Positions 1 through 64,000 of a stretch of DNA of 64,000 nt are shown piece after piece; position 1 is the stretch's first letter, and each line of letters begins with the position of its first letter. The notes below the pieces were generated by a model that saw only the letters and a program-made list of their open reading frames with translations, searched no databases and was not told the origin of the DNA. Position numbers and translations under genes: made by a program. Source of the DNA: Arthrobacter sp. 260 (GTDB lineage Bacteria > Actinomycetota > Actinomycetes > Actinomycetales > Micrococcaceae); contig NZ_JABFOE010000002.1 in NCBI RefSeq assembly GCF_013116745.1, positions 310,001 to 374,000 of the forward strand, given 5' to 3'.

Positions 1-68
1 ACGTTGCCCGTGGCACCAATCACCGCAACGCGCAGGGGTCCGGCAGAAGATTCAGGGGTAAGGGCCAT
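1..68 (-). CDS. Partial Rossmann-fold (NAD-dependent epimerase-like) protein, N-terminus only
   Basis: The minus strand opens with ATG at 68 and runs out of the window after 22 codons. The visible residues end in VAVIGATGNV, a glycine-rich nucleotide-binding turn of the Rossmann type found in atypical SDR/epimerase proteins and also in semialdehyde dehydrogenases. A short leader of about a dozen residues precedes the first beta strand. It is divergent from the YihY-family gene. The exact family cannot be decided from this fragment. Confidence 0.6.
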   Translation of the reverse strand, partial: MALTPESSAGPLRVAVIGATGN

Positions 69-83
69 GCCTCAACGGTAATC

Positions 84-119
84 CTTAGGTACGCTTATGT
101 ACTAGTAAGTGTCCTTACG
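84..119. promoter_or_regulatory. Possible operator in the divergent promoter
   Basis: Between the divergent starts at 68 and 159 lies an AT-richer stretch with repeated CTTA/TAAG half-sites around the palindrome ACTAGT (101-106). It resembles the CTTACTAGTAAG-type sites reported for HxlR/MarR-like regulators that often sit next to NAD-binding reductase genes. No such regulator is inside the window, so this is only a suggestion. Confidence 0.3.
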
Positions 120-158
120 ATCTGGTCGAGGGCGCAGCAGACTACGTGGAGGTACCAA

Positions 159-1268
159 TTGGCACAGAGCAGCGGGCCGGCGTCGGGTTCCCCCGAAACG
201 CAAACCCAGGACAAGGCGCAGAACGCACCCCATCCCGACGACGACCGGAAACCGGATAGTCCCTCCGACCTGAAGAAGCCGGCCTGGGGATACGTGTTCA
301 AGCGCACCCTCCGCGAATTCGGCAAGGATCAGTGCACCGACCTGGCAGCTGCGCTCACCTACTACGCGGTGCTGGCCATTTTCCCGGCCCTGCTGGCCCT
401 GGTCTCGCTGCTCGGCGTGTTTGGGCAGGCTCAGACCACCACCGACACGGTCCTGGACGTCCTCGGAGGGGTAGCACCTGAAATCGCCGATAACCAGACT
501 TTGGAAGACACCATCCGGGGTCTCGCATCGTCACAGGGTGCTGGCCTCACCCTGGTCATCGGTATTCTCGGCGCCCTCTGGTCCGCATCCGCCTATGTGA
601 ACGCCTTCAGCCGGGCAATGAACCGTATCTACGAGGTGGAGGAGGGCCGGCCGATCTGGAAGCTGCGCCCCGTGATGCTGCTGATCACCGCCACTGTTCT
701 CCTGCTGGTAGTGCTGATGGCCCTGCTGCTGATCCTCTCCGGTCCCATTGCCGAATCGGTGGGTAACGTGATCGGGCTCGGCGACACAGCCCTACTGGTG
801 TGGAACATCGCCAAGTGGCCGGTCATGGTGCTCTTCGCCGTCCTGATGATTGCTGTCCTGTACTACGGCGCCCCCAATGTGAAGCAGCCCAAGTTCAAAT
901 GGATGAGCATGGGGTCCTTTGTGGCACTGCTGGTCCTCGGCCTCACCACCGCTGGATTCTCCTTCTACGTCTCACGGTTCGGCAGCTACGACGAGACGTA
1001 CGGGGCGATCGCCGGCGTCATCGTCTTGCTGCTCTGGATTTGGCTGGCCAACCTCTCCCTCCTCTTCGGCGCCGAGTTCGACGCCGAACTGGAGCGCGGG
1101 CGTCAGCTGCAGGCAGGCATCGAAGCTGAGGAGACCCTGCAGCTTCCCCCACGGGACGACACGATGAGCCGCAAGAAGCATGACAAGGAACTCGAGAACA
1201 TCGACGAGGGCCGGGAACTGCGCCGGAAGTACGAGCGCGAGTCCAGCCAGCACCGCAAGAACGACTGA
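159..1268 (+). CDS. YihY/BrkB family inner-membrane protein
   Basis: A 369-residue membrane protein of the YihY/virulence-factor BrkB family, a group of polytopic proteins of uncertain function. About six hydrophobic segments lie between residues 60 and 310, in the usual family layout, beginning just after the conserved stretch DLAAALTYYAVLAIFPALLA. Both the N-terminal 45 residues and the C-terminal 50 residues are highly charged and probably cytoplasmic. The start is a TTG preceded at 5 bases by GGAGGT (148-153), which settles the start. It is a single gene followed by a hairpin at 1324. Confidence 0.85.
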   Translation: MAQSSGPASGSPETQTQDKAQNAPHPDDDRKPDSPSDLKKPAWGYVFKRTLREFGKDQCTDLAAALTYYAVLAIFPALLALVSLLGVFGQAQTTTDTVLDVLGGVAPEIADNQTLEDTIRGLASSQGAGLTLVIGILGALWSASAYVNAFSRAMNRIYEVEEGRPIWKLRPVMLLITATVLLLVVLMALLLILSGPIAESVGNVIGLGDTALLVWNIAKWPVMVLFAVLMIAVLYYGAPNVKQPKFKWMSMGSFVALLVLGLTTAGFSFYVSRFGSYDETYGAIAGVIVLLLWIWLANLSLLFGAEFDAELERGRQLQAGIEAEETLQLPPRDDTMSRKKHDKELENIDEGRELRRKYERESSQHRKND

Positions 1269-1323
1269 TCCCTTTCCGGCACTGCGTCGTTCCCACCCGC
1301 AGTGATTAACTCCACCCCGTACC

Positions 1324-1349
1324 GCGGGCTGTTCTGTTCGACAGCCCGC
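1324..1349 (+). terminator. Hairpin after the YihY gene
   Basis: Nine-base perfect inverted repeat GCGGGCTGT / ACAGCCCGC with an 8-base loop in the gap between the YihY-family gene and the GST-like gene. There is no T-tract, so it may act as a Rho-independent terminator of the weak actinobacterial type or only as a 3' end stabiliser. Confidence 0.5.
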
Positions 1350-1371
1350 AGCGGGATATTAGGCTGAGGAT

Positions 1372-2358
1372 ATGACTGAGAACGAGCACAGCACGCGCGG
1401 CGCCTACGTAAATACTGGCAAAGAATTCAACCGCGACACCACCTACATCGAAACCCGGATCACCCGCGACGGGGCGGACGGCTACCCGGTGGAAGCCGGA
1501 CGCTACCGGCTGATCGCGGCCCGCGCCTGCCCGTGGGCCAACCGCGCCATCATCGTGCGCCGGTTGCTCGGACTCGAGGACGCCATTTCCCTCGGTACTC
1601 CCGGCCCCACCCACGACAAGCGGTCCTGGACTTTCGACCTGGACCCCGACGGCCGCGACCCGGTCCTGGGCATCGAACGCCTGCAGGAGGCATTCTTCAA
1701 GCGGGACCCCGAGTACCCGCGCGGCATCACCGTGCCGGCGATCGTTGACGTGCCGAGCGGCGCCGTCGTCACGAACAACTTCCCGCAGATCACTTTGGAC
1801 TTCTCCACCGAGTGGAAGGACTTCCACCGCGAAGGTGCACCCGACCTCTACCCGGAGAAGCTGCGTGCCGAAATCGACGAGGTCAGCAAGAGGATCTTCA
1901 CCGAGGTCAACAACGGGGTCTACCGCTGCGGCTTCGCCGGTTCACAGGAAGCCTACAACGACGCCTACGATCGGCTGTTCGCCGCGATGGACTGGCTTGA
2001 GGAACGTCTGAGCCACCAGCGGTTCCTGGTCGGCGACACCATCACCGAAGCCGACGTCAGGCTCTTCACCACGCTGGTGCGCTTCGACGCCGTCTACCAC
2101 GGCCACTTCAAGTGCAACCGGAGCAAGCTCACCGAGATGCCGGCCCTCTGGGGCTACGCCCGGGACCTTTTCCAGACCCCCGGATTCGGTGACACGGTGG
2201 ACTTCGACCAGATCAAGGACCACTACTACATCGTGCACGAGGACATTAACCCCACGGGGATTGTGCCCAAGGGTCCGGATCTGGCCAACTGGCACACCGA
2301 GCACGGCCGGGAGCGCCTCGGCGGGCGACCGTTCGGAAACGGTACGCCTCCCGCCTAG
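1372..2358 (+). CDS. Glutathionyl-hydroquinone reductase-like GST family protein (Xi class)
   Basis: The 328-residue protein matches Xi-class glutathione transferases (YqjG/ECM4 type), which reduce glutathionyl-hydroquinones. The N-terminal thioredoxin-fold half carries the class signature CPWANR with the catalytic Cys53. The C-terminal helical GST domain covers roughly residues 170-300, including DRLFAAMDWLEERL and an ITEADVRLFTTLVRFD stretch. Length is normal for the family. Actinobacteria usually lack glutathione and use mycothiol, so the physiological thiol is open. It stands alone and is followed by a terminator at 2413. Confidence 0.85.
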   Translation: MTENEHSTRGAYVNTGKEFNRDTTYIETRITRDGADGYPVEAGRYRLIAARACPWANRAIIVRRLLGLEDAISLGTPGPTHDKRSWTFDLDPDGRDPVLGIERLQEAFFKRDPEYPRGITVPAIVDVPSGAVVTNNFPQITLDFSTEWKDFHREGAPDLYPEKLRAEIDEVSKRIFTEVNNGVYRCGFAGSQEAYNDAYDRLFAAMDWLEERLSHQRFLVGDTITEADVRLFTTLVRFDAVYHGHFKCNRSKLTEMPALWGYARDLFQTPGFGDTVDFDQIKDHYYIVHEDINPTGIVPKGPDLANWHTEHGRERLGGRPFGNGTPPA

Positions 2359-2412
2359 CCCGTTCGACAGTCTTACTGGGTGGGATGCCAAGCCCCCCCA
2401 CGTCAGACATCA

Positions 2413-2456
2413 AGGCCCCGCCCGTACCGGAATTCCCGGCTTCTGGCGGGGCTTTC
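2413..2456 (+). terminator. Rho-independent terminator after the GST-like gene
   Basis: Perfect 8-base stem GCCCCGCC (2415-2422) / GGCGGGGC (2445-2452) followed by TTTC. It separates the GST-like gene from the iron-uptake operon. Confidence 0.7.
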
Positions 2457-2458
2457 GG

Positions 2459-2521
2459 CGTGTTGGGGCAACACGCCGCGGTACGGCGACGACGGTCCGC
2501 GGTACCCGGGGAAACCTGCAC
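2459..2521. repeat. Partial copy of a palindromic intergenic repeat
   Basis: This stretch contains a CGTGTT/AACACG hairpin (2459-2475), two direct copies of CCGCGGTAC, and ends with ACCCGGGGAAACCTGCAC (2504-2521). The last 18 bases recur exactly at 26344-26361 at the end of a larger inverted-repeat element. Here the matching left arm is missing, so the copy looks truncated. Together with the terminator before it and the iron box after it, this accounts for the 317-base gap between genes. Confidence 0.55.
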
Positions 2522-2597
2522 GCGCTGGGCCTCGGTGCGGTCAAGCAATCGCACGGAAGAGCACCAATTAAGTAACATAACCGTTTCCTAATGGAGG

Positions 2598-2616
2598 TAA
2601 CCCTAGGCTAGCCTTA
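2598..2616. promoter_or_regulatory. IdeR/DtxR-type iron box
   Basis: The 19-mer TAACCCTAGGCTAGCCTTA matches the IdeR/DtxR consensus TTAGGTTAGGCTAACCTAA at 13 of 19 positions, including the central TAGGCTA. It sits 60 bases upstream of the first FecCD permease, the expected place for iron-dependent repression of a siderophore uptake operon. Confidence 0.75.
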
Positions 2617-2675
2617 CTTGAGTCGGTGTTTAGGTTCCCGGCGATCGACGGTCCGGACGGATAAGGAGGCGCGCC

Positions 2676-3731
2676 ATGGCAGTGCAGACTGCACCCGCGC
2701 CTCTGCAGAGCCCTCCCGCCACCCCGTCGAAGCCACGCGGCCAACACCGGATGCTCAAGCTGGGTGGGGCAATGCTCGTGCTCGCCCTGGTCTGCGCCGC
2801 GTCCCTCGCCTTCGGGTCCCGGCCCATCAGCTTCGACGTCCTGGTCGCCGCGCTCACCGACTTCGACCCCACCAACGGCGACCACGCGGTGGTCCATTCA
2901 CGGATTCCGCGCACCGTGACCGGCCTGATGGTGGGCGCCGCCCTCGGCCTCGCCGGCGCCGCCATGCAGGGAGTGGCACGCAACCCGCTCGCGGATCCCG
3001 GCATCCTCGGCGTCAACGCGGGAGCAGCACTCGCCATCGTGATGGGCATCTACCTGTTCGGCGTGGCCGACGTGAGCGGCTACATCTGGTTCGCCTTCGG
3101 CGGTGCGGCGCTGGCCGCCGTCGTCGTCTACGCCATTGCCAGCCTGGGCCGGGAAGGCGCCACACCGATCAAACTCGCCCTCGCTGGCGCCGCGCTTTCC
3201 GCTGGCCTGGGCAGCCTGATGAACGCTGTCCTGGTGTCCAACCAGGAGACTCTTGACCGTTTCCGGTTCTGGCAGGTGGGCACCGTGGCGGGCCGGGGCT
3301 GGGACATCCTGCTTCCGGTGCTGCCGTTCCTGATCATCGGCACCCTCCTGACGCTGGCGACCGGCAAGGCACTCAACAGCCTCTCCCTGGGCGACGACAT
3401 CGCCCGCGGACTCGGACAGAACGTTGCGGTGGCCCGCGGCGTCGCCGCCCTCGGCGTGGTCATCCTGTGCGGCGCGGCCACCGCCGCGGCCGGGCCCATC
3501 GCCTTCGTCGGCCTGGTGATTCCCCACATCGTGCGCGTCCTCACCGGCCCCGACTACCGCTGGATCCTCCCATTCTCGGTGGTCCTCGCACCGGTGCTGC
3601 TGATCAGCGCCGACATCGTCGGCCGCCTGATCCTGCCGCCTGGCGAGGTACAGGTGGGAATCATGACCGCCGTCATCGGCGCGCCGGTCTTCATTTGGTT
3701 GGTCCGGCGTCGGAAGCTGGCCCAGCTGTGA
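2676..3731 (+). CDS. FecCD-family iron-siderophore ABC transporter permease 1
   Basis: A 351-residue polytopic protein of the FecCD/BtuC permease family, which forms half of the membrane channel for ferric siderophores. The family stretches are clear: RIPRTVTGLMVGAALGLAGA, a GVARNPLADPGILGVNAGAA loop, and the GPIAFVGLVIPHIVRVL segment near residue 280. A long N-terminal tail of about 25 residues precedes the first membrane helix. The start has an AAGGAGG site 7 bases upstream. First gene of a four-gene operon under the iron box; it overlaps the next gene by 4 bases. Confidence 0.95.
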   Translation: MAVQTAPAPLQSPPATPSKPRGQHRMLKLGGAMLVLALVCAASLAFGSRPISFDVLVAALTDFDPTNGDHAVVHSRIPRTVTGLMVGAALGLAGAAMQGVARNPLADPGILGVNAGAALAIVMGIYLFGVADVSGYIWFAFGGAALAAVVVYAIASLGREGATPIKLALAGAALSAGLGSLMNAVLVSNQETLDRFRFWQVGTVAGRGWDILLPVLPFLIIGTLLTLATGKALNSLSLGDDIARGLGQNVAVARGVAALGVVILCGAATAAAGPIAFVGLVIPHIVRVLTGPDYRWILPFSVVLAPVLLISADIVGRLILPPGEVQVGIMTAVIGAPVFIWLVRRRKLAQL

Positions 3732-4801
3732 CCCTGCAGACCTCCCCGCCGGCCACACCGACCGGCCCGGTGAGGAACACCCACGACGTCCTGAGCGGCG
3801 CCCGCCGCCACCAGTCGGCACAACGACGCCGGATGATCCTGATCCTCGCCGCGATCACCGTGGTGCTGTTTGCCGTCAGCGTGCTGCTCGGCAGCTACAC
3901 CGTCACCATTCCCGACTTCTTCAGGATCCTCGGCGGCGCTGACATCCCCGGGGCCACCTTCATCGTGATGGAGAACAAACTGCCCCGCGCGGTCATCGCC
4001 GTCCTGATCGGGGTGGCCTTCGGTCTGGCCGGCACCATCTTCCAGACCATGCTCCGCAATCCGCTCGCCAGCCCCGACATCATTGGGATCAGCTACGGTG
4101 CCAGCGCCTCGGCGGTCGCAGCGATGGTGCTGTTCGGTGCAGCAGGCGTGGCGGTGTCCCTCTCCGCCCTGATCGGGGCGCTGGCCGTCGCCGGCGCGAT
4201 CTACTTCCTCTCACGCCGCGGATCAGTGGCCGGGTACCGGCTCATCCTGGTGGGGATCGGGTTCGCCGCCGTCATGCACGCGATGGTCAGCTTCCTGCTG
4301 ACCCGCACGGACATCCGCACCGCGTCGGACGCGATGGTCTGGCTGAACGGCTCCCTCAACTCGAGCAACTGGGACCGGGCAACCATCCTGGTCCTGGCCC
4401 TGCTGCTCCTGATCCCCGCCGCGGCGGTCCTCTCCCGCGGGCTGCGCGGACTGGAACTCGGCGACGACATGGCCGCCAGCCTGGGGCTGAAGGTGGAGCC
4501 GTCCCGGCTCGGCCTGATCACCGTGGGCGTAGCCCTCGCCGCCGTCGCCACAGCTGCGGCCGGCCCGGTGGCCTTCGTCGCCTTCCTTGCCGGCCCCATT
4601 GCCCGCCGTCTCGTCAAGGGCGCCGTCTCACTCACCGCCGCTGGCCTGGTCGGCGCGGTCATTGTCCTCGCCGCCGATTTCGTGGCAGCCAACATGATTC
4701 CCGGTGTCTCACTGCCGGTCGGAGTGGTGACGGGCGTTCTCGGCGCACCGTTCCTGCTCTGGCTGCTCGTGACCGCCAACCGTTCAGGCCAGGGAGGCTG
4801 A
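3728..4801 (+). CDS. FecCD-family iron-siderophore ABC transporter permease 2
   Basis: Second FecCD-type permease, 357 residues when started at the GTG that overlaps the previous stop (GTGA). A longer frame upstream is open only because it runs through the preceding gene. Family motifs include NKLPRAVIAVLIGVAFGLAG, MLRNPLASPDIIGISYGAS and GPVAFVAFLAGPIARRL. It would pair with permease 1 as a heterodimer. The N-terminal 40 residues are hydrophilic. The stop is one base from the ATPase start, so the genes are probably translationally coupled. Confidence 0.95.
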   Translation: MTLQTSPPATPTGPVRNTHDVLSGARRHQSAQRRRMILILAAITVVLFAVSVLLGSYTVTIPDFFRILGGADIPGATFIVMENKLPRAVIAVLIGVAFGLAGTIFQTMLRNPLASPDIIGISYGASASAVAAMVLFGAAGVAVSLSALIGALAVAGAIYFLSRRGSVAGYRLILVGIGFAAVMHAMVSFLLTRTDIRTASDAMVWLNGSLNSSNWDRATILVLALLLLIPAAAVLSRGLRGLELGDDMAASLGLKVEPSRLGLITVGVALAAVATAAAGPVAFVAFLAGPIARRLVKGAVSLTAAGLVGAVIVLAADFVAANMIPGVSLPVGVVTGVLGAPFLLWLLVTANRSGQGG

Positions 4802-4802
4802 T

Positions 4803-5690
4803 ATGGCACTCACAGCCAGCGAGCTGACACTCGCATACGATGACCGCAAAGTGGTCCAGGACCTCACCCTCGAACTGCTGGCCGGGAAGGTGACAGTGAT
4901 CGTCGGCGCCAATGCCTGCGGCAAGTCCACCCTGCTCCGCGGGCTGGCCCGCCTGCTCAAGCCGTCCGCCGGCGTCGTCAGCCTCGACGGCAAGGACATC
5001 CACTCGCTTTCCACCCGGGCCGTCGCCCGCACCCTGGGCCTGCTGCCCCAGACGCCGGTAGCGCCGGACGGCATCACCGTCGCCGACCTGGTGGGCCGCG
5101 GCCGCTACCCGCACCAGGGCTGGTTCCGCCAGTGGACCGACGACGACGACGCCGCCGTGGCCGCAGCGCTGGAAGCCACCGACACCCTTGAACTGGCGGA
5201 CCGGTTCGTCGACGAACTCTCCGGCGGTCAGCGGCAGCGCGTCTGGATCGCGATGGCCCTGGCGCAGCAGACCGACATCCTGCTCCTGGATGAACCCACC
5301 ACGTTCCTTGACGTCACCCACCAGGTGGAAGTGCTCGACCTCATCACGGACCTGAACCGGCGCGATGGCACCACCGTGGCCATCGTGCTCCACGACCTCA
5401 ACCTCGCAGCCCGCTACGCAGACCACCTCATCGCGATGACCGACGGCCGGATCGCCGCCCAGGGCAGCCCTGCCGAGGTGGTCACCGAAGAAACGGTGAC
5501 CGCCGTGTTCGGTCTGCAATGCCGGGTCATCCCCGATCCCGTGTCCGGAACTCCCATGGTGGTCCCGGTCGGCAGGCATCACTCCGGCGACGGAACCACT
5601 CCCGCAGCACCCGAATCGACCACCGGGCAGGGGTTCCTGCCTAATCCGCAGGACACGCTGTCCGCGCACCACCTGGAGGCAGCATCATGA
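4803..5690 (+). CDS. Iron-siderophore ABC transporter ATP-binding protein (FepC-like)
   Basis: A 295-residue ABC ATPase that powers the two FecCD permeases. Walker A GANACGKST is at residues 35-43, the LSGGQRQR signature at 139-146, Walker B ILLLDEP at 159-165 and the switch histidine at 197. The FepC-like VADLVGRGRYPHQGW stretch is present. The last 45 residues are a proline/threonine-rich tail beyond the usual end near residue 255. It overlaps the reductase gene by an ATGA junction. No substrate-binding protein is encoded in this operon. Confidence 0.95.
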   Translation: MALTASELTLAYDDRKVVQDLTLELLAGKVTVIVGANACGKSTLLRGLARLLKPSAGVVSLDGKDIHSLSTRAVARTLGLLPQTPVAPDGITVADLVGRGRYPHQGWFRQWTDDDDAAVAAALEATDTLELADRFVDELSGGQRQRVWIAMALAQQTDILLLDEPTTFLDVTHQVEVLDLITDLNRRDGTTVAIVLHDLNLAARYADHLIAMTDGRIAAQGSPAEVVTEETVTAVFGLQCRVIPDPVSGTPMVVPVGRHHSGDGTTPAAPESTTGQGFLPNPQDTLSAHHLEAAS

Positions 5691-6823
5691 CCGAAGTCAG
5701 CAACCGTACCGCCCGCCCGGGCCAGCGGAATGCCGAGCGCGCCGAGTCCGCCGTCGCGGCGGTGACGGCGTTCGACGTCGTCGTCACCCGGGTCCAACGC
5801 CTCAGCGACAACTTCCAGCGGATCACCTTCGGGGGAGCCCACCTCCGGGACTTCGGCGTCCAGGGCCCCACTCTCGACCTGCGGATCAAGATGATGATCC
5901 CCGCCACCCGCGACGACGACGCGCCCCGGCTGAACCTGCGCGAACTGCTCGAGACGCCCACCGAGGGGCCCGGCTGGTACCAGCAGTGGCTCGCCATGGA
6001 TCCCGCCGAGCGTGGATCGATGCGCACCTATACGGTCCGGGAAACCCGGTGCGACGCCGAGGAGCCCGAGATCGACGTCGACTTCGTCATGCACTTCGAC
6101 GCCGATGGCAACGGGGGACCGGCATCGCTCTGGGCCGCCGCAGCGACCCCCGGCGACCGGATCTGGATGATCGGTCCGAACATCCACGCTGCCACCTGCA
6201 CCACTGCCGGCTCCTACGGCGGCATCGAATGGCGTCCCGGACTGGCCCAGCACGTGCTGCTCGCCGGTGACGAGACCGCCGTGCCCGCCATCAGCGCCAT
6301 CCTGGAATCCCTGCCGGCCGACATCGGCGGACATGCGTTCCTCGAAGTGCCGGATCCGGCCGACTTTCAGGACGTGATCACCTCGTCAGCGGTCGAAATC
6401 ACCTGGCTGGCCCGTGGCCAGCGACCCCACGGGGAACTTCTCGACGCCGCGGTGCGCGACGCCGTCCGGGTGCCGGGCTGGGTATCCCTGGCTACGCCAT
6501 TCGCCGTCGGGGTGGATCCGAGTTCGCGGGCTGGTCTGACCCTCGCGGCTGCGGCGGCGGCCGCCGCCGGCCCGGAACCCGAGGAAGTCAACATCGACGA
6601 GACGATCCTGTGGGAAACCCCGCAGCGGCTCAACGCGTCAACCCTGAATACGTCGCTGAACCCGGACCGGCCCTCGGGTGCGCTGCCGTTCTACGCCTGG
6701 ATTGCCGGCGAGGCTGCGGTGGTGCGCGGGCTCCGGCGCTACCTGGTCCGTGACGTGGGTATCGACCGTAAGCAGGTGGCCTTCATGGGGTACTGGCGAC
6801 AGGGACGATCGGAACTAAGCTAG
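5687..6823 (+). CDS. Siderophore-interacting FAD/NAD(P)H reductase (SIP family)
   Basis: A 378-residue cytoplasmic flavoprotein expected to reduce ferric siderophore and release Fe(II). The FAD-binding domain carries the MRTYTVRE motif (R113-T116), and the C-terminal NAD(P)H side ends with FYAWIAGEAAVVRGLRRYL and MGYWRQG, as in ViuB/SIP proteins. It is longer than typical members (about 280) because of an insert of about 50 residues rich in alanine and acidic residues around 280-330. Last gene of the iron operon, translationally coupled to the ATPase. Confidence 0.93.
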   Translation: MTEVSNRTARPGQRNAERAESAVAAVTAFDVVVTRVQRLSDNFQRITFGGAHLRDFGVQGPTLDLRIKMMIPATRDDDAPRLNLRELLETPTEGPGWYQQWLAMDPAERGSMRTYTVRETRCDAEEPEIDVDFVMHFDADGNGGPASLWAAAATPGDRIWMIGPNIHAATCTTAGSYGGIEWRPGLAQHVLLAGDETAVPAISAILESLPADIGGHAFLEVPDPADFQDVITSSAVEITWLARGQRPHGELLDAAVRDAVRVPGWVSLATPFAVGVDPSSRAGLTLAAAAAAAAGPEPEEVNIDETILWETPQRLNASTLNTSLNPDRPSGALPFYAWIAGEAAVVRGLRRYLVRDVGIDRKQVAFMGYWRQGRSELS

Positions 6824-6875
6824 TCGCCGCGCCGCAAGTCGAGTAACGAAATTGTAACTTTCTGGTAACTCGCCT

Positions 6876-7097
6876 ACGCTGGAGGGAGCCAACCGCATCT
6901 TTTTGGCTCCCCGACTGCACGCCCGACCCTGCCAGCAGCCGGCTCCCAATCCATCGTGGCAGGGGTGGAGGATCACCTTCAGGCAGTCGGCTGACCACAG
7001 CGCCGTCGCCCTCCGCGGACCTTACCTCCCCTTTGGGAGCCGCAGCAGTAGGCCGAGCCATCCCGTGCTCGCACCCGATAGCTATCCTCACCGGCGT
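6876..7097 (+). ncRNA. Candidate cyclic-di-AMP riboswitch (ydaO/yuaA type)
   Basis: The leader of the M23 peptidase gene has an outer P1 stem pairing ACGCTGGAGG (6876-6885) with CCTCACCGGCGT (7086-7097). The 3' part contains CCGATAGCTATCCTC, close to the conserved 3' block of ydaO-type c-di-AMP riboswitches (CCGnnAGCTAACCTC...GGCG), and an internal GGTGGAGGATCACC resembles the conserved GGGGTGAATC region. This class commonly precedes cell-wall hydrolase genes in actinobacteria. The element ends 17 bases before the start codon, so control of translation or of transcription are both possible. Recognised by eye, not by covariance search. Confidence 0.7.
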
Positions 7098-7114
7098 CAA
7101 GAGAGGTAATCGTT

Positions 7115-7804
7115 TTGCTTCAGCCGGTCACGTCCGGACGCCGCCGCGCGCCCGCCCAGTCCACATCCACCCGTCGGCCAGCTGCACTGGCCACCGGCGC
7201 GCTCGCTGCAGCAGCGGGAATCGCCCTCACCGCGTTCTTCCCGTCGCCGGAAATGTCGCCCACAGCGGCTCCCACTGCTGGCGACGGACCCGCCGTGGCC
7301 GCACCCGTCACTGCCGATGCCCAGGCAGTGATCGATTTCGGCAAGGAATCGCCGCAGGCCACTGCCGCGACCAAGGCCCCGAAGACCACTGTGCTGTCCA
7401 CGTCCGTCGATGAGATTGCGTTTGCGGCCCCCATCAAGGGCGCAGCGATCGCCTCGTCGTTTGGGTACCGGGTCAACCCGATGGGCGGGTTCGGCGACGA
7501 ACTGCACACCGGAACCGACTACGCCGGAGCCTGCGGTACCGCAGTGCAGGCCTCGCGGGCCGGCACGGTGGTCGAATCAGGCTGGCACGCCTACGGGGGA
7601 GGCCAGCGGATCGTCGTGGACCACGGCGGTGGGCTGGAAACCTCGTACAACCACCTGAGCGTGCTCGGGGTCAACGTCGGCGCCAAGGTGTCCAAGGGCC
7701 AGAACCTCGGCGCGGTCGGCAGTACCGGCAACTCGACCGGTTGCCACCTTCACTTCGAACTCCTGGTCGACGGCGAGAAAGTGGACCCCCAGAGCAGGCT
7801 GTAG
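7115..7804 (+). CDS. M23 family metallopeptidase (cell-wall hydrolase)
   Basis: A 229-residue secreted or membrane-anchored peptidoglycan peptidase of the LytM type. A basic N-terminus and a hydrophobic stretch at about 23-42 act as signal/anchor, then an alanine/threonine-rich linker leads to the M23 domain at 105-229. The zinc ligands are visible: H131 and D135 in HTGTDY, and H211/H213 in the HLHFE motif. The TTG start is supported by GAGAGG at 7101-7106. The preceding c-di-AMP riboswitch candidate would tie its expression to a second messenger of wall and osmotic stress. Confidence 0.92.
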   Translation: MLQPVTSGRRRAPAQSTSTRRPAALATGALAAAAGIALTAFFPSPEMSPTAAPTAGDGPAVAAPVTADAQAVIDFGKESPQATAATKAPKTTVLSTSVDEIAFAAPIKGAAIASSFGYRVNPMGGFGDELHTGTDYAGACGTAVQASRAGTVVESGWHAYGGGQRIVVDHGGGLETSYNHLSVLGVNVGAKVSKGQNLGAVGSTGNSTGCHLHFELLVDGEKVDPQSRL

Positions 7805-7805
7805 C

Positions 7806-7828
7806 CCCCTTCCGCTTACGGAGTGGGG
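7806..7828. terminator. Short hairpin between convergent genes
   Basis: CCCC, TCCG / CGGA, GGGG stem with a small bulge, at the junction of the M23 gene and the convergent lipid kinase gene, overlapping the latter's stop codon. Probably a bidirectional terminator; no T-tract. Confidence 0.4.
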
Positions 7829-8778
7829 TTGGTGACTACCGCTGGGTCCTTCTTGCCGTAGGGCATCCGCAGCCGCAACGAGTTCGGGTCCACGCGCAGG
7901 GCCATGTGGGTCCCCTTGCCGAGGGGGTCCCCGTCGAGCTGGATCTCCTGCGGCTCGTCCAACTGGATTTCGGCGCTCTTGCACTGGAAGTACTCCAGCG
8001 ACGGGTCCTTGCCCTTGCCCCGGGCGAACAGCTTGCCCACGACGCCGAACCAGCCCAGCCGGCCGTGGGGGGCCACGGTCATGATGTCCAGCAGCCCGTC
8101 GTCAATCTTGGCGCCCGGGAAGATCTCCAGGCCGCCCATGATCTTGCCGCAGTTTCCGCCCATCACGCTGCGCAGCCGGCGGGTGATCGTCTCGCCGCCG
8201 TCGAGTGTGATCCGGGTGCGGGCCGGTTTACCGCCCAGGTTCCGGATGCCGGCGTCGACGTAGGCCAGCCAGCCCACCTTGTCCTTCAGGTCATCGCGGG
8301 TGTCAGCCATGATTGACGCGTCAAAGCCCAGTCCGGCCATCACCAGGAACACGTGGGACTCCTGGGCGCGGTCAACCTTCACATGGACGACGTCGACGTT
8401 GCGTTCAGTGCCGAAGAGGGCTGCTTTCGCGGCCTGCTCCGGATTGTCGACGGCAATGTCCAGGTTGCGTGCCAACAGGTTTCCGGTGCCGAGCGGGATC
8501 AGCCCCAGGGCGGCCCCCGTGCCCGCCACCACCTCGGCGACGCAGCGTACCGTTCCGTCACCGCCGGCGGCAATGACGACGTCGACGCCGGCGTCAACAG
8601 CCTCCTGAGCCTGGCCGCGGCCAGGATCGTCGACGGTGGTCTCCAGGTACAGCACGTCTTCCCAGCCCTCAGCCGCGCAGAGCTCCGAGACGATCGCACG
8701 AATGTCAGCGCCGGTGTTCTTGACCGGGTTGATGATCAACGCGGCGCGCTTGGCCCGGGTGTCGGAGGGCTGGGTCAT
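7816..8778 (-). CDS. Diacylglycerol kinase family lipid kinase (YegS/DgkB-like)
   Basis: A 320-residue protein with the DAGK catalytic domain that phosphorylates diacylglycerol or a related lipid using ATP. The nucleotide-binding GGDGT is at residues 72-76 and PLGTGN at 95-100, followed by the NLDIAVDNPEQAA helix typical of the family. The C-terminal half is the beta-rich second domain, with VMGGNCGKIMGGLEIFPGA near 195-215. The length fits the family. It is monocistronic and divergent from the SGNH hydrolase gene. Confidence 0.9.
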   Translation of the reverse strand: MTQPSDTRAKRAALIINPVKNTGADIRAIVSELCAAEGWEDVLYLETTVDDPGRGQAQEAVDAGVDVVIAAGGDGTVRCVAEVVAGTGAALGLIPLGTGNLLARNLDIAVDNPEQAAKAALFGTERNVDVVHVKVDRAQESHVFLVMAGLGFDASIMADTRDDLKDKVGWLAYVDAGIRNLGGKPARTRITLDGGETITRRLRSVMGGNCGKIMGGLEIFPGAKIDDGLLDIMTVAPHGRLGWFGVVGKLFARGKGKDPSLEYFQCKSAEIQLDEPQEIQLDGDPLGKGTHMALRVDPNSLRLRMPYGKKDPAVVTNPTP

Positions 8779-8887
8779 GATGTCCTTCTCGGATGGAGGG
8801 GGAGGGATGGTGGACGCTGTACAAAAGAAGTTGTCAGCATACTTGCTACCTACCTTATCCCGCGGCGGGAGCAGGTAGCCTCGTCTA

Positions 8888-9658
8888 GTGGAATTCTCTC
8901 AGCGTTACGTGGCCCTTGGCGATTCATTTACCGAAGGTGTCGGCGACTGGCACGCCGCCAGCCCCAACGGGGTGCGGGGGTGGGCGGACCGGGTGGCCGA
9001 GCAGCTGATCCTCGCCGACGGTACATGGGGCTACGCGAACCTCGCGGTCCGCGGCAAGAAAGTGCGCCAGGTGCTCGATGAGCAGGTGGACCGGGCCCTC
9101 GCCCTGGAGCCCACACTGATCACCCTCTACGCCGGCGGCAACGACATCCTGCGGCCACGGATCGACATCGACGCGCTGATGTCAGCGTACGACGACGGTG
9201 TGGGCCGGCTGGCAGGCTCGGGGGCCGCCGTCGTGCTGTTCACTGGATTCGACTCGGTGGGCTCAGCGGTGTTCGGGAAGACCCGTGGCCGGACCGCCAT
9301 CTACAACGAACTGGTCCGTGAAATCGCCGACCGCCACCACGCCGACGTGGTGGACTACTGGCGGTTCAGGGAGTTCCAGAACTGGGGTTACTGGGACACC
9401 GACCGGATGCACATGTCCTCCGCCGGCCACACCCTGATGGCCAAACGGGTCCTTGAAGTGCTGAGGGCCTCCCACGAGATCGACCTGCCCGAACTGGACG
9501 CTGCGCCGGCCGCCTCGCGGATCAACCAGTTGCGGGCTGACGCCCAGTGGGCGCGGGACTACCTTTCGCCCTGGGTGGGCCGCCGGCTGCGCGGCGTCTC
9601 ATCAGGGGATGTGCTGACCGCGAAGTACCCGGAGCTGACCCGCCCGGTGTGGGAGTAG
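8888..9658 (+). CDS. SGNH/GDSL hydrolase
   Basis: A 256-residue hydrolase with all four SGNH blocks: GDSFTEG with nucleophile Ser13, a Gly in block II near residue 56, GGNDIL with Asn85 and DRMHMSSAGH with Asp172/His175. No signal peptide is seen, so a cytoplasmic esterase or lipase is expected. The C-terminal 60 residues extend past the catalytic core and contain an SPWVGRRLRGVSSGD motif seen in actinobacterial homologues. The start is GTG. Substrate unknown. A TTGTCA/CTTATC promoter-like pair lies at 8831-8859. Confidence 0.9.
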   Translation: MEFSQRYVALGDSFTEGVGDWHAASPNGVRGWADRVAEQLILADGTWGYANLAVRGKKVRQVLDEQVDRALALEPTLITLYAGGNDILRPRIDIDALMSAYDDGVGRLAGSGAAVVLFTGFDSVGSAVFGKTRGRTAIYNELVREIADRHHADVVDYWRFREFQNWGYWDTDRMHMSSAGHTLMAKRVLEVLRASHEIDLPELDAAPAASRINQLRADAQWARDYLSPWVGRRLRGVSSGDVLTAKYPELTRPVWE

Positions 9659-9714
9659 CAGCCGAAGCCAAGGCGGGCGCGGTCCGGGGGCGCGGTGTGT
9701 GCCAGAATGACCAG

Positions 9715-10212
9715 ATGAATGGTGTCAGGTGGTTGAATCCCGAGGAGCGGCAGGCCTGGCTGGCGCTTTATGCGGTCACCACCATCCTTCCGGGATCCCT
9801 GGACGGGCACCTGTTCCGACAGGCAAAAATCACCCTGTTCGACTACCACGTCCTGGCGATGCTCTCCGAGGCTGACGACCTGACCCTCGCCATGAGTGAC
9901 CTCGCGGCACGGTCGAACGCCTCCCTGTCCCGGCTCAGCCACGTGGTGAAGAAACTGGAGGGGCGCGGCTGGGTGTCCCGCAGCCCCAGCACGGTCGATG
10001 GCCGCGTGACCACCGCCACCATTACGCGGGACGGGATGGAGAACCTCAAGGTCCTCGCCCGCAAGCATGTGGAGCACGTGCGGCAGGCGGTCTTCGACGC
10101 GCTGACCGACGACGACGTCCGGGACCTGGAGCGGATCGGGAAGAAGATCCTCGCCAGTCTCGATGACACCCACTGGATCCTCGACCAACCCTCACCAGGA
10201 GCACAACCATGA
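9715..10212 (+). CDS. MarR family transcriptional regulator
   Basis: A 165-residue winged-helix regulator of the MarR family when started at the ATG at 9715; the frame is open further upstream but that part overlaps the hydrolase gene. The core LTLAMSDLAARSNASLSRLSHVVKKLEGRGWVSR gives the recognition helix, and the wing is STVDGRVTTATIT. The N-terminal helix and the C-terminal HVEHVRQAVFDALTDDD make the dimer region. It overlaps the downstream nucleotidyltransferase gene by ATGA. Ligand and targets unknown. Confidence 0.85.
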   Translation: MNGVRWLNPEERQAWLALYAVTTILPGSLDGHLFRQAKITLFDYHVLAMLSEADDLTLAMSDLAARSNASLSRLSHVVKKLEGRGWVSRSPSTVDGRVTTATITRDGMENLKVLARKHVEHVRQAVFDALTDDDVRDLERIGKKILASLDDTHWILDQPSPGAQP

Positions 10213-11330
10213 AGCCACCCTCAGTCCTCGCCATCGTCTTGGCCGGAGGATCGGGCGGTCGCCTGGGAACGTTAACCGACAGGCGCGCCAAGCCTGCCCT
10301 GCCCGTCGCCGGCAGTTACCGTCTGATCGACATTCCGCTGTCCAACCTGCACCACAGCGGGTTTTCGGATGTCTGGATGGTGCAGCAGTACCAGCCGAAC
10401 TCGCTCAACGACCACCTGGCCAACGGCAGGCACTGGGATCTCGACCGGACCAACGGGGGGCTGCGGGTGATGCCCCCGTTCGAGGGACGGGACGGTGAAG
10501 GGTTCGCCGACGGCAACGCCGACAGCCTGTACCGGCAGGCGGCCTTCATCAGGGAGTTCAACCCCGACCTGGTGCTGCTGCTCAGCGCCGACCACCTGTA
10601 CCAGCTGGACTTCCGCGACGTCGTCCAGACCCACCTGGACGCCAAGGCCACCGCAACGATCGTCACCACACGGTTCGACGGCGACGCCTCCGCCCACGGG
10701 GTCGTCGAGGTTTCCGGGGGTGCAGTGACCGGCTTCGAGTACAAGCCCGACACACCGAAAACCGACCTGGTCGCCACCGAGGTGTTCCTGTTCGACGCCA
10801 TGCACCTGCTGGATACCCTCGAACTGTTGGAGAAGGAAGAGGGCGGGCTCGACGACTACGGGGACCAGCTGCTGCCCCACCTGGTGGAACACTCAACAGT
10901 GGTCGAGCACCGCCTCGAGGGGTACTGGTTGGATCTCGGCACCCCCGAGAACTACCACCGCGCCCACATGGAACTGCTCGACGGCGATGGTCTGCGGTTC
11001 GACGACCCCGACTGGCCCATCATCACCGGCAGCCCCCGGCGCGTACCGGCGTTCGTGGGGAAGGGCGCGGTCGTCACCGACTCGATGCTGGCACCCGGAA
11101 GCCGCATCTTCGGTGAGGTCACCCACAGCGTGATCGGGCCCGACACCGTGGTGGAGGCTGGCGCCGTCGTCGTCGATTCAATCCTGCTGGACGGGATCGT
11201 CGTCCCGTCAGGGGCTCGGGTCCACCGCTCGATCGTTGACTCCGGTGCCACGCTCGACGACGGCGCCCGGATCGGCAGCGACGACGCCGTGACGGTAGTC
11301 GATCGCGACGGCGACACCACCAGCGATTAG
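10209..11330 (+). CDS. GlgC-like sugar-1-phosphate nucleotidyltransferase (divergent paralogue)
   Basis: A 373-residue protein with an N-terminal nucleotidyltransferase domain (LAGGSGGRLG...KPALPVAGSYRLIDIPLSN) and a C-terminal left-handed beta-helix of hexapeptide repeats from about residue 270. It looks like ADP-glucose pyrophosphorylase but departs from it: the usual GGxGTRLxPLT loop reads GGSGGRLGTLT, the GTADA block reads GNADSLYR, and it is shorter than the usual 400 or more residues. Activity as GlgC is therefore not certain. It is coupled to the MarR gene. Confidence 0.8.
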   Translation: MKPPSVLAIVLAGGSGGRLGTLTDRRAKPALPVAGSYRLIDIPLSNLHHSGFSDVWMVQQYQPNSLNDHLANGRHWDLDRTNGGLRVMPPFEGRDGEGFADGNADSLYRQAAFIREFNPDLVLLLSADHLYQLDFRDVVQTHLDAKATATIVTTRFDGDASAHGVVEVSGGAVTGFEYKPDTPKTDLVATEVFLFDAMHLLDTLELLEKEEGGLDDYGDQLLPHLVEHSTVVEHRLEGYWLDLGTPENYHRAHMELLDGDGLRFDDPDWPIITGSPRRVPAFVGKGAVVTDSMLAPGSRIFGEVTHSVIGPDTVVEAGAVVVDSILLDGIVVPSGARVHRSIVDSGATLDDGARIGSDDAVTVVDRDGDTTSD

Positions 11331-11349
11331 CCATAACTGACGCCAGCTC

Positions 11350-11568
11350 CTAGAATGGAAAGGCATCAGGTGGCGGAGCGTGCGCAATTGCTCCGATTTT
11401 CTGGGAATCATCTTCCGGGGAATCGGTAGTTAGGGGCTCAAGTTGCGCGAAAACCGCTAATAATCCCGACAGTCTCGGCTGTCGTTTTGGGCGCCCCTGG
11501 CCGCATTCCAAGGCGGGTAAGACTGCCGGTACCTAGGTACATTTCATTTAACTCTTTGGAGGATCGTC
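11350..11568 (+). promoter_or_regulatory. Structured leader of the ribosomal protein operon
   Basis: A TAGAAT -10-like box at 11350-11355 would give a leader of about 200 bases before rpmB. It contains a CGGAGC/GCTCCG hairpin followed by ATTTT (11374-11400), a second hairpin CGACAG/CTGTCG followed by TTTT (11467-11488) and a 12-base palindrome GTACCTAGGTAC (11529-11540). The first hairpin may simply terminate the upstream gene; the second could attenuate the operon. No convincing Zur box was found. Confidence 0.4.
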
Positions 11569-11805
11569 ATGGCAGCTCACTGCCAAGTGACTGGAGCCGA
11601 GCCGGGCTTTGGGCACAGCATTTCCCACTCACACCGCCGCACCAAGCGCAGGTTTGACCCGAACATCCAGAAGAAGCGCTACTGGGTTCCGTCCCTGCGC
11701 CGCAATGTCACGCTGCAGGTTTCTGCCCGCGGCATCAAGACCATCGACGTGCGCGGTATTGACGCCGTCGTCGCGTCGATCCTGGCCCGGGGAGTGAAGC
11801 TCTAA
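11569..11805 (+). CDS. rpmB: 50S ribosomal protein L28 (zinc-free type)
   Basis: A 78-residue L28 protein starting [20 protein letters not shown]. Zinc-binding L28 proteins carry paired cysteines (CxxC); this one has a single cysteine and so belongs to the C-minus form. GGAGG lies 7 bases before ATG. First gene of a tight three-gene operon with rpmG and rpsN, which are also zinc-free. In many actinobacteria such sets are Zur-repressed spares; here no Zur site is evident and the set may be the only copy. Confidence 0.95.
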
Positions 11806-11972
11806 TGGCAAAAGATAAAGACGTACGCCCGATCATCAAGCTGAAGTCCACGGCCGGCACCGGGTACACCTACGTGACCCGCAAGAACCGCCGTAACGAC
11901 CCGGACCGCATGGTTCTGATGAAGTACGATCCCAAGATCCGTAAGCACGTCGAATTCCGAGAGGAGCGCTAA
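11805..11972 (+). CDS. rpmG: 50S ribosomal protein L33 (zinc-free type)
   Basis: A 55-residue L33 protein beginning [20 protein letters not shown] and ending VEFREER. It has no cysteines, so it is the C-minus paralogue type. Its ATG shares a base with the rpmB stop codon (TAATG), giving translational coupling. The short size and high Lys/Arg content fit the family exactly. Confidence 0.95.
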
Positions 11973-11976
11973 TCAC

Positions 11977-12282
11977 ATGGCTAAGAAGTCTAAAATTGCC
12001 CGCAACGAACAGCGCAAGGTAATTGTTGAGCGCTACGCTGCGAAGCGCCTCGAGCTGAAGAAGACCCTGGTTGACGCCAACGCAACCGATGAAGCCCGCG
12101 AAGAAGCACGCCTCGGCCTGCAGAAGCTTCCCCGCAACGCCTCACCAGTGCGCCTGCGCAACCGCGACCAGATCGACGGTCGCCCCCGCGGAACACTCCA
12201 GAAGTTCGGTATCTCCCGTGTCCGCTTCCGCGACATGGCTCACCGTGGCGAGCTGCCCGGTGTAACCAAGTCCAGCTGGTAA
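11977..12282 (+). CDS. rpsN: 30S ribosomal protein S14 (zinc-free type)
   Basis: A 101-residue S14 of the long, cysteine-free class, starting [14 protein letters not shown] and ending in [11 protein letters not shown]; the segment RCxxCGR of zinc-type S14 is replaced by [12 protein letters not shown]. The AGAGGAGCG just before serves as ribosome binding site and overlaps the rpmG end. The operon ends with the strong hairpin at 12315. Confidence 0.95.
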
Positions 12283-12314
12283 CACCCGCTGGCTGGTAGC
12301 TACCAGTAACGCAC

Positions 12315-12344
12315 GAGGACGACGACCCACGGGTCGTCGTCCTC
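12315..12344 (+). terminator. Strong terminator hairpin after rpsN
   Basis: Perfect 14-base inverted repeat GAGGACGACGACCC / GGGTCGTCGTCCTC with a minimal loop, 33 bases after the rpsN stop. No T-tract follows, which is common in high-GC actinobacteria. Confidence 0.75.
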
Positions 12345-12413
12345 ATGCGTTAAGTCTCGTGCATTAAGTTGGGTACGTCGGTGACCGAATCCCCGGCCTG
12401 AAAGGTCAACCCC

Positions 12414-13583
12414 GTGCCGCAGCAGAAACTGCTTCAACCGCCCATGCTGCTCCTAGCCGTCGGCGGGTTCCTTGCGGTCGCCACCGAGGTACTCCCCATC
12501 GGGTTGCTGCCCCTGATGGCCGAGGATCTGGGCGTCACCGAGTCATCGATCGGGCTGTTGGTCTCCGCCTATGCTGCCGTGGTGGTGTTCGCGTCGATTC
12601 CCCTGAACGCGTGGACCAGCGCTCTGCCGCGCAAGCCACTGCTGGTGGGCCTGTTGGCAGGCTACGGCATCAGCAACGTGGTCCTGTGCCTGGCGCAGGA
12701 CTATTCGATCGCCCTGACCGGGCGGGTACTCGCGGGAGCCTGCCACGCCCTGTTCTTCGCGGTGGTGTTCGGTTACGCCACCCGCTTGGCGCCGCCGGGG
12801 CGGATGGGCGCAGCCGTCGCCCTCGTCAACGCCGGAAACGCCGTCGCCATCGCGGTCGGGGTGCCGCTGAGCACGTGGCTGGGCGCCACGGTGGGCTGGC
12901 GGTGGTCCTTCGGCTGCGCGGCGATCATCGCGCTGCTGCTCGCGGTGGGCGCAGCCGTGGTGATGCCAGCGATCCGCGGATCGGCGGTATCCGGTGGGAC
13001 GCAGCTGAGGGAAGCCCTCGCGGAGCCAGCCCTCCGGCGGGTAATCGTCGCGGTAGTGGTAATGATGACCGGCCAGTTCGCGCTGTACACCTTTATCACG
13101 CCGGTGCTGCTGCAGTCCGGGTTCACCGCGACCAACGTGGGGTTCGCCCTCCTCGCCTACGGAGGAGCCGGAATCCTGGGGCTGCTGCTGTGCAGCCGTT
13201 TCACCGACACGGCGCTCCGGCCCGCGCTCCTGCTGTCCCTGCTGGTGATGACCGGCTGCTTCCTGGCGATCGCCCTCCTCGGGGGCTCACCGGGCTGGAC
13301 CCTGGCCGTGGTGATCGTGTGGGGTCTGCTGTACGGGCCAGTGCCGTCCTACGTGACCACTGCGGCGCTGAGCGCCTCCCGCGACCACCCCGACACGGTG
13401 GCTGCCGTCCACAATTCGACCTTCAACATCGGGATCAGCGCCGGGGCACTCGTCGGAGCGCAAATGCTGTTGGTGAGCGATCCCTCCGGGATTGGATTCG
13501 CCGCGGCAGCGCTCACGCTGGTCGCATTGGCAGTCGTGTTCACGGGTGCCAGGCAGGGATTTCCGCGAAAGACCCCAAAATAG
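12414..13583 (+). CDS. MFS transporter, DHA1 family (AraJ/drug-exporter-like)
   Basis: A 389-residue transporter with twelve predicted helices and the DHA1 layout: a first helix with AVGGFLAVATEVLPIGLLPLMAEDLGV, the charged loop after helix 2 (SALPRKPLL) and the GRVLAGACHALFFAVVFGYATRL helix 4 region. It is like AraJ/NepI-type exporters of sugars, nucleosides or drugs. The start is GTG. A short GTGCC/GGCAC hairpin overlaps its end. Substrate unknown. Confidence 0.88.
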   Translation: MPQQKLLQPPMLLLAVGGFLAVATEVLPIGLLPLMAEDLGVTESSIGLLVSAYAAVVVFASIPLNAWTSALPRKPLLVGLLAGYGISNVVLCLAQDYSIALTGRVLAGACHALFFAVVFGYATRLAPPGRMGAAVALVNAGNAVAIAVGVPLSTWLGATVGWRWSFGCAAIIALLLAVGAAVVMPAIRGSAVSGGTQLREALAEPALRRVIVAVVVMMTGQFALYTFITPVLLQSGFTATNVGFALLAYGGAGILGLLLCSRFTDTALRPALLLSLLVMTGCFLAIALLGGSPGWTLAVVIVWGLLYGPVPSYVTTAALSASRDHPDTVAAVHNSTFNIGISAGALVGAQMLLVSDPSGIGFAAAALTLVALAVVFTGARQGFPRKTPK

Positions 13584-13721
13584 TGCCCTTTGGCACCTAA
13601 AATCCCTCAAAAAGACCGGAAACGACCGGAGTTTGATGCTCAAGCTGGTAAGTTTTCGCACAGAGGCTTTCAGAACCGTGAAGGCTTTACAAATAAACGG
13701 ACAAGTCCAGGAGGACGTAAA

Positions 13722-14012
13722 TTGGCAACGAAAGAAACCAAGAACCGCAGCGAACTGGTAGCAGAAGTAGCAGCGAAGGCTGACACCAGCCAGACCGCCG
13801 TTAACGGCGTTCTTGACGCACTGTTCGATGTACTGGCAACCTCAGCTGCCAACAACGTCAAGGTCACCATCCCCGGTTGGCTCGCTGTCGAGCGCACCGA
13901 GCGTGCCGCCCGCACCGGCCGCAACCCTCAGACCGGCGAGACCATCCAGATTGCAGCAGGCAGCAGCGTCAAGCTGACCGCCGGCTCCAAGCTGAAGGCT
14001 GCTGTCAAGTAG
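13722..14012 (+). CDS. HU family DNA-binding protein
   Basis: A 96-residue histone-like protein that bends and compacts DNA as a dimer. The sequence runs from KNRSELVAEVAAKADTSQTA through KVTIPGWLAVERTERAARTGRNPQTGETIQI, including the RNPQTGE tip of the DNA-binding arm, to a short lysine-rich end. The TTG start at 13722 is preceded by AGGAGG (13709-13714) and gives the normal HU length; the upstream open frame is not used. It lacks the long alanine/lysine tail of mycobacterial HupB. A terminator follows at 14041. Confidence 0.93.
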   Translation: MATKETKNRSELVAEVAAKADTSQTAVNGVLDALFDVLATSAANNVKVTIPGWLAVERTERAARTGRNPQTGETIQIAAGSSVKLTAGSKLKAAVK

Positions 14013-14040
14013 TCACACACGCCGTCCGCTAAGGACTGTA

Positions 14041-14076
14041 GGCCGCCACCCTTTCCGGTGGCGGCCTTCCCTTTTT
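14041..14076 (+). terminator. Rho-independent terminator after the HU gene
   Basis: Perfect 10-base stem GGCCGCCACC / GGTGGCGGCC with a 6-base loop followed by a T-rich run ending in TTTTT. Confidence 0.9.
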
Positions 14077-14200
14077 AACCCTGCCGTCCCTTTTGCCCGG
14101 CCGGCCGCATCAGCCCCGGCACGTGGCAGAACCCCGCGGCGTCGGGAAATGACGTAAGCCGAATTGTTACCCCTTCTACGCAGGGTAGACAATAGGAAGC

Positions 14201-16357
14201 GTGGCTACGACAACCAAGGTGCCCCGGCCGACCGACCGCCCGGGAACGGATACCCCCGGGGTGAAGGTGGGCTGGCTGATTGCTGGCGGGGCCGCCGTCA
14301 TCGTGGCACTGGTGCTGGCGCTCCTGTTCTCGGGTGCTGCGGGGCCGCGACAGCTTGGCGACCCGGGCCCGCTCACCCGCTGGGGGCTGCCCACGGCGAA
14401 GGCGTTGAACAACATCTCCGTGGCAGCGGTGATCGGGTCACTCGTCTTCGCCGTCATGATTCTTCCGCGCCGGGTCAGCCCAACCCATCGGCGCTCCGAC
14501 GCCGGAAAGCCCGGCGAGGAACACCCCGCCTTCAGCGCGGTGATGACCCTCGCATCGGTTGCAGCGGTGTCATGGACCCTCTCCGCCGTCGGTGTGCTGC
14601 TGTTCACCTACTCGGACGCCGCGGGGCTGCCGCTGAGCAGCGACCCCGGCTACACGGAGGGCCTGGCGTCCTACCTCACCGACTTCGACACCGGCAGGGC
14701 CTGGCTGTCGACGGTCATGATCGCCGCCGTCGTGGCCACCATGACATTCGGTGCCCGATCCAGCGGGTGGCTGGCGCTGACCGGCATCCTGTCCCTGATC
14801 GGGTTGATGCCGATGGCGCTGATCGGCCACTCCTCCAGCGGCGACGACCACTACGCCGCGATCAACTCGATCGCCCTTCATCTGGTGGGGGTCTGCCTCT
14901 GGATCGGTGGGATCACCGTCCTGGCCGTGATCGGTGGACGCCTGGGATCGCTCACCCCGAGCGTGCTGCGCCGCTTCTCCGCCCTGGCAGGATTCGCCTT
15001 CATCCTCGTGGTGTTCTCCGGGGTAATCAACGCGAGCCTGCGGATCGACAATCTGGGCCAGCTGGGATCGGAGTGGGGCCTGCTGGTCACCTTCAAGACG
15101 ATCGCCACCCTCCTGCTGGGCGGGATCGGCCTGATGCACCGGCAGTGGATCATCCCCCAGCTGGGCGGGGGGACAGGGTCACTCACCGGCGGCCAGCTCT
15201 CCGCACGGCGGGTTCTCTGGCAACTGATCGCTGTGGAACTGCTGATCATGGGCGCGGTGTCGGGAGTCGCCGTCGCCCTGGCGCGCACCGCACCACCGGT
15301 CAGCGACGAGATTGCCCCCGATGCGTCTCCGGCGAGGATCCTCACCGGCTACGAGCTGCCCCCTGAACTGACCGGTGCGCGGTGGCTCACCGAGTGGCGG
15401 TTCGACTGGCTGTGGGTCACTTTCGCCGCGGTGGTTGCCGTCGCCTACATCTCGGGTGTCGTGAAGCTCCGCCGGCGCGGGGACACCTGGTCCCTCCTGC
15501 GGCTGACCTGCTGGCTGATCGGGCTCGCGCTGCTGACCTACATCACCTCCGGCCCGCTCGCCGTGTACGGGATGGTGCTGTTCAGTTCCCACATGGTGGG
15601 CCACATGGCGTTGACGATGGTGGTGCCGCTGTTCCTCGTGCTCGGCGCCCCCGTCACGCTGGCGTTGAAGGCCCTGACGCCGCGCGGTGACGGCTCCCGG
15701 GGCATCCGCGAGTGGATCCTGGTGATCGTTCACTCGCGCGCCTCAGCCCTGGTGACGCATCCGTTGTTCGCGGCCGCGAACTTCGCGGGCTCCATTGTGA
15801 TCTTCTACTATTCGCCGCTGTTCGGGTTTGCGATGCGCGAGCATGTGGGCCACGAGCTGATGTACGTGCATTTCCTCATCACCGGCTACATCTTCGTGCT
15901 GTCGATGCTTGGCTCGGACCCGGTGCCGCGCCGGGCGCCGTACCCGCTGCGGATCCTGCTGCTCTTCGCCACCATGGCCTTCCACGCCTTCTTCGGCGTC
16001 GCGCTGATGGGGTCGACGTCACTGCTCCAGGCCAGCTGGTTCGGCAACATGGGCCGTGACTGGGGCCCTTCGGCGCTCGAGGACCAGCAACTGGGCGGCG
16101 CGTTGACTTGGGGAATCGGTGAGATTCCGACGCTGCTGGTGGCGATCGGCGTGGCGATCATGTGGTCACGCGACGACGCCCGGGAGTCCAAACGGACCGA
16201 CCGCGCCGCTGACAGGAATAACAACGCCGACCTGACCGCTTACAACAACATGTTCGCTTCGCTCGCGGAACGCGACAACCGCCGCGGTCCGGGTACACCG
16301 GGACCCGGTAAGCCAGCACCATCCCAGAAGCCTGACCGACCAGGAGCACGTGAATGA
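14201..16357 (+). CDS. CopD-CtaG fusion: copper import / cytochrome c oxidase assembly protein
   Basis: A 718-residue polytopic membrane protein combining an N-terminal CopD-like half (about residues 20-350) with a C-terminal caa3-type CtaG half (about 390-660). CtaG hallmarks include a YGMVLFSSHMVGHMALTMVV helix with histidines and the MREHVGHELMYVHFLITGY segment. The fusion is common in actinobacteria and is thought to move copper to the cytochrome oxidase CuB site. The start is GTG. Its stop overlaps the start of the thioredoxin-NHL gene (ATGA), indicating an operon. Confidence 0.9.
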   Translation: MATTTKVPRPTDRPGTDTPGVKVGWLIAGGAAVIVALVLALLFSGAAGPRQLGDPGPLTRWGLPTAKALNNISVAAVIGSLVFAVMILPRRVSPTHRRSDAGKPGEEHPAFSAVMTLASVAAVSWTLSAVGVLLFTYSDAAGLPLSSDPGYTEGLASYLTDFDTGRAWLSTVMIAAVVATMTFGARSSGWLALTGILSLIGLMPMALIGHSSSGDDHYAAINSIALHLVGVCLWIGGITVLAVIGGRLGSLTPSVLRRFSALAGFAFILVVFSGVINASLRIDNLGQLGSEWGLLVTFKTIATLLLGGIGLMHRQWIIPQLGGGTGSLTGGQLSARRVLWQLIAVELLIMGAVSGVAVALARTAPPVSDEIAPDASPARILTGYELPPELTGARWLTEWRFDWLWVTFAAVVAVAYISGVVKLRRRGDTWSLLRLTCWLIGLALLTYITSGPLAVYGMVLFSSHMVGHMALTMVVPLFLVLGAPVTLALKALTPRGDGSRGIREWILVIVHSRASALVTHPLFAAANFAGSIVIFYYSPLFGFAMREHVGHELMYVHFLITGYIFVLSMLGSDPVPRRAPYPLRILLLFATMAFHAFFGVALMGSTSLLQASWFGNMGRDWGPSALEDQQLGGALTWGIGEIPTLLVAIGVAIMWSRDDARESKRTDRAADRNNNADLTAYNNMFASLAERDNRRGPGTPGPGKPAPSQKPDRPGARE

Positions 16358-18360
16358 CTGAGACTTCGATCCGCACCGACTACCGGGTGCGCGCCTCCGA
16401 ACTGGTGGGCCGCAACTGGCTCAACACCGGTGGGCGCCAGCTCACCCTGGAGGACCTGCGCGGAAAAATCGTGATCCTCGACTTCTGGACCTTCTGCTGC
16501 ATCAACTGCCTGCATGTCTTGGACGAGCTGCGCCCCCTGGAACAGAAGTTCAGCGACGTTGTGGTGACGGTAGGTGTCCATTCGCCCAAGTTCGAGCACG
16601 AAGCCGATCCGGACGCCCTCGCAGCCGCTGTTGAACGCTACGACATCCAGCACCCCGTCCTGGACGACCCCGAGCTAACCACCTGGCAGGCGTACACCGC
16701 CCGCGCCTGGCCCACCCTGGTGGTCGTGGACCCGGAAGGGTACATCGTGGCGCATCTCTCCGGTGAGGGCCACGCTGCCGGACTGGAGTCACTGGTCCAG
16801 GAACTCGTCGAGGAACACTCGGCCAAGGGAACCCTGCACCGCGGCGACGGACCCTACGTCCCCGCCGAGGCCACCGCGGGTGACCTGCGCTTCCCCGGTA
16901 AAGCGGTACCCCTGGCCGGCGGAACCCTGCTCATCGGTGATACCGGCCACCACCGGCTGGTCGAGCTGGACGCTGACCTCGTCACCGTCCACCGCACGAT
17001 CGGCTCGGGGGAGAAGGGCGCCGCTGACGGCACCGCCGCCGAAGCCCAGTTCAACGAGCCGCAGGGCCTCGCCGTCCTCCCGCCGGAGGTAGCGGAACAG
17101 GCCGGGTACGACGTCGTCGTCGCCGACTCCGTGAACCACCTCCTCCGGGGCGTGACCCTCGCCGACGGGTCGGTGCGCACGATCGCCGGCAACGGTGTGC
17201 AGCGGCTCCTCGATGCCGGAAACCACGTCAAGGCACGCCCTGCCGAACTGCAGGAGAGCCCCGACCAGCTGGGCGGGTACGACGGCGACACCCCCGAGGA
17301 CGCCACCCCGCGCCTCACCGACACCCACCTGGGCACCGAACCGTTGCAGGTGTCGCTGTCCTCGCCGTGGGACGTGCTCTGGTCGACCGTTCTGGAACGG
17401 GTAGTGATCGCGATGGCGGGAACCCACCAGCTGTTTACTTTCGACCCGGTCACCGGCGCAGTGGACATCCTCGCGGGTACCGGGCTGGAGGGACTGCTCG
17501 ACGGCGACGGCTCCGAGGCCTGGTTCGCCCAGTCCTCGGGACTCGCGGAGGACGCCGCCGGCAACCTTTGGGTCGCCGACTCGGAAACCTCAGCGGTCAG
17601 GACCCTGTCCTTCCCCGAGGTCAACGGCCGACGGCGTACCCAGGTGCGGACCGCTGTCGGGACCGGTCTGTTCGACTTCGGGTTCCGTGACGGTGCAGCC
17701 GAGCAGGCCCGGCTGCAGCACCCCCTCGGAATCACTGCGCTCCCCGACGGGTCGGTGGCCATCGCCGACACCTACAACGGTGCGGTGCGGCGCTTCGACC
17801 CTGTCACCGGACAGGTCTCAACCCTGGCACGCGGCCTCTCAGAGCCCTGTGACGTCCTGGTTGACCTCACACCCACTGCGTCGGGTAGCGAGCCGCTCCT
17901 GATCGTTGTGGAAGCCAACCGGCACCAGCTGGTGCGGGTGCCCATCCCCAAGGAGGCACTGGCCGTCGACGAAGGGGCTTCCCAGACGCAGCGCCCCCAG
18001 ACACCCGTCGCACCGGGCACGCACGCGCTGACCGTCCGCTTCGCCGCTCCGAAGGGGCAGAAGCTGGACGACCGGTGGGGCGATCCCACCCAGTTGAAGA
18101 TCTCCTCGTCCCCCGAGACGCTACTGCTTTCCGGCGGTGGAACCTCGGTAGGCCTGACCCGCGAGCTGGTGCTCAACGACGCGGTCACCGAGGGTGTCCT
18201 GCACATTACCGCGCGCGCGGCCGCCTGCGACGGTGAGCCGGGCGGCGAGATCCCCGACCACGCGGCCTGCCACCTGTACCAGCAGGATTGGGGTATCCCG
18301 GTGCGGCTGAGTTCCGAGGGCGAGACCGAACTGACGTTGGACCTCCGCGGCCTCGACTAG
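16354..18360 (+). CDS. Thioredoxin-like/NHL-repeat protein (NHLRC2-like)
   Basis: A 668-residue protein with an N-terminal TlpA/thioredoxin-like domain (about 1-165) and an NHL-type beta-propeller (about 170-530), followed by a beta-rich C-terminal domain as in animal NHLRC2. The active-site-like motif is CCINC with the CxxC pair at C49/C52. Propeller repeats are seen as FNEPQGLAV, DVVVADSVNHLLR, LWVADSETSAVR and SVAIADTYNGAVRRFD. No signal peptide is visible. Coupling to CopD-CtaG suggests a redox role near copper/oxidase assembly, which is inference. Confidence 0.85.
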   Translation: MTETSIRTDYRVRASELVGRNWLNTGGRQLTLEDLRGKIVILDFWTFCCINCLHVLDELRPLEQKFSDVVVTVGVHSPKFEHEADPDALAAAVERYDIQHPVLDDPELTTWQAYTARAWPTLVVVDPEGYIVAHLSGEGHAAGLESLVQELVEEHSAKGTLHRGDGPYVPAEATAGDLRFPGKAVPLAGGTLLIGDTGHHRLVELDADLVTVHRTIGSGEKGAADGTAAEAQFNEPQGLAVLPPEVAEQAGYDVVVADSVNHLLRGVTLADGSVRTIAGNGVQRLLDAGNHVKARPAELQESPDQLGGYDGDTPEDATPRLTDTHLGTEPLQVSLSSPWDVLWSTVLERVVIAMAGTHQLFTFDPVTGAVDILAGTGLEGLLDGDGSEAWFAQSSGLAEDAAGNLWVADSETSAVRTLSFPEVNGRRRTQVRTAVGTGLFDFGFRDGAAEQARLQHPLGITALPDGSVAIADTYNGAVRRFDPVTGQVSTLARGLSEPCDVLVDLTPTASGSEPLLIVVEANRHQLVRVPIPKEALAVDEGASQTQRPQTPVAPGTHALTVRFAAPKGQKLDDRWGDPTQLKISSSPETLLLSGGGTSVGLTRELVLNDAVTEGVLHITARAAACDGEPGGEIPDHAACHLYQQDWGIPVRLSSEGETELTLDLRGLD

Positions 18361-18372
18361 TCCGGTACCGGC

Positions 18373-18402
18373 CGTCCAGTACTGGCCCGCTAGTACTGGA
18401 CG
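18373..18402. terminator. Bidirectional terminator between convergent genes
   Basis: Perfect 11-base inverted repeat CGTCCAGTACT / AGTACTGGACG with an 8-base loop, lying at the convergent junction and including the stop codon of the minus-strand gene at 18390. Confidence 0.7.
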
Positions 18403-19409
18403 ACTGGTGTGACCGTGACGTCGTCGCCGGTCACTGACAGCCGGGCGGTGAAACCGAATTCGCGGGGGACCGTGACCGCCTCGATGGTGCCGGTGAACAG
18501 GTCCTGTAGTGAGGTGGTCAGCTCGGCGGTCCCCGCGAGCGGCTCCATCACCCAGCTGCCGTCGAACGGTTCAATGGCCACCGTGGGGTACTCGGTGATC
18601 GCCCAGCGGATGTCCCCGGCGACCCGGCTTTCGGTCTGGAAGTTGAACGGACAGTTGGCTGGCTGGAAGACGGTCTGCGCGGCGCACTCGTCGAGGAAGC
18701 GCCGCACCTGGGCGTTGACCTCCTCCACCAGAACGTCGGTGGCAGCGGTGGCCAGGGCCAGCTGTTGGCTCCCCCCGCGCTCGGTGACCGCGACCGTCTG
18801 AGCGGGCGCCGCGAAGTACTCGCTGGTGTAGTGGGCTTCGAAGCCGCCCGGATAGAACACAGCGAACTGGTTTCTGCCCTCCGGCATGGCAACACGGGTG
18901 TTATTGAGGGTGGCTTCGCCCTGGTTGATGACCGTGAGGTCGAGGGTGGGAAGCACAGTGGGCACGAACTCCCACGTGTTGAAGAAGAGCCACTCGTTGC
19001 CGGTACGTTCCAGCGGAAAGGTCGAGGAGTGTTCGGTGCCGCGGACCGTATAGGTGACCGTAACATCCGCCCGGTTTGCGCCCACGGGTACCGCATCGCC
19101 CACCACCACATCCTCGACGGCGGCGGCTGACTGCTGCAGCGGGGCGCCGTCGAGCATTGCCGCGTTGGCAGCCGGAACCGAGGCGTTCAGCAGGCCCAGG
19201 GCGCGCTCGCCGTCGCCGTCGTCGAGCGCCTCGAGGTAGTCGTGCACCTGCTCCTCGGGGTTGAAAATGAACGAATTGGCGACCACCACTGCCGTAACCG
19301 CTCCCGCGATCACCAGCAGCAGCCCGAGCAGCCAGGCTGCGAGGACTTTGATCACCGAGGACGTTTGCACGCTCAACACGTTACCTGTTGAGCGCCGGGT
19401 GCCTACCAA
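18390..19409 (-). CDS. Uncharacterised membrane-anchored protein
   Basis: I do not recognise a family. The 339-residue protein has one N-terminal hydrophobic segment (about 22-46, LAAWLLGLLLVIAGAVTAVVV) and then an extracytoplasmic, beta-rich, acidic region. The part after the anchor, VHDYLEALDDGDGERALGLLN, resembles the start of DUF4878-like or lumazine-binding-like domains. Two cysteines near residues 248 and 257 could form a disulfide. The listed start is TTG; GTG codons at 19379 and 19370 are good alternatives. It overlaps the end of the HerA-like gene upstream and is probably cotranscribed with it. Confidence 0.7.
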   Translation of the reverse strand: MVGTRRSTGNVLSVQTSSVIKVLAAWLLGLLLVIAGAVTAVVVANSFIFNPEEQVHDYLEALDDGDGERALGLLNASVPAANAAMLDGAPLQQSAAAVEDVVVGDAVPVGANRADVTVTYTVRGTEHSSTFPLERTGNEWLFFNTWEFVPTVLPTLDLTVINQGEATLNNTRVAMPEGRNQFAVFYPGGFEAHYTSEYFAAPAQTVAVTERGGSQQLALATAATDVLVEEVNAQVRRFLDECAAQTVFQPANCPFNFQTESRVAGDIRWAITEYPTVAIEPFDGSWVMEPLAGTAELTTSLQDLFTGTIEAVTVPREFGFTARLSVTGDDVTVTPVVQY

Positions 19410-21034
19410 CGGCGCCGGCTGCGCCTCCGCTGCGTCCCGAACAACCCGCGCGCCAACTCAGCCCCGATCGCTCCCGCCGCCTTCATCGCGAAGTCCATCA
19501 GTTCGTCGTTCTGAGCTCCGCCCGACGACGTCGGCGCACCCAGCGGTGGCGGTGTCATCCTGCGCGGGCGGGAGGCGCGATCCGAGGGGGTATTCTCTGT
19601 CGGCGCGCCGAGGATGGATTCCTCGATCCGGCGGGCGTCGTCGTCGGCGCTGGTTGTCGTGCGGGCACTGGCGTTGCCAGCCGGAAGCGTCGCAAGCTTC
19701 TCGGCTGCCGAGTGGCTGTCGACGGGTGTTACGTACCGACCCAGCAGCGGGGAGGCGCTCACAACCTTCTCGACCACGTTCGGCGCCGATGGCCCCATGG
19801 TTGACTCCGGGGAAGTCATGCGGGTCCACGCCACGGGAGTGGGTGCACCGCCGTCGTTCATGACCGTTACCACCGCCTCGCCGGTCCCCGCTGAGGTGAG
19901 AACCTCGGCTAGGTCATAGCCGCTCGTCGGGAAGGTGGACACGGTTGCCTTGAGCGCCTTCGCGTCGTCAGGGGTGAACGCCCGTAACGCATGCTGGACC
20001 CGGTTGGCGAGCTGGCCCAGCACGTCAGCCGGCACGTCCTTCGGAGTTTGTGTCACGAAGAAGATGCCGACGCCCTTGGACCGGATCAGACGAACCGTCG
20101 TCTGGATGGACCGGAGAAACTCTTTGGACGCGTCGTTGAAGAGCAGGTGTGCCTCGTCGAGGAAGAACACCAGTTTCGGTTTGTCCTGGTCGCCCACCTC
20201 GGGGAGGTCGGCGAACAGATCGGCAGCGAGCCACATGAGGAAGGTGGAGAACAGCTGGGGCGTGTGCAGGAGTGTGGGCAACTCCAGGCAGCTAATGATT
20301 CCTTTCCCGTCGTCGGTCACACGGAGGAGATCGGCCGTATCGAATTCCGGCTCGCCGAAGAAGTCAGTCATGCCCTGAGCTTCGAGCGTGATGAGCTTCC
20401 GGAGAATGACACCGGCTGTGCTCTTGGACAATCCGCCCAGCTCGCTCAGCGAGTCCTTGCCTTCGGCGGAGGTGAGATAGGCAATCACCGCCCGCAGATC
20501 GGCGAGATTGAACAGCTCGAGTCCCGCCCCATCGGCGTAGTGGAAAATCAGGGTGAGGCTCGACTCCTGCGTCTCATTCAGATCCATCACGCGGGACAGC
20601 AGCAGGGGGCCGAATGCCGAAATGGTGGCACGGATGGGAACCCCCACACCGTGCCCACCGAGCGCAAAGTACTCCACCGGGAAACTCTGTGCCGACCACT
20701 GCTGGCCCACACTCATGGTGCGAGCCAGCAGTTTCTCGGTGCCCGATCCGGGGGTGGAAAGTCCCGTCAAATCACCCTTGATGTCGGCGAGGAACACCGG
20801 TACCCCCTGGGCGCTGAGCTGTTCAGCCATCACCTGCAGCGTGATGGTCTTTCCGGTGCCAGTGGCACCGGCCACCAACCCATGGCGGTTCATCATGGCC
20901 AGAGGCAGCCGCACCTCCGCTTCGGGATGCGGTATGCCGTCGAGCAACGCCGCCCCCAGATGGATCGAGGCACCCTCGAACTGATAGCCGGAAATGATCC
21001 CGGCTATCAGCCCCGACTCCTCGGCGTCAGCCAT
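19403..21034 (-). CDS. HerA-like ATPase, DUF853 family (YjgR-like)
   Basis: A 543-residue P-loop ATPase of the HerA/FtsK superfamily, DUF853 branch. Walker A GATGTGKT is at residues 56-63 and the Walker B segment KLVFFLDEAHLLF near 285-297, with the family stretch FVTQTPKDVPADVLGQLANRVQHALRAFTP after it. The C-terminal 100 residues are a low-complexity Ser/Thr/Arg-rich tail ending in basic RRRSRRRW. The cellular role of DUF853 proteins is not established. It follows the sugar ATPase gene by 17 bases on the same strand. Confidence 0.9.
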   Translation of the reverse strand: MADAEESGLIAGIISGYQFEGASIHLGAALLDGIPHPEAEVRLPLAMMNRHGLVAGATGTGKTITLQVMAEQLSAQGVPVFLADIKGDLTGLSTPGSGTEKLLARTMSVGQQWSAQSFPVEYFALGGHGVGVPIRATISAFGPLLLSRVMDLNETQESSLTLIFHYADGAGLELFNLADLRAVIAYLTSAEGKDSLSELGGLSKSTAGVILRKLITLEAQGMTDFFGEPEFDTADLLRVTDDGKGIISCLELPTLLHTPQLFSTFLMWLAADLFADLPEVGDQDKPKLVFFLDEAHLLFNDASKEFLRSIQTTVRLIRSKGVGIFFVTQTPKDVPADVLGQLANRVQHALRAFTPDDAKALKATVSTFPTSGYDLAEVLTSAGTGEAVVTVMNDGGAPTPVAWTRMTSPESTMGPSAPNVVEKVVSASPLLGRYVTPVDSHSAAEKLATLPAGNASARTTTSADDDARRIEESILGAPTENTPSDRASRPRRMTPPPLGAPTSSGGAQNDELMDFAMKAAGAIGAELARGLFGTQRRRSRRRW

Positions 21035-21051
21035 GGCCAGCTGCTTAGACG

Positions 21052-22386
21052 TCAGCTGGCCGCAGCGTGCTTGCCGCCACCATTCTGATCGGTGCCGTTG
21101 CTCGCGCCGGCCTGCGAGCCGTCCGTGCCGTGGCCGTTTGCGCGGTCGGCCTCCTGAGCGGTGGCGATCTCCTCGGCGCGTTCCTCGCCTGCTTCGGCGG
21201 TGAGCGCGGCGCCGGCCTCGGCATCACGGGTGAGGTTCTCGCCGGACTCGGGATCGAACAGGTGCAGCTTGCGGGTGTCGAGCCAGATCTCCGCCTCGCG
21301 ACCGCCGCGGATACGGCTGGCGGCGTCGAGCGTAACCACAATCTGGGGGCGCAGCTCATCGGCGTCCATCTCGCGGGCCAGGTTGTTGAGCAGCTCGCGC
21401 ATTTCCGGGTCCGGGTTGAAGTTGATGTACCCGTACTGCTCGTTGCCGAGCCACTCGGTGTGGGTGAGGGTTGCGGTGAAGATCGAACCGTGAGGCAGCT
21501 TGGACTCCTCGACCAGTTTCGCGTCCTCGAAGAATTCGGGCCGCACGCCCACCAGGACAACCTTCTTGCCTTCGACTTTCGCCAGCTTGTCGGCGGGGAC
21601 ATCGAGCTCGCCGAGGACGGTCTGCAGTTTGCCGTTCTCGATGGTCGCGGGGATGAAGTTCATTGACGGTGAGCCAATGAACCCGGCCACGAAGAGGTTG
21701 CGTGGCTGCTCGTACAGTTCACGAGGGGAGGCGATCTGTTGCAGTTCGCCCATCTTCAGCACTGCTACCCGGTCACCGAGGGTCATGGCCTCGGTCTGGT
21801 CGTGGGTCACATAGACACTGGTGACTCCCAGACGACGCTGCATCTGGGAGATCTCCGAGCGCATCTGACCGCGCAGCTTCGCATCCAGGTTGGAGAGCGG
21901 CTCATCGAAGAGGAACGCATCAGCCTGGCGCACGATGGCCCGGCCCATGGCGACACGCTGACGCTGCCCACCGGACAGGTTCGCTGGCTTCCGCTGCAGG
22001 TGATCGGTGAGTTCAAGGGTGGCCGCGGCCTCGGTGACGAGCTTCTTGACCTGCTCCTCACTGTGCTTGCCTTTGGCGAGGCGCAGCGGGAAGGCAATGT
22101 TCTCGTACACCGTGAGGTGCGGGTAGAGGGCGTAGTTCTGGAACACCATGGCCAGGTTGCGGTCACGGGGTGCCTTGTCGTTCACACGCTCGCCGTCAAT
22201 GAGCAGCTCTCCGTCGGTGATGTCCTCCAGGCCAACAATCATGCGCAGGAGGGTCGACTTGCCGCAGCCCGAGGGGCCCACCAGGATGATGAACTCGCCG
22301 TCGGCGATGTCGATGCTGATGTCATTGACGGCGGGGAACCCGTCGCCGTATTTCTTGACCAGGTTGTTGAGGGTAATTGAAGCCAT
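21052..22386 (-). CDS. sugC: Trehalose ABC transporter ATP-binding protein SugC (UgpC/MsmX type)
   Basis: A 444-residue importer ATPase. Walker [11 protein letters not shown] is at 36-45, the LSGGQRQR signature at 137-144, and FDEPLSNLD at 160-168, followed by the MalK-like OB-fold regulatory domain from about 240 to 375. An extra polar tail of about 50 residues (Ala/Gly/Asn/acidic, ending KHAAAS) extends it beyond the usual 370-395. The gene order LpqY, two permeases, ATPase matches mycobacterial lpqY-sugABC, so trehalose is the likely substrate. MsmX-type ATPases may also serve other importers. Confidence 0.85.
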
Positions 22387-22438
22387 TTTCTGGTGATCCT
22401 TTTCTATGTATCTGGCGCAAGCGGCTGGGACTGCGCCA

Positions 22439-23287
22439 TTAGCCCTTGACGGCGCCCGAGGTCAGGCCGGAAACGATTTGACGTTGGAACAGCAGTACCA
22501 ACAGGACGATCGGGATGGTGACGATGATCGCAGCTGCCGAAATGGCGCCGGTGGGTGACTCGAACTGCGAGGCGCCAGTGAAGAACGCCAGCGCCGCCGG
22601 CACCGGCCGCGCAGCCTCCGTGGATGTGAGCGAGATGCCGTAGACGAAGTCGTTCCACGCGATGAAGAACGCAATGATCGCCGTCGTGAAGACCCCGGGT
22701 GCGGCCAGCGGAACGATTGCCTTGCGGAAGGCCTGCCAGGTGGTGGCACCGTCGACCTGTGCCGCCTGCTCCAGCTCCCACGGGATTTGGCGGAAGAATG
22801 CCGCGAGCGTCCAGATGGAGATCGGCAGGGTCAGGGACAGGTAGGGAATGATCAACCCGAGCCAGGTGTCGTAGAGCCCGATGTTGCGCCAGAGGTTGAA
22901 CAACGGGGTAACGATCGAGATCACCGGGAATATCGAAACTGCCAGTGCGGTGGTGAGGACCAGCTTCTTCCCGGGGAAATCGAGCCGGGCAATCGCGTAG
23001 GCGCATAGCGTGGCCAGGACGACGGCGATCGCCGTCGCGATAAGCGAGATGCCGATCGAGTTGCGCAGCGAGGTCAGGAACAGCTCCTGCGCGTCGCCGA
23101 CCAGGATCTGCTCGTAGTTGGAAATGGTGGCAGCGCCCGGCGTCGGCAGGAAGCTTCCGTTGGTGAGGTCGCTGGGGGACTTGAAGGAGGTTGCCAGGAT
23201 GGAGGCCACCGGGAACAGTGCGTACAGCAGCACCAGAACCGAGATGACGGCCCACCAGATCTTTTCGCGCCGGGAAGAGTTCTTCAT
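22439..23287 (-). CDS. sugB: Trehalose ABC transporter permease SugB (MalG-like)
   Basis: A 282-residue permease of the MalG/carbohydrate ABC type with six predicted helices. The cytoplasmic EAA loop that docks the ATPase reads [26 protein letters not shown] near residues 178-203. The MalG-like [10 protein letters not shown] and [29 protein letters not shown] segments are present. Its ATG overlaps the stop of the upstream permease by one base. Assignment as SugB rests on gene order and the LpqY-like binding protein. Confidence 0.85.
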
Positions 23288-24264
23288 TACTTTTCTCCTC
23301 TCGTGCCGGCAAGATCCACTTTGAAGATCTTGATGGCAGCGAAACTGATCAATATGACACAGAGGAACAAGAGCACCGAGACCGCTGAACCGAGCCCAAT
23401 CTCAAGGCGGCTGATCGACGTCCGGTAGGCCAGGAGGGAAAGCACTTCCGTATTGTTCTCGCCGTTGGTCATGATGAACACGTTGTCGAATATTCGGAAG
23501 GCGTCGAGGGCCCTGAACAGGACCGCGACCATGATGGCCGCCTTCATGTTGGGAATGACCACCTTGCGCATCTGTTCCCACCACGTGGCGCCGTCGACCT
23601 TGGCGGCTTCGGTGAGCTCATCGGGGACCTGGGCCAGGCCTGCCAGCAGCAGGAGGGAGATGAAGGGGGTGGTCTTCCAGATCTCGGAGGCCATGATGAC
23701 GAACAGTGAGGTGCCGGTCTGGGCGAACCAGTTCAGGTCCGAGTCGATGCCGGGCACCCAGTCGAACCAGGCGTTCACGTACCCCGAGTTGATGTCGAAG
23801 GCGTAGAACCAGGCGTAGGCGGACACCACGGTGATGATGCCGTAGGGCACCAGGATCGCGGTCCGGAGGATCCCCTTGAGTGACTTCAGTGCCTTGCTCA
23901 TCACCAGTGCCAGCGCGAACCCGAGCACCAGTTCGACGGCGACGGTAATGACGGTGATGAGGACGGTCACCAGGAGGCCCTGCCACCAGACACTGTCCCC
24001 GAGGATCGTGATGTAGTTCGCAAACCAGATGAACTCACGCTCATCCGGGGCGGTGAGCCTGAAGGCGAACAGGGATTCGAAGAAGGCCTGCAGGATGGGG
24101 TACAGCGTCACCAGCAGCATCACCACGAAGGCGGGACCCGCGAGGTACCAGCCCATCCGCCGTTCGGCTTTGACCCGGTCGCTGTGCTGTGTCTTCGCCT
24201 TCTTCGCCTTGTCCGGATTCGGTGACTTGCCGGCGTCGGGCTTGTTGATCGTTGAGCTACTCAC
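23287..24264 (-). CDS. sugA: Trehalose ABC transporter permease SugA (MalF-like)
   Basis: A 325-residue MalF-type permease. A charged N-terminus of about 35 residues precedes six helices; the EAA loop reads TEAAKVDGATWWEQMRKVVIPNMK near 217-240. It forms the heterodimeric channel with SugB. The gene overlaps the binding-protein gene by ATGA and abuts sugB, so the four importer genes form one transcription unit starting at the LacI-like operator near 25743. Confidence 0.85.
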   Translation of the reverse strand: MSSSTINKPDAGKSPNPDKAKKAKTQHSDRVKAERRMGWYLAGPAFVVMLLVTLYPILQAFFESLFAFRLTAPDEREFIWFANYITILGDSVWWQGLLVTVLITVITVAVELVLGFALALVMSKALKSLKGILRTAILVPYGIITVVSAYAWFYAFDINSGYVNAWFDWVPGIDSDLNWFAQTGTSLFVIMASEIWKTTPFISLLLLAGLAQVPDELTEAAKVDGATWWEQMRKVVIPNMKAAIMVAVLFRALDAFRIFDNVFIMTNGENNTEVLSLLAYRTSISRLEIGLGSAVSVLLFLCVILISFAAIKIFKVDLAGTRGEK

Positions 24265-25580
24265 AGTAGCCTCTCCCCTCTGAGCACTGCGGTGATGAAC
24301 TCCTGGGACCGTTCGGGGGTTGTGTCAGGATCCACTTCGTTCGGTGGTGACCATTCCTGCTGCAGTCCGGTGGAGATTTCGTTGTAGAACGGTGTCTGGG
24401 GGCGGGGAGCCGCGAGTTCGAGTGAATCCCTGATGGTTGTTGCCATCGGGAAGTCTTCCTCGATCGTCGGATCGTCGTATGCCTCCGAATTGGACGGCGG
24501 GTTGCCGTTGGTGATGAAGTACTCGGTCTGGTTTTCGGGCTTAACAATGCACTCGATGGCCTCGTAGGCCAGATCCGGATCGTCGCTCGCCGCACCGACA
24601 CCCAGGTTGATGCCGCCCAGCGGTGGTGCTGTGTCTTCGCCCTCGGTGACCGTGGGGAACAGTGCCCAGCCGATGTCGTCGACTACCGACTGATCGATCG
24701 ACCCCGCTTCGACGGCACCCAGGGTAGCGGGCCAGACGAACGGGTAGTTGACCATGAAGGAACCGTCATCGCCCTGGAACAGGGTGAGTGAGGTGTTCTC
24801 GGTGGAGGTCGGCAAGCCTGGGCCGCCGAGACCCTCGGTGCCGATGGTGCCGATGATCCGCGCCGCCTCCTGGCCGGCCTCGGAGGTGAGGCCCAGCTCC
24901 AGTTCGTCGGCGGACGCTTCGGGGTTCTCGAGAATCTGGCCGCCAGCGGATTCCACCAGGGCGTTGATCCAGACGGTCATCGACTCGGCTGGTGAACCCT
25001 GGACTCCGAGGAGCTTGTCCTGCTCGGTGGCCGCGTCGATCAGCTGGTCCCAGGTGACCGGCTGGGACATATCCAGCCCAGCGGCCTCGGCAACCGATTC
25101 GCGATACCAGAGAATTTGGGTGTTGGCCCAGAAGGGAACGGTGACCAGTTCGTCCTTCCAGGTGGCACCGGCGAGGGCGCCTTCGAGGACGTTCTCGGAG
25201 AAGACGTCCACCGAATCCGCGGGGATGGGTGCCAGGAAGCCCGGCTCCGCAAGTTCGGGGATGAACGGCGGGTCAATGCTCATGATGTCCATTGACGTGT
25301 CCCCGGCGGCGAGCCGTCGCGCGAGCTGTTCGCGCTGGGCGGCCGCATCGGTCGGGAGAAGCGACGTCTCAATCCGGTAGGCGCCGTCGGCCTCTTCGGT
25401 GCAGCTGGCGGCAATTGCTGCCTGCCCTCCCGCATCGGGATTGATGTACCAGGTTAGTGTCGTGACGCTTTCCGTCGGGCCACAGCCCGTCAGCAGCATC
25501 GTTCCCATTGCCAGTGTTGCCACAGCCGCCGCTTTCGGCCGGCTCCGGACTGGATCGATTTTCCTTCGCCTGTTCGGCAT
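24261..25580 (-). CDS. lpqY: Trehalose-binding lipoprotein LpqY-like
   Basis: Started at ATG 25580 the protein has 439 residues with a basic N-terminus, a hydrophobic segment and a lipobox ending LLTGC (Cys33), so it is a lipid-anchored solute-binding protein. The region after the lipobox (AQREQLARRLAAGDTSMDIMSIDPPFIPELAEPGFLAPI) resembles mycobacterial LpqY, the trehalose receptor. A GTG at 25586 has a better-spaced GGAGG and is an equal candidate. The longer open frame to 25715 lacks start support. Trehalose specificity is inferred from family and operon order. Confidence 0.82.
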   Translation of the reverse strand: MPNRRRKIDPVRSRPKAAAVATLAMGTMLLTGCGPTESVTTLTWYINPDAGGQAAIAASCTEEADGAYRIETSLLPTDAAAQREQLARRLAAGDTSMDIMSIDPPFIPELAEPGFLAPIPADSVDVFSENVLEGALAGATWKDELVTVPFWANTQILWYRESVAEAAGLDMSQPVTWDQLIDAATEQDKLLGVQGSPAESMTVWINALVESAGGQILENPEASADELELGLTSEAGQEAARIIGTIGTEGLGGPGLPTSTENTSLTLFQGDDGSFMVNYPFVWPATLGAVEAGSIDQSVVDDIGWALFPTVTEGEDTAPPLGGINLGVGAASDDPDLAYEAIECIVKPENQTEYFITNGNPPSNSEAYDDPTIEEDFPMATTIRDSLELAAPRPQTPFYNEISTGLQQEWSPPNEVDPDTTPERSQEFITAVLRGERLL

Positions 25581-25742
25581 TCCCACCGTGCCTCCACATC
25601 GTTGTAGATAGCCCGGTCGCCCTAGGTACAGCAGGCGAACCGAAGCAACCTTGTCTTTGAGACCATATGCCCTGAGTGGGAAATTCGCCACAACCTCAGG
25701 TTGCAATCCGGGCAAGGTTGAGCAGGAAAAGCGCCCCTAAAC

Positions 25743-25754
25743 GTAAGCGCTTAC
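25743..25754. promoter_or_regulatory. LacI-family operator upstream of the trehalose importer
   Basis: GTAAGCGCTTAC is a perfect 12-base palindrome with the central CG of LacI/GalR-type operators. It lies about 160 bases upstream of lpqY and touches the stop codon of panD. No LacI-family gene is in the window, so the repressor acts in trans from elsewhere. Confidence 0.8.
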
Positions 25755-26182
25755 TAAAGTAGTGCTGAATTATTCAACGCGTGGGGCGGCCTCTCGAGGC
25801 CGTCGACGACGCTCTCGGCGGGGTCGTTGCCGAGGTCCACGATGCGGTTCTGTTCGTTGACGTGCACCACTGTGGGGAGGTACTCATGCGCTTCGGCGTC
25901 GGTGAGCTGCGCGTAGGTGATGAGGATGACTGTGTCACCCTGGTGGACCAGGTGGGCAGCCGGGCCGTTGATGCCCAGTACCCCTGATCCGCGTTCACCG
26001 GCGATGATGTAGGTCTCCAGGCGTGCGCCATTGGTGACGTCGACAATGGAGACCATCTCGCCGGGCAGGATGTCTGCCGCTTCGAGCAGGTCGAGGTCCA
26101 CGGTGACGGACCCCACGTAGTGAAGGTCAGCGTGGGTTACCGTTGCGCGGTGGATTTTGGACTTGAACATTGTGCGATTCAT
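25754..26182 (-). CDS. panD: Aspartate 1-decarboxylase
   Basis: A 142-residue PanD precursor that decarboxylates L-aspartate to beta-alanine for pantothenate and CoA. The start [20 protein letters not shown] and the cleavage site YVGS, with Gly24-Ser25 giving the pyruvoyl cofactor on self-processing, are clear; [22 protein letters not shown] is also typical. The open frame continues upstream to 26386 through a repeat element, but homology begins at 26182, which is chosen. It stands alone, with no panC or panB nearby. Its stop codon abuts the LacI-like operator. Confidence 0.93.
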
Positions 26183-26262
26183 CAGGATCAAGTATACGGT
26201 CGCGGTCGAGTACCCGGCTATGTGGTGTTGGGCACTGCAGTTCCGGCGGACGGGACCGTGGC

Positions 26263-26361
26263 GTGCAGGTTTCCCCAGGTTGTGGTGCCCGACGTCGTCG
26301 TCAGGCGGCGTGTCCATTGACGACACGCGGTCCGGGTCCCAGAACCCGGGGAAACCTGCAC
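26263..26361. repeat. Inverted-repeat element (MITE- or REP-like), about 99 bp
   Basis: The element is bounded by GTGCAGGTTTCCCC (26263-26276) and its exact reverse complement (26348-26361). The match continues inward imperfectly to about 28 bases per arm (24 of 28). The centre contains a GCGTGTC/GACACGC hairpin. It fills the gap between panD and the LysR gene. The right end of 18 bases recurs exactly at 2504-2521. No coding capacity or target-site duplication could be confirmed. Confidence 0.65.
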
Positions 26362-26395
26362 AGCCCGGACGCCCGGCATGCTCCACGAGGTGCTG

Positions 26396-27256
26396 TCAGG
26401 CGTCCGGAGCCTTCCGGAGGGCGCGGCCCATGATCGCTGACGTGAGCGCCGCGACCAACTCATGGTTCGCCAGCGGGTTGCTCAGCAGGGTGAAGTCAAC
26501 CGCGCCGACCGCTGGCAGGTTGAAGCGGTTGCTGACCTGGACCAGGTCCTCTGGGATGAGGGATTGCGGAAAGACGGCCAGGCCAATTCCGGCTCGCGCC
26601 GCGGCAAGGACCCCGTTGATCTCCCGGGTGTTGCAGGTGATCCGCCAGGTACGGCCGGCCTTTTCCAGGGCGTCTATGGTCATCTGGCGGGTGAGACTGG
26701 GGGACTGGTAGACGATCAGCGGCACAGGCGCGCCGTCCTCAAGGGTGGTCTTCCCGTGACCGGCCCAGACCAGCTGGTCGGTCTGCACCAGGGTCCCCTC
26801 TCCGGTGCCGCTCATGTACTTGATGAAGATCAGGTCCACCTGGCCAGCCCGCAGCCGGCGCAGCAGCAGGGGGCTCTGGGTGACAGTGAGCTCAAGGTTG
26901 ATCTGTGGATAGAGCTGGCGGAAGTGGCGGAGGATGCGGGGGAGCTGCGTGATTGCAAGATCATCGGCCACGCCAAATCTGAGCCGGCCCCGCATGGCCG
27001 AACCGGAAAAGTACGCCACTGCCTGTTCCTGCGCCGCGAGGATGGTCCGGGCGAAGCCGGCCATCGCATCCCCGTTGTCCGTCAGGCTGACGCCCCGGGT
27101 GTCACGCGAGATCAGCAGTCGCCCTGCGGCCTCCTCCAGCTTCCGGATGTGCTGGCTGACCGTGGGCTGGCTCAGGTTCAGCCGGCCCGCCGCACCGGTG
27201 AAACTCAGGGTTTCCGCAACGGCGAGGAACGTTCTGAGTTGAACCGGGTCATACAC
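26396..27256 (-). CDS. LysR family transcriptional regulator
   Basis: A 286-residue LysR-type regulator. The N-terminal winged helix-turn-helix (residues 1-60) reads LRTFLAVAETLSFTGAAGRL followed by NLSQPTVSQHIRKLEEAAG. The remainder is the two-lobed effector-binding domain, with RLRFGVADDLAITQLPRILR at its start. It is divergent from the MFS gene at 27372 with a 115-base AT-richer promoter region between, the usual arrangement for a LysR protein that controls its neighbour. The effector is unknown. Confidence 0.9.
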   Translation of the reverse strand: MYDPVQLRTFLAVAETLSFTGAAGRLNLSQPTVSQHIRKLEEAAGRLLISRDTRGVSLTDNGDAMAGFARTILAAQEQAVAYFSGSAMRGRLRFGVADDLAITQLPRILRHFRQLYPQINLELTVTQSPLLLRRLRAGQVDLIFIKYMSGTGEGTLVQTDQLVWAGHGKTTLEDGAPVPLIVYQSPSLTRQMTIDALEKAGRTWRITCNTREINGVLAAARAGIGLAVFPQSLIPEDLVQVSNRFNLPAVGAVDFTLLSNPLANHELVAALTSAIMGRALRKAPDA

Positions 27257-27371
27257 GTTTGAACCACCTATTACGTTTCCGAATACGAGTTATAGCCACC
27301 ATACGCTTTCATGATGATTCGGCGGTGCGTAGCGTGGAAGGAGTTCCCCACTCCCAGCACAGGAAGACACC
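27257..27371. promoter_or_regulatory. Divergent promoter region of the LysR/MFS pair
   Basis: The 115 bases between the divergent starts are clearly AT-richer than the flanks and contain a CTAT...ATAG interrupted dyad at about 27278-27294, a plausible LysR target. The site is suggested by position and symmetry only. Confidence 0.4.
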
Positions 27372-28751
27372 TTGGCACCCCCACCGCCCTCCGCCAGCCC
27401 GGCCGGAGACCCCACGCTCACCGCACCCATGCCCATCACCACTGCGCGGCCCGCATGGCGCGACACCTTCATCTCCCTCCGCATCCCCAACTTCCGCCGC
27501 TTCGCGATCTCCCACCTGATCGCAGTGATCGCGGTGTGGATGCAGCGCATCGCCCAGGACTGGATGGTGCTGGAACTCTCCGGGTCGGTCACCGCCGTCG
27601 GCATCACCGTGGCGCTGCAGTTCGCGCCGTTTCTCCTCCTCGGGCCCTACGGCGGCATCATCGCGGACCGCTACCCAAAGCGCATCCTCCTGATCATCAC
27701 CCAGAGCCTCGCGGCGCTGATGGCAGCCGTGATGGCCGTCCTCGCCCTGACCGGTCTGGTGGAGGTGTGGCATGTCTATATCATCGCGTTCACCCTGGGG
27801 CTGGTCACCGTGGTCGACGCTCCCGCCCGGCAGGTCTTCGTCAATGACCTGGTGGGGCCGGTGCACCTGCGCAACGCCATCAGCCTGAACTCCTCGATTT
27901 TCCAGGTGGGTGCCATGGTGGGCCCGGCGATCAGCGGTGTGCTGATCACTGCGATCGGCGGCGGGTGGGCATTCGCGGTGAACGCCGTCGCGTGCCTGTA
28001 CACGGTCATCACCCTCGCGCTGCTGCGGACCGATCAGCTGTCGGTGGCCGTGCGGGCACCCCGGGCGAAAGGGCAACTCCGCGAAGGTGCCCGGTACGTG
28101 ATGCGAAAGCCCGCGATCTTCTGGTGCATGCTCACCGGGGCCTTCGTCTCGGTGTTCGCCATGAGTACGCCGGTGCTGATGGCGGCGTTCGCCGACACCG
28201 TCTTCGACTCCGGCGCGCAGGGTTACGGATTCCTCAACACGGCGCTGGCCACCGGGTCGCTGGTCGGTGCGCTTGCCTCCACCCGACGGACCACCCTGAG
28301 GCTGAGGGGCGTACTCGGTGGTGCCGCCGCGTTTGGTGGGTTCATGGCCCTTGGCGCGGTTGCCCCGAACCAGGCGGTCTTCGCGATCCTGATGTTCTTT
28401 GCCGGGATCGGCTGCCTCTGGTTCATCACCGGCGCTAATCAGCTGGTGCAGATCTCGTCCAACCTCGCGATCCGGGGCCGGGTCATGGCCCTGTACATGA
28501 TGGTGCTGATCGGTGGGCAGGCCATCGGCGGTCCGATGATCGGCTGGCTGGCCGAGAACATCGGTGCGCCCACCACGGTGCTGATTGCCGGTGGGGTGCC
28601 CTTGCTAGCGTCGGGAGTGATCGCCGTCGTCCTCGCCCGGAAGGGACAACTGACCCTGCGGTTCCGCTACACCCACGCACCGGATCGCCGACGTCGGCTG
28701 GTGGCGATCGTCCCGAAGGACCCCGCCGCGAAGCGCCACGCGATTGTCTGA
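27372..28751 (+). CDS. MFS transporter, DHA3/MFS_3 type (EntS-like)
   Basis: A 459-residue transporter with about twelve helices beginning at residue 45; the conserved WMQRIAQDWMVLELSGS and GGIIADRYPKR loop, then DAPARQVFVNDLVG, are typical of the DHA3 group that includes EntS and macrolide exporters. The TTG start at 27372 has AGGAAG upstream; an internal ATG at 27429 (MPITTARPAWRD) would remove a proline-rich tail and cannot be excluded. Divergent from the LysR gene and probably controlled by it. The exported compound is unknown. Confidence 0.87.
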   Translation: MAPPPPSASPAGDPTLTAPMPITTARPAWRDTFISLRIPNFRRFAISHLIAVIAVWMQRIAQDWMVLELSGSVTAVGITVALQFAPFLLLGPYGGIIADRYPKRILLIITQSLAALMAAVMAVLALTGLVEVWHVYIIAFTLGLVTVVDAPARQVFVNDLVGPVHLRNAISLNSSIFQVGAMVGPAISGVLITAIGGGWAFAVNAVACLYTVITLALLRTDQLSVAVRAPRAKGQLREGARYVMRKPAIFWCMLTGAFVSVFAMSTPVLMAAFADTVFDSGAQGYGFLNTALATGSLVGALASTRRTTLRLRGVLGGAAAFGGFMALGAVAPNQAVFAILMFFAGIGCLWFITGANQLVQISSNLAIRGRVMALYMMVLIGGQAIGGPMIGWLAENIGAPTTVLIAGGVPLLASGVIAVVLARKGQLTLRFRYTHAPDRRRRLVAIVPKDPAAKRHAIV

Positions 28752-28789
28752 CCAGGGACCCGGCCGGGGCGTGGCAGGGATAATGCACT

Positions 28790-29128
28790 ATGACACTTGC
28801 CCTGGTCGTGGTCCTTTTCGTCTTCGCTGCGCTCGCTGAAATCGGCGGCGCCTGGCTGGTCTGGCAGAGCATCCGTGAGGGCAAGCCCTGGTGGTGGGCG
28901 GGCCTCGGAGTGATGGCGCTCGCCGCCTACGGGTTCATAGCAACCCTGCAACCGGACGCGAACTTCGGGAGGATTCTCGCAGCCTACGGAGGGGTCTTCG
29001 TCGCTGGCTCACTCGCCTGGGGAGTGGTTTTCGACGGATTCCGGCCCGACCGCTGGGATCTCGCCGGGTCGGCGCTCTGCCTGGTGGGAGTGGCGGTCAT
29101 CATGTTCGCACCGCGACCAGTGGTGTGA
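28790..29128 (+). CDS. YnfA family (UPF0060) membrane protein
   Basis: A 112-residue protein with four helices, matching the YnfA/UPF0060 family: it opens with a helix containing [23 protein letters not shown] and ends with [17 protein letters not shown]. YnfA proteins are related in fold to small multidrug resistance exporters, but function differs between species. It follows the MFS gene by 38 bases on the same strand and may be cotranscribed. Confidence 0.9.
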
Positions 29129-29167
29129 AACGAGAACCCCGGAACGCTATGGCGCTCCGCAGAAAAG

Positions 29168-29241
29168 TGGAGCGGGCGACGGGAATCGAACCCGCGTATC
29201 GAGCTTGGGAAGCTAGCGCTCTACCATTGAGCTACGCCCGC
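29168..29241 (-). tRNA. tRNA-Gly (anticodon CCC)
   Basis: On the minus strand a 74-base cloverleaf runs from a GCGGGCG acceptor strand to CGCCCGC, a discriminator base and an encoded CCA. The D-arm GCTC...GAGC, the T-arm with TTCGATT and the anticodon loop TTCCCAA are intact. The anticodon is CCC, reading GGG codons. One mismatch is present in the anticodon stem. Confidence 0.95.
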
Positions 29242-29419
29242 CTGGAGATCAGCCCACACTGCGGCTTGGATCCCGGCAAAAACAACGAGATTCAGCCTAC
29301 CCCAACCTCACCGTTGCGAAAACACCGGGCTTGGGAAGGCAGTGTCCAGTCCAGCGGCCAACCACCGGGCCGAGGTGGCCCCCGGCCCCGGGTGCCCACC
29401 GGGTGAGTACCCTAAGACC

Positions 29420-30274
29420 ATGAGCGTCGAGAAGAACACCCGGGACATCGAAGCGGGAATCGAAAAGGATTTCACAGCGAAGATGAGCTACGGCTCGTAC
29501 CTGTCGTTGGACGAGCTGCTGTCCGCCCAGCACCCGGTGAGCCGTCCGGAGCACCACGATGAAATGCTGTTCATCATCCAGCACCAGACGTCGGAGCTGT
29601 GGCTGAAGCTGGTCCTCCATGAGCTGCGCGCGGTCCGGGCGAAACTGCAGGCCGATGACCTGCGGTCAGCGATGAAGGGCATCGCGCGCATCAAACACAT
29701 TCAGCGCTCCCTCACCGAGCAGTGGTCGGTCCTGGCCACCCTCACCCCTTCCGAATACGCAGAATTCAGGGGAGACCTCGGGTCGTCCAGCGGATTCCAG
29801 TCCTACCAGTACCGGGCGGTCGAGTTCCTGCTCGGCAACAAGAACTCAGGCATGCTGGAGGTCTTCTCCAATGACCCGGCAGCCCGGGACCTGCTGTCGG
29901 AGCTCCTGAACCAGACGAGTATCTACGACGAGTTCATCAGGTTGCTCTCCCGCCGGGGCCATGCCATTCCTACAGAGCTGCTCGACCGGGATGTCAGGAC
30001 CGCCCATGTCTTCAACCCGGAGCTGGTGCAGGTCTACAAGGCGGTCTACGAGAACGCCGCCGAGCACTGGGACCTGTACGAGGCGTGTGAGGAGCTGGTG
30101 GATCTGGAGGACAACTTCCAACTCTGGCGGTTCCGGCACCTGAAGACCGTTGAACGGACCATCGGCTTCAAGCGCGGCACCGGCGGCTCATCGGGGGTCG
30201 GTTTCCTGCAGAAGGCACTTGAGCTCACGTTCTTCCCCGAGCTGTATGCGGTGCGCACCGAGATTGGCCGGTAA
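29420..30274 (+). CDS. kynA: Tryptophan 2,3-dioxygenase
   Basis: A 284-residue heme enzyme that opens the indole ring of tryptophan to N-formylkynurenine. Diagnostic stretches are [13 protein letters not shown] near residue 50 and [22 protein letters not shown] near 240-262, which binds substrate. ATG 29420 gives the normal family length; the frame is open upstream without homology. No kynureninase or formamidase gene is beside it. The dcd gene starts 33 bases downstream. Confidence 0.95.
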
Positions 30275-30307
30275 CGGCGACCCCAGTGACTACGGTATTT
30301 TTGAACC

Positions 30308-30883
30308 GTGCTGATCTCTGACCGCGACATCCGAACCGAAATTGACCGCCAACGCATTGTGCTCGATCCCTACGATGAGGCGATGGTCCAGCCCTCCAGC
30401 GTGGACGTCCGGATTGACCGCTACTTCAGGTTGTTCGACAACCACAAGTACGCGCATATCGACCCGGCCGAGGACCAGCCCGAGCTGACCCGTCTGGTGG
30501 AAGTGGACGCGGATGAACCGTTCATTCTGCACCCGGGCGAGTTTGTGCTCGGGTCGACCTACGAGACAGTGACGCTACCGGATGACATCGCTGCCCGGCT
30601 GGAGGGCAAGTCCTCGCTCGGACGCCTGGGCCTGCTGACGCACTCCACCGCCGGCTTCATCGATCCGGGATTCTCCGGTCACGTGACCCTCGAGCTGTCC
30701 AACATGGCCACCCTGCCCATCAAGCTGTGGCCGGGGTCGAAGATCGGGCAGCTCTGCTTCTTCCGGTTGACCTCCCCGTCGGAACACCCCTACGGGTCCG
30801 GCCCGTACGGGAACAGGTATCAGGGACAGCGCGGCCCGACGGCGTCGCGCAGCCACCAGAACTTCCACCGCACAGCTATCTGA
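30308..30883 (+). CDS. dcd: dCTP deaminase, probably bifunctional (dCTP to dUMP)
   Basis: A 191-residue Dcd protein. The core [35 protein letters not shown] contains the catalytic Glu of the ELSN block, and the C-terminal lid is [16 protein letters not shown]. It closely resembles the mycobacterial enzyme, which both deaminates dCTP and hydrolyses the dUTP product to dUMP; that double activity is inferred. The start is GTG. It feeds thymidylate synthesis. Confidence 0.93.
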
Positions 30884-30886
30884 GTC

Positions 30887-32299
30887 CTAGTAGGACGGTA
30901 CGACGGCGGGAGCCACCTGTGCGGGCGGCTTCACCGGGAGCAACACGAGGAGCCCGGCGAGCAGCACCACCAGAATGCCGATGATCCCGTACCGCTGCTC
31001 ACCGAAGATGGTGATGGACGCGGCGAAGAGGGCCGGGGCGAGGAAGCTGACCGCCCGGCCGGTGGTGGCGTAAAGGCCAAATAGCTCACCCTCTTCTCCC
31101 ACGGGCGCCAACCGGGCCAGGTAGGCGCGGGAGGAGGCCTGCGCCGGACCGACGAATAGGGTGAGCATCAGACCGAACACCCAGAACGTCACGTCGCCGG
31201 TCCAGGTGAAGCCCAGCACCTCGTGGGTGCCCGGGCCGAGGATCAGGACAGCAGAGCCTGCGATCAGCAGGCCAACCAAGGCGACGATGATGACCCGTTT
31301 CGGTCCCACCCGGTCGTCGAGGAAGCCGCCGATGATTGCGCCGACCGCGGCGATCAGGTTGCCGGCGATGGCGAAGACAATCACCTCGCTCAGGGTGAAC
31401 CCGAAGGTGCCCGCCGCGATGATGCCGCCGAACGTGAACACCGCCGCCAGACCGTCACGGAAGATGGCACTGGCCAGCAGGAAGAAGATGGTGTGCGGGC
31501 TGGTCCTGTAGATCGCCTTGACCCGACGGAACAGCAGGCCATAGGACGCGAGGAAGCCCAGCTGGGCGGCCTTGTCCCGGCGCGGGACTTCGGGCACCGC
31601 GAACATCACCGGCACGGCGAACGCCAGGAACCACAGGGCCGAGAACACCGCGACCAACCGGATATTCAGGCTGTCCGTGGTGTCCGAGCCGAACCAGGTG
31701 AACGCCGGCTCCACAAACGCGACCAGCACCAGCACCAGCGCGACAATTCCGCCGACATAGCCCATTGCCCACCCGAACCCGCTGATCCGCCCGATGCTGC
31801 GTGGGGTCGAGATCTGGGTCAGCATCGCGTTGTAGTTCACGCCCGCGAACTCGAAGAAGATGTTGGCCAGTGCGATCAGGGCGACGCCAAGGAGCAGAAA
31901 CTCGGGCTCGGGGAAGACGAAGAAGCAGAGGCCGGTGAGCAGCGCCACCAGGAGGCTGTTCACCCCGAGCCAGAGCTTCCGACGTCCGCCGTTGTCGGAT
32001 CGTTGGCCGGTCACGGGCGCGAGCAAAGCGATCATGGCCCCGGCAATCGCGAGGCCCCAGCCGAGCACCACCGAGGCCCGGGCTTCGCCGCCGAAGGCGT
32101 CACTGGTGAGGTACACGGTGAAGACGAAGGTGGTCATGACCGCGTTGAATGCGGCCGATCCCCAATCCCAGGACGCCCACGCGAGTACCGGCCGCGACAG
32201 TAGCCTGCCCGCGCCGCTCGCCTGACCCGGAACGGTGTCCTCCGTCCGGGCGCTGGAGGAGGGCTGGGACGCTGCCGGCTGGGGGGAATCCACGCTCAT
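30887..32299 (-). CDS. UMF1-type MFS transporter
   Basis: A 470-residue membrane protein of the UMF1 (unknown major facilitator, Atg22-like) group when started at ATG 32299 (MSVDSPQPAASQ); the open frame to 32398 is not supported. The N-terminal 40 residues are Ser/Pro-rich, and the first conserved block is VLAWASWDWGSAAFNAVMTTFVF, typical for UMF1. About twelve helices follow. It is convergent with dcd with only 3 bases between stops. Substrate unknown; some relatives export amino acids or peptides. Confidence 0.85.
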   Translation of the reverse strand: MSVDSPQPAASQPSSSARTEDTVPGQASGAGRLLSRPVLAWASWDWGSAAFNAVMTTFVFTVYLTSDAFGGEARASVVLGWGLAIAGAMIALLAPVTGQRSDNGGRRKLWLGVNSLLVALLTGLCFFVFPEPEFLLLGVALIALANIFFEFAGVNYNAMLTQISTPRSIGRISGFGWAMGYVGGIVALVLVLVAFVEPAFTWFGSDTTDSLNIRLVAVFSALWFLAFAVPVMFAVPEVPRRDKAAQLGFLASYGLLFRRVKAIYRTSPHTIFFLLASAIFRDGLAAVFTFGGIIAAGTFGFTLSEVIVFAIAGNLIAAVGAIIGGFLDDRVGPKRVIIVALVGLLIAGSAVLILGPGTHEVLGFTWTGDVTFWVFGLMLTLFVGPAQASSRAYLARLAPVGEEGELFGLYATTGRAVSFLAPALFAASITIFGEQRYGIIGILVVLLAGLLVLLPVKPPAQVAPAVVPSY

Positions 32300-32521
32300 A
32301 GGGTGAATGTTATCCCGCGCTGGTACCTCAGCAGGTGAAGCGAAAACCGGTGATGTCGTAAACGTCTTACAGCACCGGTGTATTCCTGTAGCCGCCAATT
32401 CCCTGCCGACGGCGTAACCCGGCGGGAGGCACTGTATTCCACAGGTAGAATAGATCGAAGCCCCTGACCGTCCGTGCTGTCAACAGCTGACCGTCTCACA
32501 CTGAGAGATCAGGAGATCATC

Positions 32522-35500
32522 GTGCTAATCGTGCTCATCGCGTTGTTCGCGGTAGCCCTTGTCGCGCCCCTGATCTTCCGCCGGCTCGGCCGCTCGGCCT
32601 TCTACGTGCTGGCCGCCGTTCCCGCAGTGGCGTTCGTCTGGCTCGTCATTACCTTTGGCCAGTACACGGGAGAGGGGCAGAACCTCCTCGAAGGCCAGCC
32701 CAACGCCCCGCCGTCGATCATCATCCGGTGGATCCCCAGCCTGACCCTGGAACTGGCGTTCCGGATGGACACGCTGGCCGCAGTGCTGTCCCTCCTCATC
32801 CTCGGCATCGGTGCCCTGGTCCTGTTCTATTGCGCACGGTACTTCAAGCAGAACGACCCCAACCTGGGCCCGTTCGGCGCGCAGCTCCTCGCGTTCGCCG
32901 GTGCCATGTTCGGGCTGGTCACCGCCGACGACATGATCCTGCTGTTCATCTTCTGGGAACTGACCACGGTCCTGTCCTACCTGCTGATCGGCTACTCGCG
33001 GCACCGCCTCGCGGCGCGTCGCGCCGCCCTGCAAGCCCTGATCGTTACCACCCTCGGCGGCCTCACGATGCTGGTCGGCATGATCATGCTCGGTCAGACT
33101 GCTGGCACCTATCGCATCTCGGACATTATGGCCCAGTCCGAATCGCTCCTGTCCAACGGACTGGTCATCGACGTAGCGATCGGACTGATCCTCGTCGGAG
33201 CGATCACCAAGTCGGCGCTGATCCCCTTCCACTTCTGGCTCCCTGGCGCCATGGCCGCACCCACCCCGGTGAGTGCCTACCTGCACGCGGCAGCAATGGT
33301 CAAGGCCGGCATCTACCTGGTGGCGCGGTTCGCTCCAGGGTTCTCCGACGCTGCCTCCTGGACGCCGATGATCATGGTTCTCGGGCTGGCCACCATGCTG
33401 ATCGGCGGATGGCGCGCGCTGCGCCAGCATGACCTGAAGCTGATCCTCGCGTACGGCACCGTCAGTCAGCTCGGGTTCCTCACCATGGTGGTGGGCCTGG
33501 GCGGTCCGGGTGGAGCCCTCGCCGGACTGGGACTCCTGGTGGCCCACGGGCTGTTCAAAGCCACCCTGTTCCTGGTGGTCGGGATCATCGACCACCAAGC
33601 GGGTACCCGTGATATCCGCAAGCTGGCCGGAATCCGCAAAACAGCTCCGGCTCTGGCTGTCGTCGCTACCATCGCCGCTGCCTCCATGGCAGGCATTCCA
33701 CCGCTCCTGGGATTCGTGGCCAAGGAATCCGTTTTCGAAACCTTCGTTCACCGGGCCGAAGTGGACCCGACACCTGTCGGAGCCATCCTGCTCGTCGGTA
33801 TCGTGGTCGGGTCGGCCCTGACCTTCGCCTACAGCGCCCGGTTCGTCTGGGGCGGGTTCGCCTGCAAAGGCAAGGAGGCCACCCCATTCACCCGGGTGGA
33901 GAAGTCCTTCCTGTTTGCTCCAGCACTTCTGGCCGCCCTCACGGTGGTGCTCGGATTCTGGCCCACGCCGTTGGATTCAGTCATCCAGCCCTATGTGACG
34001 CTGTTTGAGGCCGACGGCGAGGAAAGCTACCTCGCCCTCTGGCACGGCTTCACCCCAGCCCTCGCATTGTCCGCAGTGACCATCGCTGTCGGAGTGCTCC
34101 TGTTCTGGTTCCGGGTCCAGGTGGAGCGGGCGCAGTCCAAAGTGCCCGCACTGATCGACTCCGAACGCGGCTACAAGTACACCATCGGCACCCTCGACGA
34201 CGTCGCCGTCTGGATCACCGGTCGCACCCAGCGCGGTTCGCTGGCGTTCTACCTCTTCGTCATCCTGACGATGGCCATCCTGACGCCGCTATCAGCGATC
34301 ATTTTCTTCGACGCACCAGTGCCCGATCGGTGGCACTATGCTGATTCGCCAGCGCAGCTGGTGGCAGGCATTGTCATTATCCTGGGCGCCCTCGCCGCGA
34401 TTCGTGCCAACAAGCGGTTCATGGCGGTGTTGATGGTTGGAGTCACCGGGTACGGGATGGCCCTGATCTTCGCCTTGCAGGGCGCCCCTGATCTCGCCCT
34501 GACACAGATGCTGGTGGAGACAATTGTCCTGGTCGCGTTCGTGCTGGCACTGCGCTCCCTGCCGGCCCGTTTGTGGCAGAAAACGCCAGGACAGTTCCGC
34601 CTCCTAAGGGCGGTACTCGGCATTTCCTTTGGACTGGTGATGGCTTTCATCGCCATGTCCTCGATGGCCTCCCGCATCGCCACTCCGGTGTCGTTGGAGT
34701 ACCCGGGCCTGGCTTACGAGGGCGGCGGTGGCGAGAACATCGTCAACGTCACCCTGGTGGACATCAGGGCTTGGGACACATACGGGGAAATTTCGGTCCT
34801 TGCGATCGCCGCCACCGGTATCGCGAGCCTGATCTTCATTCGGGGGCGCGGCGACAAGCGGAAACGAGCCGAAGGCGTCCGTTCCGGTTCTGTAGACCGC
34901 GGGCAGGAACCCATCTCCGAGTTCGGGCGCGAAGCGGCAGCGCTGGACCTGGCCAAGAAGTTCTCTTCGGTGTCCCGTGATGCCTGGCTGGTTGCGGGCC
35001 GGACGCTTGCTCCTGAACGTCGCTCAATCATCTTCGAGGTGATCACCCGGCTGCTCTTCCACTCGATCATCATCTTCTCTGTCTATCTGCTGCTCGCTGG
35101 TCACAACCTGCCGGGCGGGGGATTCGCCGGGGGCTTGATGGCGGGGCTCGCCCTGACGGTCCGCTACCTCGCTGGCGGGCGCTTTGAACTGGCGGAGGCC
35201 AGCCCGGTCAGCGCCGGTTTTCTCCTGGGGTCGGGTATGGCGACCACCTCCCTCAGCGCATTGGTTCCGCTACTGCTGGGCGGCCAGATCCTCCAGACCG
35301 CCATCATCGAGTTCTGGATGCCGGTCTTTGGCGACGTCAAGTTTGTCACCTCGACGATTTTCGATATCGGCGTCTACCTGGTGGTGGTGGGTCTGGTCCT
35401 CGACGTGCTGCGGAGCCTGGGCTCTGAAATCGACGAGCGAAGCGAGGGTGGCGCCGGCTCCGGTGAGCTCGACGACATGCAGACACAGCAGCGCCAACAC

Positions 35501-35530
35501 ACCGAGTCCGGCGAAGGAGTGGCCCGATGA
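32522..35530 (+). CDS. mrpA: Na+/H+ antiporter subunit A fused to B (MrpAB)
   Basis: A 1002-residue subunit starting at GTG 32522, chosen because AGGAG lies 6 bases upstream; an upstream GTG at 32474 is possible. Residues about 60-450 form the NuoL/NuoN-like proton channel (FWELTTVLSYLLIGYSRHRLAARR, PFHFWLPGAMAAPTPVSAYLHAAAMVKAGIYL). A C-terminal MnhB-type domain (FHSIIIFSVYLLLAGHNLPGGGFAGGLMAGLALTVRYLAGG, about residues 830-960) shows that MrpB is fused to MrpA, as usual in actinobacteria. First gene of the operon; the others follow with ATGA overlaps. Confidence 0.95.
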   Translation: MLIVLIALFAVALVAPLIFRRLGRSAFYVLAAVPAVAFVWLVITFGQYTGEGQNLLEGQPNAPPSIIIRWIPSLTLELAFRMDTLAAVLSLLILGIGALVLFYCARYFKQNDPNLGPFGAQLLAFAGAMFGLVTADDMILLFIFWELTTVLSYLLIGYSRHRLAARRAALQALIVTTLGGLTMLVGMIMLGQTAGTYRISDIMAQSESLLSNGLVIDVAIGLILVGAITKSALIPFHFWLPGAMAAPTPVSAYLHAAAMVKAGIYLVARFAPGFSDAASWTPMIMVLGLATMLIGGWRALRQHDLKLILAYGTVSQLGFLTMVVGLGGPGGALAGLGLLVAHGLFKATLFLVVGIIDHQAGTRDIRKLAGIRKTAPALAVVATIAAASMAGIPPLLGFVAKESVFETFVHRAEVDPTPVGAILLVGIVVGSALTFAYSARFVWGGFACKGKEATPFTRVEKSFLFAPALLAALTVVLGFWPTPLDSVIQPYVTLFEADGEESYLALWHGFTPALALSAVTIAVGVLLFWFRVQVERAQSKVPALIDSERGYKYTIGTLDDVAVWITGRTQRGSLAFYLFVILTMAILTPLSAIIFFDAPVPDRWHYADSPAQLVAGIVIILGALAAIRANKRFMAVLMVGVTGYGMALIFALQGAPDLALTQMLVETIVLVAFVLALRSLPARLWQKTPGQFRLLRAVLGISFGLVMAFIAMSSMASRIATPVSLEYPGLAYEGGGGENIVNVTLVDIRAWDTYGEISVLAIAATGIASLIFIRGRGDKRKRAEGVRSGSVDRGQEPISEFGREAAALDLAKKFSSVSRDAWLVAGRTLAPERRSIIFEVITRLLFHSIIIFSVYLLLAGHNLPGGGFAGGLMAGLALTVRYLAGGRFELAEASPVSAGFLLGSGMATTSLSALVPLLLGGQILQTAIIEFWMPVFGDVKFVTSTIFDIGVYLVVVGLVLDVLRSLGSEIDERSEGGAGSGELDDMQTQQRQHTESGEGVAR

Positions 35531-36021
35531 GCGTCAATATCACCCTGCTGGTGGTCATGGCGGCCCTCTTTGCAGCAGGCATCTATTTGCTGCTGGAACG
35601 CAGTCTGACCCGGGTCCTCCTGGGACTGATCCTGCTGGCCAACGGTGCGAACATCCTGCTCCTCTCGACGGGTGGGCGCGCCGGCGAAGCACCGCTGTAC
35701 TCGGAGGAGATCCCTGCTGACGCCTATTCGGATCCGCTGCCCCAGGCGCTGATCCTCACCGCCATCGTGATTTCCTTCGCCGTGACAGCCTTCATGCTGG
35801 GCATCATCTACCGGTCCTGGGTACTGGGTAGACGCGACGAGGTCCAGGACGACATGGAAGACCGCAGGGTGGCGAGCCAGAGCAGCTTCGATGCCGAAGA
35901 CGACGCCGACGTGCCCGAAGAGACCACAGAGTTCACCCCCCTCGAGGAAGCCGAGGAAGCACCCGGATCCCAGAACGCTGGGGTCCTCGATCTCTCCGCC
36001 GACCCGAAGGAGCCACGGTGA
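35527..36021 (+). CDS. mrpC: Na+/H+ antiporter subunit C
   Basis: A 164-residue NuoK-like subunit. Three helices occupy the first 105 residues with the conserved LLERSLTRVLLGLILLANGANILLL and DPLPQALILTAIVISFAVTAFML stretches. A strongly acidic 55-residue tail follows, making it longer than the usual 110-residue MrpC. Overlaps both neighbours by 4 bases. Part of the multisubunit monovalent cation/proton antiporter used in pH and sodium homeostasis. Confidence 0.95.
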   Translation: MSVNITLLVVMAALFAAGIYLLLERSLTRVLLGLILLANGANILLLSTGGRAGEAPLYSEEIPADAYSDPLPQALILTAIVISFAVTAFMLGIIYRSWVLGRRDEVQDDMEDRRVASQSSFDAEDDADVPEETTEFTPLEEAEEAPGSQNAGVLDLSADPKEPR

Positions 36022-37691
36022 ACATCGCAAGCTATGCACCACTGGCGGTAGTCCTGCCCTTCCTCGGTGCGGCCATCGCCTTCCTCCTGATCCGCCACTC
36101 CCGGACGCAGCGTGCCGTCAGTATCTCCACGCTGAGCATCACCCTGATCCTCGAACTGTTCCTGCTTCAGAACGCTGCCGTCCACGGTGCAACCGCCGTG
36201 TTCATCGGCGGCTGGATGCCGCCATTCGGCATCACCCTGGTGGTTGACCAGTTCTCGGCGCTGATGCTCGTGATCTCCACCGCCGTCAGCCTCGCGGTTC
36301 TGATCTACGCCACCGGCCAGGGCATCGCCGACGGCGACGAAGACGGGCCGATCTCGATCTTCCATCCCACCTACCTGATCCTGGTGGCTGGGGTCTCCAA
36401 CGCCTTCATGTCAGGTGACCTGTTCAACCTGTACGTGGGCTTCGAGATCCTCCTGACAGCGAGTTACGTGCTGATGACCCTCGGCGGGACCACACCCCGG
36501 ATCCGCGCAGGTGTCACCTACGTGGTGGTCAGCGTGGTGTCGTCGATGCTGTTCCTCATCGCAATCGGCATGATCTACGCCGCCACCGGCACCATCAATC
36601 TTGCGGACCTGGCAGTCAAACTGGGGGAGATCGACCCTTCAACCCAGATGATGCTGCACTTGATGCTGCTGGTCGCCTTCGGGATCAAGGCGGCGGTCTT
36701 CCCACTGTCCTTCTGGCTCCCGGACTCCTACCCCACGGCGCCCGCGCCGGTGACGGCGGTGTTCGCGGGACTCCTCACCAAGGTGGGCGTGTACGCGATG
36801 GTGCGCACCGAGACCCTTCTCTTTCCGGGGGACCGCATCAACACGTTGTTGATGGTCGTCGCGATCCTGACCATGCTGGTGGGGATCCTGGGCGCCCTGG
36901 CGCAGGCTGACATCAAACGAATGCTTTCCTTCACGCTAGTGAGCCACATCGGATTCATGATCTTCGGGCTGGCGATCTCAACCGTGGTGGGACTCAGTGC
37001 GGCGGTGTTCTATGTGGCCCACCACATCACTGTGCAGACCAGCCTGTTCTTGGTGACGGGTCTGATAGAACGCCGTGGCGGAACAGCCAACATGGATCGT
37101 CTGGGTGGGCTGGCCAAACTCTCGCCGGTACTTGGCGTCCTGTTCTTCATCCCGGCGATGAACCTGGCCGGAATCCCGCCGTTCTCCGGGTTCCTTGGCA
37201 AGCTCGGCATCCTGCAGGCTGGGGTGGAGTTGGGATCGCCCATCGCATACGTCGCCGTCGCGGCCAGCGTGCTCACCAGCCTGCTGACCCTGCTGGCTAT
37301 CGCCAGGGTCTGGAACCGCGCGTTCTGGCGCCGTCCTGAAGATGCGCTGCACCCGGACCCGGTTCTGTTGGCCACCAATGCCGACGGATCGGCAGTGCAC
37401 AGCACCCGCCCGCCCGCCAACGGATCGGCATCCACTGAGTCGGCATCCGAATCGTCTGATGAATCGTCTGATGAGGCGACCGGGGACTCAACCGAACCGG
37501 TAGCAGGACGGCAGCCAGCGAACGTGCTGCCCCGCACCATGGTCGGTCCGACTATGGGCCTGGTGGGACTCGGCGTGCTGCTGACCCTGCTGGCCGGCCC
37601 GCTGTTCGAGATCAGCGACAACGCCGCGCAAAACATGCTCGACCGGACCGACTACATTGAGGCTGTCCTCGGTGAGGGGAGCGCGCCATGA
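36018..37691 (+). CDS. mrpD: Na+/H+ antiporter subunit D
   Basis: A 557-residue NuoN/NuoL-like proton-channel subunit. Conserved parts include FNLYVGFEILLTASYVLMTLGG, FPLSFWLPDSYPTAPAPVTAVFAGLLTKVGVYAMVR and ADIKRMLSFTLVSHIGFMIFG. Between the last two helices is an unusual hydrophilic insert of about 60 residues with repeated ESASESSDESSDE motifs (about 460-510), which accounts for the extra length over typical MrpD. Its coding DNA contains near-repeats of GAATCGTCTGATG. Confidence 0.95.
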   Translation: MNIASYAPLAVVLPFLGAAIAFLLIRHSRTQRAVSISTLSITLILELFLLQNAAVHGATAVFIGGWMPPFGITLVVDQFSALMLVISTAVSLAVLIYATGQGIADGDEDGPISIFHPTYLILVAGVSNAFMSGDLFNLYVGFEILLTASYVLMTLGGTTPRIRAGVTYVVVSVVSSMLFLIAIGMIYAATGTINLADLAVKLGEIDPSTQMMLHLMLLVAFGIKAAVFPLSFWLPDSYPTAPAPVTAVFAGLLTKVGVYAMVRTETLLFPGDRINTLLMVVAILTMLVGILGALAQADIKRMLSFTLVSHIGFMIFGLAISTVVGLSAAVFYVAHHITVQTSLFLVTGLIERRGGTANMDRLGGLAKLSPVLGVLFFIPAMNLAGIPPFSGFLGKLGILQAGVELGSPIAYVAVAASVLTSLLTLLAIARVWNRAFWRRPEDALHPDPVLLATNADGSAVHSTRPPANGSASTESASESSDESSDEATGDSTEPVAGRQPANVLPRTMVGPTMGLVGLGVLLTLLAGPLFEISDNAAQNMLDRTDYIEAVLGEGSAP

Positions 37692-38272
37692 CCCGGCAGA
37701 AGATCCCGTTCATCACCGAGCTTCCCCTGATTATCTGGCTGGTCATCGTCTGGGGGGCACTCTGGCAGGACTTCAGCCCGGGGAACCTCATCTTTGGCGG
37801 GCTCATCGCCTACGCCGTCGCGAACCTGCTGTACCTGCCGCCGGTGGAGCTCAGCGGGCGGTTCAATGTGCTTTACGCCGTGCCGTTCGCGGTCCGGTTT
37901 ATCTACAAGCTGGTGGTCGCCAGCTTCGAGGTGTTCTGGCTGTCGCTGACCAGGGGGCCCCGCCTCGTGAACGCCGTCGTCGCGGTGCAACTGCGCAGCC
38001 AGTCGGACCTGCTGGTCACCACCACAGGGCACGCCCTGTCCCTGATTCCCGGGTCCCTGGTGATTGAGGTGGACCGCTCCACTTCCACCCTGTATCTGCA
38101 TTGCCTGAACGTGGCCACCCCCGAAGACGCGGCGAAGATCCGCTCCGATGTCCGTGCCACCGAAGCCTGGCTGATCAAGATCATGGGAACGCGGGAGGAC
38201 CTGGCGCTGCTCCAGACCGAAGAACGGTTCGACGAAGAAAATGACTCCCGCCAGGAAGGGGCCAGCACATGA
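37688..38272 (+). CDS. mrpE: Na+/H+ antiporter subunit E
   Basis: A 194-residue MrpE subunit with two N-terminal helices (LPLIIWLVIVWGALWQDFSPGNLIFGGLIAYAVANLL) and a cytoplasmic domain containing TTGHALSLIPGSLVIEVDRSTSTLYLHCLN, the family signature. A charged tail is present at the C-terminus. It overlaps mrpD and mrpF by 4 bases each. Confidence 0.95.
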   Translation: MTRQKIPFITELPLIIWLVIVWGALWQDFSPGNLIFGGLIAYAVANLLYLPPVELSGRFNVLYAVPFAVRFIYKLVVASFEVFWLSLTRGPRLVNAVVAVQLRSQSDLLVTTTGHALSLIPGSLVIEVDRSTSTLYLHCLNVATPEDAAKIRSDVRATEAWLIKIMGTREDLALLQTEERFDEENDSRQEGAST

Positions 38273-38529
38273 TGGTTGTTGCCATCGTCATCGCCGCAGG
38301 GCTGCTCATCCTGGCCGCCCTGTGCGCCCTGTACCGCATCGCGCGGGGCCCCTCGATCCTGGACCGGGTACTCGCCATCGACGTCCTGCTCGCCACCATC
38401 GGTGGAGCACTCGCCATGGATATGGCGGTCAACCGGCACCTGGACAACGTGGTACTCCTGGTGGCCATCTCGGTGATCGGTTTCATCGGCTCGGTAACCG
38501 TGGCGCGCTTCGTGACGGACAGGAAATAG
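38269..38529 (+). CDS. mrpF: Na+/H+ antiporter subunit F
   Basis: An 86-residue MrpF with three helices and the conserved YRIARGPSILDRVLAIDVLLATIGG and FIGSVTVARFVTDRK stretches. Length and layout are normal. Start overlaps the mrpE stop by ATGA; mrpG starts 3 bases after its stop. Confidence 0.95.
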   Translation: MMVVAIVIAAGLLILAALCALYRIARGPSILDRVLAIDVLLATIGGALAMDMAVNRHLDNVVLLVAISVIGFIGSVTVARFVTDRK

Positions 38530-38532
38530 GAC

Positions 38533-38928
38533 ATGAACGAGACAGTGATTGACGCCCTGACCGCCGTGTTCCTGATCGGCGGGGCCCTCATGTCCGTCGC
38601 CGCTGGCGTCGGGCTGCTCCGGTTTCCTGACCTGTTGACCAGGATGCATGCCGCCACCAAACCCCAGGTCCTGGGGCTGTTGCTGTTCCTGCTGGCCATG
38701 GCACTTCAGCTGCGCAGCTGGGTGCTGCTGCCCGTACTGCTGGTGTGCTGGATCTTCATGCTCCTGACCGTCCCCGTCTCGGCGCACATGGTGGGACGGG
38801 CAGGCTACCGCACCAAGCACATGCGGCGTGACCTGCTCAGCATGGATGAGCTCGACGAGATCGTGGAGAAGGCGGCCAGCAAAAGGGCGCCCGGCCGGAA
38901 TCCGACCGAGCGCCCCGACGAGACGTAA
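38533..38928 (+). CDS. mrpG: Na+/H+ antiporter subunit G
   Basis: A 131-residue MrpG with three helices: FLIGGALMSVAAGVGLLRFPDLLTRMHAATKPQVLGLLLF is diagnostic, with the conserved RFPD and HAATK. A basic-acidic tail of about 40 residues extends past the normal end. It closes the operon, convergent with the DUF4235 gene 10 bases away. Confidence 0.95.
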   Translation: MNETVIDALTAVFLIGGALMSVAAGVGLLRFPDLLTRMHAATKPQVLGLLLFLLAMALQLRSWVLLPVLLVCWIFMLLTVPVSAHMVGRAGYRTKHMRRDLLSMDELDEIVEKAASKRAPGRNPTERPDET

Positions 38929-38938
38929 GGACTGCTGC

Positions 38939-39199
38939 CTACGTCAGGTCGCGGGTCTTCGCGAACCGGAGGGCTGCCTTCTGCGTGGTGCGGTTCGTGA
39001 GGACCTGCAGCACCGCCCGGACGGCACCGGAAATCAGGGCGAACGCGATGGCTGAACGCAGGCTGTTCTCGAGGGCGTCCTCGTCCTTCGGTGTTGCCTT
39101 GCCGGTGGTCTTGTGCCAGATGAAATCCACTAGCTTGGCGCCGACAATTCCGGCTCCGAGGCTCAGCGCAACGCCGAGCAGTTTCATAAGCTGATTCAT
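38939..39199 (-). CDS. DUF4235 small membrane protein
   Basis: An 86-residue protein of the actinobacterial DUF4235 family, function unknown. Two hydrophobic segments (about 5-28 and 48-66) flank the typical polar region WHKTTGKATPKDEDALENSLRSAI, and it ends with a basic segment, TTQKAALRFAKTRDL. It is monocistronic and convergent with mrpG. Confidence 0.85.
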   Translation of the reverse strand: MNQLMKLLGVALSLGAGIVGAKLVDFIWHKTTGKATPKDEDALENSLRSAIAFALISGAVRAVLQVLTNRTTQKAALRFAKTRDLT

Positions 39200-39336
39200 G
39201 GGTGTCTCCTTCGATGGTGGCTCTTTTTCCTAGCCTAGCGTTTCCCTCCGTCGACAACGACGCATCAACCGCTGCGGGACACACGGTGTTGGGTGACGTG
39301 TTCCGCTCAGGTGTAGAGTTGAAATTGCTAAACATA

Positions 39337-39434
39337 CGACAGGGGAGCGCCGCTCAGATCATGAGCGGGCGCTGAGAGTGCGGACTACCGCAGACCCTCG
39401 AACCTGATCCGGCTAGTACCGGCGAAGGGAGTCG
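39337..39434 (+). ncRNA. TPP riboswitch (THI element)
   Basis: A canonical thiamine pyrophosphate aptamer: P1 pairs CGAC with GTCG, the conserved GGGGAGC is at 39342-39348, CTGAGAGTGCGG begins at 39372, and the ACCCTCGAACCTGATCCGG block, followed by the CGGCGAAGGGAGTCG closing strand, completes it. It lies 80 bases upstream of the ykoE start and should lower expression when thiamine is plentiful. An expression-platform hairpin was not resolved by eye. Confidence 0.95.
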
Positions 39435-39514
39435 AGTATCTCAGGGTGCCCGGCCAGTGGCATTGCTGCGGGCCTCAGGTGCCCTCCCCTCCTGTACCTC
39501 AGGAGGAATTCATT

Positions 39515-40132
39515 ATGGCTTCATCACAAGCACGAACCCGGAACACCCCCACCTATCGCCCCAACTACCAGTGGCGGGTGGTCGATATCGTTGTCGCCTC
39601 GGTGGTGGCGGTCGCCGTCGGGGTGGTGTTCTTCGCCTGGTCCGCCGGTTACACGGGTATCTCGGCGATCACCAGTGCGTTCCCGCCGCTGGCCGGTCTC
39701 TATACCGGAGGGTGGCTGATCGCCGGGGTTCTCGGCGGTCTCATCATCAGGAAACCCGGCGCAGCCATTTACTGCGAGGTGCTGGCGGCAGCCGTCTCGG
39801 CGCTCCTCGGAACCCAGTTTGGCCTGACCACCCTGCTGTCCGGTGCCATTCAGGGCGTCGGCGCAGAACTGATCTTCCTGCTCTTCCTTTACCGCAAATG
39901 GAACCTCGGGGTGGCGTTGCTCGCCGGACTGGGTGCGGGGCTGGCCCTGGCGATCAGCGAGAACATTCTCTACAACGCCCTCTGGGCCTTCGAATGGCAG
40001 CTCATGTACGTGGTCTTCGCTTCCATCTCCGGCGTGGTGATCGCTGGCCTGGTGTCATGGTTGGCCGTCCGGGGGCTGGCGAAGACCGGCGTGCTGTCCG
40101 CCTTCGCCGCCGGACGAACGGCTGACGTCTAA
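39515..40132 (+). CDS. ykoE: Thiamine-precursor ECF transporter S component YkoE
   Basis: A 205-residue integral membrane substrate-capture protein. After a polar N-terminus of about 25 residues come five or six helices with the YkoE stretch AFPPLAGLYTGGWLIAGVLGGLIIRKPGAAIYCEVLAA. The ATG at 39515 has AGGAGG 8 bases upstream, which rejects the longer open frame. YkoE family proteins bind thiamine or hydroxymethylpyrimidine; the TPP riboswitch supports that role. It is followed 5 bases later by the double ATPase. Confidence 0.93.
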   Translation: MASSQARTRNTPTYRPNYQWRVVDIVVASVVAVAVGVVFFAWSAGYTGISAITSAFPPLAGLYTGGWLIAGVLGGLIIRKPGAAIYCEVLAAAVSALLGTQFGLTTLLSGAIQGVGAELIFLLFLYRKWNLGVALLAGLGAGLALAISENILYNALWAFEWQLMYVVFASISGVVIAGLVSWLAVRGLAKTGVLSAFAAGRTADV

Positions 40133-40137
40133 CCGGT

Positions 40138-41634
40138 ATGGCCGAGCACACGAGGAAGCGGGAAGCTGTCAGCATCGCCGCCCGCGGCTGGAGCTGGCGG
40201 CACGCCGGGCGGAAGAGACCAGCAGTCCAGGATATTGACCTGGTGGTCCAGCCCGGGGAGCGGGTGTTGCTGCTCGGTGCCTCCGGCTCCGGGAAGTCCA
40301 CCCTGCTGCACGGCCTGGCGGGTGTGCTCGGCGACGACGGGCAGGGCGAGGAGCACGGTTCCCTCACCCTGGACGGAAGCCCGCCCGGCCGGGTCCGGGG
40401 ACGTGCCGGGCTGGTCCTTCAGGACCCCGACACGCAGATCGTCCTGGCCCGGGTAGGCGACGAGGTGGCGTTCGGTGCCGAGAACCAGTCCGTTCCCCGG
40501 GCGGAAATCTGGGAGCGGGTACGGCAGGCACTTGACGACGTCGGCCTGGATGTCCCCCTGGACCGGTCGACCACGGCACTTTCCGGCGGGCAAAAGCAGC
40601 GACTCGCGCTCGCCGCGGTGCTGGCCATGCAGCCCGGGTTGCTGCTGCTGGATGAACCGACGGCGAACCTCGACCCCGAGGGGGTTCTGGAGGTGCGCGA
40701 CGCCGTCGTCCGCGTCCTGGACCGAACCGGCGCGACCTTCGTGGTGGTGGAACACCGGGTGGCGGTCTGGGCTGACGTGGTGGACCGGGTGGTGGTACTG
40801 GCCGCCGACGGCGGTGTTCTCGCCGACGGCCCGCCAGAGACCGTGCTGACGGATAGCGGGACCCGCGCGCGGCTGGCGGAGGCCGGGGTATGGATTCCCG
40901 GCCACCAGCCAGCTGTGCCCGGGCTGCTGCCATCCCCCGGGAACCCGCTCTTGGCTGCCCGTGGGCTTTCGGTGGCGAGGACCAAACGCGGTCCAGTCGT
41001 GCTCGATGAGGTCGACGTCGACCTGCAGGCCGGGTCGTCCCTGGGCATCGTCGGACCCAACGGGGGAGGCAAATCAACGCTCGCGCTGACCCTGGCCGGG
41101 CTCCTCCCACCACGCGGCGGGGCCCTGGCGGCCGCGCCGGCGCTCGCCCGTGGCGCGGGCACCAGCCCTCACGGCTGGAAGTCGGCCCAGCTGGTGACCC
41201 GGATCGGAACCGTGTTCCAGGAACCCGAACACCAGTTCCTCACCCACCGGGTGATCGACGAACTTGAATTCGGTCCGCGTCGACTGGAGAACAGCGACGA
41301 GGTAACGGTCCGACGGCGGGTCGATTCGATCGCTGAACGGCTCAGGCTCACGTCGCTGCTACAGGCCAACCCGTTCACCCTTTCCGGCGGCGAAAAGCGG
41401 CGCCTGTCGGTGGCGACCATGCTGGCGACCAACCCCGACATCCTGGTGCTGGATGAGCCCACCTTCGGACAGGACGCCAACACCTGGGCCGAACTGGTGG
41501 CGCTGATGGCCGAACTGATCCAGGGTGGTGGCAGCCTGGTGGCCGTCACCCACGACCAGGAATTCACCGAGGCGCTGGGAAGCCGGCTGCTGCGCGTCGC
41601 CGACAGCCAGGCTGTACCGGAGGTGGCGCCGTGA
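40138..41634 (+). CDS. ykoD: ECF transporter double ATPase YkoD
   Basis: A 498-residue protein with two complete ABC ATPase domains. The first has Walker A GASGSGKST (47-55), signature LSGGQKQR (148-155) and LLLLDEP (168-174). The second has GPNGGGKST (306-314), LSGGEKRR (415-422) and LVLDEP (436-441). The tandem arrangement is the rule for YkoD, in contrast to separate EcfA1/A2. It energises uptake with YkoC and YkoE and overlaps ykoC by a GTGA junction. Confidence 0.93.
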   Translation: MAEHTRKREAVSIAARGWSWRHAGRKRPAVQDIDLVVQPGERVLLLGASGSGKSTLLHGLAGVLGDDGQGEEHGSLTLDGSPPGRVRGRAGLVLQDPDTQIVLARVGDEVAFGAENQSVPRAEIWERVRQALDDVGLDVPLDRSTTALSGGQKQRLALAAVLAMQPGLLLLDEPTANLDPEGVLEVRDAVVRVLDRTGATFVVVEHRVAVWADVVDRVVVLAADGGVLADGPPETVLTDSGTRARLAEAGVWIPGHQPAVPGLLPSPGNPLLAARGLSVARTKRGPVVLDEVDVDLQAGSSLGIVGPNGGGKSTLALTLAGLLPPRGGALAAAPALARGAGTSPHGWKSAQLVTRIGTVFQEPEHQFLTHRVIDELEFGPRRLENSDEVTVRRRVDSIAERLRLTSLLQANPFTLSGGEKRRLSVATMLATNPDILVLDEPTFGQDANTWAELVALMAELIQGGGSLVAVTHDQEFTEALGSRLLRVADSQAVPEVAP

Positions 41635-42434
41635 GCGTTGACGTCCTGACGCCGCAGCTCACCGGACGGATCCTGCCGCGGGCCAACCCGCTGTCCAAAC
41701 TGTTCGCTGCGGTGCTGGTCACTGTGGTGGTGATGCTCAGCATCGACTGGGTGAGCGCCGCCGTCGTACTGGGCAGCGAACTGTTGCTCCTCCCACTGTT
41801 GGGGATCAGTGCCTGGCAGCTGCTCAAACGAACCTGGCCGCTAGTCCTGGCGGCAGTGGTCGCCGGTTACGGCACGGCCCTGCTCGCGGAGAAGACGGGA
41901 GCGGTGCTCCTGGAATTCGGGCCGGTGCTCTTCACCCAGGACTCGGTGAACTCGGGAATCGCCATTGGGTTGCGTGGGTTGGCCATTGCCCTTCCCGGCA
42001 TTTTCCTGTTGACGACCACCGACCCGACGGACCTCGCCGACGCGCTGGCCCAGAAACTGAAGATGCCGCACCGGTTTGTGCTGGGTGCCCTCGCGGGGCT
42101 GCGACTGGTGGGCCTGCTGGTGGACGAGTGGCGGACGCTCGGTCTGGCCCGGCATGCCCGCGGTGTCGGCTTCGAGGGCAATCCGGTAGCCCGGCTGCGG
42201 AATTTCCTTGGGCAGGGGTTCGGGCTGATCGTTCAGGCGATCCGCCGGGCCTCCCGGCTGGCGGTTGCCATGGAGGCGCGCGGTTTCGGGGCAGGGGACC
42301 GCACCTGGGCGAGGGAGAGCACTTTCACCCGGCTGGATCTCTGGGTTTGCCTGGTCGGCGTGCTGATCGCCGGGACAGCGGTCACCGCAGCGGTGTTGGC
42401 CGGAACCTGGAACTTCCTCCTCGACGCCAGTTAG
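41631..42434 (+). CDS. ykoC: ECF transporter transmembrane (T) component YkoC
   Basis: A 267-residue T component of the energy-coupling factor family (CbiQ/EcfT-like). Its conserved ARG motif coupling helices read LARHARGVGF and AMEARGFGAG, the latter near residues 218-227, as expected for docking onto YkoD. Five to six helices are present. The start is GTG and overlaps ykoD. It is convergent with the ECF sigma gene with a 4-base overlap of the two reading frames. Confidence 0.92.
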   Translation: MSVDVLTPQLTGRILPRANPLSKLFAAVLVTVVVMLSIDWVSAAVVLGSELLLLPLLGISAWQLLKRTWPLVLAAVVAGYGTALLAEKTGAVLLEFGPVLFTQDSVNSGIAIGLRGLAIALPGIFLLTTTDPTDLADALAQKLKMPHRFVLGALAGLRLVGLLVDEWRTLGLARHARGVGFEGNPVARLRNFLGQGFGLIVQAIRRASRLAVAMEARGFGAGDRTWARESTFTRLDLWVCLVGVLIAGTAVTAAVLAGTWNFLLDAS

Positions 42435-43717
42435 CCGGATGGCTCCGGTCCCAGGCCGGTCTGTCCGCCGACCTCGGCGGCCCGGCGCCGAAGGTGGTCC
42501 CGTTCCGCAGCATTGCTACACAGTTCAATCGCGGCGTGGAACGAGGCGACCGCCTCCGGTGCCCGACCCGCGCGTGCCAGGAGTTCCGCGCGCACTGCGG
42601 GAAGACGATGGTGGTGGGGGAGCCGGTCCTCCAGCCCGGCCAGCAACGCAAGGGCGGCCTCGGGCCCGTCGTCCTCCAACACGGCGACGGCGCGCGCGAG
42701 CCGCACCACCGGTGAACCGGTCAGCGCCTCCAACTCGGCGTACAGCGTTGCGATCCGATGCCACCGGGTGTCAGCTGCGCGGGCCGCGCTCGCATGCTCG
42801 GCGGCGATCCTGCCCTGGAGCAGGTACTCCAACGCCAGCCCCGACGTGTCCGGGGGAACCCTGCCCAGCAGGTCCAGCCCGGATCTTATCTCGGAGGCGT
42901 GCCATCGGCTCCGATCCTGCTCAGGCAACAGCACCAGCCCGCCATCGTCCGCCACTCGGGCGTCCCGGCGGGAATGCTGGAGTGTCATCAGGCCGAGCAG
43001 GGCGAGGACCACCGGTTGGTTGGGGAGCAGCCCATCGAGGACCTGCGCCAACCGGATCGCCTCGGCAGCGGACGAGGTGCGCACCGGGTCGTCACCGGTG
43101 GCCGGAGCGTACCCGGCGGTGAAGACGAGGTAGATGACTGCTGCCACCACATCCAGCCGATCCGCCAGCCGGTCTGCTGCCGGGAGGGTGAACGGAATGC
43201 CCGCGGCCGCCACCTTCTTCTTGGCCCGGGTAAGCCGGGCAGCCATGGTCGACTCCTGGACCAGGAACAGGCGGGCAATCTCGGTGACGCTGAGACCGTT
43301 GACGAACCTCAGTGCCAGGGCTGCCCGCGCATCAGCCGAGAGCGCAGGGTGGCAGCAGGTGAAGAGCATCCGCAACCGCTCGTCGGGCACGTGGCCGCCG
43401 ACGTCGATTGCCTGAGCGGCGTGGGCCCGTGCTTCGGCGTCGACCACCATGAGCGGTTCCCGCCGTCGGGCGATGGCCTCGGCGCGCACCTGATCCAGCG
43501 CACGTCGCCGGGCGGCCGTGAGGAGCCAGGCCGCAGGGGAGTCGGGGATTCCGTCGTGCGGCCAGGTACGAACCGCCGCGGCGAACGCTTCGGCCAGCGC
43601 GTCCTCGGCAAGGTCAAGCCGACGGAACCGGCCGACCAGCAGTGCGAGGAGTCTGGCCCAGTGGTCCTGCCAGGCCCGTTCAAGGACAACGTGTGCGTCC
43701 CCGGACGGACCCGGCAT
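42431..43717 (-). CDS. ECF42-type RNA polymerase sigma factor with TPR-like C-terminus
   Basis: A 428-residue extracytoplasmic-function sigma factor. The sigma-2 region is near residues 12-80 (LLALLVGRFRRLDLAEDALAEAFAAAVRTWP) and sigma-4 near 130-185 (LRFVNGLSVTEIARLFLVQESTMAARLTRAKKK). The remaining 240 residues are helical and contain the DUF6596/TPR-like extension that defines the ECF42 group. ECF42 factors are encoded with DGPF/YCII proteins and lack an anti-sigma factor; the two genes upstream on this strand fit that rule exactly. Confidence 0.9.
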   Translation of the reverse strand: MPGPSGDAHVVLERAWQDHWARLLALLVGRFRRLDLAEDALAEAFAAAVRTWPHDGIPDSPAAWLLTAARRRALDQVRAEAIARRREPLMVVDAEARAHAAQAIDVGGHVPDERLRMLFTCCHPALSADARAALALRFVNGLSVTEIARLFLVQESTMAARLTRAKKKVAAAGIPFTLPAADRLADRLDVVAAVIYLVFTAGYAPATGDDPVRTSSAAEAIRLAQVLDGLLPNQPVVLALLGLMTLQHSRRDARVADDGGLVLLPEQDRSRWHASEIRSGLDLLGRVPPDTSGLALEYLLQGRIAAEHASAARAADTRWHRIATLYAELEALTGSPVVRLARAVAVLEDDGPEAALALLAGLEDRLPHHHRLPAVRAELLARAGRAPEAVASFHAAIELCSNAAERDHLRRRAAEVGGQTGLGPEPSG

Positions 43718-43746
43718 CGGCGTGCTTCCTGCTACTCGGGGATGGA

Positions 43747-44085
43747 TCAGTACTCGGTGATGGGACGCAGCTCCACCGTGTACTCGGGGAGCAGCTTCAC
43801 CAGGTCCACCGCGACGTCGAGATCCGGCACATCCAGCACGTAGAAGCCGCCCAACTGTTCAGCGGTTTCCGCGAACGGCCCATCGGTCAGGCTCACCTGA
43901 TCCCCGTGTCGCCGCACCGTGGTCGCTGTCGACACAGTGGCCAGCGCTTCCCCGGCGATGATTTTCCCCCGCTGGCGGGCGGCCTCCGAAAAGGCGTCGT
44001 GTTCGCCCATCCACTGTTCCTGTTCGGCTTCGGTGGCGTTGGCCCAGATCGACTCGTCCTGGTAGAGAAAGACTGCAATCTTCAT
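43747..44085 (-). CDS. YCII/DGPF-domain protein 1
   Basis: A 112-residue YCII-related (DGPF) protein with the namesake motif TDGPFAETAEQLGGFYVLDVPDLD at about residues 67-90. These small dimeric ferredoxin-like proteins are genomic partners of ECF42 sigma factors; their biochemical role is not established. It lies between another DGPF gene and the sigma gene, separated from the latter by 29 bases. Confidence 0.92.
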   Translation of the reverse strand: MKIAVFLYQDESIWANATEAEQEQWMGEHDAFSEAARQRGKIIAGEALATVSTATTVRRHGDQVSLTDGPFAETAEQLGGFYVLDVPDLDVAVDLVKLLPEYTVELRPITEY

Positions 44086-44448
44086 CTAGCTGCCCTCGCT
44101 CGGTGGGACGGTGGCCCTGATTTCAGCGGGCCCGGTGGTGTCGGCCAGCAGTTCACTGACCAGTTGCGCGAGGGACTCGAGGTTGTCGGATTCCACCAGG
44201 TAGAAACCTCCCAGCTGCTCTGCCGTCTCGGTGTAGGGTCCGTCGGTGATGCCGACGGAGCCGAACCTCACAATCTTGGCGGTCGCGGACGGCTGCAATT
44301 CCGCGCCTCCGGTAATCTTGTGACCGTCCTCGCCGCAGCGCCGGGAGAATTCGTTATGCCGCGCGTAAGTTGCGGCGCGTTGCTCGGGTGTCGCTTCCTG
44401 CCAGGCGCGCTCGTTGTCGTGTAGCAGGATGACGTATTCAGTGCTCAT
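44086..44448 (-). CDS. YCII/DGPF-domain protein 2
   Basis: A 120-residue paralogue of the neighbouring DGPF protein, with the variant motif TDGPYTETAEQLGGFYLVESDN. It is the first gene of the three-gene unit and directly abuts the second DGPF gene. The two proteins share the ETAEQLGGFY core but differ elsewhere, suggesting an old duplication or a heterodimer. Any ECF42 target promoter would lie upstream of this gene (44449-44530), but no convincing box was picked by eye. Confidence 0.92.
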   Translation of the reverse strand: MSTEYVILLHDNERAWQEATPEQRAATYARHNEFSRRCGEDGHKITGGAELQPSATAKIVRFGSVGITDGPYTETAEQLGGFYLVESDNLESLAQLVSELLADTTGPAEIRATVPPSEGS

Positions 44449-44537
44449 CTGAAAACTCCTATCGTGTCCTTCGACGGCGCCCTGATGCGCCGCTTATGTC
44501 CATGACGGTTTACCTTGGCAGAAATCGACAACCGGCG

Positions 44538-45422
44538 TCAGGAAATTTTCGCCACCAGTTCCGACAGCTCCGCTGTGAGGTCGCCGGGAGTGGGAAGCTG
44601 CTGTCCGTCGAGCGAATTGACCGGGGCAAGGAGCCGGATGCTGGAGATCAGCCAGACGCCGTCGGCGTCGTACAGATCGGCGGGGACCAGTGGTCCGTAG
44701 CCGAGTTCCCACCCGGCAGCCTTCGCCACCACGAAGAGAGCGCTCTGCGACGTCCCGGGGAGGATCCCGCTCTCCAGCTGGGGGGTGAGCAGGGTCTTGA
44801 CGCCGTCCCGGACCCGGGCCAGCAGCACAGTCGAGGTGGGACCTTCCAGCACCTTGCCGTCGGAGGAGGTGAAGATGACGTCATCGGCGTCATGGGCGTG
44901 CGCGTACCGGACCGCGGCCATGTTGACCGCATAGGAAAGGGTCTTCGCGCCCATGAGCAGCCACGGTGCCCGTTGCGCCACGGTGCTGTCATACCCCCGG
45001 TCCAGGAGGAGCACTGCCAGCCCGTCCCTGCGCTGCCGCCGGGTCTTCTCGGGGACCGGCGATACCTGTACCCAGGCGGTGGGCGTGGTGGCTCCCTCGA
45101 CCCCGCGGGTCACCACCAGCTTCACTGCCAACTCGGTCTCGGGTAGGACGTCGGCGCCTGCCGTGTACTCGTCGAGAGCTGTGGCAATCGCCCGACGCCA
45201 TGCCTCCTGTGGGGGCAGTTCGAGGTCCAGTGACCGCGCCGACGACGCGAGACGGTCGAGATGGGCCTGCACCTTTCTGGCCTCACCGTTGAGGGCGAGG
45301 AGCGACTCGAAAATACCGTCCCCGCGCGTGGCGCCCAAGTCGGTGGCCATAATCTGCGGCACTGATGCGTCGGCCACGCGGCCGTCGTTGTAGGCGGGAT
45401 CCAGGAATACGAGAACAGTCAT
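44538..45422 (-). CDS. pabC: 4-amino-4-deoxychorismate lyase (class IV aminotransferase fold)
   Basis: A 294-residue PLP enzyme that releases pyruvate from aminodeoxychorismate to give p-aminobenzoate for folate. The PLP lysine is K160 in GAKTLSYAVN, and E193 in LEGPTS is the matching class IV glutamate; GDGIFESLLAL near 34-44 is also typical. A branched-chain or D-amino acid aminotransferase cannot be fully excluded, but the PabB-like gene 3 kb downstream on the same strand favours PabC. Confidence 0.85.
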   Translation of the reverse strand: MTVLVFLDPAYNDGRVADASVPQIMATDLGATRGDGIFESLLALNGEARKVQAHLDRLASSARSLDLELPPQEAWRRAIATALDEYTAGADVLPETELAVKLVVTRGVEGATTPTAWVQVSPVPEKTRRQRRDGLAVLLLDRGYDSTVAQRAPWLLMGAKTLSYAVNMAAVRYAHAHDADDVIFTSSDGKVLEGPTSTVLLARVRDGVKTLLTPQLESGILPGTSQSALFVVAKAAGWELGYGPLVPADLYDADGVWLISSIRLLAPVNSLDGQQLPTPGDLTAELSELVAKIS

Positions 45423-45536
45423 GGGATCAGCTTAGTTGCGTCCCTGCCGGCGGCGACGGCGGCGCACTGGCCGGTTTCACCGGGCAGTCTGCTCCCGATA
45501 GAATTTCATCAGTAGTGTTACCAAATGACACCTGAT

Positions 45537-45550
45537 CCCGTCGTCACGGG
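45537..45550. promoter_or_regulatory. Small hairpins upstream of the GlsB-like gene
   Basis: The gap between the divergent pabC and GlsB-like genes contains CCCGT/ACGGG (45537-45550) and an interrupted dyad ATCAG...CTGAT (45508-45536). Either could be an operator or leader structure; there is no stronger sign of function. Confidence 0.3.
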
Positions 45551-45577
45551 AGAAACCCCACAGAACGGATTGTTATC

Positions 45578-45838
45578 GTGATCGGATTTATCGTCGCTGG
45601 ACTCATCATCGGCGCGCTGGCACGGCTCATCAAGCCAGGCAAGCAGAACCTTGGCCTGCTCGCGACCCTGTTGCTGGGCCTCGCCGGTTCGGTGATCGGC
45701 GGAGTGATCGCCAGCCTCGTAGGCACCGGGCAGATCTTTGAGCTGAATGTGTTTGGCTTCGTCGTTGCGGTCATCGCCTCGGTGCTGCTGATCGGTGTGG
45801 CCGAGGGCATGAGTGGACGCCGGAAGGTCCGCCGCTAG
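45578..45838 (+). CDS. GlsB/YeaQ/YmgE family stress-response membrane protein
   Basis: An 86-residue protein with three helices and the family pattern GLIIGALARLIKPGKQNLGLLATLLLGLAGSVIGG, ending with a basic GRRKVRR. Members of this transglycosylase-associated protein family are induced by stress, with unclear function. The start is GTG; a clear GGAGG is absent. Confidence 0.88.
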   Translation: MIGFIVAGLIIGALARLIKPGKQNLGLLATLLLGLAGSVIGGVIASLVGTGQIFELNVFGFVVAVIASVLLIGVAEGMSGRRKVRR

Positions 45839-45893
45839 CCTGCACAGAAATAGTTTGGCTGTACGAAGAAGTTAGCTTGATTGCACGAAGACC

Positions 45894-45971
45894 AGGAAGA
45901 ACCCAGCACCGAACACCAGCCACGAGCGAATTAGCCCGGGGAAAAGAACGGTTTTGTGCTGGGTTCTTCCT
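45894..45971. repeat. Sixteen-base inverted repeat in a low-GC gap
   Basis: AGGAAGAACCCAGCAC (45894-45909) and its exact reverse complement (45956-45971) are separated by 46 bases. It lies in a 260-base gene-free gap (45839-46098) that is visibly poorer in GC than its surroundings. It may be a terminator with a long loop or a remnant of a mobile element. Nothing else was recognised in this gap. Confidence 0.5.
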
Positions 45972-46098
45972 ATGTCTTTATTGGAAACGTTGAGATAAAA
46001 GCACACTGGAACAGAAACAATGCCGACCAGTGCGGGCAGTAATACTCCGAGCGGGCTTTTCGGTATTAGCTGCCGCCACCCGCCAGGTTGTTTATGCC

Positions 46099-46860
46099 CT
46101 ATTCGGCCGCAGCAAGAGCATCATTGACCAGCTGCTCCAGTTCCGCCTGCGCTTCAGGCAGGATCTCCTTGCCCATCTTGACAGCGGTAACTGCGAGATT
46201 CCCCTGCACAGCCGACACCGTCATGGACGACTGCGTCTCCCCTGAGCTGACGGTTTGGACAGCGAGAGCGCCCATGGAGGTTTCCGCGTCGGTGGCTACC
46301 TCAAGGGGCTGCAGCTCGGACGTGATGACCTCGCCCTCAAACTCCACTTCGAAGCTGGTGCACTGGTCGATCGAATCCTGGGATTGCGTGATCTGCTCCG
46401 CCATGACCGCAGGGTCCTCGACCGCGATAACCGTGACGGTGGTCTGGGTCATTTCTTCTGCTGCCTGGCTCAAGCCCGCTGCATAGGTACTACCTTCGGG
46501 GGCTTGCAGGTTCTCCGATGCAAACACGTTGCATTCCTCAGGACTGATCGTTGCTCGCTCGAAGATGGTGCGCGCCAGAATGATGCCCTGGTCGAGTTGT
46601 TCAGCCGGCAGTACGGTGAGGGGTTGTCCTTTTGCATCGGTCAGCGAGGACACGAGGGCCGTCAGATCCTCGTTCGTGTACTCGGGACCGGCCGTTGCGG
46701 ATTCTGTCGGGGACGGCTCTTCGGTCGGTTCTACCGAGGGTGCAGCCGAGGTAGCCTCAGCCGACGGCGTGGCGTCAGATGTGCCACCCGATTCAGCGCC
46801 GCAACCAGCAAGCGCGAGTGCGGCTACGCACAGCAGGGCAAAGTGTGTGGATTTCTTCAT
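46099..46860 (-). CDS. Uncharacterised lipoprotein
   Basis: No family is recognised. Started at ATG 46860 it has 253 residues: a signal peptide MKKSTHFALLCVAALALAGC with the lipobox ALAGC, a Ser/Thr/Pro/Glu-rich linker of about 45 residues (PTEEPSPTES), then a soluble domain of about 190 residues. Two cysteines in the domain (about 109 and 167) may pair, reminiscent of PknH-sensor-like or DUF5642-like lipoproteins of actinobacteria. The start at 46887 is possible but puts nine residues before a standard signal peptide. GC is lower than neighbours. Confidence 0.75.
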   Translation of the reverse strand: MKKSTHFALLCVAALALAGCGAESGGTSDATPSAEATSAAPSVEPTEEPSPTESATAGPEYTNEDLTALVSSLTDAKGQPLTVLPAEQLDQGIILARTIFERATISPEECNVFASENLQAPEGSTYAAGLSQAAEEMTQTTVTVIAVEDPAVMAEQITQSQDSIDQCTSFEVEFEGEVITSELQPLEVATDAETSMGALAVQTVSSGETQSSMTVSAVQGNLAVTAVKMGKEILPEAQAELEQLVNDALAAAE

Positions 46861-46994
46861 GCCATTTCTCCCATTTTTAGTGGCCACCGTCCCCCAACGG
46901 AAGAATGGCAGTATGTGATTGTGGAATGAATATAGCAGACCTTTCGTGAGTCTTCGTCGGTCAGCTAAGGCGCTTTCTACGGTTAGATAGCCTG

Positions 46995-47561
46995 ATGACT
47001 AAAGTCTTCAGCAGGGTTGCGAAATATGGCACCGTCATCGGGTTTATGGCTGCCGCTTTGATGCTGATCTTTGGCGTGCGGTATTTCTTCGAACGGGATC
47101 TCTCGGCGGCTCTTGGCGGTGCAGCTGGAGCAGCTATCGGGCTGGCAGTGGGGCTGCCACTGGCTAGTCATCTGCTTCGAAGGAAAGAGCGGCGCCAGTC
47201 CGCTGCCGGAAGGATCGAAGTATCAATGCGCGCGCTCTCCGGTGACGACGGGATAACCACTCGCTGGAGAACCGGCGAGGTCCTCATCGGCCCCGGCACG
47301 TTGGCGTTTCACCGCCATTGGCGGACCTTCGCCATTCGCCCGTCAAAAGAACCTGTCTCCATCCAGATCGTGGGTGAGGTCGGCGGCCCATTGAGGAAAC
47401 CAGGCAAATGGGAAGCTTTCAACCGTCTGAATGGCAAGGAGGAGGTCCTTGCTCTGGGCACCCCATCGGGTCGGATCGAGGTGGCAGCAACACCGGCCCG
47501 GCTCAGGATGATTCAACAGCGGCTTGCGCCGCCTCCTGGTGGTCCTTCAGTACCTCGCTGA
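46995..47561 (+). CDS. Uncharacterised membrane protein, DUF2550-like layout
   Basis: A 188-residue protein with two hydrophobic segments (about 12-30 and 38-60) followed by a basic region and a small soluble beta-rich domain (TTRWRTGEVLIGPGTLAFHRHW). The layout resembles DUF2550 proteins but the match is not strong enough to name it. Its 3' end overlaps the convergent phosphotransferase gene by about 59 bases, and its GC is lower than that gene, so the two have different histories. Confidence 0.6.
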   Translation: MTKVFSRVAKYGTVIGFMAAALMLIFGVRYFFERDLSAALGGAAGAAIGLAVGLPLASHLLRRKERRQSAAGRIEVSMRALSGDDGITTRWRTGEVLIGPGTLAFHRHWRTFAIRPSKEPVSIQIVGEVGGPLRKPGKWEAFNRLNGKEEVLALGTPSGRIEVAATPARLRMIQQRLAPPPGGPSVPR

Positions 47562-48423
47562 TCACCCGGTGGGTGGCCGACTCCTCGTCGGAGCCCGTGC
47601 CGATGCACTCAACCAGGGTGATGAGTGCCTTCCACAGCGCCCATCCCCGGGCACGCGTCCAGGTCCCGTCGTCGAGGCCCACCCGGTCGCGGAACATGCC
47701 TCGGCCGGACTGATCCAGGAGGGTCCAGGCGACCGTCAGGTCACAGGCCGGATCACCGACGGCGCAGCAGCCAAAGTCGATGACCGCGGCCAACCGGCCG
47801 TCCCCGTCCACCAGGAGATTTCCTGCCGCCACATCACCGTGCACCCAGACGGGGTGCCCGGTCCACGGCGCACCGAGGGCGGCTTCCCAGACCCCGACTG
47901 CGGCATCCCCGGGCAGCACCTGCCCCAGTTCAGCGATCGCTGCCCGGGTCTCCGCGTCGTAGGTGGCCAACGGTCCGCCGCGGTGAAAGTTGTGTTCGCC
48001 CGGCGGGGGAGCACCGCCCGTTTCGATCCGGTGCAACGCCCGGAGGAAGTCCCCCAGCGAGGCGGCGCAGTCGGCCAGATCCACTTTGCCGGTGTCGCTC
48101 GCTGCGGTACCGTCGAGCCACCGGTAGACCGACCAGGGCCACGGGTAGTGATCGTCGGCGGCACCCTGCGCCACGGGTTGGGGGATTGGCAACGGAAGCT
48201 CGGCGGCCAGTACCGGGAGCCAGCGGTGTTCCTTCATCACCTGGGGGGCGTAACTCGCTGCGCTTGGCAGCCGGACCAGAAACTCCTCGCCGAGCCTGAA
48301 CGTCCGGTTGTCGTTCCCGCCCGGCAGCACCTCGGTCACGGTGAGCCCGGCCCAGCGGGGAAACTGGCTGGCGATCAACCGGGTGACCAGCTCCACCGAC
48401 AGCTCGGGCGCGTGATGTGTCAT
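47503..48423 (-). CDS. Aminoglycoside phosphotransferase (APH) family kinase
   Basis: A 306-residue kinase-fold enzyme. The catalytic loop HGDVAAGN is at 195-202 and the metal-binding DFGCCAVGDPACD at 216-228; the ATP lobe includes LPGGNDNRTFRLGEEFLVRLPS. Such proteins phosphorylate aminoglycosides, macrolides, choline or other small molecules; no resistance phenotype can be claimed from sequence. It begins 6 bases after the pabB-fusion gene and is likely cotranscribed with it. Confidence 0.85.
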   Translation of the reverse strand: MTHHAPELSVELVTRLIASQFPRWAGLTVTEVLPGGNDNRTFRLGEEFLVRLPSAASYAPQVMKEHRWLPVLAAELPLPIPQPVAQGAADDHYPWPWSVYRWLDGTAASDTGKVDLADCAASLGDFLRALHRIETGGAPPPGEHNFHRGGPLATYDAETRAAIAELGQVLPGDAAVGVWEAALGAPWTGHPVWVHGDVAAGNLLVDGDGRLAAVIDFGCCAVGDPACDLTVAWTLLDQSGRGMFRDRVGLDDGTWTRARGWALWKALITLVECIGTGSDEESATHRVISEVLKDHQEAAQAAVESS

Positions 48424-48429
48424 GATTCG

Positions 48430-50493
48430 TCAGCTGTCCGGGAAGTCGGAGCCGAGACCTGACAACACCCCGAAGGCCTTCGTGCGGACTTCCTCCCACT
48501 CATCGGCGGGATCAGAATCAGCGGTAATCGCCCCGCCGACGCCCAGACTCAGCCGGGTACCGCCGTCGTCGTCCTCCAGCACCAGGGTGCGGATGACGAC
48601 GGCGAGGTCCGCCGCCCCGTTCAGCGAGAAGTACCCAACGGCGCCCGAATACACACCGCGCGGTGCATTCTCCAGCTGGTCGAGGATAGCCATGGTGCTG
48701 ATCTTAGGTGCTCCGGTCATCGATCCGGCAGGGAACGCCACCGCGACGGCCTCAGCGCGTGACACCCCGGGACGCAATTGGGCGTCAATGGTGCTCACCA
48801 TCTGATGGACGGTGGCGTAGGTTTCGATCTCGCACAGCCGGCTCACGCTCACACTGCCGGGCACCGCCGCATGGGATAGGTCGTTACGCAGCAGATCAAC
48901 GATCATGACGTTCTCGGCACGGTCCTTCAGGGACGTCCGGAGGTCCTCGCGGAGCAGGTGGTCGGTCGAGGGGTCAGGGGAACGACGGCGGGTGCCCTTG
49001 ATCGGTTCGGCACGCAGGGCGCCGGTGGCGCTCAGGCGGAGGAACCGTTCCGGCGAGGTGCTGGCCACAGCGAAACCCGGAAACTGCAGGTAGTGGGCAA
49101 AGGGAGCCGGGCTGGATGTCCGCAGGGACAGGTAGATGGCCAACGGGTCCACCGGTGCCGCGGTGTGGGCGTGCAACGCGGTGGTCAGGCACACCTCGTA
49201 GGTGTTGCCGTCCCGGATCTCCTCCTGCGCGCGCCGCACCTTGTCCAGGTAGCTATCCCGGGTGTCCCGGGCACTGAACACGGGGGAGAGCTGACCAGGC
49301 TCCACTCCGCTGGAGATCGGGGCCGCCACCGGCCTGGAGGCTTGCACGACTGCCCGGCGCGCTGTACTGGCCCAGCCCCTGGCTTCCTCATCGCTGCCGG
49401 GGCCAGCCAGGGTGAGCAGGTAGGTGGCCTCCTGCTCATGGTCGATGACGACGGCCCGCCCGGCGAACAGGAGCGCCGCATCCGGAAGGGAACCGGCGGG
49501 GGCCGAGCTGCCGCCGGTCTCGCGTTTGAGCTCGTAGCCGAGGTAGCCGAGCCAGCCGAGGGTGAAGCCACACTGGTAGTCGGCGGGGGTGGGCACTGAG
49601 CGTCGGCCCCAGGTCCCGTCCAGCCAGCGGAAGAACGGGCCGGGAATGCGGGCCGTCACCGGGCCGGAAACCACCTCGGTGGTGCCCGCGGTATGCCGGG
49701 CCAGCTGACCGAACTGCCCGCCGTCGTCGGCCAGGATACTGAACCGGCTCCGCCCGCCGCCGCCCGCCGTCGAGTCGGAACTGTCCAGCCAGACCGCGCA
49801 CGCTGAACCGCCGTAGAGCGCGGAGAAGAGGTCGCCACCATCGGGCCGGCCCGGCAGGCGCTCCACCTGTAGCGTCACCGCGCGACGCTGTGCCCGTTCG
49901 ACGGCGAGCAGCGACCCACACTGCGGCAACCCCGTGAGGGCGAGCCGGACCCGCTGCGGCGCAGCCGGATCCCGGTGGCCGTCCACCACCAGGTCGGCGG
50001 TCAGCTGCGGCTGGTCACGGTCAAGCCAGGCCTGCTCCTGCCGTGCCCAGCGCTCCCAGAACGGAGCGAACGTGTCACCGTCGCGGTTGAGCGCACTGGT
50101 GCGCCGAACCTCCGCTGGAGCCTCCACCCAAATGCTCACATCAAGGAATTCCAGCGCCGCCCGGCACGCCGCGCCCACCCCTTCAACGATGACGACGTCC
50201 GCCGGCTCGGTGCTGTGCTCCGGCCCGTCGTCGTCGGCGGTCCAGTCCCAGGCCCTCCACCGGGCGGTACGACCCGCCGTCAGCGGGGCAAGCACCCCCG
50301 CAACGTACCGGTCCATGCCGGCTTCCAAACCGTCCCAGCCCGGGTAGATATCCTCAAGATGGAACAGGCTCACGGTGTGGTGCTCGCGGAGCAGGGCGGC
50401 CAGCTCGACCGCAAGGGTGGTCTTGCCAGCCCCCGACCGACCATCGACGGCGATGATCAACGGTACGACGGCGGTCCCGGCTTTGGGTGCCAT
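48430..50493 (-). CDS. pabB: Fusion of a uridine-kinase-like P-loop domain with aminodeoxychorismate synthase component I
   Basis: A 687-residue protein with two parts. Residues about 1-185 are a P-loop kinase-like domain (VDGRSGAGKTTLAVELA, Walker A 18-25; DVVIVEGVGAA) resembling uridine kinase/AAA ATPases. Residues about 200-685 are a chorismate-binding enzyme of the PabB/TrpE family, with EPIKGTRRRSPDPSTD, RAENVMIVDLLRNDLS, FPAGSMTGAPK and YSGAVGYFSLNG. The PIKGT signature favours PabB over TrpE. A glutamine amidotransferase partner is not encoded nearby. Position in a run with LysE-type exporter and APH genes suggests an operon. Confidence 0.88.
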   Translation of the reverse strand: MAPKAGTAVVPLIIAVDGRSGAGKTTLAVELAALLREHHTVSLFHLEDIYPGWDGLEAGMDRYVAGVLAPLTAGRTARWRAWDWTADDDGPEHSTEPADVVIVEGVGAACRAALEFLDVSIWVEAPAEVRRTSALNRDGDTFAPFWERWARQEQAWLDRDQPQLTADLVVDGHRDPAAPQRVRLALTGLPQCGSLLAVERAQRRAVTLQVERLPGRPDGGDLFSALYGGSACAVWLDSSDSTAGGGGRSRFSILADDGGQFGQLARHTAGTTEVVSGPVTARIPGPFFRWLDGTWGRRSVPTPADYQCGFTLGWLGYLGYELKRETGGSSAPAGSLPDAALLFAGRAVVIDHEQEATYLLTLAGPGSDEEARGWASTARRAVVQASRPVAAPISSGVEPGQLSPVFSARDTRDSYLDKVRRAQEEIRDGNTYEVCLTTALHAHTAAPVDPLAIYLSLRTSSPAPFAHYLQFPGFAVASTSPERFLRLSATGALRAEPIKGTRRRSPDPSTDHLLREDLRTSLKDRAENVMIVDLLRNDLSHAAVPGSVSVSRLCEIETYATVHQMVSTIDAQLRPGVSRAEAVAVAFPAGSMTGAPKISTMAILDQLENAPRGVYSGAVGYFSLNGAADLAVVIRTLVLEDDDGGTRLSLGVGGAITADSDPADEWEEVRTKAFGVLSGLGSDFPDS

Positions 50494-50518
50494 GGGCGGC
50501 GGATCCTTCGAGGTGGCG

Positions 50519-51136
50519 TCAGGCGACGGCGAGCAGGATGCCCACGGCTACAAACAGTAGGCCAAAGACGCGGTTCAGAACTATCTGACCCCGCGGATTC
50601 TGGGTGAACCGCCTGAACGACTTCGCGGCAGCTGCATAGAAGAACCACATGACGAGCACATCGATGGCCACCACCGTTCCCGCGAGGACACCGTACTGGC
50701 CCAGCAGCGGTTCGCTGGGCTTGATGAACTGGGGGATGAACGCGAGGAAGAACACGATCGCCTTCGGGTTGAGCAGGTTCACCCACAGGCCGCGCCGGAA
50801 CAGGGAGAAGGCACCCTCGGCCTGGCGGACCGCCGCCTGTTCCTCAAGGTCGGGACGCTGGAGCAGTTTCCGTATCCCCAGGTAGACCAGGTAGGCGGCG
50901 CCACCGAACCGGATGACGTTGAAGGCGACCGGTGAACTCGCGACGAGCAGTCCCACGCCTGCGGCCACCACCGCGATGTGCACCAGGAGGGCAACCTGCT
51001 GGCCCAGAATTCCCCACATGGATCGGCGGAATCCCACCGTGAGCGAGTTGCTCATGGTGTTGACGGCTCCCGCACCGGGGCTGAAGCTGATGAGGGCCTG
51101 GGCTCCCAGCAGAGCCAGCCAGACGGAAAAAGTCAC
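50519..51136 (-). CDS. LysE/RhtB family amino-acid exporter
   Basis: A 205-residue membrane protein with six helices. The N-terminal block LLGAQALISFSPGAGAVNTMSNSLTVGFRRSMWGILGQQ holds the LysE/RhtB signature, and LGIRKLLQ and GLWVNLLNPKAIVFFLAFIPQFI complete it. It probably exports an amino acid or related metabolite. First gene of the minus-strand run leading into pabB and the APH-type kinase gene; divergent from the MurJ-like gene. Confidence 0.9.
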   Translation of the reverse strand: MTFSVWLALLGAQALISFSPGAGAVNTMSNSLTVGFRRSMWGILGQQVALLVHIAVVAAGVGLLVASSPVAFNVIRFGGAAYLVYLGIRKLLQRPDLEEQAAVRQAEGAFSLFRRGLWVNLLNPKAIVFFLAFIPQFIKPSEPLLGQYGVLAGTVVAIDVLVMWFFYAAAAKSFRRFTQNPRGQIVLNRVFGLLFVAVGILLAVA

Positions 51137-51191
51137 CAGACAATTCTACGGCGGTACGCTGCCGTCCGGTGCGGGCGATCCCGGTCACGAA

Positions 51192-52745
51192 ATGTATCGT
51201 CATAGGGTGACTAGGCCAGGTATTCGCAGGGCAGCCCTGCTGGTGACGGGTCTGACGGCTGTGTCCACCCTCTTCGGCTTCGTCCGCGACGTCGTTATCG
51301 CCGCCGTTTTCGGTGCTGGCGCCGCCCTTGACGCCTACCTGGTGGCGCAGGGGTTGATGAATATTGTCCTGGGCCTGATCGCCTACGCGATGGCCCGGGC
51401 CGCGATCCCCGTCACCTCCCGTGAGGCCGCCGAGGAGGTGGATGGCTGCCGGGGGCACCCGGGCTTCGACACCGCGATCACCGTCACCATGATCGTCCTC
51501 GGGGTGGGCGGCGTGGTGATGAGCATCTTCGCCGGACCGGTCACCGCGGTGATCGCCCCCGGGTTCGACGGCGCCCAGGCTGAGCTCGCCGAATCGCTCA
51601 CCCGGATCGTGCTGATCGCCACCGTGCTGATCGCCGGCACCGACCTGCTGGCCGCACTGTCGCAATCGCACGGACGGGTGGCCTGGTCCGCGCTGCAGGG
51701 CGTGCCGTTCAACATCATCATGATCGGTGCTGCAGGCCTGTTCGGTCCCACCTACGGGATCGCCGCGCTCGCCGTCGGATTTGTGGTCGGCTCGGGAGCA
51801 CGCCTGCTGCTGCAGTTGCCACCGCTGTTCTCGCTGGGCACCCGGGTGCGCCCGCGGCTGAAACTGCGCGACCCCGGGTTCCGCGAAATGGCACGTCTGA
51901 TGCCGCCCATGCTGGTGGGCAGTGCCATCGGCAACATCAACACGCTCGTGGACCGTGCCGTCGGATCTACCCTCGAGGAGGGTGCCATCACCGCCCTGTC
52001 CTACGGGTGGCGGCTGGTCAATCTCCCCGAAACCCTCATCATCGCTTCCCTGCTGGTCCCCCTCTACCCGGCGCTGAGCGCCTCCTCGAAGAACATTGTT
52101 GAGATACGTCGGCTGGTGGGCAGGGGGCTGGCGGTGGCGGTCAGCGTCCTGACACCTTTGTGCGTGGTGATGATCATCGCTGCCCAGCCACTCGCGGAGG
52201 TGGCCTTCGGCCGCGGCGCCTTTACCGGTGATGACATCACCGCGACGGCGACAGCCCTCGCCTGGTACGCGCCGGCGCTGCTGGCGCTGGGCTGCCGGCA
52301 GGTGGTGGTCAGCACCTCCTACGCGATTGGAGATGCGCGGGCCCCGGTGGTGGTGGCGGTGATTGCGATGGTCATCAACGTGGTCGGCGACATCCTGCTC
52401 GCCCCGCTGATGGGGATTGCGGGCATCGCACTGGCGACCACCGCGTCGCTGGTATTTGCTGCCCTCGCGAACAGCTGGCTTCTCCGACGCCGGCACCAGG
52501 GTCTCGACCTCCGGGCCGCGGTGGCCCTGTTGGCGCGGGCCCTGCTCCTCGCCGCCGTGGCGGGCGCGGCCGGGGTGGGAGCGCTGGCGCTGATTGAGGG
52601 CCAGCCCGCGATCATCACCGGCGGGGTGGCAGCATTGGTGGTGTGCGGTGTCTACCTGCTGGGTCTGATAGTGCTGCGTGCTCCGGAACGGCTTCTCGCC
52701 CTGGACATGGTCAAGTCAGTGGTGCGGAAGGGCCGGCGGGACTAG
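51192..52745 (+). CDS. MurJ/MviN-like lipid flippase
   Basis: A 517-residue protein of the MOP (MATE/MVF) flippase family with about fourteen helices. The N-terminal helix TAVSTLFGFVRDVVIAAVFGAGAALDAYLVAQGLMN and central NTLVDRAVGSTLEEGAITALSYGWRLVNLP are MurJ-like. ATG 51192 is used; a GTG at 51207 is an alternative. It is not near a division or wall cluster and may flip a polyprenol-linked precursor other than lipid II. Convergent with the ATP-grasp gene. Confidence 0.85.
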   Translation: MYRHRVTRPGIRRAALLVTGLTAVSTLFGFVRDVVIAAVFGAGAALDAYLVAQGLMNIVLGLIAYAMARAAIPVTSREAAEEVDGCRGHPGFDTAITVTMIVLGVGGVVMSIFAGPVTAVIAPGFDGAQAELAESLTRIVLIATVLIAGTDLLAALSQSHGRVAWSALQGVPFNIIMIGAAGLFGPTYGIAALAVGFVVGSGARLLLQLPPLFSLGTRVRPRLKLRDPGFREMARLMPPMLVGSAIGNINTLVDRAVGSTLEEGAITALSYGWRLVNLPETLIIASLLVPLYPALSASSKNIVEIRRLVGRGLAVAVSVLTPLCVVMIIAAQPLAEVAFGRGAFTGDDITATATALAWYAPALLALGCRQVVVSTSYAIGDARAPVVVAVIAMVINVVGDILLAPLMGIAGIALATTASLVFAALANSWLLRRRHQGLDLRAAVALLARALLLAAVAGAAGVGALALIEGQPAIITGGVAALVVCGVYLLGLIVLRAPERLLALDMVKSVVRKGRRD

Positions 52746-52755
52746 CGGCCACGGC

Positions 52756-53937
52756 TCAGGTGGTGGCGGGGGCCGGCTTGGGCTTACGATCCACCCGGCG
52801 GAGCCGGGCTGAGGCGAGGTGCAGGGTAGGTCCTGGGTCGCGGAGGTTCCACACACTGTGGACGCCCTGGCTGGCCCACCGCAGCGTGTCAACGACGTCG
52901 GTGATCCTCCCGCCGCGGCGTTCGACGCTGGCTCGCCGCAGGTCGCCGGCTGTCCAGGCGTAGCGCATGCCTGCTGCCGCGTCGGGCAGGTTGTCGACTT
53001 TCTCGCCCAGTACCAGCCGTCCCCACAGGTCGGTCAGTCCGGGCCGGGCCGAATTGGTCAGGGCCATGGATCCGAAGAACCGGCCATTGAGGTCGATCAG
53101 GTGATGGGCGCCGTCGTCGTCGATCAGGAACTGCAACTCCACCAGCCCCCACCAGCCGAGGTCCCGGAGCAGGGCCTCCGCCCGGGCCGCTAGATCCTCG
53201 TCCACGGGTACCGTCTCGGCCCGGGTGGATACGCCGTTGGGAGTCGGCCAGAGGCGTGAGGTCACCTGCTGCACCCGCCCGTCGAGGTGGCCGTCATGGA
53301 AAACACCGATCAGTGCACCGAGATGACCCTTGATGGGTTGCTGGAGGATCGGTTCGGCCCCGGATTTGAGGATCCGTTCGATCTGCGGGCCGGCGGATAC
53401 GGCGTCAGGAAAGAGCTTCGCTTCGATCCGGTGAGGGCGGGTCTGGCCGTGTGACCAATGGGTCAGGCATTTGACTACCACCGGCCCGTCCCACTCCGCG
53501 ATGGCCTGCGCGGTCGCCGGAACGGTTCTGGGCGCGGCAAGACCGGTGCGGTTTGCGCGGTCGGACAGCTCCACCTTGTTCAACGCCGCGTTCACGACGT
53601 CGGCCGGCGGGTGGGCCACCCGGGTAGGGATTTCGTCGCGGTAGGTGGCAAGTGCTGCCATCCAGTCATCGCCGCCGCCGAAGACGACGTCGTAGGATCC
53701 GACAGCCACCGCGCGGCGTACGCCCTCGATGAACGCGGTGCCGTCCTGCCGCGGCCGGGGTACTACGTGCCGGGCGGAAACGGCGACCGATGCGCACAGC
53801 ATGCCCCCGCCGTCGGGCGTGCCAACACCCACGAGCCAGCCGGACTGACGCAGTGACCGAACTGCTGCGAGCGCGCCCCTGTCCCGGCTGGTGCTGATGA
53901 CGAGGGCGCGGCGCCCCTCGTGTGTTGTGTCTTTCAA
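52756..53937 (-). CDS. ATP-grasp domain ligase, substrate unknown
   Basis: A 393-residue ATP-grasp protein of the carboxylate-amine ligase type. It begins with a Rossmann-like pre-ATP-grasp fold (ALVISTSRDRGALAAVRSLRQSG) and then shows ATP-grasp strands: GPVVVKCLTHWSHG, EPILQQPIKGHLGALIGVFHDG and the metal site VELQFLIDDDGAHHLIDLNGRFFGSM. TTG at 53937 is chosen, with GAGG 5 bases upstream, because the GTG at 53967 lies inside a terminator hairpin. The product is unknown; proximity to a flippase hints at envelope metabolism, which is conjecture. Confidence 0.8.
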   Translation of the reverse strand: MKDTTHEGRRALVISTSRDRGALAAVRSLRQSGWLVGVGTPDGGGMLCASVAVSARHVVPRPRQDGTAFIEGVRRAVAVGSYDVVFGGGDDWMAALATYRDEIPTRVAHPPADVVNAALNKVELSDRANRTGLAAPRTVPATAQAIAEWDGPVVVKCLTHWSHGQTRPHRIEAKLFPDAVSAGPQIERILKSGAEPILQQPIKGHLGALIGVFHDGHLDGRVQQVTSRLWPTPNGVSTRAETVPVDEDLAARAEALLRDLGWWGLVELQFLIDDDGAHHLIDLNGRFFGSMALTNSARPGLTDLWGRLVLGEKVDNLPDAAAGMRYAWTAGDLRRASVERRGGRITDVVDTLRWASQGVHSVWNLRDPGPTLHLASARLRRVDRKPKPAPATT

Positions 53938-53955
53938 GCTCGCCTCAAGAATTGT

Positions 53956-53994
53956 GAGCGTCCGCACCGATGCTCCACACCGGTGCGGACGCTC
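53956..53994 (-). terminator. Terminator after the histidine kinase gene
   Basis: Perfect 14-base inverted repeat GAGCGTCCGCACCG / CGGTGCGGACGCTC with an 11-base loop, between the histidine kinase stop (54097) and the ATP-grasp gene. It occupies the GTG at 53967 that would otherwise start the ATP-grasp gene, which argues for the downstream TTG. Confidence 0.75.
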
Positions 53995-54096
53995 CTGTAG
54001 ATCAAATCATTGCTTGAGTTCCACTGTACTGTCGGGACCGGCTGTAGCCCCGTTTACCGGGCACTCCCGGCGTTTTTCTCATCAACCTCTCATCCG

Positions 54097-55431
54097 TCAG
54101 CCGGCGGCGGGAAGGCTCACTTCGATGCGGGTCCCACCCAGTTCGCTACCGGTGATCAGCACCGTGCCGCAGTGGGCTCCGACGATTTCCCGCACGATGG
54201 CCAGACCCAGGCCGCTTCCTCCCGAGTTGCGCGCCCGCGCCTCGTCGAGGCGGGCGAACCGGTCGAAAACCCGTTCCCGGTCGGCCTCAGGAATCCCCGG
54301 CCCGTCGTCCTCGACCGCGAGCACAGCCTTCCCCCCGACAACCGCCAGACGGAGGGCTACGCGGGTGCTGGCGTGCTGGGCCGCATTGTCGACCAGGTTT
54401 CGGACCAGCTGGGTCAGCAGAATGGGGTCGCCGACAACCCGGGCGGCACCCAGGTCCGAGGCATTGATGGTCAGGTGGGTGGACTGGCGCAGCCGCCGGA
54501 CCTCATCCAGGAGCAGATCGTCCAGGTCCACTTCGACCCCGGCGAGCCCCAGCGATTGTTCGTCGGCCCGGGCGAGCACCAGCATGCCCGCGACCAACCG
54601 TTCCAGGCGCCCACCCTCATCCTCGATCGCGCCCGCAAGATCGGCGGCGCTAATGCGGTCGGGATGGGTTCTGGCTACCTCGGCGTACTGGTGCAGGGAT
54701 GCGAGGGGCGACTTCAGCTCATGGGAGGCATCGGAGATGAACCGGCGCTGCGACTGCTGGGAGGATTCGAGGCGGTCCAGCATATTGTTCATGGTGCGGG
54801 CCAGCTGGCTGAGTTCGTCCGACCCACCGGGATCGATGACGCGGCGGTGCAGGTTCCGGGCCGTGACCTCGTCGACTTCCCGGCGCATCCGATCCACCGG
54901 GATCAGCGACCGTCCCACCACCAACCAGGTCGATCCCGCGACGAGCACAGTCAGCAACGGCACCATGCCGGCCAGCGTCGTGGCGACGGCGGAGAGCGTG
55001 TCCTTGATGTCCTCGATGGTGCGGCCCACCACGATGAGCTGGCCTCCGTCGGCCTGCTCGGACATCACCAGGTAGTCATCGTCGTCGTCCGGTAGTTGCA
55101 GGACCACCCCGTCCTCCGTTTCCGGGATCCGCAGGACACCGTCCGGGGCGCTGTCGCTGGCGGCGAGGACGGCACCGGAGGGGGAGATGACCTGGAAGAA
55201 CCTGTCGTCGTCCACCTCGGTAATGGCTGGCAGTGAGGTCACGCGGGCCTCCAGATCGTCTCCATCGCCGTCGAGCGACGCCTGTACCTCGGCGAACAGT
55301 GCACCCCTGAGGAGGGCGAAGAACACCAGCGCACACACCGTGAGGGACAGCCCCACGATGAGCGAAGCAGCAACGGTGAACCGCGCCCGGAGGGATCGTT
55401 GACCCCACCAGGCGGGCAGGCGCCTAGCCAC
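54097..55431 (-). CDS. Two-component sensor histidine kinase
   Basis: A 444-residue membrane kinase from GTG 55431, which overlaps the response-regulator stop. Helices at about 18-41 and 151-172 flank an acidic extracytoplasmic sensor containing a DDDDD run. A HAMP domain follows, then the HisKA box SDASHELKSPLASL with His237 and the ATPase boxes NLVDNAAQHA, DDGPGI and GGSGLGLAI. The open frame to 55548 overlaps the regulator too far. Paired with the regulator upstream; likely target is the divergent DUF3060 lipoprotein. Confidence 0.92.
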   Translation of the reverse strand: MARRLPAWWGQRSLRARFTVAASLIVGLSLTVCALVFFALLRGALFAEVQASLDGDGDDLEARVTSLPAITEVDDDRFFQVISPSGAVLAASDSAPDGVLRIPETEDGVVLQLPDDDDDYLVMSEQADGGQLIVVGRTIEDIKDTLSAVATTLAGMVPLLTVLVAGSTWLVVGRSLIPVDRMRREVDEVTARNLHRRVIDPGGSDELSQLARTMNNMLDRLESSQQSQRRFISDASHELKSPLASLHQYAEVARTHPDRISAADLAGAIEDEGGRLERLVAGMLVLARADEQSLGLAGVEVDLDDLLLDEVRRLRQSTHLTINASDLGAARVVGDPILLTQLVRNLVDNAAQHASTRVALRLAVVGGKAVLAVEDDGPGIPEADRERVFDRFARLDEARARNSGGSGLGLAIVREIVGAHCGTVLITGSELGGTRIEVSLPAAG

Positions 55432-56101
55432 CGTTTTCAGCCAGCCGGTAGCCCGCTCCGCGCAGCGTTTCCAGGGACGTCCGGCCGAAGGGCCGATCAA
55501 GTTTATTGCGGAGATGACCGATATACACCTCGACGATGTTGGGATCACCCTCGAAGTCGTAGTCCCACACGCTGGCCAGGATGTCCCGCTTCGAAACGGT
55601 CTGGCCTGCGTGCCTCGCCAGGAATTCGAGGACGGCGAACTCGCGGGCGGTGACTTCGATCTGCGTGTCCCCGCGCCAGACCCGTCGCGCGGCCGGGTCT
55701 ACCCGGAGATCACCGGCGGACAGGACCGCTGGGCGTTCGCTGGTGCCGCGCCGGATGAGGGCTCGCATCCTGGCCAGCAGTACGGCGAAGGAGAATGGCT
55801 TGGTCAGATAGTCATCGGCGCCGGTGTCGAGGCCGTCCACCTGGTCGCTGATGCCGTCCCGGGCTGTCAACATGAGAATCGGGGTCCAGTTTTCCTCGGC
55901 GCGGAGGGTCCTGCAGACCTCCAGCCCGTTGAGTTCCGGCAGCATCACATCGAGCAGGATCACCGCGTACTGGTGCTCCCTTGCAAACCACAGCCCGTCC
56001 ACACCGGTCGCTGCGGTGTCCACGGCGAACCCCTCGCCCTCGAGTCCTCTGCGCAGGCCGTTGGCCAGTCCCGCCTCATCCTCGACTACCAGCACCCGCA
56101 T
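55424..56101 (-). CDS. OmpR/PhoB family response regulator
   Basis: A 225-residue regulator starting MRVLVVEDEAGLANGLRRGL. The receiver domain has phospho-acceptor Asp51 in VILLDVMLPE, the conserved Thr (LMLTAR) and Lys (YLTKPFSF). The C-terminal winged helix (about 125-222) ends RNKLDRPFGRTSLETLRGAGYRL. ATG 56119 is an in-frame alternative adding six residues; the open frame to 56176 crosses the promoter repeats and is rejected. Confidence 0.92.
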   Translation of the reverse strand: MRVLVVEDEAGLANGLRRGLEGEGFAVDTAATGVDGLWFAREHQYAVILLDVMLPELNGLEVCRTLRAEENWTPILMLTARDGISDQVDGLDTGADDYLTKPFSFAVLLARMRALIRRGTSERPAVLSAGDLRVDPAARRVWRGDTQIEVTAREFAVLEFLARHAGQTVSKRDILASVWDYDFEGDPNIVEVYIGHLRNKLDRPFGRTSLETLRGAGYRLAENGG

Positions 56102-56141
56102 GCGCTCATCCCGTTTCATCCTGCCGAAGCAATATTTGATC

Positions 56142-56183
56142 GTCTTCAGTGTGCCTTCAGTAACCTGAGTGCACACTGAAGAC
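56142..56183. promoter_or_regulatory. Divergent operator: direct repeats and a 12-base inverted repeat
   Basis: CTTCAGT occurs at 56144 and again 11 bases later at 56155, the spacing used by OmpR-family dimers. The same stretch is the left side of a perfect 12-base inverted repeat, GTCTTCAGTGTG (56142-56153) and CACACTGAAGAC (56172-56183). It sits between the response regulator and the DUF3060 lipoprotein genes and is a good candidate for autoregulation. Confidence 0.65.
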
Positions 56184-56239
56184 CTGTATCAACCACCGTC
56201 GGCCCCTCAAAGGTCGCCAACTTTCCAGGAGCTATCAGC

Positions 56240-56863
56240 ATGACCCATCGTTTCAGCCCGCGCCTCACCGTTGGACTCGCAGCCGTGGCGCTGCTCCTCA
56301 CCGGCTGCTCGACCGGGGACAACGCCAACGAGATCGTTCCCACCGCCGACAGCGCGGCGGAGAGCACCACCGAATCGGCGGCTACCGCGCCCGCTTCCCC
56401 AAGCGCCGCGTCGACCTCCGAGGTTTCCCCCTCCACCGAAGCGAGCCCGACGGCGGCCGCCGGTGCCGAAGGAACTCCCGTCACCCTCAGCGCCGGGATG
56501 GATCACCGGATCACCGAAAGCGGATCCTCCCACACCGTGCAGTGCGACGGCGGCGGCGACGTCGATGTTCGCGCCGATGATGTCACCTTGACGGTGCGCG
56601 GCGAGTGCGAAGAGATCGAGATCGATGGATCGGGCAATACGGTGACCGCCGAGAACACCCGCGAGATCGATGTGCAGGGCAACAACAACTCGGTCACCGC
56701 CACCGACGTCCGCGACCTGTCCCTGGAAGGAACCGCGAACACCGCCACGCTCACCTCAGTCGAGGAAATCGACGTGGAAGGCCCCGACAATACCGTCACC
56801 TACGAGACCGGCACCCCGGAGATCGACGATGAGGGGTCGAACTCCACGATCACCGGCCCCTAG
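56240..56863 (+). CDS. DUF3060 domain lipoprotein
   Basis: A 207-residue exported lipoprotein. A signal peptide ends in LLTGC, followed by an Ala/Ser/Thr/Glu-rich linker of about 55 residues. The C-terminal part is a DUF3060-type beta-solenoid made of repeats such as VDVRADDVTLTVRGECEEIEIDGSG and NNNSVTATDVRDLSLEG. DUF3060 proteins are common and uncharacterised actinobacterial surface proteins. It is divergent from the two-component system with operator-like repeats between. Confidence 0.88.
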   Translation: MTHRFSPRLTVGLAAVALLLTGCSTGDNANEIVPTADSAAESTTESAATAPASPSAASTSEVSPSTEASPTAAAGAEGTPVTLSAGMDHRITESGSSHTVQCDGGGDVDVRADDVTLTVRGECEEIEIDGSGNTVTAENTREIDVQGNNNSVTATDVRDLSLEGTANTATLTSVEEIDVEGPDNTVTYETGTPEIDDEGSNSTITGP

Positions 56864-56911
56864 CGCCGGCTGTTAGCGGTCCCATTGTTTGGCAGGCTGC
56901 GGCCGGTGGCC

Positions 56912-58513
56912 CTACTGATCCTCCAGGAGGGCCATGGCCGCGCTGTGGCCGCCCAACCCGCTGACCCCGCCGCCGCGCTGCGATCCTGCCCCGCAGAGCA
57001 GCACGCGCGGGTGGTCGGTCGCAACACCCCACCGTTCGGCAGGGGTGTTCAACGGGGCATCGTCCTCGGCGAAGGGCCAGGACAGCGGGCCATGGAAGAT
57101 GTTGCCACCGGTGAGCCCGAGGGTCTCCTCCAGGTCACGGGTCGTCTTCGTCTCGATGCAGGGACGGCCGTCGCCGTCGCGCAGGACGCAGTCCTCGATC
57201 GGTTCGGCCAGCACACTGTTCAGCGACGCCAACACGGCGGCCTGCAGCTCGGCGCGCAGGGCATCATGGTCCGCACCCTGCGTCAGCCGGTGCGGGGTCT
57301 GCAGCGAAAAGACGGTCAGGGTCTGGGCGCCCGCCGCGCGGAGCGAGTCCGACAGGATCGAGGGATCCGCCAGCGAGTGGCAGTAGATCTCGATCGGCAG
57401 GGGGGAGGGGATCCGGCCCCCCTCTGCTTCGGTGTAGGCGGTATCGAGCTGTGAGTACAGCTCGTTGATGTGGAAGGTTCCCCCGAATGCCTGCTCCGGT
57501 TGCACCGTCGGGTCCTTAAGCCGCGGCAACCGGGACAGCAGGAGGTTGACCTTCACCTGGGCGCCCTCAGCCGCTACAGCGGTGGAAGCGAAGCCTTCTG
57601 CGCCGGGCCCGCCCATCAGCCGGCCCAGCACCGCGGGTGTGACGTTGGCCAGCACATGCCCGCCCGTAACGGTCAGTACCGGTCCCTGACCGCCCGATTC
57701 CCGGTAGTGGACGACGCCGTTCGGCGCGACGGCGGTCACCTCAGCCCCGGTGCGGATCACCACCCCCGCGGCGAGCGCCGCACGTTCCAGTGCACCGCTG
57801 ACGGCGCCCATCCCGCCGACGGGAACGTCCCAGTCCCCGGTCCCGCCACCGACCACGTGATAGAGGAAGCACTTGTTCTGCTGCAGGTCCTCGTCGTGGG
57901 CCCGGGCAAAGGTGCTGATCAGTCCGTCAGTGAGGAGTACTCCGCGGGCCAGATCGCTGTCAACTGTCTGCTCGATCACCTGGCCGAGGGGCTGCTCGAT
58001 GAAGTCCTTCCAGATTCCGTCGTCGCCCACCAGCTCCCGGGCCTCGGAGCGCCGCAGGAGTGGCGCGGTGACGGTGGGCCAGAGCTTTTCCGCCAGAACC
58101 GCGGTGCGGGTGTAAAAGGTGGTGAACCTGGCTGCGTCGTCGCCAGCACCCACCCGGTGGAAGCTCTCCCGGGTGGCCTGGTCGTCCTCGTTGTCGATCA
58201 GCAGCCCCGTCTCGCCCCCGGGTAGCGGGGTGTAGGAGGAATAGCGTCGGCGCACCAGTTTCAGGTCCAGACCCAGATCGTCGATGATCTGTTGCGGGAA
58301 CAGGCTGACCAGATAGGAATAGCGGGAGATTCGCGCGCCGGTGCCGGGGAAGGGTTCCGCCGAGACGGCAGCACCGCCGACGTGGTCCTGGCGTTCCAAG
58401 ATCACGACCGACCGGCCCGCTTTTGCCAGATAGGTAGCGGCGACCAGCCCGTTGTGTCCGCCGCCCACCACTACTGCATCGAAGTGCTCATGTCCGCCCG
58501 GTGTGTGCTCCAT
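56912..58513 (-). CDS. Phytoene-desaturase-like FAD-dependent oxidoreductase
   Basis: A 533-residue flavoprotein of the CrtI/amine-oxidase superfamily. The FAD site starts VVVGGGHNGLVAATYLAKAGRSVVILE (GxGxxG at 17-22, ribose-binding Glu40), and the C-terminal FAD motif is CGAGSQRGGGVSGLGGHSAAMALL. The phytoene-dehydrogenase-like stretch with FHINELYSQLDTAY belongs to the subgroup related to animal PYROXD2 rather than to carotenoid clusters, and no carotenoid gene is adjacent. Substrate unknown. Confidence 0.85.
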   Translation of the reverse strand: MEHTPGGHEHFDAVVVGGGHNGLVAATYLAKAGRSVVILERQDHVGGAAVSAEPFPGTGARISRYSYLVSLFPQQIIDDLGLDLKLVRRRYSSYTPLPGGETGLLIDNEDDQATRESFHRVGAGDDAARFTTFYTRTAVLAEKLWPTVTAPLLRRSEARELVGDDGIWKDFIEQPLGQVIEQTVDSDLARGVLLTDGLISTFARAHDEDLQQNKCFLYHVVGGGTGDWDVPVGGMGAVSGALERAALAAGVVIRTGAEVTAVAPNGVVHYRESGGQGPVLTVTGGHVLANVTPAVLGRLMGGPGAEGFASTAVAAEGAQVKVNLLLSRLPRLKDPTVQPEQAFGGTFHINELYSQLDTAYTEAEGGRIPSPLPIEIYCHSLADPSILSDSLRAAGAQTLTVFSLQTPHRLTQGADHDALRAELQAAVLASLNSVLAEPIEDCVLRDGDGRPCIETKTTRDLEETLGLTGGNIFHGPLSWPFAEDDAPLNTPAERWGVATDHPRVLLCGAGSQRGGGVSGLGGHSAAMALLEDQ

Positions 58514-58535
58514 CCACTGAGCGTAGCAACTGCGC

Positions 58536-59009
58536 CTACTCGGCTGGAGGGTGGACGACGTCGTCCCGTGCGGCGATGGTGGCAGCGGTGATCTGGCGCA
58601 TCATGTCGGCCAGGAGACGCTGCTCCTCCTCGGAGAAATTCTTCAGCGCACCGCCGATATGCCGCGCCAACGGGGCAAAGAGTTGCCCACCGGTGAGCAT
58701 CGCCTTCTCGGTCATTTCGAGGTGTACCTGGCGCCGGTCGATATCGCTGCGTGAACGTTTGACGTGGCCGGCATTGTCGAGGCGGTCCACCAGGGCCGTC
58801 GTTGCGGGGGAGCTGAGGTGGAGTTCGGAACGCAGCATGCCGGGGGTGACGGTCATTCCCGCCCGTGCGGCACCCATCATGACCCCGAGGGCGTTGAGGT
58901 CGGTCCGGTACAGCGAGTCGCGCGCGCTGACAGCATCCACGTAGCGGTCCGTTTCCACGGTGAACTGCTGGAGTAGAGCCATCAATTCGGGCTGGGGATT
59001 CTCTGCCAT
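58536..59009 (-). CDS. MarR family transcriptional regulator of the MmpL gene
   Basis: A 157-residue MarR protein from ATG 59009; GTG 59021 is an equally good start adding four residues. The winged helix is LGVMMGAARAGMTVTPGMLRSELHLSSPATTALVDRLDNAGHVKR with a SDIDRRQVHLEMT wing. It is divergent from an MmpL-type exporter gene, with two palindromes in the shared promoter, which suggests repression of both genes. Confidence 0.88.
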   Translation of the reverse strand: MAENPQPELMALLQQFTVETDRYVDAVSARDSLYRTDLNALGVMMGAARAGMTVTPGMLRSELHLSSPATTALVDRLDNAGHVKRSRSDIDRRQVHLEMTEKAMLTGGQLFAPLARHIGGALKNFSEEEQRLLADMMRQITAATIAARDDVVHPPAE

Positions 59010-59071
59010 GGTTACTTTCACCTCATCGGTCCAACAGTTGCAGCAAAATCAACTCTAGTCCGTATACCCAA

Positions 59072-59105
59072 CTATCTCCATGATGGATATAGTCTCTTTT
59101 AGAGA
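59072..59105. promoter_or_regulatory. MarR operator candidates
   Basis: Two palindromes lie between the divergent MarR and MmpL starts: CTATCTCCAT / ATGGATATAG (59072-59092, one mismatch in ten) and TCTCT-TTT-AGAGA (59093-59105). The pair is adjacent and in AT-rich sequence, typical for MarR dimer sites overlapping a promoter. Confidence 0.65.
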
Positions 59106-59129
59106 TAAGTACTTTGAGAGGCGTTCATC

Positions 59130-61340
59130 ATGCACAGCAAGTGGTTACGGGTCCTGCTCCCCGCCGTCGTCGTCCTGATCTGGTTGATGGGAGCGGCGTT
59201 TGGTGGCCCAACGTTCGGCAAGCTGGAGGAGGTCTCCAGCAATGACCAGGCTTCCTTCCTGCCAGCAAGCGCCGAGTCCACCGAGGCGGGCGAGCTGCAG
59301 GAGCAGTTCACCGAATCGGATGCGCTGCCGGCGGTGATCGTGGTGGAGTCCGAGACCGAGATTCCACCGACCGAGCTGGGTGTCTACGAAGAGCTGGCGA
59401 CATCTCTGGCTGCGGTCGAGGGCCTGGAGCCACCCGAGGAAGGTGCCCCGGCTGTCATCGGCCCGGTCCCGTCCGAGGACACGTTCGCCACCCAGTACAT
59501 CGCCTTCGTCGCCGACGACGCCGAACTGGGGGACGTCGTCGAGGAACTGCGGGCGGTGCTGACCGCCGAGATCCCGGACGGCACCACCGGTTATGTCACC
59601 GGTCCGGCCGGTTTCGCGACTGACCTGGTCAGTGCATTTGGAGGGATCGACGGGCTGCTGCTCGGGGTGGCCCTCGCCGCCGTGTTCGTCATCCTGCTGG
59701 CGGTCTACCGGTCGGTGATCCTGCCCTTCCTGGTGCTACTGACTTCCGTGTTCGCGCTCGCCACCTCGATTCTGCTGGTCTACGCGCTGGCAAGCTGGGG
59801 ATGGATCCAGCTGAGCGGCCAGAGCCAGGGCATCCTGTCGATCCTGGTGATTGGCGCAGCCACCGACTACGCACTGCTGCTTGTTGCACGGTACCGGGAG
59901 GGGCTGAGCGAGTTCGAGTCCAAGTGGGATGCGATGCGGGTGGCCTACCGCGGTTCGTTCGAACCCATCCTGGCGTCTGCTGCGACAGTCATCATTGCGC
60001 TCCTGTGCCTGCTGTTCTCCGACCTCAACTCCAACCGCAGCCTAGGCCCGATCGCGGCGATTGGCATCGTGTTCTCCCTCGCGGCTGCCCTGACCTTGCT
60101 ACCGGCGTTCCTGTTGCTGTTCGGTCGCGCAGCCTTCTGGCCATTGCGGCCCAAGGCCGGTACGCATCATGTTCAGCCCGATGGAGTCGAGGCGACAGGC
60201 CTGGAAGGTCTCCGCGGCATCTGGAAGAGGGTTGCGACCCTCATTTCCCGCCGGGCGCGCACCGTCTGGATTACTTCCTTCCTGGTGCTCGCCGCCGGCT
60301 CACTCGGACTGTTCCAGCTGCAGGCCAACGGAGTGCCGCAATCGGCCCTGATCCTCACGGAATCCAATGCCGTGGACGGCCAGGATGCGTTGGCACGACA
60401 CTTCGACGCCGGATCCGGTAGCCCGGTCTCGGTCATCGCCCCGGAACAGGACCAGGATGCAGTCCTGGAGGTGGTCCAGAACCAGGCCGGCATCACCGAC
60501 GCGGCACTGACTGTCGAATCACCCGAGCCCGGCAGCGACGTCGTCGTCCGCGACGGCAACGTCCTGATCACCGGAACCCTTGAGGCGCAGGCGGACTCCG
60601 AGCAGGCTGAGGATGTGGTGCGCGAACTGCGGACCGCGCTCGACGACGCCAGCCCTGAAGCTCTGGTGGGTGGGGTAACAGCCATTGCCATCGACACCAA
60701 TGACACCGCGCAAGCAGACCTCGTGAAGATCATTCCGATTGTGCTGGTGGTCATCCTGCTGATCCTCATGCTGCTGCTGCGCTCGGTGGTCGCTCCAGTG
60801 CTGCTGATCTTCAGTGTGGTGCTCTCCTACGCCACGGCGCTGGGCGTATCGGCACTGGTCTTCAATAACCTGCTCGGGTTCGAGGGCGCTGATGCATCAG
60901 TGCCGCTGTTCGGGTTCGTCTTCCTTGTGGCGCTTGGGGTGGACTACAACATCTTCCTGATGACCCGGGTGCGGGAGGAGTCCCTGCGGATCGGTACCCG
61001 GCCGGGGATCCTGCGGGGTCTGGGTGTGACCGGTGGCGTGATTACCTCGGCGGGCGTGGTCCTGGCGGCGACGTTCGCGGCCCTCGGTGTCATCCCGATC
61101 CTGTTCCTGGCCCAGATCGCGTTCATTGTGGCCTTCGGCGTCCTGCTCGACACGCTGATTGTCCGGTCGCTGCTGGTGCCCGCGCTTGCCTATGACATTG
61201 GGCATCGCATCTGGTGGCCGTCGCGCCTCGGCCGGGCGGCCGGACCGGTGCACCGGGCGGGTTCGCCGTCGGGCGCGACGGGGTCCTCCTCGGGGTCCAC
61301 TGAGCGTCAGCGCCGGGCCGAGCCAGCTCACCGCGGGTAA
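59130..61340 (+). CDS. MMPL family RND-type transporter
   Basis: A 736-residue RND-superfamily exporter with two halves, each having one helix, an extracytoplasmic domain and five more helices. Key stretches are ILVIGAATDYALLLVARYREGL in the first half and FVFLVALGVDYNIFLMTRVREE in the second, carrying the Asp-Tyr pairs of the proton relay. The start lacks a long cytoplasmic tail; the C-terminus is Ser/Gly/Arg-rich. MmpL proteins export lipids or drugs in actinobacteria; here the substrate is unknown. Confidence 0.92.
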   Translation: MHSKWLRVLLPAVVVLIWLMGAAFGGPTFGKLEEVSSNDQASFLPASAESTEAGELQEQFTESDALPAVIVVESETEIPPTELGVYEELATSLAAVEGLEPPEEGAPAVIGPVPSEDTFATQYIAFVADDAELGDVVEELRAVLTAEIPDGTTGYVTGPAGFATDLVSAFGGIDGLLLGVALAAVFVILLAVYRSVILPFLVLLTSVFALATSILLVYALASWGWIQLSGQSQGILSILVIGAATDYALLLVARYREGLSEFESKWDAMRVAYRGSFEPILASAATVIIALLCLLFSDLNSNRSLGPIAAIGIVFSLAAALTLLPAFLLLFGRAAFWPLRPKAGTHHVQPDGVEATGLEGLRGIWKRVATLISRRARTVWITSFLVLAAGSLGLFQLQANGVPQSALILTESNAVDGQDALARHFDAGSGSPVSVIAPEQDQDAVLEVVQNQAGITDAALTVESPEPGSDVVVRDGNVLITGTLEAQADSEQAEDVVRELRTALDDASPEALVGGVTAIAIDTNDTAQADLVKIIPIVLVVILLILMLLLRSVVAPVLLIFSVVLSYATALGVSALVFNNLLGFEGADASVPLFGFVFLVALGVDYNIFLMTRVREESLRIGTRPGILRGLGVTGGVITSAGVVLAATFAALGVIPILFLAQIAFIVAFGVLLDTLIVRSLLVPALAYDIGHRIWWPSRLGRAAGPVHRAGSPSGATGSSSGSTERQRRAEPAHRG

Positions 61341-61357
61341 CCCTTTCATCTCGCCGG

Positions 61358-61408
61358 GCGGTGAGATCCGGTGGGCCGAGACGATCTCGGCCCGCGCAAT
61401 CTCACCGC
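61358..61408 (+). terminator. Long two-stem hairpin after the MMPL gene
   Basis: Outer stem GCGGTGAGAT / ATCTCACCGC (10 bp, perfect) and inner stem GGGCCGAGA / TCTCGGCCC (9 bp, perfect) with a 3-base loop, 18 bases after the transporter stop. It lacks a T-tract but is very stable. The rest of the gap to 61530 shows nothing recognisable. Confidence 0.65.
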
Positions 61409-61529
61409 TCGACGGCGGGGTCGCGCGGTCTAGACAGCCCTTTACAGCCGCGGTGACCAGGGCCATAATCTGTGGCATCACAGCCTCCACTGATTCAGCG
61501 CGCTGCAATCCGCCAGTCGAGGAGCCATC

Positions 61530-62390
61530 ATGAGCGACCCAAAAAATCGAAGTGAAACCGACAAGACCAGTTCGACCGCGTCTGAGCAAGACCAGGCGCT
61601 GAAGGCCAGACATCGGGCCATGTGGGCCCTGGGGGATTACCCTGCGCTGGCCGCTGACATCATCCCTGAACTTGGCACCGTGCTCGTCGAAGCCGCCCGG
61701 GTGCAACCCGGGGACAGGGTGCTCGACGTCGCCGCCGGAACCGGCAACGCAGCCATCCCCGCTGCGCTCGCCGGTGCCAGCGTGGTCGCCAGCGACCTGA
61801 CCCCCGAGCTGCTCGCTGCGGGCCGCCGCCTTGCCGAGGAGCGGGGTGCCGACATCGAATGGCTGGAGGCCGACGCCGAAGCGCTGCCGTTCGCAGACAA
61901 CAGCTTCGACGTCGTGCTTTCGTGCGTCGGTGTGATGTTTGCCCCGCATCATCAGGCAAGTGCTGACGAGTTGGTGCGTGTCTGCCGTTCCGGGGGAACC
62001 ATCGCCTTGCTCAACTGGACCCCCGAAGGGTTCATTGGGCAGATGTTCGCTGCGATGAAGGAGTATGCGCCGCCACCAGCTCCCGGCGCCCAACCGCCGC
62101 CTCTATGGGGAAACCCGGAGCACGTCAGGAAGCTGCTGGGGGATCGCGTCACCAACATTGAGGAGCGGAAGGCCACTCTGAGGGTGGACCATTTCAGCAA
62201 CGCTGAAGGGTTTCGTGACTACTTCAAGACGCGGTATGGCCCCACGATCGCCGTGTACCGCAATATCGGGGACGACGCCGCACGCGTGTCCGCCCTGGAT
62301 CAGGCGCTCGCGGAACTTGCCCGAAAGTATGCGCAGAACAACGGCGACGTTGAATGGGAGTACCTGCTCCTGACAGCCACGGTCCAATGA
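61530..62390 (+). CDS. Class I SAM-dependent methyltransferase
   Basis: A 286-residue methyltransferase with the Rossmann core near 60-165. Motif I is VLDVAAGTGNAAI (64-76), the acidic loop VASDLTPELLAAGRR follows, and FDVVLSCVGVMFAPHH is motif post-I/II, resembling UbiE/COQ5-type enzymes. The substrate is unknown; it lacks close ties to menaquinone genes here. Its stop overlaps the aminotransferase start (ATGA), which suggests the pair acts together. Confidence 0.88.
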   Translation: MSDPKNRSETDKTSSTASEQDQALKARHRAMWALGDYPALAADIIPELGTVLVEAARVQPGDRVLDVAAGTGNAAIPAALAGASVVASDLTPELLAAGRRLAEERGADIEWLEADAEALPFADNSFDVVLSCVGVMFAPHHQASADELVRVCRSGGTIALLNWTPEGFIGQMFAAMKEYAPPPAPGAQPPPLWGNPEHVRKLLGDRVTNIEERKATLRVDHFSNAEGFRDYFKTRYGPTIAVYRNIGDDAARVSALDQALAELARKYAQNNGDVEWEYLLLTATVQ

Positions 62391-63616
62391 AGTCGTCGGT
62401 GGCGCGCTCGCCTGGATCGCAGTCGCCTGTCTCAGATCGAGCCGCCGCCGTCGAGGGGGTCCTGCCGTACCGGCTGCTGAATAGGTTCTTCACGTCGTCG
62501 CAGTACGCCGAACGGCAAAATGAACCGGGTATTTGCGACCTGACGTTCGGCAACCCGCACGAAATGCCGCAGGACGCCTATGTCGAGGCCCTCCAGGAGG
62601 CTACCCTTCCGCGTAACGATCAGTGGTTTGCCTACAAACAGAACACGCCTGAGGCCCAGGAGGCTGCGGCGTCGTCCCTTGAGCGTCTTCTGGGGATACC
62701 TTTCCGGCCCGAGGATATTCACCTGACCACTGGCGGATTCGCTGCGATTGCGCTCGCGCTCAAGGCGGTGGCAGATCCTGGGGATGAGGTGATCTACAGT
62801 CTCCCGCCCTGGTTCTGTTACGAGCCGATCGTGGTGGAGGCGGGCCTGGTGCCGGTGAAGGTCACAATCAACCTGGAGACCTTTGACCTCGATCTGGACC
62901 AGATCGCGGCTGCCATCACCGACCGCACCCGCGCGGTGATCGTTAATTCGCCGAACAACCCGACCGGTCGAATCTATCCTCCGGTTGTCCTGCAGGGCCT
63001 CGCAACGATTCTGGAGGAGGCCTCGGCGAGGATCGGGCGCCGCATCTATGTGATCTCGGATGAACCGTACAACCGGATTGTGTACGAGGGCGCCAGCTTC
63101 CACAGTCCGGTCGAGTTCTACCCTCACACCCTGTTGGCGTACTCCTATGGGAAGACCCATCTGTCGCCCGGGGAGCGGATCGGGTACCTTGCGCTGCCTC
63201 CGACGCTGCCGGAGCGGGAGGGGCTGGTGGGTGCGCTCGCAGCGCTGCAGTTGGCAATGGGGTGGATCTACCCCAATGCGGTGTTGCAGCATGCCCTGCC
63301 GAGACTTGAGCAGTTCTCGATCGATGTGGCCTCGCTTCAAGGCAAGCGGGATCGGATGGTCGACGCGTTGCAGGCGATGGGTTATTGGGTCAGTCGTCCG
63401 GAAGGGACGTTCTATCTTTTCGTGGGATCGCCTGATCCCGACGACGAGGCGTTCGTCGCGGCCCTGGCCGACCGGGGCGTCTTCGTGATGCCCGGCGCGC
63501 TGTTCGAGACCCCGGGTTTCTTCAGGATCTCGTTGACAGCAAATGAGGGGATGCTCGAACGAAGCCTGCCGGTCTTTGCCGCCGCCATTGGCCGGGAACC
63601 GAGCACCGCTGACTAG
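62387..63616 (+). CDS. Pyridoxal-phosphate aminotransferase, class I/II
   Basis: A 409-residue fold-type I PLP aminotransferase from ATG 62387, which overlaps the methyltransferase stop. The PLP lysine is K256 in YSYGKTHLSPGERIGY; NPTGR (191-195), DEPY (225-228) and GERIGYLALP match the aspartate-aminotransferase superfamily. The N-terminal 50 residues are longer than usual. The substrate is not predictable; coupling with a methyltransferase suggests modification of an amino acid or a specialised metabolite. Confidence 0.88.
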   Translation: MKSSVARSPGSQSPVSDRAAAVEGVLPYRLLNRFFTSSQYAERQNEPGICDLTFGNPHEMPQDAYVEALQEATLPRNDQWFAYKQNTPEAQEAAASSLERLLGIPFRPEDIHLTTGGFAAIALALKAVADPGDEVIYSLPPWFCYEPIVVEAGLVPVKVTINLETFDLDLDQIAAAITDRTRAVIVNSPNNPTGRIYPPVVLQGLATILEEASARIGRRIYVISDEPYNRIVYEGASFHSPVEFYPHTLLAYSYGKTHLSPGERIGYLALPPTLPEREGLVGALAALQLAMGWIYPNAVLQHALPRLEQFSIDVASLQGKRDRMVDALQAMGYWVSRPEGTFYLFVGSPDPDDEAFVAALADRGVFVMPGALFETPGFFRISLTANEGMLERSLPVFAAAIGREPSTAD

Positions 63617-64000
63617 CTGTACGCAGTTAGGCAGCGGGTCGGGTGGTGATCTGCTAGACCGGCGGGGTGTGCTCGGCCAGCGAGGCAGCCAGTGTGTCTG
63701 GGGTGAGTCCGGCAGCGGGGTAGGCGAGCTAGCCAGGGAGTCAGGTGGTGATCTGCTAGACCGGCGGGGTGTGCTCGGCTAGCCAGCCAGCGAAGGGAGG
63801 GGTAATCAGCGGGTCCTCCTTTCCAGCGAGAGCCACGAGGGCTTTGGGCCGGGCAGCCGGTGGGGCGAGTATCAACTAGCCAGCCAGCCAGGCAGACCCG
63901 CGGTATCCCAGGCAGCTATCCAGCCAGCCAGCGAAGCGAGGAGCGATCACCGGCCCTACCTTTCCAGCGGGCAACGAGGGCATTGGGTCAGGCAGCCGGT
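63617..64000. repeat. Direct-repeat tract at the window end
   Basis: No gene is seen in the last 384 bases. A 36-base unit beginning GGTGGTGATCTGCTAGACCG occurs at 63642-63677 and again, identical, at 63744-63779 (period 102). A second, about 80-base unit at 63781-63860 recurs imperfectly at about 63922-64000, each ending GGCAGCCGGT. CAGC/CCAG tetranucleotide-like runs link them. The tract probably continues past the window. Confidence 0.7.

Follow-up and report, generated by a model that had tools for sequence, protein, structure and literature searches.

The kinase-PabB gene and its neighbours

The window, meaning the whole stretch of 64,000 nucleotides that was analysed, contained a gene in which a P-loop kinase domain was joined to PabB, together with the following features.

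39331-39447 (+): TPP riboswitch immediately upstream of the ykoE-like gene (69.4 bits for Rfam RF00059, gathering score 54.3)
39446-40132 (+): YkoE-like S component (PF09819, E 2.1e-37); mechanical ORF, the true start probably lying further in
40138-41634 (+): YkoD-like ATPase of an ECF transporter, containing two ABC domains
41631-42434 (+): YkoC/CbiQ-like ECF T component (PF02361, E 3.1e-23; TIGR02454 below cut-off)
44538-45422 (-): PabC-like aminodeoxychorismate lyase gene (NF005887, 315.7 bits against 278; Aminotran_4)
47503-48423 (-): APH-type phosphotransferase gene (Pfam APH, E 6e-47)
48430-50493 (-): kinase-PabB fusion gene, 687 aa (ORF, profile matches)
48430-49881 (-): PabB part of the fusion, aminodeoxychorismate synthase component I, residues ~205-687 (TIGR00553, PDB 8hx6)
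49924-50463 (-): P-loop kinase domain of the fusion, residues ~11-190, a PRK06547 relative (NF005115, AlphaFold2 model)
50519-51136 (-): LysE/RhtB-type exporter gene (Pfam LysE, E 1.1e-34)

The fusion gene opened with ATG behind a Shine-Dalgarno-like GAAGGA and had no internal stop across its 687 codons. As the first-pass annotation had described, an intact Walker A domain preceded a full chorismate-binding enzyme in a single ORF, and the Pfam matches agreed with the exporter and APH-type genes that it had placed before and after the fusion. Both neighbours were on the same strand, 25 nt upstream and 6 nt downstream, respectively. A frame error as the source of the fusion was ruled out because the frame in the window was open and conserved; chance or artefact was ruled out by the single-frame copies in at least 95 genomes of the family. 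Matches of the APH-type gene to resistance enzymes and to a thiamine kinase model were all weak. Elsewhere in the window, a sigma-70-like gene with DUF6596 (42431-43717, -) adjoined ykoC, and an ORF with a below-cut-off ATPgrasp_Ter match (52756-53967, -) adjoined a MurJ-like gene.

The Walker A motif GRSGAGKT occupied residues 18-25 of the fusion protein. Residues 68-139 matched PRK (Pfam PF00485) with 31 bits (cut-off 22); with this cut-off passed and the P-loop present, the domain is, judged by its sequence, a member of the phosphoribulokinase/uridine kinase superfamily. The NCBIfam model NF005115 (PRK06547) matched residues 11-170 with an E value of 1.8e-47 (model positions 15-170 of 172). 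Its cut-off of 173 was missed by the whole protein (160.9) and by the kinase domain alone (164.9), and was passed in none of 149 family genomes and 19 of 246 class genomes. ThiK is an APH-type enzyme, and its model TIGR02721 was absent from the 25 best models for the kinase domain, the weakest of which had an E value of 0.13. The AlphaFold2 model of residues 10-193 (pLDDT 96.5) was closest in fold to human UCK2 (Z 20.1, rmsd 2.5, 178 residues), and human NRK1 was also among the matches (Z 14.8); the nearest solved chain by sequence was 1rz3, a possible uridine kinase. The earlier label "uridine-kinase-like" thus suits the fold but not the udk model TIGR00235, for which the kinase domain scored only 32.9 bits (E 4.7e-8) against a cut-off of 220.3. 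When the profile of the kinase family was compared with true uridine kinases, it aligned in two separate pieces only, and the segment linking the catalytic DxxY to the next helix was missing in the kinase family.

Motif conservation was scored in 61 distinct kinase domains taken from the first 94 loci, 50 of them fused and 11 stand-alone. All 50 fused domains were identical at G18, S20, G23, K24, Y50, P51, G52, W53, E104 and G105, and likewise at R130, R137, D138, W146, W149 and E153. P-loop loss in close homologues was checked and not seen, G18, S20, G23 and K24 being kept throughout the fused set. The domain is apparently a working kinase of known fold with, so far, a candidate substrate only.

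In the C-terminal part, Pfam matches to Anth_synt_I_N and Chorismate_bind covered residues 223-359 and 412-672. The pabB model TIGR00553 (NCBIfam) was passed at 339.4 against a cut-off of 328.4, and PDB 8hx6 matched residues 206-680 with an E value of 6.4e-113. The PIKGT motif was found at K499, the lysine of this motif being the feature that separates PabB from TrpE; all 36 fusions in the alignment had K499. This part is PabB, a predicted aminodeoxychorismate synthase. Three chorismate-binding genes were found in the genome: L001, which was anthranilate synthase-like by ORF and motif (HPIAGS, TrpE-like), L003, which we read as isochorismate synthase-like, and the fusion gene. Because the first two are of other types, the fusion is the only PabB found in the genome. 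One glutaminase gene, located on another contig, passed the trpG/pabA cut-off. In 16 of 21 Micrococcaceae loci, PabC was included in the fetched stretch.

Kinase relatives beside vitamin-uptake genes

The kinase was matched at E 0.001 in 214 of 246 class genomes, many of the matches being weak, and its stand-alone form was widespread. Gene context was examined in the 107 kinase-holding loci of L095-L203 (L130 and L131, from genus g13, were kinase-free). In 18 of the 107, a stand-alone kinase was the next gene after ykoC, both being on one strand, with ykoD and ykoE preceding where the contig reached; 12 of these loci were from Microbacteriaceae or close relatives (including L095 and L104, both from family f4), three from Mycobacteriaceae and three from Corynebacterium. 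The first possible kinase start, a mechanical choice, overlapped the ykoC stop in 16 of the 18, and the other two had gaps of 12 and 26 nt. Thirteen of these 18 loci had a TPP riboswitch at gathering score (8 of 9 plus 5 of 9); two of the five misses were cut by a contig end (L152, L153) and three were misses at the gathering score (L147, L159, L170). No TPP riboswitch was found in the 10 scanned kinase loci lacking ykoEDC. At the level of gene order, the relatives of the fused kinase are linked in operons to thiamine uptake. The kinase was not directly behind ykoC in the other 89 loci, among them Streptomyces-like and Microbacterium loci.

Within Micrococcaceae, the kinase was not part of the ykoEDC operon, but ykoC was present on the opposite strand in the fetched stretch of 12 of 21 kinase loci, and a TPP riboswitch in 7 of 9 scanned loci (all except L132 and L136). 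The riboswitch-ykoEDC unit in the window was 6 kb from the fusion gene, and its YkoE matched B. subtilis YkoE (PDB 5edl) over 43-224 with an E value of 6.1e-22; the window scan found no TPP riboswitch at the kinase-PabB gene itself. One g13 locus (L131) had ykoE and ykoD and no kinase, showing that import does not demand the kinase. A SAM-IV riboswitch (L132, 9946-10067, +) was seen close to the fusion locus in a genome of the same genus. Neighbouring tRNA, hisG and DnaK genes were set aside as a functional link to the kinase, since they looked like mere synteny.

Uptake genes, a closely coupled kinase and TPP control together form the layout that one would expect of a vitamin-trapping kinase. 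Among the vitamins, thiamine was favoured because it fits YkoE and the TPP riboswitch, and also the PnuC gene found next to some of the kinases if that gene is read as PnuT-like. YkoE has been crystallised with thiamine bound (PMC5037267). In Bacteroides, the gene of the thiamine transporter PnuT shares an operon with the enzyme gene tnr3 (PMC5613172), and RNA-seq placed a TPP riboswitch ahead of cg1227, part of an ABC transporter, in C. glutamicum (PMC3890552). Our guess is that the C. glutamicum kinase follows the cg1227 transporter genes. ThiK, ThiM and ThiN are named as B1 salvage enzymes in PMC6593275, and in Table 1 of that paper YkoEDC is given as a transporter of HMP and YkoEDC2 as one of B1.

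That listing of YkoEDC is one reason to consider HMP or nicotinamide riboside as a possible substrate, with the kinase salvaging whatever the neighbouring transporter imports. The kinase lay directly behind a PnuC-family transporter gene in four Nanopelagicales-like loci (L112, L175, L184 and L189), none of which had a TPP riboswitch at gathering score. The L189 transporter passed the cut-off of TIGR01528, the nicotinamide riboside model PnuC, which would point to a substrate other than thiamine, and the NRK1 fold match is in keeping with this. TPP control in 13 of 18 operons points instead to thiamine compounds, and YkoE binds thiamine; we consider a kinase for nicotinamide riboside or HMP in place of thiamine rather unlikely.

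A slightly less probable alternative, and an unlikely one, is that the kinase stands in for uridine/cytidine kinase, serving pyrimidine nucleoside salvage in Actinomycetes, which would lack the usual Udk. Uridine-cytidine kinase was the closest fold, and of 246 class genomes only one passed the udk cut-off; the C. glutamicum kinase passed the NF005115 cut-off, and a udk match at E 1e-30 was absent there. Of the 41 genomes in the G368 family, 36 had udk over its cut-off and only 5 had a strong kinase (E < 1e-20). However, both enzymes were carried by three genomes of this family (G531, G568 and G571) and by 2 of the 12 phylum-sample genomes with a udk match (G612 and G746), so that Udk replacement, good within the class, was dropped as the leading idea. 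The missing segment after DxxY and the two-piece alignment also speak against a uridine kinase, as does an operon context of vitamin uptake rather than nucleosides. The udk and kinase genes of the three G368-family genomes were about 65 kb apart.

Spread of the fusion and loss of its halves

The family sample held 149 genomes of 32 genera; family f1 was taken as Micrococcaceae, its closest named loci being those of Sinomonas and Arthrobacter. At least 95 of the 149 genomes, from at least 21 of the 32 genera, carried kinase and PabB in one open frame. A strong kinase match was obtained in 142 genomes and was absent from seven, namely all six of genus g13 plus G078. A strong kinase without a recorded single-frame fusion was found in 47 genomes, with G029 and G070 cut by contig ends; kinase and PabB were split over two frames in G133, and the G067 kinase was at a contig edge. 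Outside the family, no frame with both parts was met among the matches listed (198 genomes of the order), and among 69 named loci with the kinase or a relative, PabB was in frame only in Sinomonas and Arthrobacter mobilis. The fusion is unusual, as had been supposed, and the most fitting label for the protein is a new domain architecture, in which PabB is paired with an apparently working salvage-type kinase. In our literature search, in which subscription journals were thinly covered, no title or abstract concerned a kinase-PabB fusion or PRK06547, and none concerned an actinobacterial thiamine kinase with a link to ykoEDC. Long frames of up to 1388 aa surrounded the kinase in other families and may be chance in GC-rich DNA; one of them (L041) was examined and had no PabB match. 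One short PabB-like piece was seen in viral contigs.

A quick maximum-likelihood tree was built from 102 kinase domains, with 54 fused rows thinned to 40 and outside rows of at least 140 bits. A supported branch (97) separated most kinases of ykoEDC operons from the fused kinases, so the substrates of the two groups may differ. The 40 fused and 15 stand-alone Micrococcaceae kinases were interspersed within a single group (SH-aLRT 88); there the labels implied at least 6 changes for fused rows and 7 for stand-alone rows, many inner branches being weak. We read this as a single fusion after which the PabB half was lost repeatedly, a simpler course than repeated identical fusion; several gains would also be compatible with the label test.

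Each half was found to persist without the other. The stand-alone kinase of G131 clustered with the fused kinases of its genus (SH 91) and lay in the same neighbourhood as its fused relatives, and no PabB remnant was found beside it. The best match to the full fusion protein anywhere in G131 had an E value of 1.7e-53, about the level of TrpE, indicating that PabB itself seems gone. Nine genera with no fusion recorded also had a kinase without PabB in frame. Conversely, genus g13 kept PabB without the kinase domain. Second PabB genes with an N-terminal kinase remnant occurred in G116 (L207) and G136 (L208), both of which also carry an intact fusion. These paralogues had lost the P-loop lysine, the RD pair and most other kinase residues, the G116 copy E104 in addition, and had kept PIKGT. 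Decay of the domain where an intact copy exists elsewhere suggests that the kinase domain of the main copies is kept under selection.

Since neither half needs the other, regulation is disfavoured as the reason for the fusion. The full-length model (pTM 0.90) may mean that the two domains are in contact and could communicate; nevertheless, control of the synthase through nucleotide binding by the kinase domain, or phosphorylation of a PABA/folate intermediate by it, is very improbable, because conservation across the family's genera and frequent proximity to PabC are set against halves that persist alone, kinase-dead paralogues that retain the PabB motif, and relatives outside the family without PabB in frame. 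The regulatory role proposed in the first-pass annotation is thus not supported in view of g13, the nine genera, G131 and the G116 and G136 paralogues. Its other suggestion, an unrecognised phosphorylation, fared better as an idea, although the context is that of vitamin salvage and not of PABA chemistry.

Proposed role and comparison with known systems

Our preferred reading, held with belief and doubt about evenly balanced, is that two enzymes share one chain: PabB and a vitamin-salvage kinase, most likely for thiamine, that became joined to it in a Micrococcaceae ancestor. The C-terminal PabB would make aminodeoxychorismate with a glutaminase encoded elsewhere (TrpG/PabA) and with the nearby PabC. 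The N-terminal kinase would phosphorylate an imported vitamin, thiamine first, and so trap it in the cell. We infer that in the ancestor the kinase lay in a cofactor locus beside pabB-pabC and ykoEDC before it was joined to PabB. The joint would help co-expression at most, the synthase presumably not being controlled by the kinase. A conserved fusion is not proof of functional coupling, and the losses of each half argue otherwise here.

More tentatively, and with doubt outweighing belief, PRK06547-type kinases may be the thiamine kinase of Actinomycetes, placed behind YkoEDC or PnuC importers, often under TPP control, and fused to PABA synthase in Micrococcaceae. If true, this would give a function to a kinase family still called "hypothetical" in NCBIfam and widespread in Actinomycetes, some of them lineages with small genomes. 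It would also provide a candidate enzyme for converting imported thiamine to its phosphate. It would further place a B1 salvage enzyme and the PABA synthase of the B9 pathway in one polypeptide in Micrococcaceae.

Among known systems, the stand-alone PRK06547/NF005115 protein (172 aa, "hypothetical protein") is homologous over the whole kinase domain and has the same invariant residues, whereas the domain in the window is below the curated cut-off and fused to PabB. Udk and UCK2 share with it the fold, the P-loop and the D/E-x-x-Y, EG and RD motifs; it differs from Udk in its far lower udk score and in the absence of the segment after DxxY. The fusion has the full PabB part and the PIKGT motif of TIGR00553 proteins and of fused synthases such as 8hx6, but its N-terminal partner is a kinase and not a glutaminase, the domain that 8hx6 presumably carries, given its length of 702 residues. 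S. pombe Tad2 (7eey; Z 18.1 to the kinase model) also bears a uridine-kinase-like N-terminal domain on an unrelated enzyme, which in that case is a eukaryotic tRNA deaminase, unlike the bacterial PabB fusion.
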